48,546 bases of DNA from contig JAIRYN010000001.1 in the NCBI GenBank assembly GCA_031267575.1, positions 1 to 48,546 on the forward strand. The letters run 5' to 3'. The number at the start of each line of letters is the position of its first letter. Positions within the stretch are counted from its first letter, which is position 1. Made by a program: the position numbers and the translations under genes. Below the pieces are notes generated by a model. The model was not told the DNA's origin and did not search any database. It was given only the letters and a program-made list of their open reading frames with translations. Below, piece after piece: positions 1 through 48,546 of this stretch. Origin of the DNA: Synergistaceae bacterium. Lineage in GTDB: Bacteria; Synergistota; Synergistia; Synergistales; Aminobacteriaceae.

Positions 1-390
1 TCGTTACTCATTGAAAATCGGTCATGGACACCTTTTTTACGAAAAGTCGGATAACGGGCACACCCGGTAAAAAAATTTCGAAATGCCGCGCCTAATTGCA
101 TGATAGCCATCTGCGGAGCGCACTTGGTGACCTCCAGCATCCATGGAAAGTCTGTTCGTTTGATACTGTTCAGTTTGCGCCGTAGTGCCATCTGGTTAGG
201 TTTTGGGTTTGCAGAGTCGGCTTTCCACGCCTCGTACTGCCGCTTCCATTCAGCCAACGCCTCAGCCAATGCCCAATTGTACGCAAACCGGGCGCAACCT
301 GCCGCACGGGCAAAATATGTTGCTTGCTTGTTATTCGGATTGAGGACTATCCGAGGACTATCCGAGGACTATCCTATGCGCTATCAACAT
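1..390 (-). pseudogene. tnpB: TnpB (OrfB, IS605/IS607 type) N-terminal remnant, frameshifted, runs off the left edge
   Basis: The reverse strand encodes a typical TnpB N-terminal helical region: motifs ARFAYNWALAE, LRRKLNSIK, FPWMLEVTKCAPQ and then NFFTGCARYPTFRKKG up to the window edge. TnpB is the RNA-guided nuclease carried by IS200/IS605 and IS607 elements. The likely start is the ATG at 390-388 (MLIAHR...), with an AGGCGG ribosome-binding site six bases upstream. An 11-nt unit present three times at 342-374 adds 22 nt and puts a TAG in the reading frame; with one unit the frame would read from MLIAHRIVLNPNNKQ into the family motifs. The gene is therefore broken at its start, while the frame from about 341 to 1 stays open. 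The C-terminal catalytic part lies outside the window. Family assignment is firm; loss of function is inferred from the frameshift. Confidence 0.85.
342..374. repeat. 11-nt tandem repeat, 3 copies, inside tnpB start
   Basis: Unit gaggactatcc is repeated exactly three times (342-352, 353-363, 364-374). Because 11 is not a multiple of three, the two extra copies shift the tnpB frame by 22 nt. Confidence 0.95.
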
Positions 391-517
391 GATGGCCGCC
401 TACTATAATGTTCTGTTTTAATTCGTCCGATTTTTTCCCAACGCCGTAGCGCCGTAGCATTGTGATTGAAACCCCTAATGTTTCAAATGCTTCACCTATG
501 CTTAACAATCTATTCAT
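374..517 (-). pseudogene. tnpA: IS607-type TnpA N-terminal remnant (MerR-like HTH of serine recombinase)
   Basis: A 47-codon frame starts at the ATG at 517-515 and reads MNRLLSIGEAFETLGVS, then ITMLRRYG, and ends GGHHVDSA before a TAG at 376-374. The LLSIGEA..LGVS..LRR pattern and a terminal GGH match the MerR-like DNA-binding N-terminus of IS607 serine transposases, where the segment is followed by GHRRY. The whole recombinase catalytic domain is missing: the frame goes from the HTH straight into the tnpB start, which it overlaps by 17 nt. This suggests an internal deletion that left a small non-autonomous element. Identification rests on a short but characteristic motif string. Confidence 0.6.
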
Positions 518-542
518 AATTACTATATTAACATAGATTTAA

Positions 543-2741
543 TTATATTTCTATCGTACTGTTCACACCCTTTTCTCGAATCTGTATCCCTTCCATCTGT
601 AAACCATAAAGCGAGTGCTCAAGATCGTTTTCTATCAGCGAGGAAACGCCCCGTAACTGTAATCTCAGCGTCACAAGGCGCATTTCGTCCCTAAAACTAT
701 CTTCCATGAGTTGTCTCGGGATCAAGAACGTTCCCGTCGATGCTTCTCCATCGATCTCCCAGATTCCGATTTGCCGATGATTGATAAAAACCTCAATGGA
801 CAGTTTGCGCGCCGCCTTTCCCGTCCTTTCTCTTTCCTCGTCGAACACGAGGCCCCTCAACAACACTTCCCAGTCGTTCACCGACTCTCGGTCCAAGGAC
901 ATGTAAAACTTCACTTTGTTAGCATAAGTTCTCCAAACGATAAAACGGGAAAAATCTTTTGAAGAGGTCTCCTCAGCAGGAACCAGTCCCTCCGACATTC
1001 TGAGCCAGGGCAGCGCATCCTCTTGGGCAAAAATAAGGGGCGTCTCCGGCACGGGTAAAAGATCATCCGCAAAGGAGATGTTAACGCCCCCAGCGGTACG
1101 GGCTTTCGAGAGGCTGCCCAGCTCCGCGGCCGTTCTGCCGAAAAACGTTTCTTCTGGATTGGCGTATTTTTGTTTGAGGTCAAAACGGTCAAAAATACCA
1201 TCCCATTCGAATACACTCTGGTCCAAAAGTACCATTTCCCCGACATGGGGAGCGCAGACTTGTTGTATTGTCTGTGTCATCACCCATTGATTCCCCGTAA
1301 AAAGGCAAAAAACACCTATGGTGTTGAGAAGAGCTACAGAAAAGGGAATCCAAAGGAGATATCCTCTTTGATCAGGAATGGGTAAAAGGAATGCCAGAGG
1401 GAGAATCCACAGAAACGGCGCGTAGCGCATTTGCCAGGCATAGGGTTGTATGAACAACAGAAGCAGCAACAGGAATAGAAGCCAAGCAATCTCGCGAAAG
1501 TAAAAAATAGGCAGCAACAAGAGGGAGATAACTAAGAAGAGAAAAAATAGCGGCCCCAATCCCGCCGCGTGCGTATTCGCGGCTACTACAAACGGTTCCC
1601 AATCCTTAAAAGGAGCGTCGAAAGGATTTTTGAGTCTGACGGGAGTCAATATCTCCGCGTTAGATTCCTGCGTGTGCGAGATGATCGACCACAACAATCT
1701 CGTATAGCGATTGTGTGCATTGGGGAAGATTGTTTGAGCTCTTCTCTCCAAAGTGTCACCAATGGCTCCCATCTCCTCGCTTTGGATCAGAGGATAAAAA
1801 ATATGCCGGCCGTTCAAAAGATTTGTGACATAGGGAGCAAACCCCAAGATAAATACCACTAGGAAAACGGGTAATCCCAACTTCAAACTCAAACGAAACG
1901 CGGACCGTATTCCGGCAGCAAGGCGTCCCGCGAAAGTTGGCGTTCGTGTCTCTCGGCAAGTTCTGATAAAACGGTGAAGAACGACGCAAAACAAAATGAT
2001 GCTACCATAAGCGAACCCCGTAGTTTTGACGCAAAACAACAAAGATATGGAGATAAGACAAAAAAAGTGTGTTAAGCGCGATATGGGCCTGCCGTCGAAA
2101 AAAAGGTAAGCATAAAAGATACCCACAAGGCAAAGAGTCCCCAACGCTCCATCCACGACGTAACCCGTAAACTGAGTCAGGGCAATGGGGTTCAAACAAG
2201 CGACAATCCATAAAAACCTCTTGGAAAACGACTCCCCTTTTGTAGCGTCCCAAAGGAAAAACATGACCGCAAAGAGTAGAAGCAGATGATAAACCGTCCC
2301 CAATTGAAGATCACCCCAGGCGGCGGTGACCGTGGCCGCGAAGTACCATGTTGCCTTAGGGAAATAGGTGGCTTGGTTGCTCCAGAGATCCGTCGGACGC
2401 CCAAAATCCATATAACCGTCGTAGATTGGGTTGAATCCTTGGACTATACGCGCAACGGCCGGCTGATGATAGGCCAATCCGTCGTAAAAGGAGTCGAAAA
2501 TACTGTAGGCAACAACGTGACAAAAAACGAGCGACGTCAAAAGAAGGAGGATATCCCCCACGCCGAATTTCTTTCGGTTATAAAAAACGAAACCAGCCAA
2601 TAAAAACAGTGAAGACCAGTACGCCAGCTCAGGAGAACCGATCCGCAAAAGGAGAAAAATGGAAAGGACAAACGAAGGCAAAAAAACGTAAAGCAGGAGA
2701 AACAGGGCGGAATAAGACAACGATTGCGGCCGAATTTTCAA
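543..2741 (-). CDS. Polytopic membrane protein, GT-C-like glycosyltransferase candidate
   Basis: 732 residues with roughly ten to twelve hydrophobic segments through about residue 480, then a soluble C-terminal domain of about 230 residues. An acidic loop after the early membrane spans (SIFDSFYDGLAYHQPAV, near residue 85) resembles the first periplasmic loop of GT-C membrane glycosyltransferases, in which an Asp is catalytic. A polyprenyl-linked-sugar transferase or a related glycan enzyme would fit, but no named family is recognised. The start is TTG, with an AAGGAG box ten bases upstream. It is the last gene of the minus-strand operon that includes GT2, a methyltransferase and two phosphoethanolamine-transferase-like genes, which supports an envelope-glycan role. 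The intact reading frame and operon position make the gene itself certain; the function is inference. Confidence 0.7.
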   Translation of the reverse strand: MKIRPQSLSYSALFLLLYVFLPSFVLSIFLLLRIGSPELAYWSSLFLLAGFVFYNRKKFGVGDILLLLTSLVFCHVVAYSIFDSFYDGLAYHQPAVARIVQGFNPIYDGYMDFGRPTDLWSNQATYFPKATWYFAATVTAAWGDLQLGTVYHLLLLFAVMFFLWDATKGESFSKRFLWIVACLNPIALTQFTGYVVDGALGTLCLVGIFYAYLFFDGRPISRLTHFFCLISISLLFCVKTTGFAYGSIILFCVVLHRFIRTCRETRTPTFAGRLAAGIRSAFRLSLKLGLPVFLVVFILGFAPYVTNLLNGRHIFYPLIQSEEMGAIGDTLERRAQTIFPNAHNRYTRLLWSIISHTQESNAEILTPVRLKNPFDAPFKDWEPFVVAANTHAAGLGPLFFLFLVISLLLLPIFYFREIAWLLFLLLLLLFIQPYAWQMRYAPFLWILPLAFLLPIPDQRGYLLWIPFSVALLNTIGVFCLFTGNQWVMTQTIQQVCAPHVGEMVLLDQSVFEWDGIFDRFDLKQKYANPEETFFGRTAAELGSLSKARTAGGVNISFADDLLPVPETPLIFAQEDALPWLRMSEGLVPAEETSSKDFSRFIVWRTYANKVKFYMSLDRESVNDWEVLLRGLVFDEERERTGKAARKLSIEVFINHRQIGIWEIDGEASTGTFLIPRQLMEDSFRDEMRLVTLRLQLRGVSSLIENDLEHSLYGLQMEGIQIREKGVNSTIEI

Positions 2742-2838
2742 TATTTAAACACTCCTTTTTTTCGCGAAACTTGATTTTTGCCGATTCTCCGCTCATCGTC
2801 AATATAAAGCACAGTTATCCGGGCGTCACAAAACAAAG

Positions 2839-3441
2839 TTATACTTTTTTGCACAGTGCCATTGTCCAAGGCAAAGGTGTCAGAACTTCAAGCACCGTGT
2901 ATCTTGCCCTTAGAAACGACAAAAAAGCGTTTTCACTCCAATGATTGACATGGCCGGGAGTGTTGCCCAGACTACGCCAATACTTTAGCCGGCAGAAGTT
3001 CAAAAAACACCATAAAGGCTCACGCGGAACGCTGAAAATGGCGTATTCAGCGGAGAGCTCGGCGAGACGCTTCAAAGCGGCCTCGGGACAATCGAGATGT
3101 TCTAAAACCTCGCAACAAATGAGAAGTTCTTGCTGGAAAGGTTCTAAAGGAAAAGTATAGAGATCCCCCACCTCAAAATGAAGGCGAGACTCCAGACGCG
3201 TTTCGCGCGCGTGTCGAGACGCTAAATCTATCGCGTTCGCCCTCACGTCGAGTCCATGTACAGAGTATCCTTCTTGAGCTAAGGCAAAAGCCAAATGGCC
3301 TTCGCCGCATCCAATTTCGAGAAGGCTACGAGGCGCGACTTTCCTCACCAAAGAGGACAATGACTTGATAAAATGAGAAATCAGGTAACGAGAGATTGGA
3401 TTGTTAGAGGCGTATTTTTCGGCGAAAGGAAGTTTTTCCAT
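2839..3441 (-). CDS. SAM-dependent class I methyltransferase
   Basis: About 200 residues. The SAM-binding motif I is LLEIGCGEGHLAFAL, followed by HGLDVRANAIDLAS (motif II acidic residue) and the post-core CCEVLEHLDCPE seen in ubiE/Methyltransf_11-type enzymes. I place the start at the ATG at 3441, because a clear AAAGGAGAGAG box precedes it; a longer in-frame version would begin inside the upstream gene without a ribosome-binding site. The gene overlaps the 3' end of the GT2 gene by 38 nt, so the two are probably translated together. The substrate is unknown; in this operon a sugar or lipid-linked glycan is likely. Confidence 0.8.
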   Translation of the reverse strand: MEKLPFAEKYASNNPISRYLISHFIKSLSSLVRKVAPRSLLEIGCGEGHLAFALAQEGYSVHGLDVRANAIDLASRHARETRLESRLHFEVGDLYTFPLEPFQQELLICCEVLEHLDCPEAALKRLAELSAEYAIFSVPREPLWCFLNFCRLKYWRSLGNTPGHVNHWSENAFLSFLRARYTVLEVLTPLPWTMALCKKV

Positions 3442-4429
3442 TACAATCTCTCTCCTTTCCCATTTTTTCCCCCATTTTTTTGTCTTCTTTATCGTAAAAA
3501 AGCTGCCGTACACGATATTGTACATCTTCTATAATTTTCCGATTGGCAGCGATCAAGTCCGCCTGAAGTCCCAAAATCATTGTCTGAACGCCTATCAAAA
3601 TAAGGGCGATCGCAAGCAACAAAGACTGCACATGGCCTGCCGAGTCATTGTACACGAACATCAATACTAGAAAGCGCAACCCGATTAAAAATCCCACTCC
3701 GAAAAAACAAAGTCCCAAGGACAGGAAAAAACGCAGAGGGCTGTACATAACGAAAACGCGCAAGATGGTAAAAATCGAACGCTTGATGTACTGTCCTATG
3801 CTCTTGAACAATCGAGACTCTCTCAAGCTGGGGTTGGTCCTGATCGGCACCGAGATTATCGCCATGTTTTTGCGCCCGGCCTGAATGATAGTTTCCAAAG
3901 TGTAGGTGTACTCCGACACCACGTTCATCTTCATGGCAGCTTCGCGGGAAAACGCTCGAAAACCGCTGGGGGCGTCGGGAATATCCGTGTTCGAGGCCAC
4001 TCTTACGACCCAACTCCCTAGGCGCTGTAACTTTTTTTTGAGCCAAGAAAAATGCTCAATATTGTCGATGGGACGCTCTCCGATGACGATATCCGCTCTC
4101 CCCTCCAAGATGGGGCGCACCAGGACATCCACATCCGCCCCGCAATACTGGTTGTCCGCGTCGGTATTGACGATAATGTCGGCACCTAGTTTTAGACAGG
4201 CGTCGAGCCCCACCATGAAGCCTACAGCCAAGCCCTGATTTTTGGTCAAGTTGACAATATGGTGCGCGCCACACCGCCGAGCGACCTCCACCGTTTTGTC
4301 TCGGCTGCCGTCGTTGACGATAAGATATTCAACCGTCTCGATTTCTGAAATTGTTCTCGGCAAGGCGGTCAAGGCGATGGGAAGAGCGTTTTCTTCGTTA
4401 TAACAAGGGATTTGGATGATCAATTTCAT
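3404..4429 (-). CDS. Family 2 glycosyltransferase (dolichol-phosphate-mannose synthase type) with two C-terminal membrane spans
   Basis: 341 residues. The GT-A domain starts IIQIPCYNEENALP and continues with LIVNDGSRDKT and the metal-binding INTDADNQY region (TDAD, near residue 90), all typical of GT2. Residues about 235-305 form two hydrophobic spans (FFLSLGLCFFGVGFLIG and LLLAIALILIGVQTM), as in polyprenyl-phosphate glycosyltransferases that load sugars onto membrane lipid carriers. ATG start at 4429 with GGAGGAATCTC directly upstream. Upstream there is an A/T-rich tandem repeat. It shares an operon with a methyltransferase and phosphoethanolamine-transferase-like genes, consistent with supplying lipid-linked sugar for surface glycan or lipid A decoration. 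Confidence 0.85.
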   Translation of the reverse strand: MKLIIQIPCYNEENALPIALTALPRTISEIETVEYLIVNDGSRDKTVEVARRCGAHHIVNLTKNQGLAVGFMVGLDACLKLGADIIVNTDADNQYCGADVDVLVRPILEGRADIVIGERPIDNIEHFSWLKKKLQRLGSWVVRVASNTDIPDAPSGFRAFSREAAMKMNVVSEYTYTLETIIQAGRKNMAIISVPIRTNPSLRESRLFKSIGQYIKRSIFTILRVFVMYSPLRFFLSLGLCFFGVGFLIGLRFLVLMFVYNDSAGHVQSLLLAIALILIGVQTMILGLQADLIAANRKIIEDVQYRVRQLFYDKEDKKMGEKMGKERDCNGKTSFRRKIRL

Positions 4430-4460
4430 GAGATTCCTCCATAGAAATTCCTCAGAAATT

Positions 4461-4516
4461 CTTTTATAGAAATTCTTTTATAGAAATTCCTCTATAAAAA
4501 TTCTTACATAAAAATT
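4461..4516. repeat. 14-nt A/T-rich tandem repeat, 4 copies, upstream of GT2 gene
   Basis: Units cttttatagaaatt (4461, 4475), cctctataaaaatt (4489) and cttacataaaaatt (4503) are 14 nt long; shorter related pieces continue to about 4440. It lies in the leader of the GT2 gene, just upstream of its ribosome-binding site, so copy number could affect expression (inference). Confidence 0.85.
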
Positions 4517-4577
4517 CTTACATCAGACAACCGTCATAGCGCTTGTTTTAGCGAAGCCCACAAAGAGCCTGATAAAT

Positions 4578-6389
4578 TCATAAATCCCCTCGGCCTTCCA
4601 GAAGCCAACGCATCAATTTGGACTCTTGTTCCACTGTTCTGGGGTTGACAAGGTTCTCTGGAGGATAAGCGAGATACATTTTCCCTAAACACATTCTTGC
4701 CCTCATATAGTACGACGAAGAGAAAATACTTCGCGAGGGATCGTATAAATACGTTTTCAAACCAGCGATGTCCATAATGGAATAAATGATATCATCCAAA
4801 CGGTAGGGCCTGTCCAAGTAGGTTTGATACAAGTCGGTTTCCCTCACGCGTTTGTATTCTTCTGAAAACCAGACGATAAAAGGAACATCCAACATATATT
4901 TATTGACTTTCTCCAGGTCACGGCCAGAGATTTCGTTATAATCGAAAACATCCTCCCCGTGGTCGCTGAAATATAAAACCCAGGATCGTTCCTTTCTGGA
5001 TTCCAAGGATTTTATAACATAATCGATGATAAAATCCGTATAGCGAATTGAATTATCGTAATAATTGACGATCTCGACTTTGTTGGACTGAGATCGAATG
5101 TCGGAGCTCTCGATACCCAGCGCGGTATCAAAATAGTTAAAAGACGCGGGATAACGATATTGATAAAGACCATGACTTCCTTTCAAATGCAAAAAGATCG
5201 CTTTTTTCGTTATGTTTTCGTCAAGAGCCTCTTCCAACCAAGGCAATAGAACCGAGTCGTACTGCAGATCGTTTGGGTTTGTTATAAAACCACCTTGCAT
5301 ACTTCTCAAATCAACGTCTCGATTTTCTGAAAATTTTCGGGAAGAAGCGTTGCGCGAAAGGACCTGCAATAAAGTGTCGCACATTCCCATAACAGCGTTA
5401 TTGGAAAACCAATACGTAGTGAACCCCGCTCCATTGAGGATATCGATAATTGAATAACGATAATATTCCCAACCCTTATTTTGATCCATAAAGCTCAAAG
5501 CGCATAATAGAGAATTCATTGTGCTGATCTCCGTGGCGTTTACGTTATTGAAACAAAATATTTCGTTTTTCGATAGGCGATCCATTATGAAGGGCGTGGT
5601 TTCCCTAGGATAACCATAGACTCTCCAATGATACCGCGACGCGCTTTCGCCGATAATCACGATGTAAGTTTCTTTGACGTCGGCCGGAGCGGACGCCTCG
5701 ACATCTTCTTCCATAATTCGGGTTCTATTGGCGTCACTGATGCCGATAATGAGATTTCTTTCACTCCGATAACGAAAATAGCTCTTATAAAACTGGAATC
5801 CATAATTGAACAACCGTATGTTCGAGCAGAACAGGAAAGAGGCGCTAATAACCATAAAGATGCCCCACACGCTCCATCTGTATTTGATGGGAATTTTTTT
5901 CAGATTCCGAACTTCCCGCGACATTCCCCTCACAGCTGGCAACGGAACGAAGATGTAAGCGAGACACCATAGTGGGAGCGACGGGAAACGTTCGAGGCAT
6001 TCCTGCAGAAACTCCCCTGACTCCGCTATATTGGTTCCCCAGATGAAATAGAAAGTATTAAAATTGAGAGGGTTTTTATAAATTTGGACGTAAGAGGCGA
6101 CGATGATCGTGGGAACCCATAATATGAGACAGCACAGGAACAAATATAGCCGAGAGGGACCAGGGGCCGTCGAGATGGTGAAGATCAATAAAGAAAAAAA
6201 CAACACGTTCACAAAAGGATAATAAAATTCCCAAACGTATTCCTTCGCTGAACAAAACATGGCGAGATAAAAGCAAAATAGATAGCTCGACGCGAGACAA
6301 ACGCTCCAGAGGCAGCTTCGATAATAGCTTTTCATTAATAGCAACATTTTAGCGAATACCTTTCTGAAAATATAAAAATTTAAAATCAA
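4578..6389 (-). CDS. Phosphoethanolamine-transferase-like sulfatase-fold membrane enzyme (EptA/CptA group), copy 2
   Basis: 603 residues: about five N-terminal membrane spans (through residue 200), then a periplasmic alkaline-phosphatase-fold domain. Key motifs: VIIGESASRYHWRVYGYPRE (metal-binding Glu in GES), a Ser/Thr-rich NATEISTMNSLL segment where the family carries its catalytic Thr, HLKGSHGLYQYRYP, and YFSDHGEDVFD (metal-binding Asp-His). These are the signatures of enzymes that move phosphoethanolamine from phosphatidylethanolamine onto lipid A, core heptose or glycans. The TTG start overlaps the TGA of the preceding paralogue (TTGA), so the pair is translationally coupled; an ATG 14 codons in is an alternative start. 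The exact acceptor cannot be read from the sequence. Confidence 0.8.
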   Translation of the reverse strand: MILNFYIFRKVFAKMLLLMKSYYRSCLWSVCLASSYLFCFYLAMFCSAKEYVWEFYYPFVNVLFFSLLIFTISTAPGPSRLYLFLCCLILWVPTIIVASYVQIYKNPLNFNTFYFIWGTNIAESGEFLQECLERFPSLPLWCLAYIFVPLPAVRGMSREVRNLKKIPIKYRWSVWGIFMVISASFLFCSNIRLFNYGFQFYKSYFRYRSERNLIIGISDANRTRIMEEDVEASAPADVKETYIVIIGESASRYHWRVYGYPRETTPFIMDRLSKNEIFCFNNVNATEISTMNSLLCALSFMDQNKGWEYYRYSIIDILNGAGFTTYWFSNNAVMGMCDTLLQVLSRNASSRKFSENRDVDLRSMQGGFITNPNDLQYDSVLLPWLEEALDENITKKAIFLHLKGSHGLYQYRYPASFNYFDTALGIESSDIRSQSNKVEIVNYYDNSIRYTDFIIDYVIKSLESRKERSWVLYFSDHGEDVFDYNEISGRDLEKVNKYMLDVPFIVWFSEEYKRVRETDLYQTYLDRPYRLDDIIYSIMDIAGLKTYLYDPSRSIFSSSYYMRARMCLGKMYLAYPPENLVNPRTVEQESKLMRWLLEGRGDL

Positions 6390-8089
6390 TGTGAGTTCAC
6401 ATTTGCCGGTACATAAGCTTTGTTAACAATACTTTTGTCAGGTCTGAAACCGTCGAAAGTCAAATCATAAAGATCAATCATTGTCCAAAAGAGGTCGTCT
6501 AGCACAAAATCTTTGTGCTGATTCGTCCTCGCCGTCTCCGCAATCTCTGGAAAACGTGTCTTGTATTCATCGGAAAGCCAAAGAATCAAAGGAATTTTCA
6601 TAATCGAAGGTGTTTTCTCTACCCTTTTATCGACGCGTCCGAAAAAATCCTGGGTGTCGTAAACCTCTTCTCCATGATCAGAGAAATACAGAACGAAAGA
6701 AGCTCCGCCTCGATCCTTTATCGCTTCTATGAACTCGGCGATAATGTAGTCGGTATACAGTATCGAATTATCGTATTGGTCTATAAGGTTTTTCTTAGCC
6801 GGAGAGAGCCAAGGGCGTCGAGGATCGTCAGGGTAATCTCTGAAACGCGAAAATTCCGAGGGATAACGATTAACGTAATGCATGTGGCTACCGTTGAAGT
6901 GGACAAAAATTCCCTTATTGGAGCGCGAAGACGCTAAAATATCCCTGAATAAGGGCAGAGTGGCGCCATCCAGATATTTCCCTTTTTCATCAGCAATGTT
7001 CACGTCTTCGTATCGTTGTACATTGGAGTTTATTAGCCGGACAAAAGCGTCCGCTCCCGAAAAAGCGATGATGCTTTCTATAACAGAATTCGTCAACCAG
7101 AACGTTTTGAAATTCGCCTCGTTCAAAATATCGAAAATCGAACAAGTATAGTCTATTAAATAACCTCGCTGATTGTCCAGAAAACTGAAAGCTCCGAGTA
7201 AAGCGCGCGTAGTAGCCGACGCGACAGCTTCGGCTTTATCGAAGATCAGCAAGTCCGAGCTGATGGCCTGGAGCCTTGGCGTCGTATCGCGAAAATAACC
7301 ATAAATTCCATGATGAATTCTCGTGGCGGACTCGCCCACCAGAACAAGCCCGACAATTTCTCCATCGAACTCTCTATCTGAGGTGCGTTTGAGGCCCGTC
7401 AAAGGGAAGTGTTCTTTGGGTTGCTGCGTCATGAGCCGCAACAGGGATTTTTCATAATCATCCATGTTTTTATATTTATAAAATTCTCTGGCGTAGTATC
7501 TAAAAAAATAAACGCGCACATTGTTATCCAGCCAAGTTCGCGTCTTTTCCTGCGGATGAAGCCGCATAAAATATCCCTCATAAAAAACGACGCCCAAAAC
7601 CAGAGGAAGCAAACAGAACATCCGTTTTGCGGTGTTGGCTGGCTTTGGAGCGCGCAATACCCAAACCATGAGAACGAATGGGAAAAATACGACAAACAAA
7701 AGCGCTCCCCAGGCAAAAAAGGGGAGACGAGCCGCCAAAAATTCATAGGCCTCATTCCAGTTGGTATTCCAGACGAACTTGGAAACCTCGTAGTCGAAAA
7801 GCGACCTGAATGTGATCATGTATCCGCTGTAAATCAAGGTAGGAAGCACGACACCTCCATAAAGAAGAAGCATACAGGGGAGAATCAATATGGGAAGAAT
7901 CATGCCGGGCAATAAAAATAGCGCGTTAATCGAGCCGCCTATCAATAAATCCTGAAACATATCTTTGTCAATAAGACCCGGAAGGCGGGGAAACGCCACG
8001 TAATTGCAGATGAAGACAACGATGGGAAAGAAAAAAGAGAACAAAAGACACCTACCGTAAAAAACGTTTTTTTTTGAAATATTGGACAC
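6386..8089 (-). CDS. Phosphoethanolamine-transferase-like sulfatase-fold membrane enzyme (EptA/CptA group), copy 1
   Basis: 567 residues with four to five N-terminal membrane spans and a C-terminal catalytic domain. Motifs parallel those of the downstream paralogue: LVGESATRIHHGIYGYFRDTTP, a VASATTRALLGAFSF stretch at the nucleophile position, HFNGSHMHYVNRYP, and YFSDHGEEVYDTQDFFGR. The last is close to the CptA-type sequence. It is the first gene of the minus-strand envelope operon. Start GTG at 8089, with AGGAGG eleven bases upstream. The two copies have diverged strongly outside the motifs, so they may use different acceptors rather than being redundant. Expected location: inner membrane with a periplasmic active site. 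Confidence 0.8.
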   Translation of the reverse strand: MSNISKKNVFYGRCLLFSFFFPIVVFICNYVAFPRLPGLIDKDMFQDLLIGGSINALFLLPGMILPILILPCMLLLYGGVVLPTLIYSGYMITFRSLFDYEVSKFVWNTNWNEAYEFLAARLPFFAWGALLFVVFFPFVLMVWVLRAPKPANTAKRMFCLLPLVLGVVFYEGYFMRLHPQEKTRTWLDNNVRVYFFRYYAREFYKYKNMDDYEKSLLRLMTQQPKEHFPLTGLKRTSDREFDGEIVGLVLVGESATRIHHGIYGYFRDTTPRLQAISSDLLIFDKAEAVASATTRALLGAFSFLDNQRGYLIDYTCSIFDILNEANFKTFWLTNSVIESIIAFSGADAFVRLINSNVQRYEDVNIADEKGKYLDGATLPLFRDILASSRSNKGIFVHFNGSHMHYVNRYPSEFSRFRDYPDDPRRPWLSPAKKNLIDQYDNSILYTDYIIAEFIEAIKDRGGASFVLYFSDHGEEVYDTQDFFGRVDKRVEKTPSIMKIPLILWLSDEYKTRFPEIAETARTNQHKDFVLDDLFWTMIDLYDLTFDGFRPDKSIVNKAYVPANVNSH

Positions 8090-8165
8090 TATAAATACAT
8101 CCTCCTGGGTCTATTCGAGGTTTTTCATAATCCATTATAGTTTTTCACGTCGTTCAAGAGCAATA

Positions 8166-8197
8166 AAAAAGGCCCCCGAAGGAGCCAGGGCCTTTTT
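8166..8197 (-). terminator. Rho-independent terminator after pilin 1
   Basis: On the minus strand an AAAAAGGCCCTGG arm, a short loop and CCGGGGGCCTTTTTT form a G/C-rich hairpin followed by a T run, 15 nt past the pilin stop. It ends the pilus cluster and separates it from the envelope operon. Confidence 0.8.
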
Positions 8198-8211
8198 GAA
8201 TTACTTTTTAA

Positions 8212-8709
8212 CTAACGCGCCACTACCCAAATCATTTTATCAGACACTTCGAAAGCGCTGGTCAGCCCTGGAAGGCTCGATACCCCAGCACTCCCCAAAA
8301 GCCCCGTGGATTTCGCCTTACCCTGCAGTTTCTCCTTCAGCTCGCTCGTGGCGTTCGTCAGATCGAAACCCACAAACCATTTTTTCGCGCCGCCTGAAGT
8401 CCCTTGCTTAAACATATAAAGATCACTGATTTTTTCGGGATTATCCATGTACTTACCCAAAAGAGTCTTCGCACTGCCGGAGGCATTGATAACCGTGTCC
8501 GCGTCTCCCCTGTTCACAGCGTCCATACTATCTGCGAAAAACATCATCGTCGCTGCCTTCAAGTTACGAAGCTCACTGATGATATTGGCCGCTTCCGCAG
8601 AGGCCGTTGCTGAAGAGCTAGAGAGCAACATTGCAGCCGCCAAAATTCCAATAATAACGATAACGATTAATAACTCCACCAATGTAAAACCTTTACGCAC
8701 TTTCATCAT
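8212..8709 (-). CDS. Type IV major pilin, copy 1
   Basis: 165 residues with the class III signal GFTLVELLIVIVIIGILAAA: cleavage after Gly, Phe at +1, Glu at +5. Prepilin peptidase cleaves and N-methylates this type of protein before assembly into pili. The rest is a short globular domain. It is a clear paralogue of the next pilin: residues from the signal through about 70 are nearly identical (SELRNLKAATMMFFADSMDA), as is KWFVGFDLTNATSELKEKLQ, and both end WVVAR. It lacks the C-terminal cysteine pair of many pilins. ATG start with GGGAGG upstream, its own promoter and a strong terminator: a highly expressed single-gene unit is likely. Confidence 0.9.
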   Translation of the reverse strand: MMKVRKGFTLVELLIVIVIIGILAAAMLLSSSSATASAEAANIISELRNLKAATMMFFADSMDAVNRGDADTVINASGSAKTLLGKYMDNPEKISDLYMFKQGTSGGAKKWFVGFDLTNATSELKEKLQGKAKSTGLLGSAGVSSLPGLTSAFEVSDKMIWVVAR

Positions 8710-8760
8710 AATCTTATACCTCCCTTGATTTCTGCTCTCTATATTGGAGCTTGTACTAAC

Positions 8761-8788
8761 AGTATAAGACTATCTTACCCTTATTCAA
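8761..8788 (-). promoter_or_regulatory. Predicted sigma-70 promoter of pilin 1
   Basis: Reading the minus strand: TTGAAT (8788-8783), a 16-nt spacer, TATACT (8766-8761), about 50 nt before the pilin start. Good match to sigma-70 elements; no experimental support. Confidence 0.5.
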
Positions 8789-8869
8789 TAGGTCTTTAGA
8801 TCTAAACATATCCTCTTTATTGAACTTGCTTCTCAGTGATTTTCAACTGGGTATGTTCGGTGTGTTTTG

Positions 8870-9370
8870 CTAACGGGCTACCACCCATACGACCTTATCG
8901 CTCACTTTAAAAATGCCACTGCCACCAAGGTCTGTAGGGCATGAAGTACCACTTGTGCCATAAAGTCCCGTCGCCGCCGCCCGACCCTGTAGTTTTTCCT
9001 TGAGTTCGCTCGTAGCGTTTGTCAGATCAAAACCCACAAACCACTTGCTTCCAGTACTCACATTAGTTTGCCTGAATAAATAGAGCGTCGAAATTTTTTC
9101 GGGATTATCTATGTACTTTCCCAAAAGTATCTTTGCACTGTTGCCGGAATTGATAACCGAATTCGCCTCTCCTCTGTTCACCGCGTCCATGCTATCCGCG
9201 AAAAACATCATGGTTGCCGCCTTCAGGTTACGAAGCTCGCTGACGATGTTGGCCGCTTCCGCCGAAGCGGTAGCCGAGCTGCTGGAGAGCAACATCGACG
9301 AAGCCAAAATACCGATAATCACGATCACGATCAACAACTCCACCAACGTAAAACCCTTATGTTTCTTCAC
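8870..9370 (-). CDS. Type IV major pilin, copy 2
   Basis: 166 residues with prepilin signal KGFTLVELLIVIVIIGILASS. It is near-identical to pilin 1 over the N-terminal helix and several core segments, and differs most in the loops between residues 85 and 110 and in the region before the C-terminus (GTSGTSCPTDLGGSG here, against SSLPGLTSA in copy 1). One unpaired Cys is present. GTG start at 9370 with AGAGGGG six bases upstream. It lies directly downstream of pilC but has its own promoter. Two adjacent sister pilins may allow mixed pili, antigenic alternation by recombination, or separate pilus types; the sequence alone does not decide. Confidence 0.9.
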   Translation of the reverse strand: MKKHKGFTLVELLIVIVIIGILASSMLLSSSSATASAEAANIVSELRNLKAATMMFFADSMDAVNRGEANSVINSGNSAKILLGKYIDNPEKISTLYLFRQTNVSTGSKWFVGFDLTNATSELKEKLQGRAAATGLYGTSGTSCPTDLGGSGIFKVSDKVVWVVAR

Positions 9371-9427
9371 TGTAATCCCCTCTCTCTCTCTGTATTTAGT
9401 ATGTACTATATATAGAAGTATAGTAGA

Positions 9428-9456
9428 AGTATAAAAGTATTGCTGCCTTGTTACAA
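9428..9456 (-). promoter_or_regulatory. Predicted sigma-70 promoter of pilin 2
   Basis: Minus strand: TTGTAA (9456-9451), 17-nt spacer, TATACT (9433-9428), about 58 nt before the GTG start. The same -10 hexamer as the pilin 1 promoter. Confidence 0.5.
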
Positions 9457-9469
9457 TAGGACTTATAGA

Positions 9470-10705
9470 TTATCCCATCTGAGACATAGCGGAAGTAATA
9501 GGTCCAAAGATAGCCATAGCGATTAGAGCCACGATACCGCCCACAAAGATGATCATGATGGGTTCCATCAAGGAGGTCATGGCCTTGATTTGTTCGTCTA
9601 ACTCCTGATCGTACCACGTGGCCACCTTCTCCAGCATCCCGTCCAAATGTCCCGTTTCCTCTCCAATGCGGATCATTTGACAGACCAGGATGGGGAATAT
9701 CTTGGCGCCTCGGGCGGCGTCTCCCAGGTTGCTTCCCCGTTTAGCCGCCTCCAGAAGTTCCCCGAACCCTCTGGAGATCAGGATGTTTCCCGCCACTTCC
9801 TTTGCCATCTCCAAGCCGCGCAGGATAGGAACGCCGGCCGAGACCAATGAGGCCAGGGTCTGGGTCGATCGCGCCATAACGGATTTGAACACCAAGCCTT
9901 TAATGACAGGCATTTTCAGTTTGAAAGCGTCCATCATCGGCTTTGTCGTTTTGCTTGTGCACATCCAAATGAAGGAAATAATCACAATAAAAGTAAACCC
10001 CAAGATCATGGGCCATTCTTCTCCGCAGAAATCCCCGAAGTCGAACATCATCTGGGTCAGCATGGGTAGTTCGATCCCCATGCCACCGAAAACCTCTTTG
10101 AATTTGGGCAAAATGAAAGCGATGAACACCACCACGACGCTGACGGCGAAGGTCATTACGAAAGCGGGATAGAACATCGCCGATTTGATCTTGCTTGTCA
10201 ACGCCGCCTGTTTCTCCAGCAACCCCGCCACCCGATCCAGGGCGCTGTCTAAAATACCACCTTCTTCCCCCGCCTGGACCAGAGAGACCATCATCTGGTT
10301 GAAAACCGGCTGCTGTCTCATCACCTGGCTCATTGGCAATCCCTGATCGATACCGTTTTTGACGGCGTTGACAGTGTCGCGGAAGATCAGGTTCTTCTCC
10401 TGTTCTGACACGATATCGAGGGCCATGGTCAAACTGAGTCCCGCTTGAATCATCGTCGCCAACTGGCGGAAGAAGACCATCTTCGTTTTGGACGGAACGG
10501 TGCCGATGCGCTGCATTTTGTCGAATAAGGTCATTGTCCGCTTGTTGGCGGTCACCGCCGCCCCCCCTCGCCCAGCCTGGTTGACGGACAAGGGCAGCAT
10601 CCCTTTCTGTCTCAGGGAATCCAAGGCGACCCCTTGGTTGTCAGCTTCCAAAAGTCCCTCTACAATCTTACCGTCCGCAGCACGTGCTTTATATCTGAAA
10701 TTCAT
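9470..10705 (-). CDS. pilC: Type IV pilus inner-membrane platform protein PilC (GspF family)
   Basis: 411 residues, the usual length. The N-terminus FRYKARAADGKIVEGLLEAD is the classic PilC/GspF opening, followed by two T2SSF domains (about 70-195 and 275-400), each with hydrophobic segments, and the conserved GGILDSALDRVA and TGHLDGMLEKVATWYDQEL. PilC is the membrane platform contacted by the PilB and PilT motors. ATG start with AGGAGG eight bases upstream. It lies between pilT and pilin 2, as in a standard pilus assembly cluster. Confidence 0.95.
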   Translation of the reverse strand: MNFRYKARAADGKIVEGLLEADNQGVALDSLRQKGMLPLSVNQAGRGGAAVTANKRTMTLFDKMQRIGTVPSKTKMVFFRQLATMIQAGLSLTMALDIVSEQEKNLIFRDTVNAVKNGIDQGLPMSQVMRQQPVFNQMMVSLVQAGEEGGILDSALDRVAGLLEKQAALTSKIKSAMFYPAFVMTFAVSVVVVFIAFILPKFKEVFGGMGIELPMLTQMMFDFGDFCGEEWPMILGFTFIVIISFIWMCTSKTTKPMMDAFKLKMPVIKGLVFKSVMARSTQTLASLVSAGVPILRGLEMAKEVAGNILISRGFGELLEAAKRGSNLGDAARGAKIFPILVCQMIRIGEETGHLDGMLEKVATWYDQELDEQIKAMTSLMEPIMIIFVGGIVALIAMAIFGPITSAMSQMG

Positions 10706-10754
10706 AACAGCAGCCTCCTATCTCAAAAGTCGAAATTCACGGACGCCGGCAAAA

Positions 10755-11852
10755 TCAACGTCCACCCTGCTGTTCTAGTAAAATGCGCTGTAAATCTTTT
10801 GGATCATAGGCATAGGTCAAGGCGGCATCCAAGGACAAAATCTTGTTCTTGACAAACACGGCCAAACTTTGTTCCATGGTGTGCATCCCTACATTGACCC
10901 CTGTTTGAATCAAAGTCTTGATCTGGTTGGTCTTGCCCTCCCGGATACAGTTTCGGACCGCCGGATTCGCGATCAGCAGTTCCGTGGAACAAATGCGCCC
11001 CCCTCCGCTTTCCTTTCCCTTCGGAATCAACTGTTGCGAACAAATCCCCGCCAGAACGGTGGATAATTGGATCCGAATCTGCGTTTGGTGGTGAGGAGGA
11101 AAAACATCGATGATACGGTCGATGGACTGGGCCGCGTCTTGGGTGTGCAGCGTGCCGAAAACCAAATGTCCCGTCTCCGAAGCGGTAATGGCGGCGCTGA
11201 TGGTGTCCAAGTCGCGCAACTCCCCTATCAGAAGGACATCCGGGTCCTGGCGCAGCGCGCGCCTCAGACCCTCGGAGAAGCTTTCCGTGTCGGTGCCAAT
11301 CTCCCTCTGGTGCACCAGACACTTCGCCGACCGGTATACGTATTCAATGGGGTCCTCTATGGTAATGATGTGATCGTAACGAGTATTGTTGATCTCGTTC
11401 AGGATCGCCGCCAAAGTTGTGCTCTTGCCATGTCCTGTGGGTCCCGTCACCAAAAAAAGCCCTCTGCGGCGCTTGCTGATCTCTTTTAAGACGGGAGGCA
11501 GGCTCAGATCGTCGATGGATCGAATGTTCAAGGGAATCAGACGAAAGGCCGCCGCCATATTGCGCGACTCGAAATAAGCGTTGCCTCTGAAACGGGCTTC
11601 AAGATCCCCCAACGCTTTGTAGGTAAAGCTGAAATCCAGCTCGTTAGATTCTCTATACTTCTCCATTTGTTCGCTGGTCAGGATCGTTTGTAAGGCTTGC
11701 TCTACGTCATAGGCCGTCAGAGGCCCTACTTCTTCCTCGTAGCGTAACCCCCCGTCCATGCGCATCGCGGGCGGCACTCCCACGCTAATATGCAAATCAC
11801 TGGCGTTTCTTTTAATGACCTCACCCAACAAGGCTCTCAAATCCGCTGGCAA
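10755..11852 (-). CDS. pilT: Type IV pilus retraction ATPase PilT
   Basis: About 365 residues of the secretion-ATPase family: ASDLHISVGVPPAMRMDG at the N-terminus, Walker A GPTGHGKSTT, the Asp box and Walker B region with RQDPDVLLIGELRD, and the His box HLVFGTLHTQDA. PilT powers pilus retraction at the inner membrane. I choose the TTG at 11852 (reading PADLRALLGEV) because GGGAGGGG lies six bases before it; a longer frame to 11894 starts in the spacer without such a box. There is no MshEN domain, unlike the two PilB proteins. A 13-nt tandem repeat separates it from pilB. Confidence 0.93.
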   Translation of the reverse strand: MPADLRALLGEVIKRNASDLHISVGVPPAMRMDGGLRYEEEVGPLTAYDVEQALQTILTSEQMEKYRESNELDFSFTYKALGDLEARFRGNAYFESRNMAAAFRLIPLNIRSIDDLSLPPVLKEISKRRRGLFLVTGPTGHGKSTTLAAILNEINNTRYDHIITIEDPIEYVYRSAKCLVHQREIGTDTESFSEGLRRALRQDPDVLLIGELRDLDTISAAITASETGHLVFGTLHTQDAAQSIDRIIDVFPPHHQTQIRIQLSTVLAGICSQQLIPKGKESGGGRICSTELLIANPAVRNCIREGKTNQIKTLIQTGVNVGMHTMEQSLAVFVKNKILSLDAALTYAYDPKDLQRILLEQQGGR

Positions 11853-11900
11853 ATTAGACCCCTCCCATATGCGACATGCGACTTTATAATTCAATTCTTT

Positions 11901-11939
11901 TTCATTTCACGGCTTCATTTCACGGCTTCATTTCACGGC
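11901..11939. repeat. 13-nt tandem repeat, 3 copies, between pilB and pilT
   Basis: Unit ttcatttcacggc occurs exactly three times at 11901, 11914 and 11927, filling most of the spacer between the pilB stop and the pilT start. Confidence 0.95.
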
Positions 11940-11941
11940 CT

Positions 11942-14608
11942 CTAGAGAGTCGTCGCGAAGACCTCTTCTATGCTGGTCAAGCCAACCAAAGCGTTGTTGA
12001 TGCCCGATCTTCGGAGCGTCTTCATTCCTTTGGCAATAGCCTCGGCGCGAATAGCGATATTGCTAGCCCCTTCCAAAATCATCTTTCTCAGGTCGTCATC
12101 TACCATCATAATCTCGTAAATACCCTTTCTCCCCTTATAACCTTGCCGGCATTCGTTGCATCCCTTGGCTTTCCAAGCGTGGGAACCGTGAGGAACCTCC
12201 AGAGCGTCGCACATGTTGAGGTCCATCTCATACTCCTCCTTACAGAATGGACAGAGCTTTCGGACCAACCTTTGAGCGACGACGCCGGAAAGCGAGGCCG
12301 AAACCAGGAAGTTAGCCACCCCCATATCCACCATACGCGTGGCGGCGCTGGGCGCGTCGTTCGTGTGCAGGGTGGAAAGAACGAAGTGTCCCGTGAGAGC
12401 TGCCCTGATGGCGATTTGGGCGGTCTTCTGGTCACGGATTTCCCCCACCATGACCTTGTCGGGGTCTTGACGCAAAATGGAACGCAACGCGGACTCGAAG
12501 GTCAAGCCCGCCTTCTCGTTGACGTGTACCTGGTTGATGCCGGCCACTGTGAACTCCACGGGGTCCTCCACCGTGACGATATTCACGTCGGGCTGATTGA
12601 TTTTTTCGAGTATGGAATAGAGGGTCGTGGACTTGCCGCTCCCCGTCGGTCCCGTAACCAGCATGATTCCCCAAGGAGTCCCGCAGAAAATATCGATTTT
12701 CTCCATATCGTCGGGCTCCAGCCCCAACCTTTCGAGTCCCACCGCCGAGCTTTCCTGGTCCAGAATACGTAAAACCATTTTTTCGCCGTTCATCGTGGGC
12801 AGCGAACTGACGCGAAGGTCTATCCGCCGACCTGATACTTTTATCAAAATACGCCCATCCTGGGGTTTTCTTCTCTCGGCGATGTCCATGCCTGCCATGA
12901 TTTTCATGCGGGCGGAAACGGCTGGGTGTAGTGCCACTGGATAATCGAAGGCTGTGTACAAAGCTCCGTCCACGCGATAACGTATACGGGCTGTTTTTTC
13001 ATAGGGTTCTACGTGAATGTCCGAAGCTCCCTCCCGGACCGCCTGGTCCAGGACGTTGCTGACCAACTGAATGACCGGCGCGTCGTCGACGTTAGCCTCC
13101 GCCACGTTCTCCTGAGGCAGGTCGCTGTCACCGTAAATTTCCACAATGGCGTCTTCCAGGTTGCCCTGAAGGTTGTAGAGTCTGTCTAGGTTGTCGCGAA
13201 TCTCCGTAGGTGTTGTGATGCCCACTTTCACGTCGCGTCCCGTGAGTATACGAACCTCGTCCTGGGCCAAAAGATCCAAAGGATTGGTCATAGCGACTAG
13301 CAATATATCCCCCTCAACGATGGAGAGCGGTATCAACTGCAAGCGCTCGGACACGTGACGGGGAACGGATTTGATGGCCTCCGGCATAGGACGATAACGC
13401 GTGAGGGTAAACATGGGCAGCTTGAGCTGCTTCGACAAGGCCTCCGCCAATTTGATCTCTGTGATGATGCCGTCAGTGATTAAAAGTTCCCCTAAACGCT
13501 TGCCTGTATATTTTTGCTTTTTAAGCGCTTCCATCAACTGGGACTCGGTGATGACCCCCGCTTGCAGCAAAATATCGCCTAGCTTGGGTTGAGAACGCAT
13601 CATGTCCAAAATAGTTGTTTTTGGGGTTACCACTACAGGCACCGGAGGTGGAGATGACAATAGAGGTGAAGGTGAAGTCTGAACCGCTTCTGTTTTTTCT
13701 GGGTCCGCTGTCACGGAAGACACGGGAGGCGGTAACGAGGGCGTCTGCGCGATGGGAATCTCCGGATCCGGTGCAGGCGTCGGAAGGACTTCCACCACCG
13801 TATCTGACACCGTATCTGACACCGTATCTGAAAAAGAGGCGACAGGCAACTCCAGTGAAGTGGTTTCCGTAATCGACTCGGCGGCAAGCTTCGACTGCGA
13901 TCCCACCCCCAATGCCTCCAACGAAGGAAGGGAAGAAGACGAAAACATTTGAAGTCCTGGGGCGTCCGGCGAAGGCGAAAAATTCGGAGGCTCCAAGACC
14001 GGCGAGTCAAGCGACTGAAGTGCGGTCGGAGGTTCTGGTTTCTTGACTTCCATTCCGTTTTCCTCTCTGTTTTCCTTTCTGTTTTCCTCCGAGGGCAACG
14101 GAACGATGGTTTCCATGTCTAAATTTTGCGCGTCCAGAGGTTGAAAAAAATTAGAGGACTCCGGTACTTGAGCTCCACTGCTGATCGCGGCTAGAGCCGC
14201 GCCGATATCCCGTTTCGTCGCGAGTGCAAATTTGATCTTGAGCGTCGTTGCCATGCGCAGCTCGTCTTGCACCACAAAGTTCAAGGGATCGGAGATGGCC
14301 ACCAAAAGAGTGTTGCCGTTATTTTGCAGCTCCAAGGGGAAAATTCCCAGGCGTTCTATTAAGGACCTGGGCAGAGAATTGATGGCGGAGATATTGGAGA
14401 AGTACCCACCAACATTGACGACAGGTAACATAAACTGAAGCCCCAGCGCCTCCGTCACCTGCAGAGCCGTCAAAACACCCTTCTCGAGCAGCAATTCCCC
14501 TAATTTATTATTGGAACTCACCTGGTCCCTCAGAGCCTCATCCAACTGAGACTTGCTAATGCTCCCCGCGTCAAGAAGAATTTCCCCTATTTTTTTCCGT
14601 ACATCCAT
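11942..14608 (-). CDS. pilB: Type IV pilus assembly ATPase PilB, with two MshEN domains
   Basis: 888 residues, longer than the roughly 570 of typical PilB. Two MshEN-type modules are visible: KKIGEILLDAGSISKSQLDEAL at residue 4, and PKLGDILLQAGVITESQL near residue 343. MshEN modules bind cyclic di-GMP in characterised homologues. A 170-residue Pro/Ser/Glu-rich linker separates them and contains SDTV repeats. The C-terminal motor has Walker A GPTGSGKSTTLYS, RQDPDKVMVGEIRD, HFVLSTLHTNDAPSA and the zinc cysteines CPFC...CNEC. It powers pilus extension. ATG start with AGGAGG. A paralogue lies upstream. C-di-GMP control is an inference from the domain. Confidence 0.93.
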   Translation of the reverse strand: MDVRKKIGEILLDAGSISKSQLDEALRDQVSSNNKLGELLLEKGVLTALQVTEALGLQFMLPVVNVGGYFSNISAINSLPRSLIERLGIFPLELQNNGNTLLVAISDPLNFVVQDELRMATTLKIKFALATKRDIGAALAAISSGAQVPESSNFFQPLDAQNLDMETIVPLPSEENRKENREENGMEVKKPEPPTALQSLDSPVLEPPNFSPSPDAPGLQMFSSSSLPSLEALGVGSQSKLAAESITETTSLELPVASFSDTVSDTVSDTVVEVLPTPAPDPEIPIAQTPSLPPPVSSVTADPEKTEAVQTSPSPLLSSPPPVPVVVTPKTTILDMMRSQPKLGDILLQAGVITESQLMEALKKQKYTGKRLGELLITDGIITEIKLAEALSKQLKLPMFTLTRYRPMPEAIKSVPRHVSERLQLIPLSIVEGDILLVAMTNPLDLLAQDEVRILTGRDVKVGITTPTEIRDNLDRLYNLQGNLEDAIVEIYGDSDLPQENVAEANVDDAPVIQLVSNVLDQAVREGASDIHVEPYEKTARIRYRVDGALYTAFDYPVALHPAVSARMKIMAGMDIAERRKPQDGRILIKVSGRRIDLRVSSLPTMNGEKMVLRILDQESSAVGLERLGLEPDDMEKIDIFCGTPWGIMLVTGPTGSGKSTTLYSILEKINQPDVNIVTVEDPVEFTVAGINQVHVNEKAGLTFESALRSILRQDPDKVMVGEIRDQKTAQIAIRAALTGHFVLSTLHTNDAPSAATRMVDMGVANFLVSASLSGVVAQRLVRKLCPFCKEEYEMDLNMCDALEVPHGSHAWKAKGCNECRQGYKGRKGIYEIMMVDDDLRKMILEGASNIAIRAEAIAKGMKTLRRSGINNALVGLTSIEEVFATTL
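13799..13834. repeat. 12-nt in-frame tandem repeat in pilB linker
   Basis: Unit cgtatctgacac occurs at 13799 and 13811, with a partial third at 13823. It encodes SDTV repeats in the disordered linker; 12 nt keeps the frame. Confidence 0.9.
14057..14090. repeat. 12-nt in-frame tandem repeat in pilB linker
   Basis: Units gttttcctctct, gttttcctttct and gttttcctcc follow each other and encode the charged NRKENREEN stretch on the minus strand. Confidence 0.8.
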
Positions 14609-15048
14609 ACAAATTGCCTCCTGTCAAGGCACGTGCTTTCCGTCTTTACGTTTCTCAGCGATAATACACCATTACTTTTACAATATTTATGATATTTTAC
14701 TGAATAATTTCGTAATACATAAAAGTAATAATAAAGTAATATCCTTCAGTTTCTCTTTTGCTCATCCTAGGGATTATACAAAGCATTGCTTGTTCTTTGA
14801 CCAGTAAATTTTCCCTTTGCGCGGATCGTTTACTCACTGGAATCGAATGCTTGTAATTGCGCAAGCTCAGGGGAGCAGAGCTTGTTAGTAAAGAAACTAA
14901 GCGATCGACATGATTTACTTCGCTCGTCGGTCGCCTGCTTATTGACCAAAAGTGGCCTCGCTAACCCCTCTGAAATACCCAATGGAAACCCCTGCCAGAC
15001 GGGAATCGAGTTGAATATACTTAAATTTTTACAAATACCTATTTCATA
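14609..15048. other. 440-bp gap between the two pilB paralogues
   Basis: No gene is seen. The segment 14901-14944 is self-complementary (GCGATCGAC pairs with GTCGGTCGC, flanked by TAAGC/GCTTA), and a smaller hairpin GCTTG/CAAGC lies near 14850. On the minus strand this sits between the pilB2 stop and a possible pilB promoter. It could be a structured leader or terminator, or only the remains of the duplication that created the paralogues. No known riboswitch consensus was recognised. Confidence 0.5.
14773..14801 (-). promoter_or_regulatory. Possible promoter of pilB
   Basis: Minus strand: TATAAT (14778-14773) with a weak GTCAAA 17 nt upstream, about 165 nt before the pilB start. The -10 is perfect, the -35 poor. 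Confidence 0.35.
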
Positions 15049-17319
15049 TTAAATAGTGTTCGCCAAAATCTCTTCTATACTAGTTAAACCTGTAAAAACA
15101 CTGTCGATACCCGATTGCCGAAGCGTTTTCATTCCCTTTCCAATCGCCGCGTCTCGAAGTTGGAGGTTATTTGCCCCCTCCAAAACCATTTGTCTCAAAT
15201 CGGCATCCATAGTTAAAATCTCGAAAATACCACTTCTTCCTTTGTAGCCTTGGCGGCACTCGTTACACCCCTTGGCCTTCCATGCCCGAGAGCCTCGAGG
15301 AATTTGAAGCGCGTCGCAGACGTGGAGGTCCACCGTGTATTCTTCTCTGCAAAACGGGCATAACTTCCTGACAAGCCTCTGTGCAATGATCCCGGAAAAG
15401 GTCGCCGAAACCAGGTATGGAGGGACTCCCATATGAATCATACGCGTCAAGGCGCTGGGGGCGTCGTTCGTGTGAAGGGTCGAAAGAACAAAATGTCCTG
15501 TTAAAGCCGCCCTTATGGTGATTTGCGCGGTCTCGTGGTCCCGGATCTCCCCCACCATGATCTTATCTGGATCTTGTCGCAAAATGGAACGCAAAATGGT
15601 GTCGAAGCCCAGACCTGCCTTTTCGTTGACGTGAATCTGACTGACTCCGTCTAGAGAATACTCCACGGGATCCTCAACCGTGACGATATTGATCCCTGTC
15701 CGGTTTATTTTTTCGAGGATGGAGTATAGCGTCGTCGATTTGCCGCTTCCTGTAGGGCCAGTTACTAAAAGCACACCCCACGGGGACTCGCAGAGCCTGT
15801 TGATTTTTTCCATGTCGTCCGCTTCTAAACCCAAGTGCTCGATCCCTACGGCCGAGTTTTCTTGGTCCAGGATACGCAAAACGATTTTTTCTCCTCGAGT
15901 GGTGGGGACAGAACTGGCGCGGATATCGATGAAACGCCCTCCTATTTTGAGCGGAATACGTCCATCTTGAGGTTTCCTCCTTTCGGCGATATCCATACCC
16001 GCCATGATCTTGACCCGCGTGGAGACCGCTGGATGGAGCCGCAAGGGATAATCGAAAGATTCATAAAGGATGCCATCCACCCTAAAACGGACGCGAGCGC
16101 TGTTTTTGCAGGGTTCGATATGGACATCCGATGCCTCTTCCCGTACTGCTTGTTTTAGTACGCTACTGACCATCTGAATCACCGGTGCGTCGTTCGCCTG
16201 GTCCTCCGTAAAACGATCCGAGGACAAGTCCAGCTCCCGGGCCTCTACAATAGCCTCCTCTAGGCTGCTCTGAAGGTCGTAAAGCCTGTCCAAGTTATTT
16301 CGTATCTCCGTGAATGTCGTGACGCACAACTTGAGGTCGCGCCCCGTGAGTAAGTGCACTTCATCCTGAGCCAAAAGGTCTAGGGGATTGGCCATAGCCA
16401 CAAGCAAAATGTTCTCGTTGAGAGAAAGCGGCACGAGACGCAGCCGTTCGGCAACGTACCGGGGAATCGTCTTGATAGCCTCCGGCATGGGGTTGTAGCG
16501 CGTCAATATTAAAAAGGGTATCCCTAGATGAGTCGACAGTGCCTCCGCCAATTTTATTTCCGTAATAACCCCTTCCGCCACAAGAGCGTCACCCAGGCTT
16601 TTACTCATATGGGTTTGTTTTTGCAGAAACTCCATAATCCGCTGTTTGTCGACAACCCCACTTTCTACGAGGATATCTCCCAGCTTGGGCATATGTACCC
16701 GCAATTTTCCAAAATCGGAAACAGGCTCGTCAGGTTGGTCCAAAATATCTACGACGGCTTCCTCTTCTGGAATCTTTTCCACTTCTTCTTCTTCCTGTTC
16801 TTCTTCCTGTTCTTCCTCCTGTTCTTCCGGTGGGAGCGTTGCGTCGAAAGGCAAGAACTTCTTGCTCGCCGGCTCGGCCTTGTCCGTTTTTTGGGGTCTG
16901 TCCTCTAGCGTTGCCAACGCGGAATCCATCTCTTCTTCAGTAACCAAGGCGAACCTGATTTCATAGGAAGTCAACGTTCGCAGCTCCTCCTGAACCACGT
17001 AGTTCAAGGGGTCCGCAATCGCGATCAAAAGCTCGTTGCCTCGCAGTTCCAAAGGGAAAACTCTCTGGCGTTTCATCAGGCTTCTGGATAACAACCTTAT
17101 AGCGACCGGGTCGACGGGATAATCACCGATATTGACGATGGGGAGGTTGAATTGGACGCTTAAAGCATCCGTTACCTCTCGCTCCTCAAGGACACCTTTC
17201 GCGACAAGTATTTCGCCCAACAAACTAGAGGAATCAACCTGGCTCCTCAAGGCGTCCCGCAATTGCTCAGCCGTGATACGCCCCATTTCTAAAAGGATCG
17301 TGCCTATTCTTTTTTTCAT
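15049..17319 (-). CDS. PilB-type ATPase paralogue with two MshEN domains
   Basis: About 756 residues. Start ATG at 17319, chosen because AAGGAGG lies just upstream (a TTG six codons earlier would place that box inside the gene). First MshEN module KRIGTILLEMGRITAEQLRDAL, second PKLGDILVESGVVDKQRIMEFL near residue 214, joined by an acidic linker with EEQE repeats. Motor motifs: GPTGSGKSTTLYS, RQDPDKIMVGEIRD, STLHTNDAPSAL, and CPFC...CNEC. It closely resembles the downstream pilB, including the GCNECRQGYKGR zinc region, but has a shorter linker. It may drive another pilus state or supply partner subunits for a mixed hexamer; this is inference. Confidence 0.9.
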   Translation of the reverse strand: MKKRIGTILLEMGRITAEQLRDALRSQVDSSSLLGEILVAKGVLEEREVTDALSVQFNLPIVNIGDYPVDPVAIRLLSRSLMKRQRVFPLELRGNELLIAIADPLNYVVQEELRTLTSYEIRFALVTEEEMDSALATLEDRPQKTDKAEPASKKFLPFDATLPPEEQEEEQEEEQEEEEVEKIPEEEAVVDILDQPDEPVSDFGKLRVHMPKLGDILVESGVVDKQRIMEFLQKQTHMSKSLGDALVAEGVITEIKLAEALSTHLGIPFLILTRYNPMPEAIKTIPRYVAERLRLVPLSLNENILLVAMANPLDLLAQDEVHLLTGRDLKLCVTTFTEIRNNLDRLYDLQSSLEEAIVEARELDLSSDRFTEDQANDAPVIQMVSSVLKQAVREEASDVHIEPCKNSARVRFRVDGILYESFDYPLRLHPAVSTRVKIMAGMDIAERRKPQDGRIPLKIGGRFIDIRASSVPTTRGEKIVLRILDQENSAVGIEHLGLEADDMEKINRLCESPWGVLLVTGPTGSGKSTTLYSILEKINRTGINIVTVEDPVEYSLDGVSQIHVNEKAGLGFDTILRSILRQDPDKIMVGEIRDHETAQITIRAALTGHFVLSTLHTNDAPSALTRMIHMGVPPYLVSATFSGIIAQRLVRKLCPFCREEYTVDLHVCDALQIPRGSRAWKAKGCNECRQGYKGRSGIFEILTMDADLRQMVLEGANNLQLRDAAIGKGMKTLRQSGIDSVFTGLTSIEEILANTI
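16789..16824. repeat. 12-nt in-frame tandem repeat in the pilB paralogue linker
   Basis: Units ttcttcctgttc (16789, 16801) and ttcctcctgttc (16813) encode EEQE repeats in the acidic linker between the MshEN modules. Confidence 0.9.
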
Positions 17320-17396
17320 CAACGACCTCCTTAGCAATTGCGGTGACCGCTTCTATAGCGTTCAAAATAAAAAGCCCAAGACATTATAAAGATCCT

Positions 17397-17424
17397 TTTA
17401 TATTCAGTCCAGATAAGGATTCAA
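17397..17424 (-). promoter_or_regulatory. Possible promoter of the pilB paralogue
   Basis: Minus strand: TTGAAT (17424-17419), 16-nt spacer, TATAAA (17402-17397), about 78 nt before the start. A second candidate, TTGGGC-N16-TATAGA, lies nearer the gene. Confidence 0.4.
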
Positions 17425-17435
17425 AGATTGACAAA

Positions 17436-18440
17436 TTATCGGCCAATCGAGTTTTCGCGTTTTCCCTGACGACGGAAATGGGCACTTCTAGCTATCCAGG
17501 TCTGGAGCAGAATGAAAACGAAAAGCAGCGCGCCGATAATGATTTTGGTCCACCAGGAGTTGAGCGTGCCCTCGAAGCTGATAAAGGTCTGGATGACGCC
17601 CTGAATCAAAACTCCCAGAAGCGTCCCCGGCAGGTACCCCACGCCTCCGGAAAGCAAGGTGCCCCCGATCACCACGGAGGCGATGGCGTCCAACTCCAGC
17701 CCTATTCCAGACAAAGAGTACCCCGAAAACGTGTACAGCGTGTAGACGACTCCGCCCAATGTCGCGAAAAAACCCGAAAACGCATAGATCCCGATTTTTG
17801 TTCTACGCACCGGCAAGCCCATCATCGAGGCCGATTGCTCGTTGCCCCCGATGGCATAGATATTGCGACCGAACGGGGTGTATTGGGCGATCCACGTTCC
17901 CACCGCCACCACACCCACCAGGAGGATGGCGATGAAGGGGAAATCCACCCGGTTCGAGAGGGTAATCCCAAAGTTCGCTATCGAGGTCAAGAGGGGAGAC
18001 CTCAGCGGAATCGACTCTAAGCTGATGATCTGACTTGTCCCTCGGGCAAGAAACATTCCCGCCAGAGTGACGATGAAAGGTGGGAGATCGTAAAATGCGA
18101 TGAAAAAACCCATCGCCGCTCCAAAGGCCGTACCTGCCACCAGAACGAAGAGAATCACGAGAACGGGATGCCATCCGTGCTGGGTGATGAGCTTTGACAT
18201 GACGATGCCCGTGCAAGCCACCACGGACCCCACAGAAAGGTCGATGCCCCCCGACAGGATAGCGAAGGTCATACCCACCGCCACGATTCCCAGAAAAGCG
18301 TTGTCGATGAAGAGGTTTACGAATACACGCAGGGTGAAGAAGTGCGGGAAGCAAAAAGACGCGGCGGCATAAAGCAATCCGAAAACCACGACTGTAGCCA
18401 GGATCGGAATGTGTCGCGCTTTCAGTCTCGATCTTGTCAT
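17436..18440 (-). CDS. yjfF: Sugar ABC transporter permease, YjfF type
   Basis: 334 residues with about nine hydrophobic segments, of the BPD_transp_2 (RbsC-like) family. Signature stretches are GGIDLSVGSVVA near the N-terminus, GGNEQSASMMGLPV and ELDAIASVVIGGTLLSGG. It is the second inner-membrane permease of a galactofuranose/ribose-type importer. Its ATG overlaps the stop of the upstream permease gene as ATGA, so the pair is coupled. It is the last gene of the four-gene operon. The YjfF symbol rests on operon order and on the close relation of the binding protein to YtfQ. Confidence 0.85.
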   Translation of the reverse strand: MTRSRLKARHIPILATVVVFGLLYAAASFCFPHFFTLRVFVNLFIDNAFLGIVAVGMTFAILSGGIDLSVGSVVACTGIVMSKLITQHGWHPVLVILFVLVAGTAFGAAMGFFIAFYDLPPFIVTLAGMFLARGTSQIISLESIPLRSPLLTSIANFGITLSNRVDFPFIAILLVGVVAVGTWIAQYTPFGRNIYAIGGNEQSASMMGLPVRRTKIGIYAFSGFFATLGGVVYTLYTFSGYSLSGIGLELDAIASVVIGGTLLSGGVGYLPGTLLGVLIQGVIQTFISFEGTLNSWWTKIIIGALLFVFILLQTWIARSAHFRRQGKRENSIGR

Positions 18441-19444
18441 GCCCGGATCTCCTTTCGTCCACGTCTACTAAAAATCTGCGCGCGGAAAGAAGGGGATTGG
18501 ACAAGGCTGATCAAGATGACAACGAAAGCCTTGACCACCAGAGTGGCCGGGCGGGCCACCCCTCGGGCCAGAATTGTGGTGGTGAGAGTCTGGATAATGA
18601 GAGCCCCCACGACGGACCCCGCTAGGTAGAACCGACCTCCGCTCATGGCTGTGCCCCCCAGAACCGTAGCTAAAATAGCGTCTAACTCTAAGTTGAGTCC
18701 TACGTTATTAGCGTCGGCTCCCCGTATCTCCGTCGTCAGCACCAACCCCGCCATGCCCGCGCAAAAACCTGAGAACATATAAACTAGCAGCTTGATGCGG
18801 GTCTCGCTGATGCCCACGTAGCGGCTGGCTACGGGATTGACACCAATGGACTCGATAAAGAGCCCAAGAGCCGTCCGCCGCGTCAGAAACCACACCATTA
18901 GTAGCATTCCCGCGGCCAGATAGAGGCCGAAAGGTAAGCCCAAAATGAAGCCGGCGGACAAGAACTCGAAATTCGGACGGGAAAACTTGATGATCTGACC
19001 ACCGCAGAGCAATTGGGCGATGCCGCGTCCGGACACCATCAAAATCAACGTCGCGACAAAGGGCTGAATCCCCACTTTCGCCACAAGAAAACCGTTCCAG
19101 AACCCAGCCGCCGTCGTAGCCAAAAGCGGTAAGACCACCGTAATGACAAGAGGCGCGTCACTTCGAGCCAAAAGAGCCGAGATCGCCCCGGCTACAGCGA
19201 TCAACGCCCCCACGGACAAGTCTATTCCTCCCGTCGCGATGACCAGGGTCATGCCGGCGCTCAAAAGTATCGTGGGCACGGAGCGGCGCAGGATGTCGAT
19301 CATGCTGCCGTAAAAGTGCCCGTCTTTGATTTCTATGACACCGAACCGCTCCGTAAAAGCGATGTTGAAGGCCAGCAGCAGCGCCAGAAAAGTCAAGGAC
19401 CAGAAATAGGGACTGCGGACCACTCCTCGAACAAATTTTTTCAT
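18437..19444 (-). CDS. ytfT: Sugar ABC transporter permease, YtfT type
   Basis: About 335 residues, multi-spanning, BPD_transp_2 family: ATGGIDLSVGALIAVAG, SIGVNPVASRYVGI and ELDAILATVLGGTAMSGGRFYLAG are the conserved stretches. I start it at the ATG at 19444 (MKKFVRGVV), which forms an ATGA overlap with the ATPase gene and has CGGAGGG upstream; a longer frame to 19498 lies inside the ATPase gene. It pairs with the downstream permease to form the channel of the importer. Confidence 0.87.
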   Translation of the reverse strand: MKKFVRGVVRSPYFWSLTFLALLLAFNIAFTERFGVIEIKDGHFYGSMIDILRRSVPTILLSAGMTLVIATGGIDLSVGALIAVAGAISALLARSDAPLVITVVLPLLATTAAGFWNGFLVAKVGIQPFVATLILMVSGRGIAQLLCGGQIIKFSRPNFEFLSAGFILGLPFGLYLAAGMLLMVWFLTRRTALGLFIESIGVNPVASRYVGISETRIKLLVYMFSGFCAGMAGLVLTTEIRGADANNVGLNLELDAILATVLGGTAMSGGRFYLAGSVVGALIIQTLTTTILARGVARPATLVVKAFVVILISLVQSPSFRAQIFSRRGRKEIRA

Positions 19445-21009
19445 ACTCTTCCCTCCGTTTGGCCTGTCTGGGCCGTTTGGGTCGTCTGAGCGGAGCAATC
19501 GCGCCCCTGAGCTATGGCGCTCATAATGTTTTCGACCCGAACCTCGCCTTCCGAGAGTTCGCCAATTTTGCGGCGATCACGCAGCACCGCGACTCGCTCG
19601 CAACATCGCACTACCTCGTCCAGCTCCGAGGAGATGAACAGTACCGCCAGTCCCTCGTCGGCCAGGGATAGGATCAGTTTTTGTATTTCCGTCTTCGCCG
19701 CCACGTCGATACCGCGGGTGGGTTCGTCCAGAATCAGGAGACGGAGGTTCGACGCCAACCACCGGGCGATGATGACCTTCTGTTGGTTCCCCCCCGAAAG
19801 GTTTCGGACTGGCTGCTCGCTCCCTGGTGTCTTGATCGAAAGGGACTCAATGAACTTCTCGGCGATACGTTCCTGCTCGGCCCGGCTCAACCTCTTGAAG
19901 ACGCCTCGGTTTGCCTGAAGCGCTAAAATGATATTCTCCCGCACCGAAAGGCTACCAATGACCCCGTCCGTCTTCCGGTCCTCAGGGCAAAAGCCCATAC
20001 CCGCCGCGATGGCGTCTTGAGGGGAGGAGGGTCTGAGGGAAGTCCCCTCTACCTTGATCTCTCCTTGATCGAAGCCGTCGATTCCAAAGAGCAGCCTTGC
20101 CACTTCGCTGCGTCCGGAGCCCAGTAGACCGGCGAGGCCCAACACCTCGCCCTGCCCCAGTCGCAGATCGAAGGGCTCTACGACGCCGAAGCGCGCTATT
20201 CCAGAGACCTCCAAAAGAGGCCTCACCTCTTGGGCCGCGCGAGTGGGACGGCGCTCGAACTTTTCCTCAGCTTTACGGGCACTGGTCTCCTCGCCTACCA
20301 TAGCTGTGATTAAGTTAATTCGCGACAGGTTCGCCATCTCAAATTCTCCCACCAGCTCCCCGTTGCGTAAGATGGTGGCCCGGTCCGAGATATCGTACAT
20401 CTGATCCAGAAAGTGGGTGACGAAAACAATGCCCAGCCCCTCGGACTTTAGTCCTCTCATGACGTGGAACAAACGGGCGACTTCCTCCTTGTCCAGGCTG
20501 GATGTGGGCTCGTCCAGAATCAGGATGTCAGCGGAAAAGAGGAGCGCTCTGGCGATGGCCACCAGTTGTTGTATGGCCACGGAGTAAGAGTTCAACTGTT
20601 CCGTGACGTCTATTTTCAAGTTCAGACGCTCCAGAATTTTCTCGGAGCCTTGACTCATCTTTTTCCAATTCAGTAGCCCCAGCCTGGTTCGTGGCTGAAT
20701 CCCCAAAAACAGGTTTTCGGCCACCGACAGAGTCGGTATCAGGTTGAGTTCCTGGTGGACGGTGCTGATCCCCGCTCTCTGAGCCTCCGTGGAGGAGGCG
20801 AAACGCGTCTCTTGCCCCTTCAGATAGACACTGCCCTCGTCCTGTCTGTAGACGCCGCTCAAAATTTTGAGCAACGTGGATTTTCCCGCGCCGTTTTGTC
20901 CCATTAGCGCGTGGATCTCTCCCTTGCGCAATTTGAAATCAACGCTCGAAAGCGCCCTCACGCCGGGGAAGGAAATACCGACATTCCTGGTCTCCAATAG
21001 ATATTCCAA
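19441..21009 (-). CDS. ytfR: Sugar ABC transporter ATP-binding protein (tandem ABC domains), YtfR type
   Basis: 522 residues with two ABC domains as in RbsA/MglA/YtfR. The first has Walker A GQNGAGKSTLLKILSG, a Q-loop STVHQELNLIPTLSVAENLFLG, and LILDEPTSSLD. The second begins near residue 265 with a modified P-loop region GLLGSGRSEVARLLFG, and then LSGGNQQKVIIARWL and LLILDEPTRGIDV. It energises import with the two permeases. The stop overlaps the next start (ATGA). About 75 codons separate the linker between domains from typical lengths, nothing unusual for the family. Confidence 0.9.
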   Translation of the reverse strand: MEYLLETRNVGISFPGVRALSSVDFKLRKGEIHALMGQNGAGKSTLLKILSGVYRQDEGSVYLKGQETRFASSTEAQRAGISTVHQELNLIPTLSVAENLFLGIQPRTRLGLLNWKKMSQGSEKILERLNLKIDVTEQLNSYSVAIQQLVAIARALLFSADILILDEPTSSLDKEEVARLFHVMRGLKSEGLGIVFVTHFLDQMYDISDRATILRNGELVGEFEMANLSRINLITAMVGEETSARKAEEKFERRPTRAAQEVRPLLEVSGIARFGVVEPFDLRLGQGEVLGLAGLLGSGRSEVARLLFGIDGFDQGEIKVEGTSLRPSSPQDAIAAGMGFCPEDRKTDGVIGSLSVRENIILALQANRGVFKRLSRAEQERIAEKFIESLSIKTPGSEQPVRNLSGGNQQKVIIARWLASNLRLLILDEPTRGIDVAAKTEIQKLILSLADEGLAVLFISSELDEVVRCCERVAVLRDRRKIGELSEGEVRVENIMSAIAQGRDCSAQTTQTAQTGQTEGRV

Positions 21010-21143
21010 CTCTCCACCTCCCGAAAATTTACGGACCCTGGCGCTGAGGAGTTTTTTCCTGAAGCAACGCGAAGGGCCCGTAAAATAGTTTTTTCGTCCG
21101 AAACAAAGTAGCCTAAATCTGGCTTATCGGGTTTCGGCTTCCG

Positions 21144-22085
21144 TCAGTACTTGCGAGATCCAATAACGGTGGCCGCTTGGTCCTTGGTGAAGACTTCGTC
21201 CTTCTGAATAATCCATTTATCCAGTGTCTCGCCGGCGATGGCTTTCTTCAGGGTTTCGTAGGCCAAGGGTCCAAGCAGTGGGTTACACTCCACAACAGCG
21301 TCCACCTCGCCGGCCACCATAGCCTCGAAGGCCGCTTTCGTGGCGTCGACGGTGATGATCTTGATGTCCTCGCCGGGTTTGAGGCCAGCCTCTTTGATGG
21401 CCTGAACGGCGCCAAGCCCCATGTCGTCGTTATGGGCGTAAACTACATTGATGTCGCTGCCATATTTTTTCAGGAACGCCTCCATGACCTGCTTACCCAG
21501 TTCCATCGTGAAGTCGCCCGTCTGGGACTCTAGGATCTTCACGTCCGGGGTCTTCGCCAGCTCTTCTTCAAAGCCCTTCTGACGCTCGGTGGCCGCGGAG
21601 GCCCCTGGGGTTCCCTGGAGCTGCACCACGTTACCCTTGCCATCCAGCGTCTGGACGACCCATTTAGCGGCCTCGCATCCCTCAAAGACGAAATCCGACG
21701 TGATCTTGCAGACGTAGAGAGATTCATCATCGACGGTAATGCCCCGGTCCAGCAGGATAACGGGAATGTTCGCCTTTTTAACCTCGTTCAGGATAGGTTC
21801 CCAGCCGGTCTCCACCACGGGGGCCAGAAGGATACCGTCGACGCCCTGGGCGACAAAGGAGCGGATCGCCCGGATCTGGTTTTCCTGCTTCTGCTGGGCA
21901 TCGTTGAACTTCAGCTCAATTCCCAGCTCTTTGGCCGCGCTGATGACGGATTCCGTTTCCGCCGTGCGCCAGCCGCTCTCCGCCCCGATCTGGGCGAATC
22001 CGACCACCAGGGGCCTGTCTGCCGCCAAGGCGGAACCCGCAAACACGAAAACCAGCAACGCCAAAAGCCACAATTTCTTCACCAC
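21144..22085 (-). CDS. ytfQ: Periplasmic sugar-binding protein, YtfQ (galactofuranose) type
   Basis: About 313 residues. A signal peptide LWLLALLVFVFAGSALA precedes the mature ADRPLVVGFAQIG. ESGWRTAET, QQKQENQIRAIRSFVAQGVD, LLAPVVETGWEP and VVYAHNDDMGLGAVQAIKEAGL follow the E. coli galactofuranose-binding protein YtfQ almost motif by motif. Start GTG at 22085 (GTG at 22082 is equally possible), six bases after GGAGG; a longer frame to 22157 runs through a tandem repeat and is rejected. First gene of the importer operon. The ligand is likely a furanose-form hexose; this follows from family resemblance. Confidence 0.88.
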   Translation of the reverse strand: MVKKLWLLALLVFVFAGSALAADRPLVVGFAQIGAESGWRTAETESVISAAKELGIELKFNDAQQKQENQIRAIRSFVAQGVDGILLAPVVETGWEPILNEVKKANIPVILLDRGITVDDESLYVCKITSDFVFEGCEAAKWVVQTLDGKGNVVQLQGTPGASAATERQKGFEEELAKTPDVKILESQTGDFTMELGKQVMEAFLKKYGSDINVVYAHNDDMGLGAVQAIKEAGLKPGEDIKIITVDATKAAFEAMVAGEVDAVVECNPLLGPLAYETLKKAIAGETLDKWIIQKDEVFTKDQAATVIGSRKY

Positions 22086-22133
22086 AAAACACCTCCATTT
22101 TTTCCGCGCTTCAGCGCGGATATACATACCGAT

Positions 22134-22172
22134 CTTTTGGACACTTCTTTTGGACACTTCTCTTGGACACTT
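22134..22172. repeat. 13-nt tandem repeat, 3 copies, in the leader of the sugar-binding protein gene
   Basis: Units cttttggacactt (22134, 22147) and ctcttggacactt (22160). They lie about 50 nt upstream of the ytfQ start, on the transcribed leader. Confidence 0.93.
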
Positions 22173-22500
22173 TGATCACCTTCGTACTTTATTAAACAAG
22201 TTTATTATGGACTTACGTATAAAAGCAATACTATTATAATTAATTTTAACTAAAGAAGGGTTTTTTGCTATCACAGATACAGGGTAAACGCATCAGACTA
22301 CAAGTTATTGCTATAACTAATTTTACCCAAACAATATGCCTGTGGAGAACTATACTAACTGAATATTACTGAATATTTGGGAAGGCATTCTTGAAAGTTC
22401 AGAGTTCTGGGAAGCAGGAAGTCTAATTTGCAAATATTTAGATACTAAAACATAGGAATTATAATGTTTTTTTGCATCGAAACAAAGTCATTCTGTCGCC
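22173..22500. other. A/T-rich intergenic region between divergent ytfQ and dxs
   Basis: No coding frame of note. It must hold the promoter of the sugar operon on the minus strand; several A/T-rich -10-like strings are present (for example TATAAT on the minus strand near 22232-22237), but none has a convincing -35 partner. No operator palindrome was recognised. Confidence 0.4.
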
Positions 22501-22530
22501 TTGTAGTAATTCCCTTCGTTGACCTATAAT
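22501..22530 (+). promoter_or_regulatory. Predicted promoter of dxs
   Basis: TTGTAG (22501-22506), 18-nt spacer, perfect TATAAT (22525-22530). Transcription would begin near 22537, which argues that translation starts after that point. Confidence 0.5.
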
Positions 22531-22584
22531 GTCCTCGTCGACTATGACGACGGCTTCAAATCTCGAATAAGAGAGGGTACTTCC

Positions 22585-24477
22585 TTGGAATCTCAGGCGA
22601 AAATTGCGGGCAGCGAAACGCGGAATTTTTTGAGAGAAGGCTTCGGAATCGACGATTTAAAGGCACTGCCGCCCAACAGCCTGAAACCCTTAGCGGCGGA
22701 AGTGCGGAAGCTGATTGTGGAGGTGGTTGAGGAAAACGGCGGACACCTGGGATCGTCTCTGGGCTCCGTGGAGTTGTGTATTGCACTCTTGCGGAAGTTT
22801 GACCCCCTCCAAGACCGCATCGTGTTCGACGTGGGACATCAAAGCTATCCCTACAAGATTTTGACTGATCGCGCGGACCGCTTTCACACTCTTCGCACCA
22901 TGAATGGAGTCTGCGGATTTCCGCGGCGCTCCGAAAGTCCCTTCGACCACTTTGACACGGGACACAGCAGCACCTCTATCTCCGCCTCCTTGGGATACGC
23001 GAAGGCGCGGGACCTGTTAGGGCAGAAGCACCACGTGGTGGCTGTCATCGGCGACGCGTCCCTGATCAACGGACTGGCTTTCGAGGCCCTGAACCACATC
23101 AAGGAGACACAAACCCGGCTGATCATTGTCCTAAACGACAACAAACACTCCATCGGCTCGCAAGTCGGGGGCTTCGCCACGATGTTGGCCCGCCTCTCCG
23201 CCAGCACCTCCTACAACAAGATCAAGTCAGCCATTAAAGATTGCTGCCGGGCGCTTCCCAAGGGCGACGCCCTGGAAAAAAGGCTGGAGGGCATCCGCGA
23301 TCAGATCAAGGCCCTCATGAAGCCCCAGAACATCTTCGATGAGTTGGAAATCAACTACTGGGGTCCCTTCGACGGGCACAACATCGAGGAATCCGAGATG
23401 ATCTTCGAACTGGCCAAGAGCTACGACCGGCCCGTACTGCTCCACTTCAGCACCATCAAGGGCAAAGACTTGCCGGAAGCGGAGTTGGACCCCACAAAAT
23501 ACCATCAGATGAGCCCTCGATTGGAGCGTGAAGCGCCCAAAACCCGAACCTGGAGTGACGCCGCCTCCGGGGTGATGAACCAACTGGCCCATGCTGACGA
23601 GCGCGTCGTTTGCTTGACCGCCGCTATGGCCACAGGGGTAAGACTTGAAAACTTTCGAACCCATTTTCCTGCCCGTTTTTTTGACGTGGGCATCGCCGAG
23701 AGCCACATGCTCACCTTGGCCGCGGGGATGGCCGCGGGGGGGTTGCGTCCTTGGGTGTTTATTTACTCGACGTTTTTGCAGCGGGCAATGGACCAATTGA
23801 CCCACGACATCGCGCTTCAGAACTTGCCGGTGGTGCTGATGATCGACCGGGCCGGTCTGGTGGGGTCGGACGGGGAGACCCATCAGGGGCTTCTGGACGT
23901 GTCTTGGACTCGATCCATCCCCAACCTGGAGGTCTACTCTCCGGCCGACGAGGTCTCGCTGCGGCAGATGATGGCCTACGCCGCCGACCGCGGAGGCCCC
24001 ACCGTTATCCGTTACCCACGGGGGTCGCTTCCCATCCGCAACAACCTGTTTAGCGGACAGGAAACCTTGGGCTCCGCGCTGATCCGTCAGGGCGAGGACT
24101 GGGCGTTGCTGGGACACGGGGTTACCGTCCATATCCTGCTTGAAGCGCGGGATCGGGCGGGGGAATCGGGTCTGCCCACGCCAGCCGTGGTGGACCTGCG
24201 CCGTTTGAAGCCTCTGGACCTGGATGTTCTCGACGGGGTTTTGAGAAACTACTCCACCGTAGTCGTGGCCGAGGAAAACTATCTGAACGGCGGCATAGGC
24301 GAAGCGATAGCCTGCCGCGCGGCGGAGCTGGGAACCTTGACCTGCGTCAAACGTTTGGGCGTTTCGGACCGGTTTATTCAGCATGCGACAATCGACCAAC
24401 AGAGGTCGTTCTGCGACCTGACCGTGAAAAGCGTCCTAAGCGCGGCCGGGCCGAGAGCTTGCGCTTACACGGCATAA
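22585..24477 (+). CDS. dxs: 1-deoxy-D-xylulose-5-phosphate synthase (divergent form)
   Basis: About 630 residues. Condenses pyruvate and glyceraldehyde 3-phosphate, the first step of the MEP isoprenoid pathway, using thiamine diphosphate. Seen: GGHLGSSLGSVEL, FDVGHQSYPYKILT, the TPP-binding region with GDASLINGLAFEALN (near residue 153; canonical GDG is GDA here), NYWGPFDGHN, FFDVGIAESHMLTLAAGMA, and DGETHQG where most Dxs have DGATHHG. I place the start at TTG 22585, preceded by AGAGAGGG; a frame from 22519 would begin inside the predicted promoter. It heads a plus-strand operon with tlyA, nadK and recN, a common grouping. Identity as Dxs is favoured over a transketolase by length and motif order. 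Confidence 0.87.
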   Translation: MESQAKIAGSETRNFLREGFGIDDLKALPPNSLKPLAAEVRKLIVEVVEENGGHLGSSLGSVELCIALLRKFDPLQDRIVFDVGHQSYPYKILTDRADRFHTLRTMNGVCGFPRRSESPFDHFDTGHSSTSISASLGYAKARDLLGQKHHVVAVIGDASLINGLAFEALNHIKETQTRLIIVLNDNKHSIGSQVGGFATMLARLSASTSYNKIKSAIKDCCRALPKGDALEKRLEGIRDQIKALMKPQNIFDELEINYWGPFDGHNIEESEMIFELAKSYDRPVLLHFSTIKGKDLPEAELDPTKYHQMSPRLEREAPKTRTWSDAASGVMNQLAHADERVVCLTAAMATGVRLENFRTHFPARFFDVGIAESHMLTLAAGMAAGGLRPWVFIYSTFLQRAMDQLTHDIALQNLPVVLMIDRAGLVGSDGETHQGLLDVSWTRSIPNLEVYSPADEVSLRQMMAYAADRGGPTVIRYPRGSLPIRNNLFSGQETLGSALIRQGEDWALLGHGVTVHILLEARDRAGESGLPTPAVVDLRRLKPLDLDVLDGVLRNYSTVVVAEENYLNGGIGEAIACRAAELGTLTCVKRLGVSDRFIQHATIDQQRSFCDLTVKSVLSAAGPRACAYTA

Positions 24478-24478
24478 A

Positions 24479-25387
24479 ATGGTGAGTCACACGGACGATC
24501 CAAGAAATATTCCCAAAAAATCTAAAATAGCAAAAGAACGCCTCGATAAACTTTTGGTGGATCGGAAGTTCGTGGAAAGCCGGACAAAAGCCCAGGCTTT
24601 GATTATGGCCGGCAAGGTCAAGGTGGATGGAGAGCGTGTGGAGAAAGCAGGCGCGCCCACGGCCGTCGATTGTGTTTTAGAGGTAGACCAAGGACCGCGG
24701 TGGGTCAGTCGCGGAGCGTTCAAGCTGTTGAAGGCGCTGGATGTCTTTGAAATCGACGCGTCGGGCCGCGTTTGTGTGGATATTGGGGCCTCGACGGGAG
24801 GCTTTACGGATGTATTGCTAAACGCCGGGGCGAAAAAAATCTACGCTGTGGACGTGGGGTATGGTCAGCTTCACTCTCGGCTCGCCGCCGATCCCCGAGT
24901 GCTGATTATGGACCGAACCAACGCCCGTTTTTTGACGCCCGACCGGTTTGACCAGAGGATAGAGCTCCTGGTCTGCGACGCTTCGTTCATTTCCTTGCGC
25001 CTTTTGCTTCCGGCGATGGACGCGATCTTGTTCCAAGAACCCGAAAATCCAGAGAAAGAGAAAGGGGACATTGTCCCTCTGAACGCCGTCCTTCTGATAA
25101 AACCTCAATTCGAGGCGGGGCGGGAACGCTTGGGGCGGGGCGGGGTGGTGCGCGACCCGAAAGTGCACGTGGCCGTCGTGGAGGAAGTGCTGGATTTTGT
25201 CGTCCGTGAGACCCGTTTGTGTCCAGCGGGACTGTCTTGGTCGCCGGTTCTGGGGCCAGAGGGAAATCTGGAGTTTTTGTGCCACTTGATTCGCGCCGCC
25301 CCCAACATCGATGTCAACATTGACGCCAGCTTCGACATAAACGCCGTGATAGACGCGGCTCACCAGGAACTACTGAGGAAAGAATAA
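24479..25387 (+). CDS. tlyA: TlyA-family rRNA 2'-O-methyltransferase
   Basis: 302 residues: an N-terminal S4 RNA-binding domain (ERLDKLLVDRKFVESRTKAQALIMAGKVKVDG, given here in pieces: ERLDKLLVDRKFVESR and AQALIMAGKVKVDG) followed by an FtsJ-like Rossmann methyltransferase with GASTGGFTDVLLNAGAK, AVDVGYGQLH, and the catalytic-type Lys-Asp-Lys-Glu arrangement DRTNAR...CDASFISL...LIKPQFEAGRE. TlyA methylates rRNA cytidines in mycobacteria and was first named as a haemolysin. ATG starts one base after the dxs stop, indicating coupling. Confidence 0.9.
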   Translation: MVSHTDDPRNIPKKSKIAKERLDKLLVDRKFVESRTKAQALIMAGKVKVDGERVEKAGAPTAVDCVLEVDQGPRWVSRGAFKLLKALDVFEIDASGRVCVDIGASTGGFTDVLLNAGAKKIYAVDVGYGQLHSRLAADPRVLIMDRTNARFLTPDRFDQRIELLVCDASFISLRLLLPAMDAILFQEPENPEKEKGDIVPLNAVLLIKPQFEAGRERLGRGGVVRDPKVHVAVVEEVLDFVVRETRLCPAGLSWSPVLGPEGNLEFLCHLIRAAPNIDVNIDASFDINAVIDAAHQELLRKE

Positions 25388-25398
25388 AAGCAAAGAAG

Positions 25399-26289
25399 AT
25401 GAATTTTATAATGAAGAACTTGGGAATGATCATTAACGCGCACAAACCTGAGGCCCTGGAGATGGGGCGCCGCCTCGTACACCGCTGCAAAGAGGAGGGG
25501 ATCCCTCTTCTTTTGCCCCATCATGAGGCCTCGATGTTGACAATAGAGGGAACCTCCGACGAAGAATGGCTTAAAACCGTCGATATCGCTTTGGTAATAG
25601 GCGGCGACGGGACTTTCTTGCGGGCGAGCCGCTACATCATGGAGGCGGGAATCCCCCTTTATGGTATCAACCTGGGACACCTGGGCTTTTTGGCCTCCGG
25701 CAAACCGGAGGAAGCCGAGCGGGATCTGAAACGCATCGTAAACGGGGAATACGAATTGCTCGAACGGCCTCTTTTGCACTGTACGCTTTTCCGGGACGAT
25801 AGGCCCCTCCATGAGATGTACGCTTTAAACGACGTGGTGTTGACCAAAAACGCCATCGCACGTCTCTTGCACATCGAAGTGCGTTTCAACGACAAATTCT
25901 TCGGAGTCCTGCCTGCGGATGGGGTTATTATTTCATCGCCAACTGGTTCTACGGCCTATGCTCTTTCAGCCGGAGGACCCATCATCCCTCCTCACATGAA
26001 GAGCATGTTATTGGTTCCAATCTGCGCCCACACTCTCTACTCCCGTCCTCTTCTGGCCGCCGCAGAGGACACGATCACCTTGACCCCTCGAGGGAGCGGG
26101 GTGCGGGAGATCACTTTGACTCAAGACGGACAGTTAGCCTATGAGATTCTTCCGGGCGAATACGTGGAGATTTCCCTGGCGCGAGACCGAACGCTTCGCA
26201 CGGTCACCATGACCGACAGGACTTTCCTTGATCTGGTGCAAGAAAAATTGGGCTGGGGTCAGAGTATTGCCATGACGGACAAGGAGTGA
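25399..26289 (+). CDS. nadK: NAD kinase
   Basis: 296 residues. The GGDG motif is in LVIGGDGTFLRASR (near residue 70), followed by GINLGHLGFLA, LNDVVLTK (the NDA/NDV region), PADGVIISSPTGSTAYALSAGGPI and the C-terminal TQDGQ. This enzyme phosphorylates NAD to NADP in the cytosol. The gene follows tlyA after 11 nt and precedes recN, the usual order in many Gram-positive and allied genomes. An ATG four codons downstream (MKNLGM) is an equally good start. Confidence 0.95.
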   Translation: MNFIMKNLGMIINAHKPEALEMGRRLVHRCKEEGIPLLLPHHEASMLTIEGTSDEEWLKTVDIALVIGGDGTFLRASRYIMEAGIPLYGINLGHLGFLASGKPEEAERDLKRIVNGEYELLERPLLHCTLFRDDRPLHEMYALNDVVLTKNAIARLLHIEVRFNDKFFGVLPADGVIISSPTGSTAYALSAGGPIIPPHMKSMLLVPICAHTLYSRPLLAAAEDTITLTPRGSGVREITLTQDGQLAYEILPGEYVEISLARDRTLRTVTMTDRTFLDLVQEKLGWGQSIAMTDKE

Positions 26290-26299
26290 AGCGCTCGCC

Positions 26300-27943
26300 G
26301 TGCTGAAGCGACTTTCCATCCGAAACGTGGGAGGCATCAGCCACTGCGAACTCTCCTTCGAGAAAGGCTTCACTGTTATCACCGGTGAAAGCGGCGCGGG
26401 GAAGAGCAGCATCGTCCGTGCTATCGAGCTGGCGTCGGGAAAACGCGGACAGTCCGCCCTCATTCGCGCCGGAGAAGAAGAGGCCGCGGTGGACGTGGTT
26501 TTTCAGACGGACTGTCGATTATCAGGCCTGGATGAAGAACAGCAGCCCGCCGAAGGAACGTTTTTCGCGAAACGCAACTTGTCACGCAGTGGTCGAGGAC
26601 GCGCGATCCTCCAGGGAAGTCAGGTGCCCGTCGTTCTCTATGCGTCGTCGGTCGCCCAGTTGGTTCACATTCAAAGCCAGTTCGCACAACTGGAACTCCT
26701 GGACGCCGGGTGTCAGTTGACTATGGTGGATTCCTGCGGGCGCCAGGAACTGCGCGACGCTCTGAGCGAACTTCGAAACGTCTTTGAACAAGCCAGAATC
26801 AAAGAACGCGAGTTGAAAGACATCGCCACCCGCCGAGCGGAAATCGAGCAACGATACTCCAACGCCGCCGAAGTCGTTCCTCTGGTGAAAAAAGTCGATC
26901 CCACGACCGGACTGGAGGCCTCCTTAGAAAAAGACATTAGCGAACTCTCCAGCCGATTGACCGGCTTGGGCAAGATTGCCCAAGCTCTTGACCATCTGAC
27001 CGGCGGCCGGTCCGAACAGGGGCTTCTGGACGCTATGAACAACGTGGGCGGAACCCTGATCGAGTGCTTGCCCTCCGAGGAGGGAGAGATGGCGGCGCGC
27101 CTCTTGCGGGAAGGGCTGCAAAGTTTTCAGGACATCGCCGACCTCGCGCGAAGCCAGGCAGGGTCCCCCGATGCCTTAAGGCGGGAGATCGAGGCTTTGG
27201 AACAACGATTGGGGGCGCTTCGCAAACTAAAGCGCCTAGCCGGGGCAAAGAGCGAAGAAGACCTGTTAGCCTACTGCCAGGGGTCCACAGAGGGTATGTC
27301 CTGGTTGGAAGAAAGTTATGACCGATTGGAGAAAGTCGCTCAGGAGGCTCGAGAGCTGCGTCGCCGCGCCAACCAAGCGGCTATGACTCTGCGCGAGGAA
27401 CGCAAAAAAGCCGCTGAGACCTTGGAGGAACGGGTCAACGCGCTCTTTGAGGACTTGGCGATGGATGGCGTCGGCTTCGTGATACGTTTCGTCGAGCTGC
27501 CCAAGCTCCGGCGGGACGGAGCGGATGGAGTAGAGTTCACCCTCTTTACGGATAAACGCAGTGGAAAGGTGGACAAAATCGCCTCTGGAGGAGAATTGAG
27601 TCGCTTGCTTCTGGCCTTGCAACTTTCACTGCCCGACGAGTGGCTGCCTCCCACTCTGGTCTTCGACGAGGTGGAAGCAGGTTTGGGAGGGCGAGCTGCC
27701 GTGCTTTCCGGCCTCAAGCTCCAGGAGCTTTCACACCGGTGTCAGGTGCTGCTGGTAACCCACGAAGCCTCTATCGCCGCTTTAGGAGACCGGCATTTCG
27801 TCGTGCGCAAAGAGGACGGTGAGTCCCACTCCCATGAGGTAGAGGGCGAAGAGCGTGTCCGAGAGGTGGCCCGTATGCTCTCCGGCGACCCTGATCTTCC
27901 AGAGGCCCAAGAACACGCCCGTCGCCTACTGCGTTTGCCATAA
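26300..27943 (+). CDS. recN: DNA repair ATPase RecN
   Basis: 547 residues. SMC-like architecture: N-terminal Walker A ITGESGAGKSSIVRAIELASG, long coiled-coil segments between about 150 and 360, then a C-terminal half with GGELSRLLLALQL (signature), LVFDEVEAGLGGRAA (Walker B) and VLLVTHEASIAALGDRHF. RecN is recruited to double-strand breaks. The GTG start has aaGGAGtg eleven bases upstream, which overlaps the end of nadK. Slightly shorter than the usual 550-570 residues, with no missing motif. Last gene of the dxs operon. Confidence 0.92.
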   Translation: MLKRLSIRNVGGISHCELSFEKGFTVITGESGAGKSSIVRAIELASGKRGQSALIRAGEEEAAVDVVFQTDCRLSGLDEEQQPAEGTFFAKRNLSRSGRGRAILQGSQVPVVLYASSVAQLVHIQSQFAQLELLDAGCQLTMVDSCGRQELRDALSELRNVFEQARIKERELKDIATRRAEIEQRYSNAAEVVPLVKKVDPTTGLEASLEKDISELSSRLTGLGKIAQALDHLTGGRSEQGLLDAMNNVGGTLIECLPSEEGEMAARLLREGLQSFQDIADLARSQAGSPDALRREIEALEQRLGALRKLKRLAGAKSEEDLLAYCQGSTEGMSWLEESYDRLEKVAQEARELRRRANQAAMTLREERKKAAETLEERVNALFEDLAMDGVGFVIRFVELPKLRRDGADGVEFTLFTDKRSGKVDKIASGGELSRLLLALQLSLPDEWLPPTLVFDEVEAGLGGRAAVLSGLKLQELSHRCQVLLVTHEASIAALGDRHFVVRKEDGESHSHEVEGEERVREVARMLSGDPDLPEAQEHARRLLRLP

Positions 27944-27975
27944 ATTTGAGACGTCTGAATTTTGCGCCAGCCGCT

Positions 27976-28130
27976 CTATAAATTACCCTCTCCCTTCATT
28001 GGCTGAACATCTAAACACGGCGGGTCGTGTCTTAGTGTCTTTCTTAGTGTCTTTCTTAGTGTCTTGCTTAGTGTCTTTCTTAGTGTCTTGCTTTGTGTCT
28101 TTCTTTGTGTCTTGCTTTGTGTCTTGCTTT
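27976..28130. repeat. 12-nt tandem repeat, 8 full copies, abutting an IS605-type end
   Basis: Unit gtgtcttKcttW fills 28035-28130 (starts at 28035 and every 12 nt after), with a partial copy at 28027. The repeat stops where the T-run and right end of the IS605-type remnant begin. A reverse-strand frame through it would give KTLRKTQSK-type peptides, but nothing suggests that this is translated. The rest of the interval from 27944 shows no gene. Confidence 0.92.
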
Positions 28131-28166
28131 TTTTTGACATACTCCCACGATTAAAGTTGTGGGATT

Positions 28167-28310
28167 CTAAGATCGACAAAAACAGCCCACTGAAACCGGT
28201 CTTACGTCTTCTCCTTTAAAAGTGGATGTCCCCACTCTGAGAATATTTACAGCCACATTAATATCCCGGTCGTGTTCCGCCCCGCATCTCACGTTGATAA
28301 GCCATAAAAG
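28167..28310 (-). pseudogene. tnpB: TnpB C-terminal fragment
   Basis: Only the last roughly 45 codons of a TnpB are recognisable (CGAEHDRDINVAVNILRVG onwards). The DRDIN stretch holds the last RuvC-type Asp of the family. The codons upstream, to 28412, are not TnpB-like and come from the fused repeat sequence, so this is a stub and not a gene. Confidence 0.75.
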
Positions 28311-28341
28311 GAGTTTAATATGAAAAAGGAGGTTAATATGA
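28306..28341 (+). repeat. 18-nt tandem duplication of a ribosome-binding site plus ATG
   Basis: Units aaaaggagtttaatatga (28306) and aaaaggaggttaatatga (28324) each contain a Shine-Dalgarno box and an ATG. The following frame is short: MKVDI then TGA. Confidence 0.8.
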
Positions 28342-28381
28342 AAGTAGACATATGACAAGAAACCAAATACAAAACAAACGC
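28342..28381. repeat. 40-nt dispersed repeat, copy A (copy B at 43791-43830)
   Basis: 38 of 40 bases match 43791-43830 in the same orientation. In copy B the frame reads VDIWQEIKYKTN; here the Trp codon is TGA. It may be the start of a lost gene that inserted elements have interrupted. Confidence 0.85.
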
Positions 28382-28637
28382 CGCCATTGGCGGCGTTGCG
28401 GTTTTCATCCAATCTCAGCCAACGGCTAAGCCGTTGGCTTTCTCATCACTTTATTGTAAGCTGTCTTTATTTTAACAAAAATCATTTCGGAGATACAGAA
28501 GATCGAAGGCGTTTAAAGCGCCGATATGTCCAATAAAATTGTCTTTCAAGAGTTTAAACGTATTTTTATGACACGAAATTTGAGTTATGATTGCACGAGT
28601 GCTTTGAAGTAGTTTGAGGAACTTGCGAGGGAGTAAA

Positions 28638-31600
28638 GTGGAAAAAATTTTAAAATATCTCGGCAATGCCACGGAAAAATTTTTGGCCGTGTTGGGTATG
28701 CGTTTAGGACTTCGGACAAGACTTATCGTCGTTTTTCTGGTCATTAAGGTCATTCCTCTCATTACCCTATCCATTATCGCGTGGCAGCAAATTATTACAC
28801 TAGGACAGATGCTACGAACCAAGGCTATGAACGACTCTACTGTAGCTCTGAACGCCAACGCTATCGAAAATGTCGAACGCATGACGACAGATATGGCATC
28901 AAGGGTCGCCGAGTTTCTTTACGGGCGCGACGACGACATTCTTTTTCTCTCTGGCATGAAACCGTCGGAGGAACTCTACCGCCAATTCATCGACAGCAAC
29001 ACCAGGAGGCTCGTCAAAGAGAGCAAATGGAAACTCGCCCCCGATGGTATGTCCTGGGTTCCCGCCCTCTCGGTGTTTCCCCAAGAGGGCGGAGGCGTGT
29101 CCACCAACCCCGAAAACAACGATGTCGTGGACGGGGCGAGTTATCACTATCGCCCGCCAGAGAGCTTCGAATATAAAGACATTCCCCTTTACGACGAGAT
29201 AACATTCGTCGCCCTCGACGGAATGGAGAAAATCAAACTGCTCTCATCGTCGCCGCGCAAAATTTCTTACCCTATGAGCCCGGAGCTGGGGAATATCGCC
29301 GAAAGCAAGAACACTTATGTGGGTGGAGAAGTCTATTTCGAGGAGTTGAAAAAGCTCAGACCCGGTGAGATATACGTGTCGGATGTGGTCGGCGCTTATG
29401 TGAGATCGCATTTTATCGGCATGTATACGCCCAAGCAGATGATCGTAAACCTGATCAACGTGGAAATCGCGGGGCTGAACGGCATGGAAGCTCCCAATCG
29501 CGCCACTGGCCTCATACAAAGCCTGACGAATCTGAAAAACAGTGAGATACCGGCATTGTCCATTCCAGAAAATGACTATCAAGAAGTGAATAATCTAACC
29601 CAAAAAGCCGTGAGGGATCGACTTGAGGCCATAAAAAACACCGCGAAGGCCAAAGGATTCGAGGACAGGCTAGAGGCGTTGATCCAGCGGGTGGAGGCGG
29701 TCCGCTTCTACCCCGAACAGGAAGCCTACGCCGGCAAGGAAAATCCGAACGGAAGGCGTTTCGAGGGCATCGTCCGCTGGGCTACTCCGGTGACGGACGA
29801 CGGATCCAAGACGGGCAATATCATCGGCTATGTCACGTTTGCCCTGAATCACGACCACATCATGGAGATAACGGACCACGTTACCCCCATGAGCAATCGC
29901 TATACGGAACTGCCCAGCGCTTACGACGGAAATTACGCCTTCATCTGGGACTATCAATGCCGCAACATCTGCCATCCCAGACATCACTCGATCGTAGGGT
30001 TGGACCCGGAGACCGGGACTCCTGAAATTCCGTGGCTCGAATCTTCGATCTATGAGGATCTGCTCAAAAAAATCGGGGGAAATGATTTGAAGGACCTGGA
30101 GGAAAACTGGCCTACGCTCCTCAACCAGCGGCCCACCTCTGAACTCATCAAAGGGCAAAAAACCTTCGACGGGCAATCAAGAACAAAGAGGCCGGCTTTG
30201 CCTCTGACTCAGGCGGGACTGGTGGGACTCGATGGACGTTACCTCAATACGGCTCCTCAGTGCACGGGTTGGATGGACCTGACGAAAGATGGAGGGTCCG
30301 GTTCCTTTTACATCCTCTGGAGCGGTCTGTATAAGCTCACCACCGCTGCCGCGATTCCTTACTACACCGGACAGTACGCTCCGTCGGAGGCCAATGGATT
30401 CTCCAAACGCGGTTTCGCCATCGTGACCATTGGCGCGGGACTCGAAGACTTCCAGGCTCCGGTTAGGGCGACGGAAACGGCACTTGAATCGGTCGTCGAG
30501 GATAACCTCAAAAGTACGTTCGCGCGGCTCATGGCAACCACCTTGATTCTGATCGCTGCAGTGATGTTCGTGGCGATATGGATCGCGTCGTTCCTAACGG
30601 ACAACATCACCCGGCTTATCGAAGGTATCTCCCGTTTCAGAGCTGGCGAAAGACAATTCCGTTTTAACACCACGATGAAAGACGAGTTCGACATCTTGGC
30701 AAACTCCTTCGACGATATGGCCGACAGCATTGTGGACAGCATGAACAGCCCTCTAACCATCACCGATATGAACCTCAAAATCATCTACATGAACGAATAC
30801 GGGCTTACGTACCGGGAGAAGACCTTGGACCAGGTCGTGGGTTCTCCTTACATCGAGAACAACATCTATCCCTTCGGCTCAAAATACTGCCCACTGACGG
30901 CGCTCCAGGAAGGACGCGAGGCGGAAGTTTACTACCACGAAAATGCCAACCAATATATCCATGGCACTGCCTATTATTTATTGGATAAAAATGGTGAAAG
31001 GATTGGCTATATCGTGGTGACCACCGATGTTACCGAGATGCAACAGGCGAGGGAGAAAGCAGAACAAGCCAGCCGCGCGAAGAGCGATTTCCTTTCAAAC
31101 ATGAGCCATGAGATGAGGACCCCAATGAACGCCATCATCGGAATGACCTCCATCGGCAGGTCGGCGTCAAACATCGAGAAAAAGGATTACGCCTTCGCGA
31201 AAATCGGAGACGCCTCGGCACATCTTTTAGGGGTTATTAACGATATTCTCGACATGTCGAAAATAGAGGCAAACAAATTCGAGCTTTCTCTGGTGGAGTT
31301 TTCTTTTGAAAAGATGCTCCAAAAGGTGGTGAACGTCATCAACTTCCGCGTGGAGGAAAAGGGGCTGAACTTCTCCGCCCACCTAGATGGCGCCATTCCC
31401 CGCACACTGATTGGGGACGATCAGCGTTTGGCTCAGGTGCTGGCAAACCTGCTTTCCAACGCCGTAAAGTTCACACCGGAAGGAGGATCTATTCGACTCG
31501 ACGCCTGCCTCCTCAAAGAGGAAAACGGCAAGTGCGCCATCCAAATGAAGGTCATAGATAGCGGCATAGGAATCAGCTCGGAACAACAGCGCCGATTATT

Positions 31601-32609
31601 CCGCTCCTTCGAGCAGGCCGAAAGCAGCACATCCCGCAAGTTCGGCGGAACGGGGCTCGGACTCGCGATTTCCAAGCGCATTGTCGATATGATGGGCGGC
31701 AGAATATGGGTAGAATCCAAGCAAGGAAAAGGTTCCACGTTTGCCTTCACCATGGAAGCCGCTCGAGGCGCCGAAAAATACGCCAGCCTATTGCGCCCAG
31801 GGGTGAACTGGGAAAATATCCGGGTATTGGTGGTCGATGACGACTTAGAGGTTTGCCAATACTTCTCCGAGATCGCGAATCAATTGGAGGTCGCTTGTGA
31901 CACGGCCACCGGAGGCAAGGAAGCCCTTACCTTCATTGAAAAGAACGGTCCTTATGACATTTATTTCGTGGATTGGAAAATGCCCGACATGGACGGGATC
32001 GCTTTTTCCAGGCGAGTCAAGGAGAAATGGAAGGATAAGTCTGTGGTGGTGATGATCTCCGCCGCAGAGTGGAACGCTATAGAAGACGAGGCGAAAAGCG
32101 TAGGAGTGAATAAATTTTTACCGAAACCCATCTTTTCCTCAGACATCGCCGACTGTATCAACGAATGTTTGGAGGCGGTTGGCTCGGAAAGTACGCCGGC
32201 GGGGGAAAAAGGGGAAGACGGCGACGATTTTAAAAATCGCCGCGTTTTGCTGGTGGAGGATGTGGAGATTAATCGCGAGATCGTCTTGGCCCTCCTTGAA
32301 CCGGTGAATTTGATGATCGACTGCGCGGAAAACGGTGTCGAAGCGGTGAAAATGTTTGCCGACGCGCCGGGAAAATACGAGATGATCTTCATGGACATGC
32401 AGATGCCAGAGATGAACGGTCTGGAGGCCACTCGGCGCATACGAGCTATGGACGCGCTCAACGCGAAGACAATCCCCGTCGTGGCCATGACCGCCAACGT
32501 TTTCCGCGAGGACATTGAAAATTGCATAGAGGCGGGCATGAACGATCACATCGGCAAACCCTTTAATCTGGAAGAAGTTTTGATCAAATTGCGCAAATAT
32601 CTCTCTTGA
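28638..32609 (+). CDS. Hybrid sensor histidine kinase with large extracytoplasmic sensor and two receiver domains
   Basis: About 1323 residues. Start GTG at 28638, with GAGGGAG just upstream. Order: membrane span ~27-50; extracytoplasmic sensor ~50-630 (Cache-like character, no named family recognised); second span LMATTLILIAAVMFVAIWIA ~631-653; HAMP; PAS-like segment ~710-810 ending in VTTDVTEMQQAREKAEQ; HisKA with FLSNMSHEMRTPMNAIIGM (phospho-His ~824); HATPase with N box LANLLSNAVKFTPEGG and GGTGLGLAIS; receiver 1 with Asp ~1112 (FVDWKMPDMDG); receiver 2 with Asp ~1253 (FMDMQMPEMNG). No Hpt domain, so an external phosphotransfer partner would be needed. No response regulator gene is adjacent; the signal is unknown. 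Confidence 0.93.
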   Translation: MEKILKYLGNATEKFLAVLGMRLGLRTRLIVVFLVIKVIPLITLSIIAWQQIITLGQMLRTKAMNDSTVALNANAIENVERMTTDMASRVAEFLYGRDDDILFLSGMKPSEELYRQFIDSNTRRLVKESKWKLAPDGMSWVPALSVFPQEGGGVSTNPENNDVVDGASYHYRPPESFEYKDIPLYDEITFVALDGMEKIKLLSSSPRKISYPMSPELGNIAESKNTYVGGEVYFEELKKLRPGEIYVSDVVGAYVRSHFIGMYTPKQMIVNLINVEIAGLNGMEAPNRATGLIQSLTNLKNSEIPALSIPENDYQEVNNLTQKAVRDRLEAIKNTAKAKGFEDRLEALIQRVEAVRFYPEQEAYAGKENPNGRRFEGIVRWATPVTDDGSKTGNIIGYVTFALNHDHIMEITDHVTPMSNRYTELPSAYDGNYAFIWDYQCRNICHPRHHSIVGLDPETGTPEIPWLESSIYEDLLKKIGGNDLKDLEENWPTLLNQRPTSELIKGQKTFDGQSRTKRPALPLTQAGLVGLDGRYLNTAPQCTGWMDLTKDGGSGSFYILWSGLYKLTTAAAIPYYTGQYAPSEANGFSKRGFAIVTIGAGLEDFQAPVRATETALESVVEDNLKSTFARLMATTLILIAAVMFVAIWIASFLTDNITRLIEGISRFRAGERQFRFNTTMKDEFDILANSFDDMADSIVDSMNSPLTITDMNLKIIYMNEYGLTYREKTLDQVVGSPYIENNIYPFGSKYCPLTALQEGREAEVYYHENANQYIHGTAYYLLDKNGERIGYIVVTTDVTEMQQAREKAEQASRAKSDFLSNMSHEMRTPMNAIIGMTSIGRSASNIEKKDYAFAKIGDASAHLLGVINDILDMSKIEANKFELSLVEFSFEKMLQKVVNVINFRVEEKGLNFSAHLDGAIPRTLIGDDQRLAQVLANLLSNAVKFTPEGGSIRLDACLLKEENGKCAIQMKVIDSGIGISSEQQRRLFRSFEQAESSTSRKFGGTGLGLAISKRIVDMMGGRIWVESKQGKGSTFAFTMEAARGAEKYASLLRPGVNWENIRVLVVDDDLEVCQYFSEIANQLEVACDTATGGKEALTFIEKNGPYDIYFVDWKMPDMDGIAFSRRVKEKWKDKSVVVMISAAEWNAIEDEAKSVGVNKFLPKPIFSSDIADCINECLEAVGSESTPAGEKGEDGDDFKNRRVLLVEDVEINREIVLALLEPVNLMIDCAENGVEAVKMFADAPGKYEMIFMDMQMPEMNGLEATRRIRAMDALNAKTIPVVAMTANVFREDIENCIEAGMNDHIGKPFNLEEVLIKLRKYLS

Positions 32610-32621
32610 GCGGGGTGTAAG

Positions 32622-33362
32622 ATGGGATTTTTCGAGAAGGTGATCGACGCCGCGCATAAATGTGAAAACGCTTCGGTGTCGAAGTTGGTTTTAGGTTGGC
32701 ACGCCAGCGTCGTCGTTGCCGACGACGGTCGATGGGGCGTTGGGTGCGTACCCAACTCTCTGAAAGAAGCCCACACGGCCCGGGAGTCTCATACGACCCA
32801 ATTGCTCGAAGGCTCCCTTGTCCAACTGGCGGAATTGATCGTCTCTCCCTTCCCCCAAGAATTTGCGGCGGCCACGGCGGCTTGTTCGGCGCTTCTGCCG
32901 TTTCCCGACGGCGGGTTCCGTCTGGACGTCATTATGCCCTGCGCCCGGGGAGATAGAGTGGCCGTACTGGGGTACGAGCGGGAACTGGTTTCCCTGATGC
33001 GGGACTGGGGTTGGAAGCTGGCCATCTTCGACGACAACCGTCAGGGACCGGACTGTTTCCCGCAAAAGGATTTTCCATCGGCAATCCAGGAAGCGGAGTG
33101 GGTATGGCTTTCACCCGAGGCCATACGCGACCGTTGGTTAATCTCCACAGCGGACGTCTTGATGGGGAAAAAAGGCTGTTTTCTCCAGGGGCCCGGATTG
33201 CCCTGGTTGCGCGAGTGTTTCGCCTCTATGAACGTTACCCACCTCATTGCCCCTCAAGCGGCAGGTGACGTAGAAGCCATCTGCGCCCGTCTCTCCGCCG
33301 GAGGGGATCCTTGGCTTTGCCCCGACCTGGAATGGCGCGTTCATTTCACCTACACAAGCTGA
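32622..33362 (+). CDS. DUF364-like protein (putative heavy-metal-chelation family)
   Basis: 246 residues, no membrane spans. The N-terminus has SKLVLGWHASVVVADDGRWGVG, an enolase-N-like pattern, and QEFAAATAACSALLPFP resembles the helix before the Rossmann-like half in DUF4213/DUF364 proteins. GDRVAVLGYERELV and WVWLSPEAIRDRWL correspond to the later conserved strands. Related proteins are often near metal or molybdenum/iron transport genes, which are not seen here. It begins 12 nt after the kinase stop, so it is probably co-transcribed with the sensor kinase. The family assignment is by pattern and is tentative. Confidence 0.55.
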   Translation: MGFFEKVIDAAHKCENASVSKLVLGWHASVVVADDGRWGVGCVPNSLKEAHTARESHTTQLLEGSLVQLAELIVSPFPQEFAAATAACSALLPFPDGGFRLDVIMPCARGDRVAVLGYERELVSLMRDWGWKLAIFDDNRQGPDCFPQKDFPSAIQEAEWVWLSPEAIRDRWLISTADVLMGKKGCFLQGPGLPWLRECFASMNVTHLIAPQAAGDVEAICARLSAGGDPWLCPDLEWRVHFTYTS

Positions 33363-33410
33363 ATAGGAGACGCCCGTCAACCGAGCGCCCCCTGTCCTGA
33401 GAAGAGCTCT

Positions 33411-35363
33411 TTAGCTCTTTAAGGGCGAGAACTCCGCCTTGCAGACAGACTTGAACATATCAAGGGACATGCTGCCCAGGTCGCCTTTGACACGCTCGCG
33501 GACCGCGACCTGACGCGACTCCACTTCTTTGTCCCCGACCACGATCATGTAGGGTACTTTTTGCAGTTGAGCGTCTCGTATTCGCTTACCCAGTTTCTCG
33601 TCTCGACCGTCGATCTCCACCCGCAGACCCCAGCCTTTGAAGATCTCGGCCAGCTCTTGGACAAACTTTTCGTGGGATACGCAGTTCTCAGGGGAGGCGG
33701 ACCCTGAGGTTTGGATGGGAATGAGCTTGACCTGCACTGGCGCGATCCAGAACGGGAATGCTCCTGCGTAGTGCTCGATCAGGATACCCAGGAACCGCTC
33801 GACGCTGCCCAAGACCGTCCGGTGCAGCATGACGGGACGGTGCTCTTTCCCATCCGCCCCCACGTAGGTCAGGTCGAAGCGCTCCGGCATTTGGAAATCG
33901 AGCTGGATGGTGCCGCACTGCCAGGTCCTGCCGATGCAGTCCTCCAGATGGAAGTCGATTTTTGGCCCGTAGAAGGCGCCATCGCCCTCGTTGACGCGAT
34001 AGGGTATTTCGGAGGACTCCAGGGCCTCTCTCAGAGCATCCTCCGCCGCCTCCCATTGTGCGGCCTCCCCCATAGAATTTTCTGGGCGGGTGGAAAGCTC
34101 AACCCTGTAGTTGAAACCGAACACGTCCTTGTAAATGTAGTCGCACAGGGCCATGATTCCGATCACCCCTTGTTTGACCTGATCGGGCGTGCAGTACAGG
34201 TGAGCGTCGTCCTGGGTGAAACAACGCACGCGCATCAGTCCGTGCAAAGCACCGCTGCGCTCGTGGCGGTGCACAATGCCCAGCTCCGCCATCTTGAGGG
34301 GCAGGTCCCGGTAGCTATGGATCTGAGATTTGTAAACCAACATTCCGCCGGGGCAGTTCATCGGCTTTATGGCGAAGGGCTTTTCGTCGATCTCCGTGAA
34401 GTACATGTTTTCCTTGTAATGATCCCAGTGCCCAGATTGGAGCCAGAGGGAACGGTCTAGGATGAGAGGAGTGCGGATTTCATCGTAACCTCGTTTCGTG
34501 TGTTCGCGGCGCCAGAAGTCCAGCAAACAGTTGATGATGACCATTCCCTTGGGGTGGAAGAAGGGAAACCCCTGCCCTTCGTCGTGGAGGCTGAAGAGAT
34601 CCAGTTCCTTACCCAGCTTCCGATGGTCGCGGAGCTTTGCCTCTTCCAGCCGCCGCAGATGTTCCTTCAATTCCTCCGGCGTGGCGAAGGCCGTCCCGTA
34701 AATTCGGGTCAACATGACGTTCTTTTCGTTGCCGCGCCAGTACGCGCCGGCCAGGGAGAGCAGTTTGAAGTTCCGAAGCCAGGACGTGTCCGGTACGTGG
34801 GGCCCTCGACAGAGGTCTACATAGTCTCCTTGTTTGTAGATCGACACGGTAGGGACATCCAGCTCCGAAATCAGCTCCACCTTATAAAGATCCCCGCGCT
34901 TCTGGAAAAATGTCAAGGCCTCGTCTTTTGCCATATCGACCCTTTCGATTTTCTCCCCTGAGCCGGCCAATTTGCGCATCTCCTCCTCGATCGCGGGCAA
35001 GTCCTGATCCGTCAAGGGAGTTGGAAGGTCGATGTCGTAGTAAAATCCATCTTTAACGCAGGGGCCGATTCCGAACTTGGCTCCTGGATGGAGCCTTTCG
35101 ACCGCCTGAGCCATTAGGTGCGCCGTGGAGTGGCGCAAAATTTCGAGCCCTTCTTCCGAAGTCGCCAGTACGGGCTCGATAGCAAGAGCGGAATGAACGC
35201 CCTCGTTCTTCGGAAAAATCTCCCGACTGAGGTCCAACAACTCCCCTTCCACCTTACCCGCCAGAGCTTTTTTCAAGAGCCCCAACTCGGCCAAGATTTC
35301 GGACACCCTCACCGATTCCTTCCGCAACTCGCAGGACTTCCCCTTGTTCTCGAACTTCAACAT
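33411..35363 (-). CDS. thrS: Threonyl-tRNA synthetase
   Basis: About 650 residues. N-terminal TGS-like domain (short, degenerate), editing-associated domain with HSTAHLMAQAVERLHPG and FGIGPCVKDGFYYDID, class II core with motif 2 region MNCPGGMLVYKSQIHSYRDLP (zinc Cys), RHERSGALHGLMRVRCFTQDDAHLYC, motif 3 TVLGSVERFLGILIEHY and a C-terminal anticodon-binding domain. It charges tRNA-Thr. I prefer the ATG at 35363 (MLKFENKG), nine bases from GGGGG; the ATG at 35369 is possible. A longer frame reaches into the T-box terminator and cannot be right. It is controlled by the T-box leader upstream. Convergent with the DUF364-like gene. Confidence 0.95.
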   Translation of the reverse strand: MLKFENKGKSCELRKESVRVSEILAELGLLKKALAGKVEGELLDLSREIFPKNEGVHSALAIEPVLATSEEGLEILRHSTAHLMAQAVERLHPGAKFGIGPCVKDGFYYDIDLPTPLTDQDLPAIEEEMRKLAGSGEKIERVDMAKDEALTFFQKRGDLYKVELISELDVPTVSIYKQGDYVDLCRGPHVPDTSWLRNFKLLSLAGAYWRGNEKNVMLTRIYGTAFATPEELKEHLRRLEEAKLRDHRKLGKELDLFSLHDEGQGFPFFHPKGMVIINCLLDFWRREHTKRGYDEIRTPLILDRSLWLQSGHWDHYKENMYFTEIDEKPFAIKPMNCPGGMLVYKSQIHSYRDLPLKMAELGIVHRHERSGALHGLMRVRCFTQDDAHLYCTPDQVKQGVIGIMALCDYIYKDVFGFNYRVELSTRPENSMGEAAQWEAAEDALREALESSEIPYRVNEGDGAFYGPKIDFHLEDCIGRTWQCGTIQLDFQMPERFDLTYVGADGKEHRPVMLHRTVLGSVERFLGILIEHYAGAFPFWIAPVQVKLIPIQTSGSASPENCVSHEKFVQELAEIFKGWGLRVEIDGRDEKLGKRIRDAQLQKVPYMIVVGDKEVESRQVAVRERVKGDLGSMSLDMFKSVCKAEFSPLKS

Positions 35364-35404
35364 CTCCATTATCCCCCAATCCAAATATGAAACAATCCAA
35401 ATAT

Positions 35405-35749
35405 GAAAGTATAAAAATATCCCCGCCGCCTCCACTTATGGAGACGACGGGGATACCCATCTGTCGCGGTTCCACTCCATTTCCATTCCCTCGGTCCCGT
35501 CAGAAACGACTTCACGGGGCAGGGAATAGCTCTCAAATCCGCTGTAAGGGGCGGATCCCCGGCGTTTTATCCGGTCTTATAATGTGAGATTCAACCTGGC
35601 CTCAACGTCCGCTCGGAGGGGGTCTTCGCTTCTTTTACGCGGCAAGAACTCTCAGCCTCTGGTTCTCGCCTCTCTGTGCGTAAATTTAAAATAACTTGCA
35701 AGCTACTCGTCCTCTTCATCGCGCCTATTTCAGATCATTCTCGATCATG
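35405..35749 (-). promoter_or_regulatory. T-box riboswitch leader of thrS, with terminator
   Basis: On the minus strand the leader shows the T-box parts in order: GAGGACGAGTAG near the 5' end, the Stem I AG-bulge motif CAGAGAGGCG (about 35677-35668), the distal-loop motif GGCTGAGAG, TTTACGC pairing with GCGTAAA, then GAAGACC with a possible Thr specifier ACC at 35623-35621, and the T-box core TGGAACCGCGACAG at 35474-35461. The core runs into a hairpin (35419-35454, ATCCCCGTCGTCTCC arm) followed by ATATTTTTAT, the intrinsic terminator. Uncharged tRNA-Thr is expected to bind and permit transcription of thrS. Specifier assignment is by position and is less certain than the T-box itself. Confidence 0.9.
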
Positions 35750-35755
35750 CGAGAC

Positions 35756-35783
35756 AGAATAACACCGAAACTTTTTTTGTCAA
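35756..35783 (-). promoter_or_regulatory. Predicted promoter of the thrS T-box transcript
   Basis: Minus strand: perfect TTGACA (35783-35778), 16-nt spacer, TATTCT (35761-35756). It would start the leader just upstream of Stem I. The rest of the gap to ftsH is A/T-rich with no gene. Confidence 0.6.
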
Positions 35784-35893
35784 TCACAAAAATCCACAAC
35801 TTATTAAGAAAAAAATATTAAGAAAAAAACAGGATTAGAGGACGAGTCCCTTGTGGGTTTTTTAGGTTGAGGGGCAAAGCCTCATGGTTTTTC

Positions 35894-37825
35894 TTATGCC
35901 ATAAACTCGTTTTTCGGCGGCTCCTTGGTGTCAGGTTTTTGTTCTGCTGGCGCTTCTCCTTCCGTTTCTTTTTTCTCAGATTTTTCTTGGGCCGGAAGTT
36001 CTTCTCCGTTCATCAGCGCCTCAAATTCCTTGCCGTCTAAGGTTTCTCGTTCCAGCAAAATGACCGCGATTCTATCGACCAACGGCCTGTTTTCCGACAA
36101 AATCTCCCGCGCTTTAGTGTAACAGGAGTCGATGATCGCCTTGACCTCTTGGTCGATGGCGTAGGCCACCTCTTCGCTATAATCACGGTCCTCGGAGATG
36201 TCGCGCCCCAAGAAAATCTCCTCTCGCTTACGTCCCAGTTTCACCAATCCCAGCCGATCACTCATACCCAGCTCCGTCACCATCTGGCGGGCCGTTTTTG
36301 TCGCGCGGTCCAGGTCGTTAGCTGCACCGCTGGTCACGTCGCCGAAGATTAACTCCTCCGTCACGCGTCCGCTGAGCAAAATGCTGATACGGTTCAACAT
36401 CTCCGACCTGGACACCAAGAAACGGTCCTCTTCGGGTAGTTGCAACGTATATCCCAAAGCCGCGTGTCCTCGGGGAACGATGGAAATCTTATGGAGGGGA
36501 TCGCTCTCAGGCAGTTTCTTCGCTACCAACGCGTGACCTACTTCATGGTAGGCGATAATCTTCTTTTCTTTGTCGCTGATTAATCGGCTCCTGCGTTCCG
36601 GGCCAGTCATGACGCGCTCAATACCCTCCTCGAACTCGTCCATGCCGATTTTATTCTTGTTGCGGCGCGCGGCTAGAAGTGCCGCCTCGTTGACCAAGTT
36701 CGCCAAGTCTGCCCCCACGAAACCAGGAGTCCGGCGGGCCAATATACCCAGTACCACGCTGTCGTCGATTTGTTTGCCCTTGCTGTGTACCTTGAGAATG
36801 GCCTCGCGCCCGTTGACGTCGGGGCGGTCCACCACAATATGACGATCAAAGCGACCGGGGCGCAACAGAGCCGGGTCCAAAATGTCCGGACGGTTTGTCG
36901 CCGCGATCAAAATCGTGCTGCTTGCGTCGTCAAAACCGTCTAGCTCCACCAGAAGCTGGTTCAAAGTCTGCTCACGCTCGTCATGACCGCCTCCGAGGCC
37001 CGCTCCTCTATGGCGCCCTACGGCATCTATCTCATCCACAAAGATGAGGCAAGGCTGATACCTCTTGGCCTGATCGAAAAGGTCGCGAACACGGGCGGCG
37101 CCCACACCCACAAACATTTCGACGAAATCGGATCCGCTGACGCTGAAAAACGGCACGTCCGCCTCTCCCGCCGCGGCGCGAGCCAAAAGCGTTTTCCCCG
37201 TGCCAGGAGGTCCCAGCAGCAAAACGCCCCTCGGCACCTTCGCCCCTAAACGGGTAAACTTCGCGGGATCTTTCAAGAAATGAATAACTTCCTGTAACTC
37301 TTCTTTCGACTCGTCGCAACCAGCCACGTCCGCGAAGGTGACTTTGGGTCGATTGTCCAGGAATAGCTTGGCCTTGCTCTTCGCGAAGGACATGACCTTT
37401 CCGCCGCCACCCTGCATATTGTAAAGAAAGAAGATCCACACCCCGATCAACAGGAGCGTCGGAAAGAGCGAAGACAGAATCGTCACCCACCATGAGGTCT
37501 TTTGTGGAGCCTCAATAGTGACCTCGGCACCTTTTTTCGCCGCCTGGGCCGCCAGATCGCTAGCTTCCACGCTATAGGTCAAAAACCTGTTTCCGTCTCT
37601 CAACTCACCACGTAACGTCGCGGAACTCGATTCGCCCGGCAACGTGTTGTTTCTAATTGAAAGCGCAACGACCCGTCCAGCCTCTAGTTCCGACAAAAAC
37701 GTACTGTAGCTGATTTCAATATACTGTGGTTGAGTCTGAGCTGGCGTCAAAAACATGTTCACCAGGCTGACCACCAAAACAATAAGAATCAGGTACAGAC
37801 CCAGATTCTTCACTACCCGCCCCAA
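35894..37825 (-). CDS. ftsH: ATP-dependent zinc metalloprotease FtsH
   Basis: 643 residues. Two N-terminal membrane spans ([15 protein letters not shown] and [20 protein letters not shown]) flank a small periplasmic domain; then the AAA+ module with Walker [18 protein letters not shown], Walker [37 protein letters not shown], and the peptidase site HEVGH (near residue 424). The C-terminal tail is Glu/Lys-rich. FtsH degrades membrane and short-lived cytosolic proteins. Upstream there is an 18-nt tandem repeat and then hpt and tilS, the tilS-hpt-ftsH order common in Firmicutes and Synergistota-like genomes. Confidence 0.97.
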
Positions 37826-37846
37826 AACATCGCCGCCTCTCCTACC

Positions 37847-37890
37847 TTATCTTAATCTTAAACCCCATCTTAATCTTAAACCTTATCTTA
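37847..37890. repeat. 18-nt tandem repeat upstream of ftsH
   Basis: Units ttatcttaatcttaaacc (37847) and ccatcttaatcttaaacc (37865), with a third partial ttatctta (37883). It occupies the leader just before the ftsH start. Confidence 0.88.
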
Positions 37891-37946
37891 CGCGTAAAAT
37901 TCAACTTCGTGATTCTAACATAAACAGATGGAACATGAACAAGGAA

Positions 37947-38498
37947 TTAGAACTCTACCGCGCAGATAGATGGTAAATGCCTCCATTTTCCGGCACAATC
38001 CAAGCCGTATCCCACCACGAAAACGTCGGGAATCGTAAACCCGCAGTAATCGACGTTCACTGCGACCTCGCGTTTTTCGCGCTTGTCCAACAACACGCAG
38101 GTTCTGAGGCTGGATGGCCTTCGCGCGCGTAGAATATCCAAAAGGTAAGATAACGTCAATCCCGTGTCGATAATGTCCTCCACGATTAAAACGTTTTTAC
38201 CCTCAATGTCGCTACCCAGGTCCTTGAGAATGCGCACAACGCCGCTGCTTTTTGCCGCGTCCCCATAAGAGGAAACCGACATGAAGTCCATTCTCACATC
38301 CAAGTCCGGGGACATACAGCGTAGCAGGTCCGACAGAAAAATCACGGCCCCGTTCAAAATCCCCACGGCCAATAATTCCCCTCCTCGCGTCTCGGACACG
38401 ATTTTCTTCGCCAAAATTCGGACTCGCTCGGTAATCGCTTCTTCGGAAAACAATACTTCGCTTCTCCTGTAGCCGGAAATTTCTTTAGAATTGCCCAT
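37947..38498 (-). CDS. hpt: Hypoxanthine phosphoribosyltransferase
   Basis: 183 residues. The PRPP-binding motif is VLIVEDIIDTGLTL (near residue 103), with DFMSVSSYG and the C-terminal GLDCAGKWRHLP, as in the bacterial Hpt family. It salvages hypoxanthine (and guanine) to nucleotides. It follows tilS by 28 nt on the same strand and precedes ftsH. Length and motif spacing are standard. Confidence 0.93.
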   Translation of the reverse strand: MGNSKEISGYRRSEVLFSEEAITERVRILAKKIVSETRGGELLAVGILNGAVIFLSDLLRCMSPDLDVRMDFMSVSSYGDAAKSSGVVRILKDLGSDIEGKNVLIVEDIIDTGLTLSYLLDILRARRPSSLRTCVLLDKREKREVAVNVDYCGFTIPDVFVVGYGLDCAGKWRHLPSICAVEF

Positions 38499-38526
38499 CC
38501 CGTCACTCTCCGATCAATTCTTTGCC

Positions 38527-39633
38527 CTAACGCCACACCCAATTGATCCGGTCTCGGCTTCCCAGTACGGATAGCCTTCCATTCCATTGAAACTCGAAAC
38601 GCTTCTTTCCTCCCATCAAAAACGCCAGCTTCTCGCCGCGCTCGCGGGAAAGCGTCGGAATTTCCAAGCGGCGTCCCATCGCCCGAACCAGAAGAACCCT
38701 CTCTCGCAGAGAGAGGGCCCGTACTTTTTCGCGATCAAGGTTACCGCTTTTTTCGTCATTTCCGGTCTTTTTATGGGTGTCGCAAACAATAACAGCCTCC
38801 AAAAGAGCGGTGCCGTAACTTTCCTCTTCTCGACGATAATACCCCATTTCCTCGGCGAACGCCACTAAATGATCGACGGCTTTCGCGTTGAGCTTTTTCT
38901 CAACGAGGGGGATCAGTTGGTTGCGGAGGAAATTTCGCGTGTGAACCTCGTTCGCGTTGGACTGGTCCTCACGCCAAGAGATTCCGCGGCAACGCAAAAT
39001 GGCGCGCAGAAAATCCCTAGAACAATGTAATAGGGGGCGGAAGAAAATCCCCCTTTGCTCCGGTATCCCTGCGACGCCACGGACACCCGCCCCACGTAAA
39101 AGATTGAACAGCACGGTCTCGGCTACGTCTTCTTTGTTGTGTCCCAGAGCGACGCCCCAAGCACCGCGCTTTCGCGCGACGGATTCGAGAAAAGCGTGAC
39201 GCAGACGCCGGGCCCCCATCTCCAGAGATTCGCCCCTCTCTAAGAGCCCCGGAACATCGACGTGCCGAACCTCCGACTCCAAGCCCCAACATTGAGCCGC
39301 TTCCTGGACGAAACTCGCGTCTTCCTGGGACGCTTCGCCGCGAATGCCATGCTCCAAGTGCGCGACGATGATTTTTCCCTCATAAAAAGTTCGGAACAAC
39401 CATAAAAGGGCCATGGAGTCGCCGCCCCCGGAGACGGCCAAAACAACAGGGCCCTCTTGTCCCCCTCCGTCTTCGATCCATCCCTGGCGCGTTCCGGTCT
39501 CGAAGAAAATCCGACTCAGGGCGTTCAAAGAATACTCGTAAGGAATATCCCGGCTCCGTTCTCGTTCTCGTTCCTCTGGTGGTAGTCGCGACAAGGCTCG
39601 GCGGTAAAAGACTTTTTGAGCGAAAACTTCCAC
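38527..39633 (-). CDS. tilS: tRNA(Ile)-lysidine synthase
   Basis: About 368 residues. The PP-loop is VVLAVSGGGDSMALLWLF, followed by VAHLEHGIRGEASQED and LGHNKEDVAETVLFNLLRGAGVRGVAGI, which together define TilS, the enzyme that makes lysidine at the wobble C of the tRNA-Ile (CAU) so that it reads AUA. I place the start at GTG 39633, 24 nt after the preceding glycosyltransferase stop; an upstream frame to 39744 lies inside that gene. The N-terminus before the PP-loop is about 65 residues, longer than usual, so a later start is possible. The C-terminal domain is short. Confidence 0.9.
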   Translation of the reverse strand: MEVFAQKVFYRRALSRLPPEERERERSRDIPYEYSLNALSRIFFETGTRQGWIEDGGGQEGPVVLAVSGGGDSMALLWLFRTFYEGKIIVAHLEHGIRGEASQEDASFVQEAAQCWGLESEVRHVDVPGLLERGESLEMGARRLRHAFLESVARKRGAWGVALGHNKEDVAETVLFNLLRGAGVRGVAGIPEQRGIFFRPLLHCSRDFLRAILRCRGISWREDQSNANEVHTRNFLRNQLIPLVEKKLNAKAVDHLVAFAEEMGYYRREEESYGTALLEAVIVCDTHKKTGNDEKSGNLDREKVRALSLRERVLLVRAMGRRLEIPTLSRERGEKLAFLMGGKKRFEFQWNGRLSVLGSRDRINWVWR

Positions 39634-39656
39634 ATTCTCACCCGAACGTTGTAATC

Positions 39657-40655
39657 CTAAGAGGTAAATTCTCGAAAGGCATGGAGCGCTTGGGCAGGTG
39701 AGATGTCGGCCAGGCAGTCGACTGGGCAACGGTAATTGCGGCAACCCGCCTGAGGGCAGCTCACCCGCGCCTCTCGGAACCAGGGCATACGAAAATCCAT
39801 CCCGTAGGCGTCCGTAACCCCGAAAAAACCCAGCGTCGGCGTCCCAACCAACGCGGCGAGATGCAGGGGTCCCGTGTCATTGCCCACAGCAACGGAGCAG
39901 GTCGCCGCCACAGCGGCCATGAGAGGGAAAGGCGTTTGTCCCACCAAAGTCAGCACTGTGCGGCTCCGCAGAGCCTCCTCGATTTCCCGCGCCGTTCGAG
40001 CCTCTGTTTCGCCGTGACCGTTCAGGACCACGCCCCAGCCCTCGGCGACCAAAGGCGACAAGAACTTGATCCAGTGCTGGATAGGCCAGAATTTTTGTGG
40101 CTTGCTGGCTCCGATGACGGCGAAGATTTTTTTGTCGGGCAAACCTGAGAGCATCGACTCGGCTTTTTCCCTGTCCTCTGGAAGCACAAAAATCGCCGCT
40201 TCATCTCGATTTTTAAAGTCCACGCCCAGCTTATCCAAGCACTCCCAATGCGTGGTTTTGTAGCAGAGCTGCATCCCGCTGTTGTAGCCAAAACGTTGGC
40301 GCACCCCGCTAAAAAAAGCGATACTGGCGGCGGCGGCTCCCCGATGCAGGCTGAATAACCACTTGAAGTTCGACGCCCGGATTTCTCGTAGCACGCGGAA
40401 AAAATCCCACGGACGTTTCTTAACATCCCAAAAGAGCAAATCATCAATATAAGGCTGTATTTCCAATATCTTGGCATAGTTTAGATGGGTCAAAAACGTC
40501 AAATGAACCTCCGGATATTTCATTTTAAATCGATGCGCCGATGCCGCCGCTTGCAGGACGTCGCCGAAGGCGCTGAAACGTATCCACAAAACTTTTTCTC
40601 CTGGTTGGGGACGTAGCCCCGATGACTTCCCTTTCGGCATTTTGCGCTCCAACAT
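39657..40655 (-). CDS. GT9 glycosyltransferase, ADP-heptose:LPS heptosyltransferase type
   Basis: About 332 residues. GEKVLWIRFSAFGDVLQAAASAHRFK is the GT9 N-terminal glycine/phosphate region (shown in part: IRFSAFGDVLQAAASAHRF), and VAVGNDTGPLHLAALVGTPTLGFFG is the sugar-nucleotide-binding GNDTGPLH motif of WaaF/RfaF-type enzymes. A cluster CPQAGCRNYRCPVDC near the C-terminus is cysteine-rich and is found in some GT9 members. Start ATG at 40655, with GAGGGGAG upstream. It builds inner-core oligosaccharide if the acceptor is lipid A. It is evidence for an outer membrane with LPS-like glycolipid. Confidence 0.85.
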   Translation of the reverse strand: MLERKMPKGKSSGLRPQPGEKVLWIRFSAFGDVLQAAASAHRFKMKYPEVHLTFLTHLNYAKILEIQPYIDDLLFWDVKKRPWDFFRVLREIRASNFKWLFSLHRGAAAASIAFFSGVRQRFGYNSGMQLCYKTTHWECLDKLGVDFKNRDEAAIFVLPEDREKAESMLSGLPDKKIFAVIGASKPQKFWPIQHWIKFLSPLVAEGWGVVLNGHGETEARTAREIEEALRSRTVLTLVGQTPFPLMAAVAATCSVAVGNDTGPLHLAALVGTPTLGFFGVTDAYGMDFRMPWFREARVSCPQAGCRNYRCPVDCLADISPAQALHAFREFTS

Positions 40656-40714
40656 GACGACTCCCCTCTCTTTCTTGGACACATTTCCATCGTCACATTA
40701 TCATTCAGATTCGG

Positions 40715-41851
40715 TTACTCTCGAATCGTCAGGTCATCGAACAATCGTTCGTATTCTTTGACTGCGCGCAGTTGCGAAAAAAACGCGGCACGCTTTTTCA
40801 GCTTTTCGACGGGCAGAGGGTGTTTTAAAGCCTCCTCTATGGCCCGTGCTACATCGGAGGCATCTCCGGTCTTCGCCAAATAACCATATTTTCCATCGTC
40901 CAATATCTCGGCGGGCCCGCTTTTACAATCTGTGGAAACGACGGAACAGCCGCAGGCCAGAGCTTCGGCCGCGACGTTGCCGAACCCCTCGAAACGAGAC
41001 GTCATGACGAAAAGCGCCGCGCGTTTCATATACGGAAAGGGGTTAGAAACGTATCCGGGCAACGAGACTCGGCTCGCGAGATTTTGTTTACGCACGAGCT
41101 TTTCCAGCATCGCCCTTTGTTTACCCTCGCCTAAAATCAAAAGCCGCAGCTCTGGGCGCCGAGGAGCCAATAGACCAAACGCCCGGATCAATGTCGCAAA
41201 ATCCTTCTGGACGCCCAAGCGCCCAACGCCCAAAACAACCGTCACCTTTTCCTTAAACCAAGGGTGATCTAGAGGAGCTTCCATTTGGGCGCAGAGTTCA
41301 TCTGTCAGAACGGGGTTGTAAATGACGCGGATTTTCTCCGACTTGATAAGCCTCAGAGTCCTCATTTCCTCCGCGACGCCCCGAGAAATACAGATGCAGG
41401 CTGAAGCGAGCGGATATAAAAGGCGGCAGCGCAGAAAGCGCAAACGCGTTTGCACAGGTCCGCGGTCCAGAGTGAACATGTTACGCTGTGACAGAATAAC
41501 ATGAAAGGAGGCGCGCAATACAAGCCTTGCCAAAAGCGCTCTCATGGAGGTGTAGACGGGAAGGAGAAAATCCGCACGAAAAGCACGGAGGTACATTAAT
41601 AAGAGAAGAAATGAGCCCTTTAGATCTACAACTTCGACCTTGGGATCCACCTCACGCAGCAGAGGGCCTTTTTTCGCGAATAAAAGCATAATGATACTCT
41701 GACCATCTCGCGCTAAACCGTTGGCGAGGCGTAAAGCCGAGCGCGCCGCTCCTCCCTCCCCCAAATCCCGAAGGAGAAAAGCCAGCCGATACTTTCTCCG
41801 ATTTTTATATTCGAGGCTTTCGTCTTCCCATTCATTCATGCTTCGAGCCAT
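40715..41851 (-). CDS. Family 4 glycosyltransferase
   Basis: 378 residues, GT-B fold, GT4/Glycos_transf_1. The N-terminal half has LAFLLRDLGEGGAARSALRLANGLARDG. The C-terminal nucleotide-sugar domain has VVLGVGRLGVQKDFATLIRAF, LLILGEGKQRAMLEKLV and the E-x7-E motif FEGFGNVAAEALACGCSVVSTD. It transfers an unidentified sugar in the same region as the heptosyltransferase-like and GT8 genes. ATG starts at 41851 (another four codons in). Confidence 0.88.
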   Translation of the reverse strand: MARSMNEWEDESLEYKNRRKYRLAFLLRDLGEGGAARSALRLANGLARDGQSIIMLLFAKKGPLLREVDPKVEVVDLKGSFLLLLMYLRAFRADFLLPVYTSMRALLARLVLRASFHVILSQRNMFTLDRGPVQTRLRFLRCRLLYPLASACICISRGVAEEMRTLRLIKSEKIRVIYNPVLTDELCAQMEAPLDHPWFKEKVTVVLGVGRLGVQKDFATLIRAFGLLAPRRPELRLLILGEGKQRAMLEKLVRKQNLASRVSLPGYVSNPFPYMKRAALFVMTSRFEGFGNVAAEALACGCSVVSTDCKSGPAEILDDGKYGYLAKTGDASDVARAIEEALKHPLPVEKLKKRAAFFSQLRAVKEYERLFDDLTIRE

Positions 41852-41915
41852 CCAATCATGAAAATTCTATCTTGAACATACCTTGCGTTCTATGTGTAAT
41901 AGTACAGGTCTTTTA

Positions 41916-42113
41916 TTAAAAATCCAATGATTTTCGCGACATCGTCGCAAAAAAGTTCCTCCCGAGGCGTGAAAATATCTTTTTATAACATAGCGAGGTT
42001 TTTCGATGCGTCAAAGGAGAGTCTCTCACCATATTCAAAGGAGAGTCTCTCACCATATTCAAAGGAAAGTCTCTCACCACATTCAAAGGAGGGTCTCTCA
42101 CCACATCAAGCAA
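41916..42113 (-). pseudogene. Decayed 3' fragment of a GT8 gene fused to a 24-nt tandem repeat
   Basis: After the repeat-encoded VRDSPL units, the minus strand reads SPLTHRKTSLCYKKIFSRLGRNFF, closely parallel to the C-terminus of the GT8 gene just upstream (SPLTHRRTYQCYKRIFFRW). The DNA also aligns. This is best explained as a tandem duplicate of the GT8 gene that has lost all but its last roughly 35 codons, the junction having expanded into the repeat. It is unlikely to be functional. Confidence 0.7.
42012..42107. repeat. 24-nt tandem repeat, 4 copies
   Basis: Four 24-nt units start at 42012, 42036, 42060 and 42084. The first two are identical; the later ones carry one to four substitutions. 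The unit begins caaaggagagtctctcacc. Each encodes eight residues (NMVRDSPL-type) on the minus strand. The copies are contiguous with no spacers. Confidence 0.95.
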
Positions 42114-42162
42114 AACATTGACAATTTTATCGGCATTTCAACCTATAACGCCTTCAGATCGC

Positions 42163-43254
42163 TCATATTTTCTCTATCTTCCTTTGGATCAGCGAGGATT
42201 TTATTTTGTCATAAAGCTCTTGCATCATAAACCAAACGATGACCACGATATCATTAAGAAAAATGTCCTTCCGCCAGCGGAAAAAAATCCTTTTGTAACA
42301 CTGATATGTCCGCCGGTGGGTGAGCGGTGATTTTTCGGCCACGTCGATCATAAGGTCCACTATTTTTTCCGGTTCCAAGCGGCCCCAGGGCGTTTTGAGA
42401 AAAGTTCTCCAATACAACCGGTCCATAGCAAATCCCTTCAGAGCTTCCCAAGGCTTGGGACTAAGGATAGCGTGAAGGATAGAATTTGCGATCCTTGGGT
42501 CGTTCAGGTCATCGCAGAAGTTGGCGTTTATGAAAACGTGACCATTGTTGAATCTGCCGTCGATGATTTTGATGTCCCCGCGAAAATATGAATTAATCAA
42601 GTCCTGGTCCACCGTGTCTATGTAACGTTTGTGGCGCGAAAACCATGGGACGATTTCTTGGGTCAGGTTGTATTTTTTTCTTATCCGATAAAGGTTTATC
42701 GATAAAACACCAGCGTTGATATAGGTCGCTTGGTCGCAACCTATATGTTTGAACCTAAACGCTTTGGCGGAAATCCGTCTGTAGGGTTTGTTTGCCGGCC
42801 GGTCCAACACTCCAGCCAAAGCGCAATTGTCCACGGCAATATCCCAGAGTTCTCGGATATTCATGTTGACCACCACATCGCAGTCCAGGTAGATCACTTT
42901 GTCCAAAAGAAGAACTTCCACGATCAGCAAGCGAAACAATGTCCCAATCGACCACTGCTGCGCCAGCTTTATGGCATCCTCTCCCAACTGCCCCATGTGG
43001 GGCATGACATCGTGAAATTCGACACTCTGTCCGTAGGATTCCGCGGTTTCGGTCAAAAGGACACGATTGTGCTCCGTCAGCGTTTGGTCATGCAGAATGT
43101 GAACGCGAACGGGGTTCCGTGTTCGTTCGAAAATGGAGGCCATGACGACCCCCGCGTGTCTCGCATACGTGCCCTTCGGGTCGTAGACGGCCAGGACGAC
43201 GTGAATGACGTCGCCGGCGAGTTTGTTTTCTTCCGATATCTCCAGTCTCTCCAT
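42163..43254 (-). CDS. Family 8 glycosyltransferase (LPS galactosyl/glucosyltransferase type)
   Basis: 363 residues. VVLAVYDPKGTYARHAGVVMASIFERT opens the GT-A fold (VLAVYDPKGTYARHAGV shown), the DxD motif is YLDCDVVVNM (near residue 113), and INAGVLSINLYRIR and NGHVFINANFCDD follow as in WaaI/WaaJ/RfaI-type enzymes. The C-terminus SPLTHRRTYQCYKRIFFRW is duplicated in a degraded form downstream. ATG with AGGAGG eight bases upstream. It adds a galactose or glucose residue to the LPS core or a related glycan; the precise donor is not readable. Confidence 0.88.
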   Translation of the reverse strand: MERLEISEENKLAGDVIHVVLAVYDPKGTYARHAGVVMASIFERTRNPVRVHILHDQTLTEHNRVLLTETAESYGQSVEFHDVMPHMGQLGEDAIKLAQQWSIGTLFRLLIVEVLLLDKVIYLDCDVVVNMNIRELWDIAVDNCALAGVLDRPANKPYRRISAKAFRFKHIGCDQATYINAGVLSINLYRIRKKYNLTQEIVPWFSRHKRYIDTVDQDLINSYFRGDIKIIDGRFNNGHVFINANFCDDLNDPRIANSILHAILSPKPWEALKGFAMDRLYWRTFLKTPWGRLEPEKIVDLMIDVAEKSPLTHRRTYQCYKRIFFRWRKDIFLNDIVVIVWFMMQELYDKIKSSLIQRKIEKI

Positions 43255-43342
43255 GGGTATTTCCTCCTAAAAAGTTTGTGTTTGCGCGGATTCTTTTTCG
43301 AGCATACGCAATATCCAACCGCTTTTAAGCGTATAGGGACAC

Positions 43343-43797
43343 TTAAAGGAAAAGTATATCTTTCTCGCTTAGTCCGGTTATGTCAACGATATCGCTGACC
43401 GACATATTACGAGCGAGCATTCTCTGAGCAAGCTTCTCCATGCCTTTTGCCATGCCTTTTACCATGCCTTTTCCATGCCTTCTTTCATGCCCTGCTGTTT
43501 AATATCGTCTGCGGAGTCTCGCAACATTAACGGTATATACATAGCTTTCCCCTCGTATTGCATTATCAGCATTTTATCCTTCATATTAATAATGCGCTTA
43601 ATGAAAAGCAGCAGATCTCGTTTTTCTTCCATGCTCCAGCTCCGTTCATTGAGGAGTTCTACTGTTTTTCGCAGAAAGTTGAATTTTGGGAGTTGTTTTT
43701 TATTTTCAGCGCAAACTTCGCGGCATAGAGAACGAGGTCCATGGGGTTATCGCTCGCGAGTAATTCGTCTTCGTCAAGCTCAAACAGTACAAGTAGA
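43343..43797 (-). pseudogene. Rpn-family (PD-(D/E)XK recombination-promoting nuclease) fragment, frameshifted
   Basis: In pieces, the minus strand reads MDLVLYAAKFALKIK, then after a frame change LRKTVELLNERSWSMEEKRDLLLFIKRIINMKDK, YEGKAMYIPLMLRDSADDIKQQGMKEG, a GMEKG repeat, and LARNMSVSDIVDITGLSEKDI. This is the C-terminal half of the Rpn/PF04754-type nuclease-transposase family. A one-base loss in an A run at 43467-43473 and another shift near 43685 break it. The N-terminal nuclease core is absent. The 3' part is a direct repeat of 48303-48520. Confidence 0.75.
43439..43473. repeat. 12-nt tandem repeat in the Rpn fragment
   Basis: Units catgccttttgc (43439), catgccttttac (43451) and the 11-nt catgccttttc (43463). 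The short unit is the frameshift; the copy at 48430 has one fewer unit but keeps five T's and an open frame. Confidence 0.85.
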
Positions 43798-43830
43798 CAT
43801 ATGGCAAGAAATCAAATACAAAACAAACGC
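43791..43830. repeat. 40-nt dispersed repeat, copy B (copy A at 28342-28381)
   Basis: Matches 28342-28381 with two differences. Its 3' end overlaps a perfect 22-nt palindrome at 43819-43840 (arms CAAAACAAACG). Confidence 0.85.
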
Positions 43831-44026
43831 GTTTGTTTTGCCCTTCGTTTTGCTCATGTCAAATGTTCCTTCCGTGATATGATTTTATTAACGTCGACAT
43901 GGGATAAAATCCTGCGGCATTGCACCTTGAAAACTGGATATAGGCGGTTGTTCGGGGAAGTCCCGAACGTAAAATATCCAACGCCGAACGAAAATAAGAG
44001 CTTCATGCTCTTCATGCTCTTTTTGT

Positions 44027-44132
44027 AGAGTGGGGGTATCCACTCTTAAAGGAGAAGACGTAAGGCCGGTTTCAGTCGGCTGTCTTTGTCGATCTTAGAA
44101 CCCCACAGGCTTTAGCCGTGGGAGTATGTCAA
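44027..44132 (+). mobile_element. IS605-type right-end remnant with TnpB C-terminal stub
   Basis: Frame RVGVSTLKGEDVRPVSVGCLCRS ends at the TAG at 44096-44098, matching the last codons of the 28167 TnpB stub. It is followed by the hairpin CCCAC.GGC/GCC.GTGGG at 44102-44122 and GGGAGTATGTCAA, the same end as at 28136. Upstream to about 43840 no TnpB sequence remains, but a hairpin GTTCGGG/CCCGAAC sits at about 43955-43973. Opposite orientation to the first copy. Confidence 0.65.
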
Positions 44133-44386
44133 GTCTTATAAACTTCTCTCCGATGCGCAACCCGCACCACTAGTACAATCAAAACGTCGTCGTGAATCTC
44201 GTAGACTACCCGATAGTTGTCAACACGGATACGCCACGTCTCCATACCCTTCAGCTTCTTGCATCCGTGTGGATGGGGATTGTCGGTGAGTTTTTCGGTG
44301 GCCTTAATGATTCGGTCTGCATATGCCCTGGGTAGGCTTGCAATTTGTTTCCGAGCAGAGACCTTAAACTCTAGTGAATGAACCGT
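44129..44386 (-). CDS. RelE/ParE-family toxin, no canonical start codon
   Basis: An 85-residue frame reads VHSLEFKVSARKQIASLPRAYADRI, KKLKGMETWRIRVDNYRVVYEI and LVVRVAHRREVYKT, the full RelE/ParE fold core with the C-terminal R..HR.EVY. It overlaps the antitoxin 3' end by 23 nt. The in-frame codon at the expected start is ACG (44386-44384; ATG with one base changed); no ATG, GTG or TTG lies in frame between it and the upstream stop. Either it starts at ACG, or the gene has been silenced by a start mutation. Otherwise the frame is intact, which favours recent loss. Confidence 0.72.
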   Translation of the reverse strand, partial: TVHSLEFKVSARKQIASLPRAYADRIIKATEKLTDNPHPHGCKKLKGMETWRIRVDNYRVVYEIHDDVLIVLVVRVAHRREVYKT

Positions 44387-44630
44387 ATTGCGCTTCGTAG
44401 TCCTTGATCACTTCGCTCAACGGGCCTGTAGGTTCATCCTTATGCGCTTCGATATAAGCAAGGTCCTCCTCGTCCTCCAGCTCTTCCATGCGGTCTTCGT
44501 AGCGTAGGAACTCGATATAATGCATTAATCTCTCAAGTGCGGAAGCGGACAGGTTTTCTATCGCCTGGTGCAGATTTTGACGTTCCGACGTTGCGTTTGG
44601 CCTCTCAACTTCTGCTGTCGCTGTGGTCAT
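44364..44630 (-). CDS. RelB-like antitoxin
   Basis: 88 residues: MTTATAEVERP, then QNLHQAIENLSASALERLMHYIEFL, an acidic middle EELEDEEDLAYIEAHKDEPTGPLSEVIKDYEAQYGSF. Such acidic, helical proteins are typical of antitoxins paired with RelE/ParE; the LSEVIKDYEAQYG tail is the toxin-binding segment in related pairs. ATG at 44630, with GGAGGGAACACC before it and an ATGA overlap with an upstream HTH remnant. A longer frame to 44831 is rejected: it has no box. Confidence 0.75.
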   Translation of the reverse strand: MTTATAEVERPNATSERQNLHQAIENLSASALERLMHYIEFLRYEDRMEELEDEEDLAYIEAHKDEPTGPLSEVIKDYEAQYGSFTRV

Positions 44631-44821
44631 GGTGTTCCCTCCTTCGTCCCTTTGGCCTCGGCCAGGATCGCGGCCTTCTCGGCAGCTAGACGCTGCTTCT
44701 TGGGCTTGACCCCTGGCGGTAGTGGTTTGTGGTTTAACACGGCGGCACGCGGGATGATCCAGGAATTGCCGACTTTTACAGCGCCAGGGAAACGGGCCTC
44801 CCTGCAAAGTACACCTGTCCT
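44627..44821 (-). pseudogene. Excisionase-like HTH protein, 5' truncated
   Basis: The frame reads LCREARFPGAVKVGNSWIIPRAAV and ends KPKKQRLAAEKAAILAEAKG. GAVKVGxSWxIPRxAV is the wing of the excisionase/MerR-type HTH_17 family. There is no start codon and the first helix is missing. It ends in an ATGA overlap with the antitoxin, so it is a former autoregulator of the module. Confidence 0.6.
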
Positions 44822-44880
44822 CTAGACGCATGGTATCCCATCAAGTAAGGAACACATCACGAACCAGAACCAAGCACACT

Positions 44881-44956
44881 TTGACAACCAGAGGGTAGGC
44901 TCGAACCAGGGAATCGGGCCAGCGGGAGAAGGGACCGAACAGTCAAACACAAGAAA
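44881..44956 (+). repeat. 76-bp inverted repeat, left arm
   Basis: Reverse complement matches 46991-47066 at 71 of 76 positions with no gaps. The two arms face each other across about 2.03 kb. Each arm lies just upstream of an outward-reading toxin-antitoxin operon. It contains no coding frame that is conserved: four of the five differences would change an amino acid in the open frame. Confidence 0.93.
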
Positions 44957-45406
44957 CCCACGGGAAACGGCCAGCCAGAACAGCGGCGATGAAACTCAAT
45001 GACTCGCTAGAAGTTGTTTAGGGTATGCTCCATTGTTATAGCTGTATCCACCCGCTCAGGTATTTGATTCACCCCTTAGCCTTCGCGTGTTCCTCCTCCT
45101 AAAATAAGCGGGACCGAAGCCCCGCATCTCATGTCTTGGTTGTAACAGTCCGCTTCTGCAAGGAGAAAGATTGTGGTCGATTCTTTCGCACGTCTTTCAC
45201 ACTCGATAAAATACTTACGGGCGGCTTCCGGTATTTAACAAAATTGTTAAAAGGTCCCAAGTCCACTGAAACCCAGTATCCGCCCTTTTTCCGGAAAAAC
45301 GGAAAAAGTCTTCAACTCGTGCATTTTTTGCCCTAGTTCGAAAACGAAGACTATTCAACAATTTTGGTGAATAGAGTTGGCGACGGGGTTGGCAAACCCA
45401 GTATCT

Positions 45407-45436
45407 GACCTATTTCATAAATTTATGAAATAGGTC
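45407..45436. repeat. 30-nt perfect palindrome
   Basis: Left arm GACCTATTTCATAAA is the exact reverse complement of the right arm. It is the longest perfect palindrome of the hairpin array. Confidence 0.97.
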
Positions 45437-46286
45437 CATCACTCACCCCAATTTTGGGGTCAGCGTTTCTGAGGGCAAGGGCAAGTGGATTGGATTGGTT
45501 CCGACCCCGTGGCGCGTCCCGAAACAACTGAAACAAAACCTCCCCGTAACCTCCCCGTTGCGCGGGGTTCTTCCGAGCTGAGTGGGTCCTCATTTTGAGG
45601 TACCTGACTACCCCGACCGCGTGGATCGACGCGGGGCTCCTTTAGGCCCCCGTTTGCGAGCCTCCAAGACACCCGTTTAAATCCCAAGCAACCCAGAGGA
45701 CTGCACGAAATGGTGCAGTCAACCTTTGCTGTCGAATGTTCTACTCAGCTTCGAGTAAAACCACGTGGCGTGGATTTAAGGCGCTTCATGCGTGGGGCTC
45801 CCTTCTGTGGTTATCCCAATCTCCTCAAAGTTGAGGAGATTGCAGCCAGGCAAACACCCCCCACTCTTGACCTGATACGAAAATTTTTCGTACCAGTCTC
45901 TCTTTATGGCGCCCCCAAACGGAAACAGAAAATTCCGCGTGTCATCCTTTGTCATACTTTCCGTTGGTGAGGCTTGGTTAGAATGATCAAAAGTGATATT
46001 TTTGAGCCAGTTGAGGATTGTTCCACCAGGGGTGTAGATTTTTTCTACATCCTTTTCATCCCGACTTCATCCCGACTCAGCTCAATCTGCCATTTTAAAA
46101 GTTCATAGAGGTATAAATCTGTTTAGCCTCCCTTGTGCCTTCTCAGACACTCTAGAAGTGTCTAATCGCCAAAGAGGCATCAGTTCCTCCCAAAGATTTA
46201 AAACACGTTCTGAGGCGTTTTGGAACGTCGGTACGGCATTGTGGGCTGGATTACCTCAAGGGGTCCATACAGAGTGGAGACCTTTG

Positions 46287-46499
46287 TCAGATGGTCGAGT
46301 TCGGGGTCTGGTTATGTATTTGGTGAAGGTTGATCGAATATCGGGCCTCGTCCCTGAGTTGAGCCAACTTGTCAAGGTGGTTTTCGAGCGTGAGTTGTGA
46401 CGCTTCGATCACAGGCGCCCGGAGCTCAGCAATTCTTGCCGTAATCTTGCCGTCGTCCATCATCTCTTTTGCCTTACGGTTCACGGTCGCTGCTTTCAT
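46287..46499 (-). pseudogene. Phage terminase small subunit-like fragment
   Basis: The minus strand reads MKAATVNRKAKEMMDDGKITARI, AELRAPVIEASQLTLENHLDKLAQLRDEA. The VNRKAKEM...KI.ARI.ELR...LENHL.KL..LRDEA pattern is that of small terminase subunits (DNA-binding part) of tailed phages. The family then continues for another 80-100 residues, which are absent; the frame ends in an unrelated tail. There is no proper ribosome-binding site, and an aaaagcataaagg-type 13-nt duplication sits just upstream. This is prophage debris. Confidence 0.55.
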
Positions 46500-46990
46500 T
46501 CTTTATGCTTTTCCTTTATGCTTTTCGTGCGCTCGGCAAAGATTGCTTCGAGGTCCTCTGTTGGGGTAGAAATTGTCTGAATTGTCGTGCTCGATTTAAT
46601 CGAGCCTATACGCTATCTGATAAATTTATCAAATAGTTCCACAGACGCCACACTGGCCTCAAATTTGAGGTCAGCTGTCCAAAATTGGCTACCCAAAATT
46701 GGGGAGCGAAAACTTGAAAAGTTGTCTGAAAATTCTCGCCACGCCAACTTTGGATTGGCTGTTTTTTGTTGATGGGGCGTTTCCCGAATTTCGCTCCTGA
46801 AAAATCAGGAGCGAAAAATCGAGTTGGTAACGGTTGTCACGCTACCAAGCGCAATCTGTCGCAATCCACGCCACGTTGACTTCCACAGAGAACTCGCAAT
46901 GGGATAGGAGGACGCTCCAAAATTGGAGAGTCGAAAAAACTGGATCGGCTTCCACAGAAAGGAGGTGAATACGTTTCGACTCCTTTGGAC

Positions 46991-47066
46991 TTTCTTGTGT
47001 TTGACCGTTCGGTCCCTTATCCCGCTGACCCGATTCCCTGGTTTGTGCCTACCCTCTGGTTGTCAA
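46991..47066 (-). repeat. 76-bp inverted repeat, right arm
   Basis: Partner of 44881-44956 (71 of 76 match in reverse complement). It ends about 130 nt before the start of the XRE-type regulator. Confidence 0.93.
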
Positions 47067-47194
47067 GGTTCGTTTTTTATTTGTTATTTCTTATTTGCAA
47101 AATAGTATATTCCTTTTTGGCAAATCACAATAGACAAAAGTCCCTATTTTAATTTGTCAAAAATGAATTATCATAAGTTTAGGAGGTGGTTCAA

Positions 47195-47482
47195 GTGCCG
47201 AGATGGACAGATAAAAATCGTAACCCCTTGGGAAAACTGCGTTCTGGAGCAGGTTTATCGCAAGCAGAGGTGTCTGTGAAACTAGGGATTGGAATACATT
47301 CAGTAGTAAGGTATGAATCAGGGATTAGTGATCTAACAATACGGCTTGCCGAACAAATGTCGGCGCTTTATGGTGTTCCTTTTGAGGAAATACGAAAGGC
47401 CGTTGCAGAAACTGAGAGGCCAAAAAGCAAACACAAGAATCGAATCTTGAACAAAAGCGACAGAGAAGAGGAGCCAGCATGA
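47195..47482 (+). CDS. XRE-family HTH regulator, likely autorepressor of a toxin-antitoxin operon
   Basis: 95 residues. Cro/CI-type HTH: LGKLRSGAGLSQAEVSVKLGIGIHSVVRYESGISDLTIRLAEQMSALYGV, with SQAEVSVKLG and VVRYESG as helices 2 and 3. The C-terminus is Lys-rich. Start GTG at 47195, eight bases after AGGAGG. Its TGA overlaps the ATG of the next small gene (ATGA), so the order HTH, antitoxin, toxin mirrors the left-hand module in the opposite orientation. The A/T-rich 47073-47180 upstream contains near-repeats (TTTGCAAAATAG, TTTGGCAAATCA, AATTTGTCAAAA) that could be its operators. Confidence 0.8.
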   Translation: MPRWTDKNRNPLGKLRSGAGLSQAEVSVKLGIGIHSVVRYESGISDLTIRLAEQMSALYGVPFEEIRKAVAETERPKSKHKNRILNKSDREEEPA

Positions 47483-47646
47483 CAACGGCGACAATGGAAC
47501 GACAAAATTTGCATCAGGTAATAGACACGCTTTCAGACGATGCTGTAGCGGAAATCAGCCGTTATGTGGTTTCTCTTCGAGAAATTCCGAACGCGAGAAC
47601 GCGAGAATCAATGCAAGAACTGTCAGAGGGGCGGCCCTTTTTTTAG
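47479..47646 (+). pseudogene. Truncated RelB-like antitoxin
   Basis: 55 residues: MTTATMERQNLHQVIDTLSDDAVAEISRYVVSLRE, then unrelated residues and TAG. It shares the opening MTTAT and QNLHQ.I..LS with the left antitoxin but lacks the acidic toxin-binding tail. The stop lies in a GGGGCGGCCC/GGGCTCCCC hairpin-like sequence (47629-47655). Confidence 0.6.
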
Positions 47647-47747
47647 GGCTCCCCAAATCCAATAATCATCATCTCTGTGGGTATTGATCGAGGAGTGGAG
47701 GAACGCCACCTGAGATGGTATCATTGGATAATGCCTACTGTCCCCAA

Positions 47748-47849
47748 TTTTGGGTTGATGATTACCGGGTAATCTACGAGATTTATGACGATGTTTTGAT
47801 TGTGTTAGTGGTACGAGTCGCGCATCGGAGAGAAGTTTACAAAACTTAA
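47748..47849 (+). pseudogene. RelE/ParE toxin C-terminal fragment
   Basis: The frame reads VDDYRVIYEIYDDVLIVLVVRVAHRREVYKT and TAA, nearly identical to the C-terminus of the left-hand toxin (VDNYRVVYEI...VAHRREVYKT). The N-terminal half is missing, replaced by hairpin-rich sequence from 47647 to 47747. It cannot be a working toxin. Confidence 0.8.
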
Positions 47850-47870
47850 ACACAGAAAGGAGCTCCTCGC

Positions 47871-48263
47871 ATGAAGCGACTCAAGATCTACCTCAATATG
47901 TCGGTAATCAGCCATCTGGACGCACCGGATGTGCCGGACAGAGAAGTCGATACGAAGCGACTCTGGGAGGAAATACGGAAGGGTACGTTTGAAGTGTTTA
48001 TTTAACCTGTGGTTATGGAGGAAATTGACGATTGCTCGGAGCCGAAATTGTCTTACCTCCAGGAGCAAATGGAGTTAATTGATTACGCACTTTTGGAAAA
48101 AACCGAGGAAGTCATAAAATTGGCGGAGCGATACGCGACAGAGGTATTGAAGAAAAAGAGTTTTGCCGCTTACGATAAAGCGATTCTCATCCAACGGCTG
48201 AAGCCGTTGGATGAGAATCGCTTTATCGTAACGCCTTTCACTGCAAATGCTTTGTCTGTTTGA
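47871..48263 (+). pseudogene. PIN-domain (VapC-like) protein, broken
   Basis: ATG with AAAGGAG upstream, reading MKRLKIYLNMSVISHLDAPD...LWEEIRKGTFEVFI, then TAA at 48003-48005. The same frame continues as PVVMEEIDDCSEPKLSYL, LIDYALLEKTEEVIKLAERY and LKKKS, which is the rest of a PIN-domain fold. A codon change such as TCA to TAA is the simplest explanation of the stop. The usual catalytic opening is YLDTSVISH; here it is YLNMSVISH, so the first acidic residue is also lost. The 3' end runs into a 62-nt palindrome that replaces the C-terminal catalytic region. Confidence 0.7.
48170..48231. repeat. 30-bp-arm perfect inverted repeat with 2-nt loop
   Basis: 48170-48199 is the exact reverse complement of 48202-48231, loop GA. 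The core CCAACGGCT/AGCCGTTGG is shared with the hairpin at 28417-28439. It lies inside the decayed PIN gene. Confidence 0.97.
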
Positions 48264-48302
48264 GCAGTGACGGAAGCCATTGTTTCAAGAAAACGAATCG
48301 AA

Positions 48303-48546
48303 CCTGCCGCTTTTAAGCGCATAGAGACATTTAAAGGGAAAGTATATCTTGCTCGCTTAGTCCGGTTATGTCAACGATCTCGCTGACCGACATATTACGA
48401 GCGAGCATTCTCTGAGCAACCTTCTCCATGCCTTTTTCCATACCTTCTTTCATACCCTGCTGCTTAATATCGTCTGCGGAGTCTCGCAACATCAACGGTA
48501 TATACATAGCTTTTCCCTCCTTGTTCTCCTCTTCCAAAATTTCCTT
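48303..48546 (-). CDS. Rpn-family nuclease/transposase, C-terminal part, runs off the right edge
   Basis: From the edge the minus strand reads KEILEEENKEGKAMYIPLML, RDSADDIKQQGMKEGMEKGMEKV and LARNMSVSEIVDITGLSEQDILSL, ending TAA at 48333-48331. The same family as the fragment at 43343-43797, and the DNA of both is nearly identical from 48303 to 48520. The frame is open to the edge, so the gene may be intact outside. Rpn proteins are PD-(D/E)XK nucleases that promote RecA-independent recombination in E. coli. Confidence 0.8.

What the first reader, a model, noticed from the sequence alone, without database searches (positions are those of the whole stretch)
45107..46928. Array of more than twenty different short palindromes
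About one hairpin per 60-80 bases for 1.8 kb. Arms differ in sequence while keeping perfect complementarity, and centres are often AAATTT or AAAATT. Ordinary intergenic DNA or decayed genes do not show this. Possible readings: a large structured non-coding RNA (compare the idea of large ornate RNAs such as GOLLD or ROOL, but no motif of those was recognised), sites folding in single-stranded DNA for a rolling-circle or recombinase mechanism, or repeated fold-back template switching during replication.
Basis: partly seen in the sequence, partly recalled or inferred. Interest (0 to 1): 0.78.

Follow-up and report, generated by a model that had tools for sequence, protein, structure and literature searches.

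The report
Array of phage antirepressor DNA palindromes
A 2-kb stretch of a bacterial chromosome collects about twenty different short DNA palindromes of a kind that normally sits inside phage regulator and defence-type genes and also occurs alone in many phage genomes, which suggests DNA name-tags in conflicts among phages rather than an RNA.

Summary
The palindromes are real: 12 perfect ones (arm 7 or more) against 1.0 expected from shuffles (z 10.6). They lie between 79-nt inverted repeats, in two clusters separated by a terminase remnant. They are not a known RNA.

Several are the coding palindromes of phage antirepressor-type genes. Rha, Bro-N, DinD-type and RhuM genes carry a long palindrome inside the N-terminal coding region; AntA carries an imperfect one. 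Arms differ from gene to gene but covary (z up to about 6 per pair in Rha and Bro-N) without strand bias, so the unit is double-stranded DNA. Three window palindromes match Rha or Bro-N genes of the same order at 18/18, 18/18 and 17/18; none of 450 scrambled controls exceeded 16.

The best-studied palindrome, CCATTTT..AAAATGG, is mostly free-standing in viral contigs (81 free, 5 genic) and mostly genic in cellular genomes (90 genic, 24 free). It sits in portal and terminase genes whose close relatives lack it.

Best reading (0.42): cognate DNA tags that work like the aba element of BstA, collected here in an array. Function is inferred. Neutral mobile palindromes and a graveyard of gene fragments remain open.

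The parts
44878..44956 (+). left arm of the 79-nt inverted repeat that frames the array
   Evidence: 92% complementary to 46991-47069; a third copy stands alone in contig C9, L011
46991..47069 (-). right arm of the 79-nt inverted repeat
45017..45173 (+). segment shared with contig C70 (L010) of the same genome, which encodes a phage baseplate protein
   Evidence: 94% over 157 nt; PHROG baseplate wedge subunit on L010
45184..45219 (-). AntA antirepressor fragment, RKYFIECERRAK
   Evidence: tblastn, E 0.001
45234..45251 (.). palindrome TTTAACAAAATTGTTAAA (arm 8, loop 2)
   Evidence: no relative found
45285..45308 (.). palindrome, arm 9, loop 6
   Evidence: no relative found
45343..45396 (+). AntA fragment NEDYSTILVNRVGDGVGK with the imperfect palindrome 45351-45374
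   Evidence: DNA match to AntA gene L032/L066, 85% over 47 nt; tblastn E 2e-4; two pairs changed on both sides relative to L066 (read from sequence)
45407..45436 (.). perfect palindrome GACCTATTTCATAAATTTATGAAATAGGTC (arm 15, loop 0)
   Evidence: 85% like 46613-46639 with a compensatory G-C to C-G change
45445..45460 (.). palindrome ACCCCAATTTTGGGGT (Rha-like centre; by eye)
45588..45600 (.). short palindrome CCTCATTTTGAGG (Rha-like centre; by eye)
   Evidence: sequence
45699..45720 (.). palindrome, arm 8, loop 6
   Evidence: no relative found
45817..45842 (.). perfect palindrome CAATCTCCTCAAAGTTGAGGAGATTG; Rha-type
   Evidence: central 18 nt identical to Rha gene L620 (G162; its reading frame has one stop), control maximum 14
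45872..45896 (.). palindrome CTGATACGAAAATTTTTCGTACCAG; Bro-N type (ERLVRKIFVSGQ on the - strand)
   Evidence: central 18 nt identical to the intact Bro-N gene L041 (G022), 24 of 25 overall; also Bro-N gene L613
46022..46060 (-). Bro-N motif DEKDVEKIYTPGG with palindrome TGTAGATTTTTTCTACA (46033-46049)
   Evidence: tblastn E 8e-4 to viral Bro-N genes
46145..46163 (.). palindrome, arm 7, loop 5
   Evidence: no relative found
46253..46288 (-). degenerate Bro-N-like motif DKGLHSVWTP*G with an imperfect palindrome
   Evidence: weak tblastn, E 0.11
46287..46502 (-). remnant of a phage terminase small-subunit gene, no palindrome of its own
   Evidence: PHROG terminase small subunit, E 5e-5; 65% DNA identity to L008 over 187 columns
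46589..46605 (.). palindrome GCTCGATTTAATCGAGC (arm 8, loop 1)
   Evidence: no relative found
46613..46636 (.). palindrome CTATCTGATAAATTTATCAAATAG (11 pairs, 1 mismatch)
46653..46674 (.). palindrome CTGGCCTCAAATTTGAGGTCAG (10 pairs, 1 mismatch)
   Evidence: 15 of 18 to a Rha locus
46679..46688 (.). short palindrome CCAAAATTGG
   Evidence: sequence
46688..46707 (.). palindrome GCTACCCAAAATTGGGGAGC (8 pairs, 1 mismatch)
   Evidence: 15 of 18 to Rha gene L623
46711..46723 (.). short palindrome AACTTGAAAAGTT
   Evidence: sequence
46743..46759 (.). short palindrome GCCAACTTTGGATTGGC
   Evidence: sequence
46789..46816 (.). perfect palindrome TTTCGCTCCTGAAAAATCAGGAGCGAAA; Rha-type
   Evidence: 17 of 18 central nt to Rha gene L627 (G143), control maximum 15
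46824..46848 (.). imperfect palindrome (8 pairs, 1 mismatch, loop 7)
46904..46936 (-). Rha motif FRLSNFGASSY with palindrome GACGCTCCAAAATTGGAGAGTC (46911-46932)
   Evidence: DNA match to Rha gene L614 (G113), 91% over 32 nt; tblastn 10 of 11 residues, E 0.008

Best explanation
The array is a collection of short double-stranded DNA palindromes of the kind that phage antirepressor-type genes (Rha, Bro-N, AntA; elsewhere DinD-type and RhuM) carry inside their own N-terminal coding sequence. Shown: the palindromes are far above chance; several are homologous to coding palindromes in such genes of other species, and two are identical to them over the central 18 nt; the gene palindromes covary as DNA; the class also occurs free-standing and is present or absent as a unit in unrelated phage genes. 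Inferred: each palindrome is the recognition tag of one antirepressor-type DNA-binding protein. In its own gene it marks the carrier DNA as self. A free copy on other DNA makes the cognate protein treat that DNA as self, or titrates it, as the aba element does for BstA. The window array, inside a decayed phage-derived segment with inverted-repeat ends, would be a multi-specific set of such tags, part of it now decayed.
For: Excess over shuffles. Homology to AntA, Bro-N and Rha genes. Central 18 nt match at 18/18, 18/18 and 17/18, control maximum 16 in 450. Coding palindromes beyond synonymous shuffles: DinD-type 66% against 5%, RhuM 50% against 7%, Bro-N 14% against 3% with arm 9 or more. Covariation in DinD-type, Bro-N and Rha without strand bias. 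DinD-type palindrome mostly free in viral contigs and mostly genic in cellular genomes, p 1e-27. Core differs 19.7% where flanks differ 3.5% at one phage locus. 56 of 137 free copies identical over 24 nt to a gene palindrome. DinD-type and RhuM are PADLOC candidate defence families PDC-S13 and PDC-S05. aba precedent (PMC8585504).
Against: No binding, defence or immunity was tested. aba itself is not palindromic. Rha, Bro-N and AntA have no clear PADLOC defence match. For about half of the window sites no relative was found. The viral/cellular contrast rests on the DinD-type palindrome, which this genome lacks. The array has no second copy, so its own covariation and upkeep could not be tested. 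Some array sites are imperfect, so part of it may be dead.
Confidence: 0.42

Rival explanations
1. Neutral mobile palindromes: tiny selfish elements, comparable to Rickettsia palindromic elements or REPs, insert wherever tolerated, including loops of antirepressor genes, and the window is a hot spot where many landed. Arms stay complementary because one arm is copied from the other in hairpin form.
For: Presence/absence in portal and terminase genes. Free copies just behind stop codons, convergent 9 to divergent 1, as for REPs. In-frame copies in unrelated ORFs. Small arrays elsewhere.
Against: No conserved GTAG foot, no transposase found, arms differ from copy to copy instead of forming one family per genome. 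Does not explain why one homologous spot is palindromic throughout DinD-type, Rha and Bro-N genes, nor the free/genic contrast between viruses and cells.
Confidence: 0.24
2. Graveyard: repeated insertion and decay of antirepressor genes at one prophage site left gene fragments; the palindromes are passive remnants of their coding palindromes.
For: AntA pieces extend beyond the palindrome, Bro-N pieces include DEK and PGG flanks, a terminase remnant lies inside, frames are broken.
Against: About twenty different sites in 1.7 kb, several with perfect arms although flanking coding sequence is gone; neutral decay should break arms and flanks alike.
Confidence: 0.18
3. Operators: the palindromes are ordinary binding sites by which each antirepressor, or its partner repressor, regulates transcription; the array is a titration cluster.
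For: DNA-level palindromes in genes of DNA-binding phage regulators. One free copy lies just upstream of a DinD-type gene (L098).
Against: The gene's palindrome is not repeated near the gene more than expected (0.597 against 0.588 of letters matched). Neighbouring copies differ in arms. Free copies favour 3' rather than 5' ends of genes.
Confidence: 0.1
4. A large structured RNA, or palindromes made by fold-back template switching during replication.
For: Folding better than shuffles. Many hairpins. Correction of imperfect palindromes is an established mutational process (own knowledge).
Against: No Rfam match, coding homologues, no strand bias of mismatches. Other non-coding DNA of the genome is poor in palindromes, and template switching cannot produce identity with genes of other species.
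Confidence: 0.06

Closest known systems
BstA / aba (anti-BstA element; Owen et al. 2021, PMC8585504)
   Same: Short DNA element in the locus of a prophage-encoded protein with a KilA-N-like N-terminal domain; acts as DNA; specific for the cognate allele; works in trans and protects another phage that carries it.
   Different: aba is 63 bp, overlaps the start of bstA and depends on direct CCCGCC repeats; its longest perfect palindrome arm is 4. Here the element is a palindrome well inside the coding sequence of several families, and function is untested.
Rickettsia palindromic elements (as reviewed in PMC10969869)
   Same: Palindromic DNA present in frame inside unrelated protein-coding genes.
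   Different: Those are about 150 bp; these are about 20-35 bp, with hypervariable covarying arms, and belong to phage regulator genes.
REP sequences and TnpA-REP (PMC8266576)
   Same: Palindromes of 20-50 nt, mostly intergenic, sometimes clustered; free copies here lie at gene ends.
   Different: No GTAG foot seen and no associated transposase found; arms differ from copy to copy.
Large ornate RNAs (GOLLD, ROOL and similar)
   Same: Many stem-loops within 1-2 kb.
   Different: No family match; units are DNA palindromes with coding homologues and no strand bias.

Membership tests
BstA/aba self-immunity element | short DNA element inside the locus of a prophage protein with a KilA-N-type domain | tested here: inconclusive
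   Palindromes lie inside Bro-N, AntA, DinD-type, RhuM and Rha genes; these are other families, and BstA itself was not matched
BstA/aba self-immunity element | sequence of aba: 63 bp with terminal CCCGCC direct repeats | tested here: not met
   The elements here are palindromes, and aba is not one
BstA/aba self-immunity element | suppresses only the cognate protein, as DNA | not testable with these tools
   Arms are allele-specific and lack strand bias, which is only consistent with it
Rickettsia palindromic elements | in-frame palindromes in unrelated genes | tested here: met
   Portal and terminase genes with and without the palindrome
Rickettsia palindromic elements | about 150 bp, families within Rickettsia | tested here: not met
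   About 20-35 bp, in phages and many phyla (size of the known elements)
REP | conserved tetranucleotide GTAG next to the palindrome | tested here: not met
   Flanks of free copies listed show no such foot (by inspection)
REP | extragenic, at gene ends | tested here: met
   for the DinD-type palindrome
Structured non-coding RNA | match to a known RNA family | tested here: not met
Structured non-coding RNA | covariation with tolerance of G.U on one strand | tested here: not met
   Covariation present in homologous gene sites, but G.T 19 versus A.C 22
Structured non-coding RNA | transcription of the region | not testable with these tools
   No expression data held
Transposon with terminal inverted repeats | a second full copy or an empty site | tested here: inconclusive
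   Inverted repeats present, but only a third single repeat in C9 and no full copy in the genome or in 188 genomes of the phylum

The most novel reading that the evidence does not exclude
A phage-derived tag library: one locus carries about twenty cognate DNA palindromes, each matching a different antirepressor- or defence-type gene, so that DNA bearing it is treated as self by many allelic proteins at once. More generally, several antirepressor families encode a hypervariable DNA tag inside their own protein-coding sequence, and phages collect such tags as anti-defence elements.
Probability: 0.28. Interest if true: 0.93.

Novelty: new variant of a known kind. Interest (0 to 1): 0.77.

Why it matters
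Rha, Bro-N, DinD-type, RhuM and AntA genes are common, poorly understood genes of phages and defence islands. A covarying DNA palindrome inside their coding sequence, also present as free copies in phages, would explain a variable stretch of these proteins, make it testable what they recognise, and extend the BstA/aba logic to large families. It can be tested in E. coli K-12, whose dinD has such a palindrome, and with coliphage HK639, whose rha does. Searches of the held papers found no description of it, but that library is partial.

Tried and rejected
Rfam on the window: none. Whole-array DNA search of plasmids: none; of phages: only a short match in terminase small-subunit genes. The array in its own genome and in 188 genomes of the phylum: no second copy, so covariation of the array itself could not be tested; homologous gene sites were used instead. 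Exact search with the inverted repeat in viral contigs: one match, inside a phage gene and judged chance. Genome-wide template switching: rejected because other non-coding DNA is poor in palindromes. Operator model: the palindrome is not repeated near its gene. Empty sites among loci already held: none; found later by targeted searches. The Rha reading of window palindromes other than 45817, 46789 and 46911 is by eye and not counted as shown. A 26-nt terminase-like match at 45536-45561 may be chance. Paper searches gave no report of coding palindromes in antirepressors; led to BstA/aba. Centring genome searches on other lineages was not possible.

Full report
1. Observation. Region 45107-46928 holds 12 perfect palindromes with arms of at least 7, where dinucleotide shuffles give 1.0 (sd 1.0, z 10.6); 20 sites are found if one mismatch is allowed. 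Counts through the window and through about 300 kb of sampled genome show that the density is local: 6.6 per kb here against about 1.5 per kb of other non-coding DNA. The sites form two groups, 45234-46163 and 46589-46932. Between them is a remnant of a terminase small subunit. The whole is framed by 79-nt inverted repeats; a third copy of that repeat stands alone near the end of another contig.

2. First lead. A DNA search of 60 relatives found only three short matches. Two of them fall on palindromes inside genes: window 45868-45896 in a Bro-N gene (L033/L041, EKLIRKIFVSGQ) and 45346-45392 in an AntA gene (L032/L066). A tblastn of antirepressor proteins against the region gave AntA at 45343-45396 (E 2e-4) and 45184-45219 (E 0.001), and Bro-N at 46022-46060 (E 8e-4) and 45837-45902 (E 0.002). 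A phylum-wide search added a second Bro-N gene (L613) and a Rha gene (L614, EFRLSNFGQSSY) that matches 46905-46936.

3. Coding palindromes are a property of these families. Genes from same-family genomes carry long perfect palindromes inside the N-terminal domain, with different arms: DinD-type 13-15, Bro-N up to 12, RhuM 11. Among viral homologues the best perfect arm is 9 or more in 66% of 70 DinD-type, 50% of 18 RhuM and 14% of 77 Bro-N genes; shuffling synonymous codons within each gene gives 5%, 7% and 3%. The site lies at one homologous place per family: HFxEVxKM in DinD-type, the residues after DEK in Bro-N, F-x-x-x-NF in Rha. In E. coli K-12 dinD 13 of 14 pairs are complementary there (sequence). 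Rha genes of phages HK639, PVA1, BR52a, Pagassa, TRS1, Hayley and 118970_sal3 have it; those of P22 and some others do not, or only weakly.

4. The arms covary. At DinD-type sites the three free pairs are Watson-Crick in 52, 45 and 54 of 60 distinct sites, where re-dealing the columns gives 26, 21 and 30. The variable codons follow, for example Arg with Thr, Val with Asn, Ala with Ser, Pro with Arg. Bro-N pairs reach z 5-6 and Rha pairs z up to 6.2. These controls keep the make-up of columns but not relatedness. G.T mismatches (19) are no commoner than A.C (22), so both strands count equally, as for a DNA site and unlike an RNA stem.

5. Free copies. The same palindromes occur without the gene. 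With one strict DinD-type pattern and duplicates removed, viral contigs gave 81 free and 5 genic sites, cellular genomes 24 free and 90 genic (Fisher p 1e-27). Free copies lie behind stop codons (median 23 bp; convergent 9, divergent 1) or inside unrelated ORFs. In a portal gene and a terminase large-subunit gene, close relatives lack the palindrome, so it is gained or lost as a unit. At one phage locus flanks differ by 3.5% and the palindrome core by 19.7%. Of 137 free copies, 56 are identical over 24 nt to a gene palindrome; the small alphabet of cores makes some identity expected.

6. Back to the window. Against 59 kb of antirepressor loci of the same order, the central 18 nt of three window palindromes match at 18/18 (45817-45842, Rha locus L620, whose frame has one stop), 18/18 (45872-45896, Bro-N L041) and 17/18 (46789-46816, Rha L627). 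None of 450 scrambled palindromes exceeded 16. The frequent AAATTT and AATTTT centres are those of Rha sites. The array is therefore a mixed set with Rha-, Bro-N- and AntA-type members, several with perfect arms although the surrounding coding sequence is gone. For about half of the sites no relative was found.

7. Mechanism. A DNA site inside the gene of a DNA-binding phage protein, allele-specific in sequence and also found free on phages, resembles the aba element of BstA. aba is DNA-based, cognate, works in trans and protects a phage that carries it (PMC8585504). PADLOC lists DinD-type (PDC-S13, E 1e-117) and RhuM (PDC-S05, E 4e-143) among candidate defence proteins, but gives no clear match for Rha, Bro-N or AntA. 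I therefore propose that the palindromes are self-tags and that free copies are borrowed tags. Shown: existence, homology, covariation, gain or loss as a unit, exact sharing of arms. Inferred: binding by the encoded protein, self-recognition, benefit of free copies, use of an array. aba itself is not palindromic, so this is 'works like', not membership. The contrast between viruses and cells comes from the DinD-type palindrome, which this genome lacks, so its transfer to the window array is by analogy.

8. Open points. Neutral mobile palindromes and a graveyard of gene pieces explain parts of the data and are not excluded.

Noticed in passing
window 48170-48231; also 28377-28439, L016:9617-9678, L028:13840-13890: A perfect palindrome with 30-nt arms and a 2-nt loop inside an ORF; shorter versions recur beside AACGCCGCC..GGCGGCGTT palindromes elsewhere in the genome, looking like a separate REP-like repeat family.
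   Followed up: no
L068:2261-3085 (E. coli K-12 dinD): The chromosomal dinD of E. coli K-12 carries the coding palindrome GACCATTTCGAGGAGATCCTCGATATGGTC with 13 of 14 pairs complementary.
   Followed up: partly
L011:4052-4114 (contig C9, beside the lone third copy of the 79-nt repeat): A candidate type-P5 twister ribozyme just below the Rfam gathering score (36.3 against 37.6 bits, E 2e-4).
   Followed up: no
L263:4101-4126 (portal gene) and L317:912-937 (terminase large-subunit gene): The DinD-type palindrome sits in frame in two phage packaging genes; close relatives lack it.
   Followed up: yes
L251, L256, L269, L281, L282, L285, L292, L293, L304, L323, L360: One phage locus with several different hairpins in a row; the middle one has a core that differs six times more than its flanks among eleven contigs.
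   Followed up: partly
window 45537-45558, 46055-46077, 46501-46526: Perfect tandem duplications of 11, 11 and 13 nt lie inside the array, a sign of slippage in this segment.
   Followed up: no
G143:C1:3151496-3162907 (L627, L638, L640, L641): Four Rha-domain matches, three of them ending early in the profile, within 11.5 kb of one genome: another possible cluster of partial antirepressor genes.
   Followed up: no
G000:C48:16679-16843 (L631): The window's own genome keeps one partial Rha-domain match, while searches for Bro-N and AntA found none.
   Followed up: no
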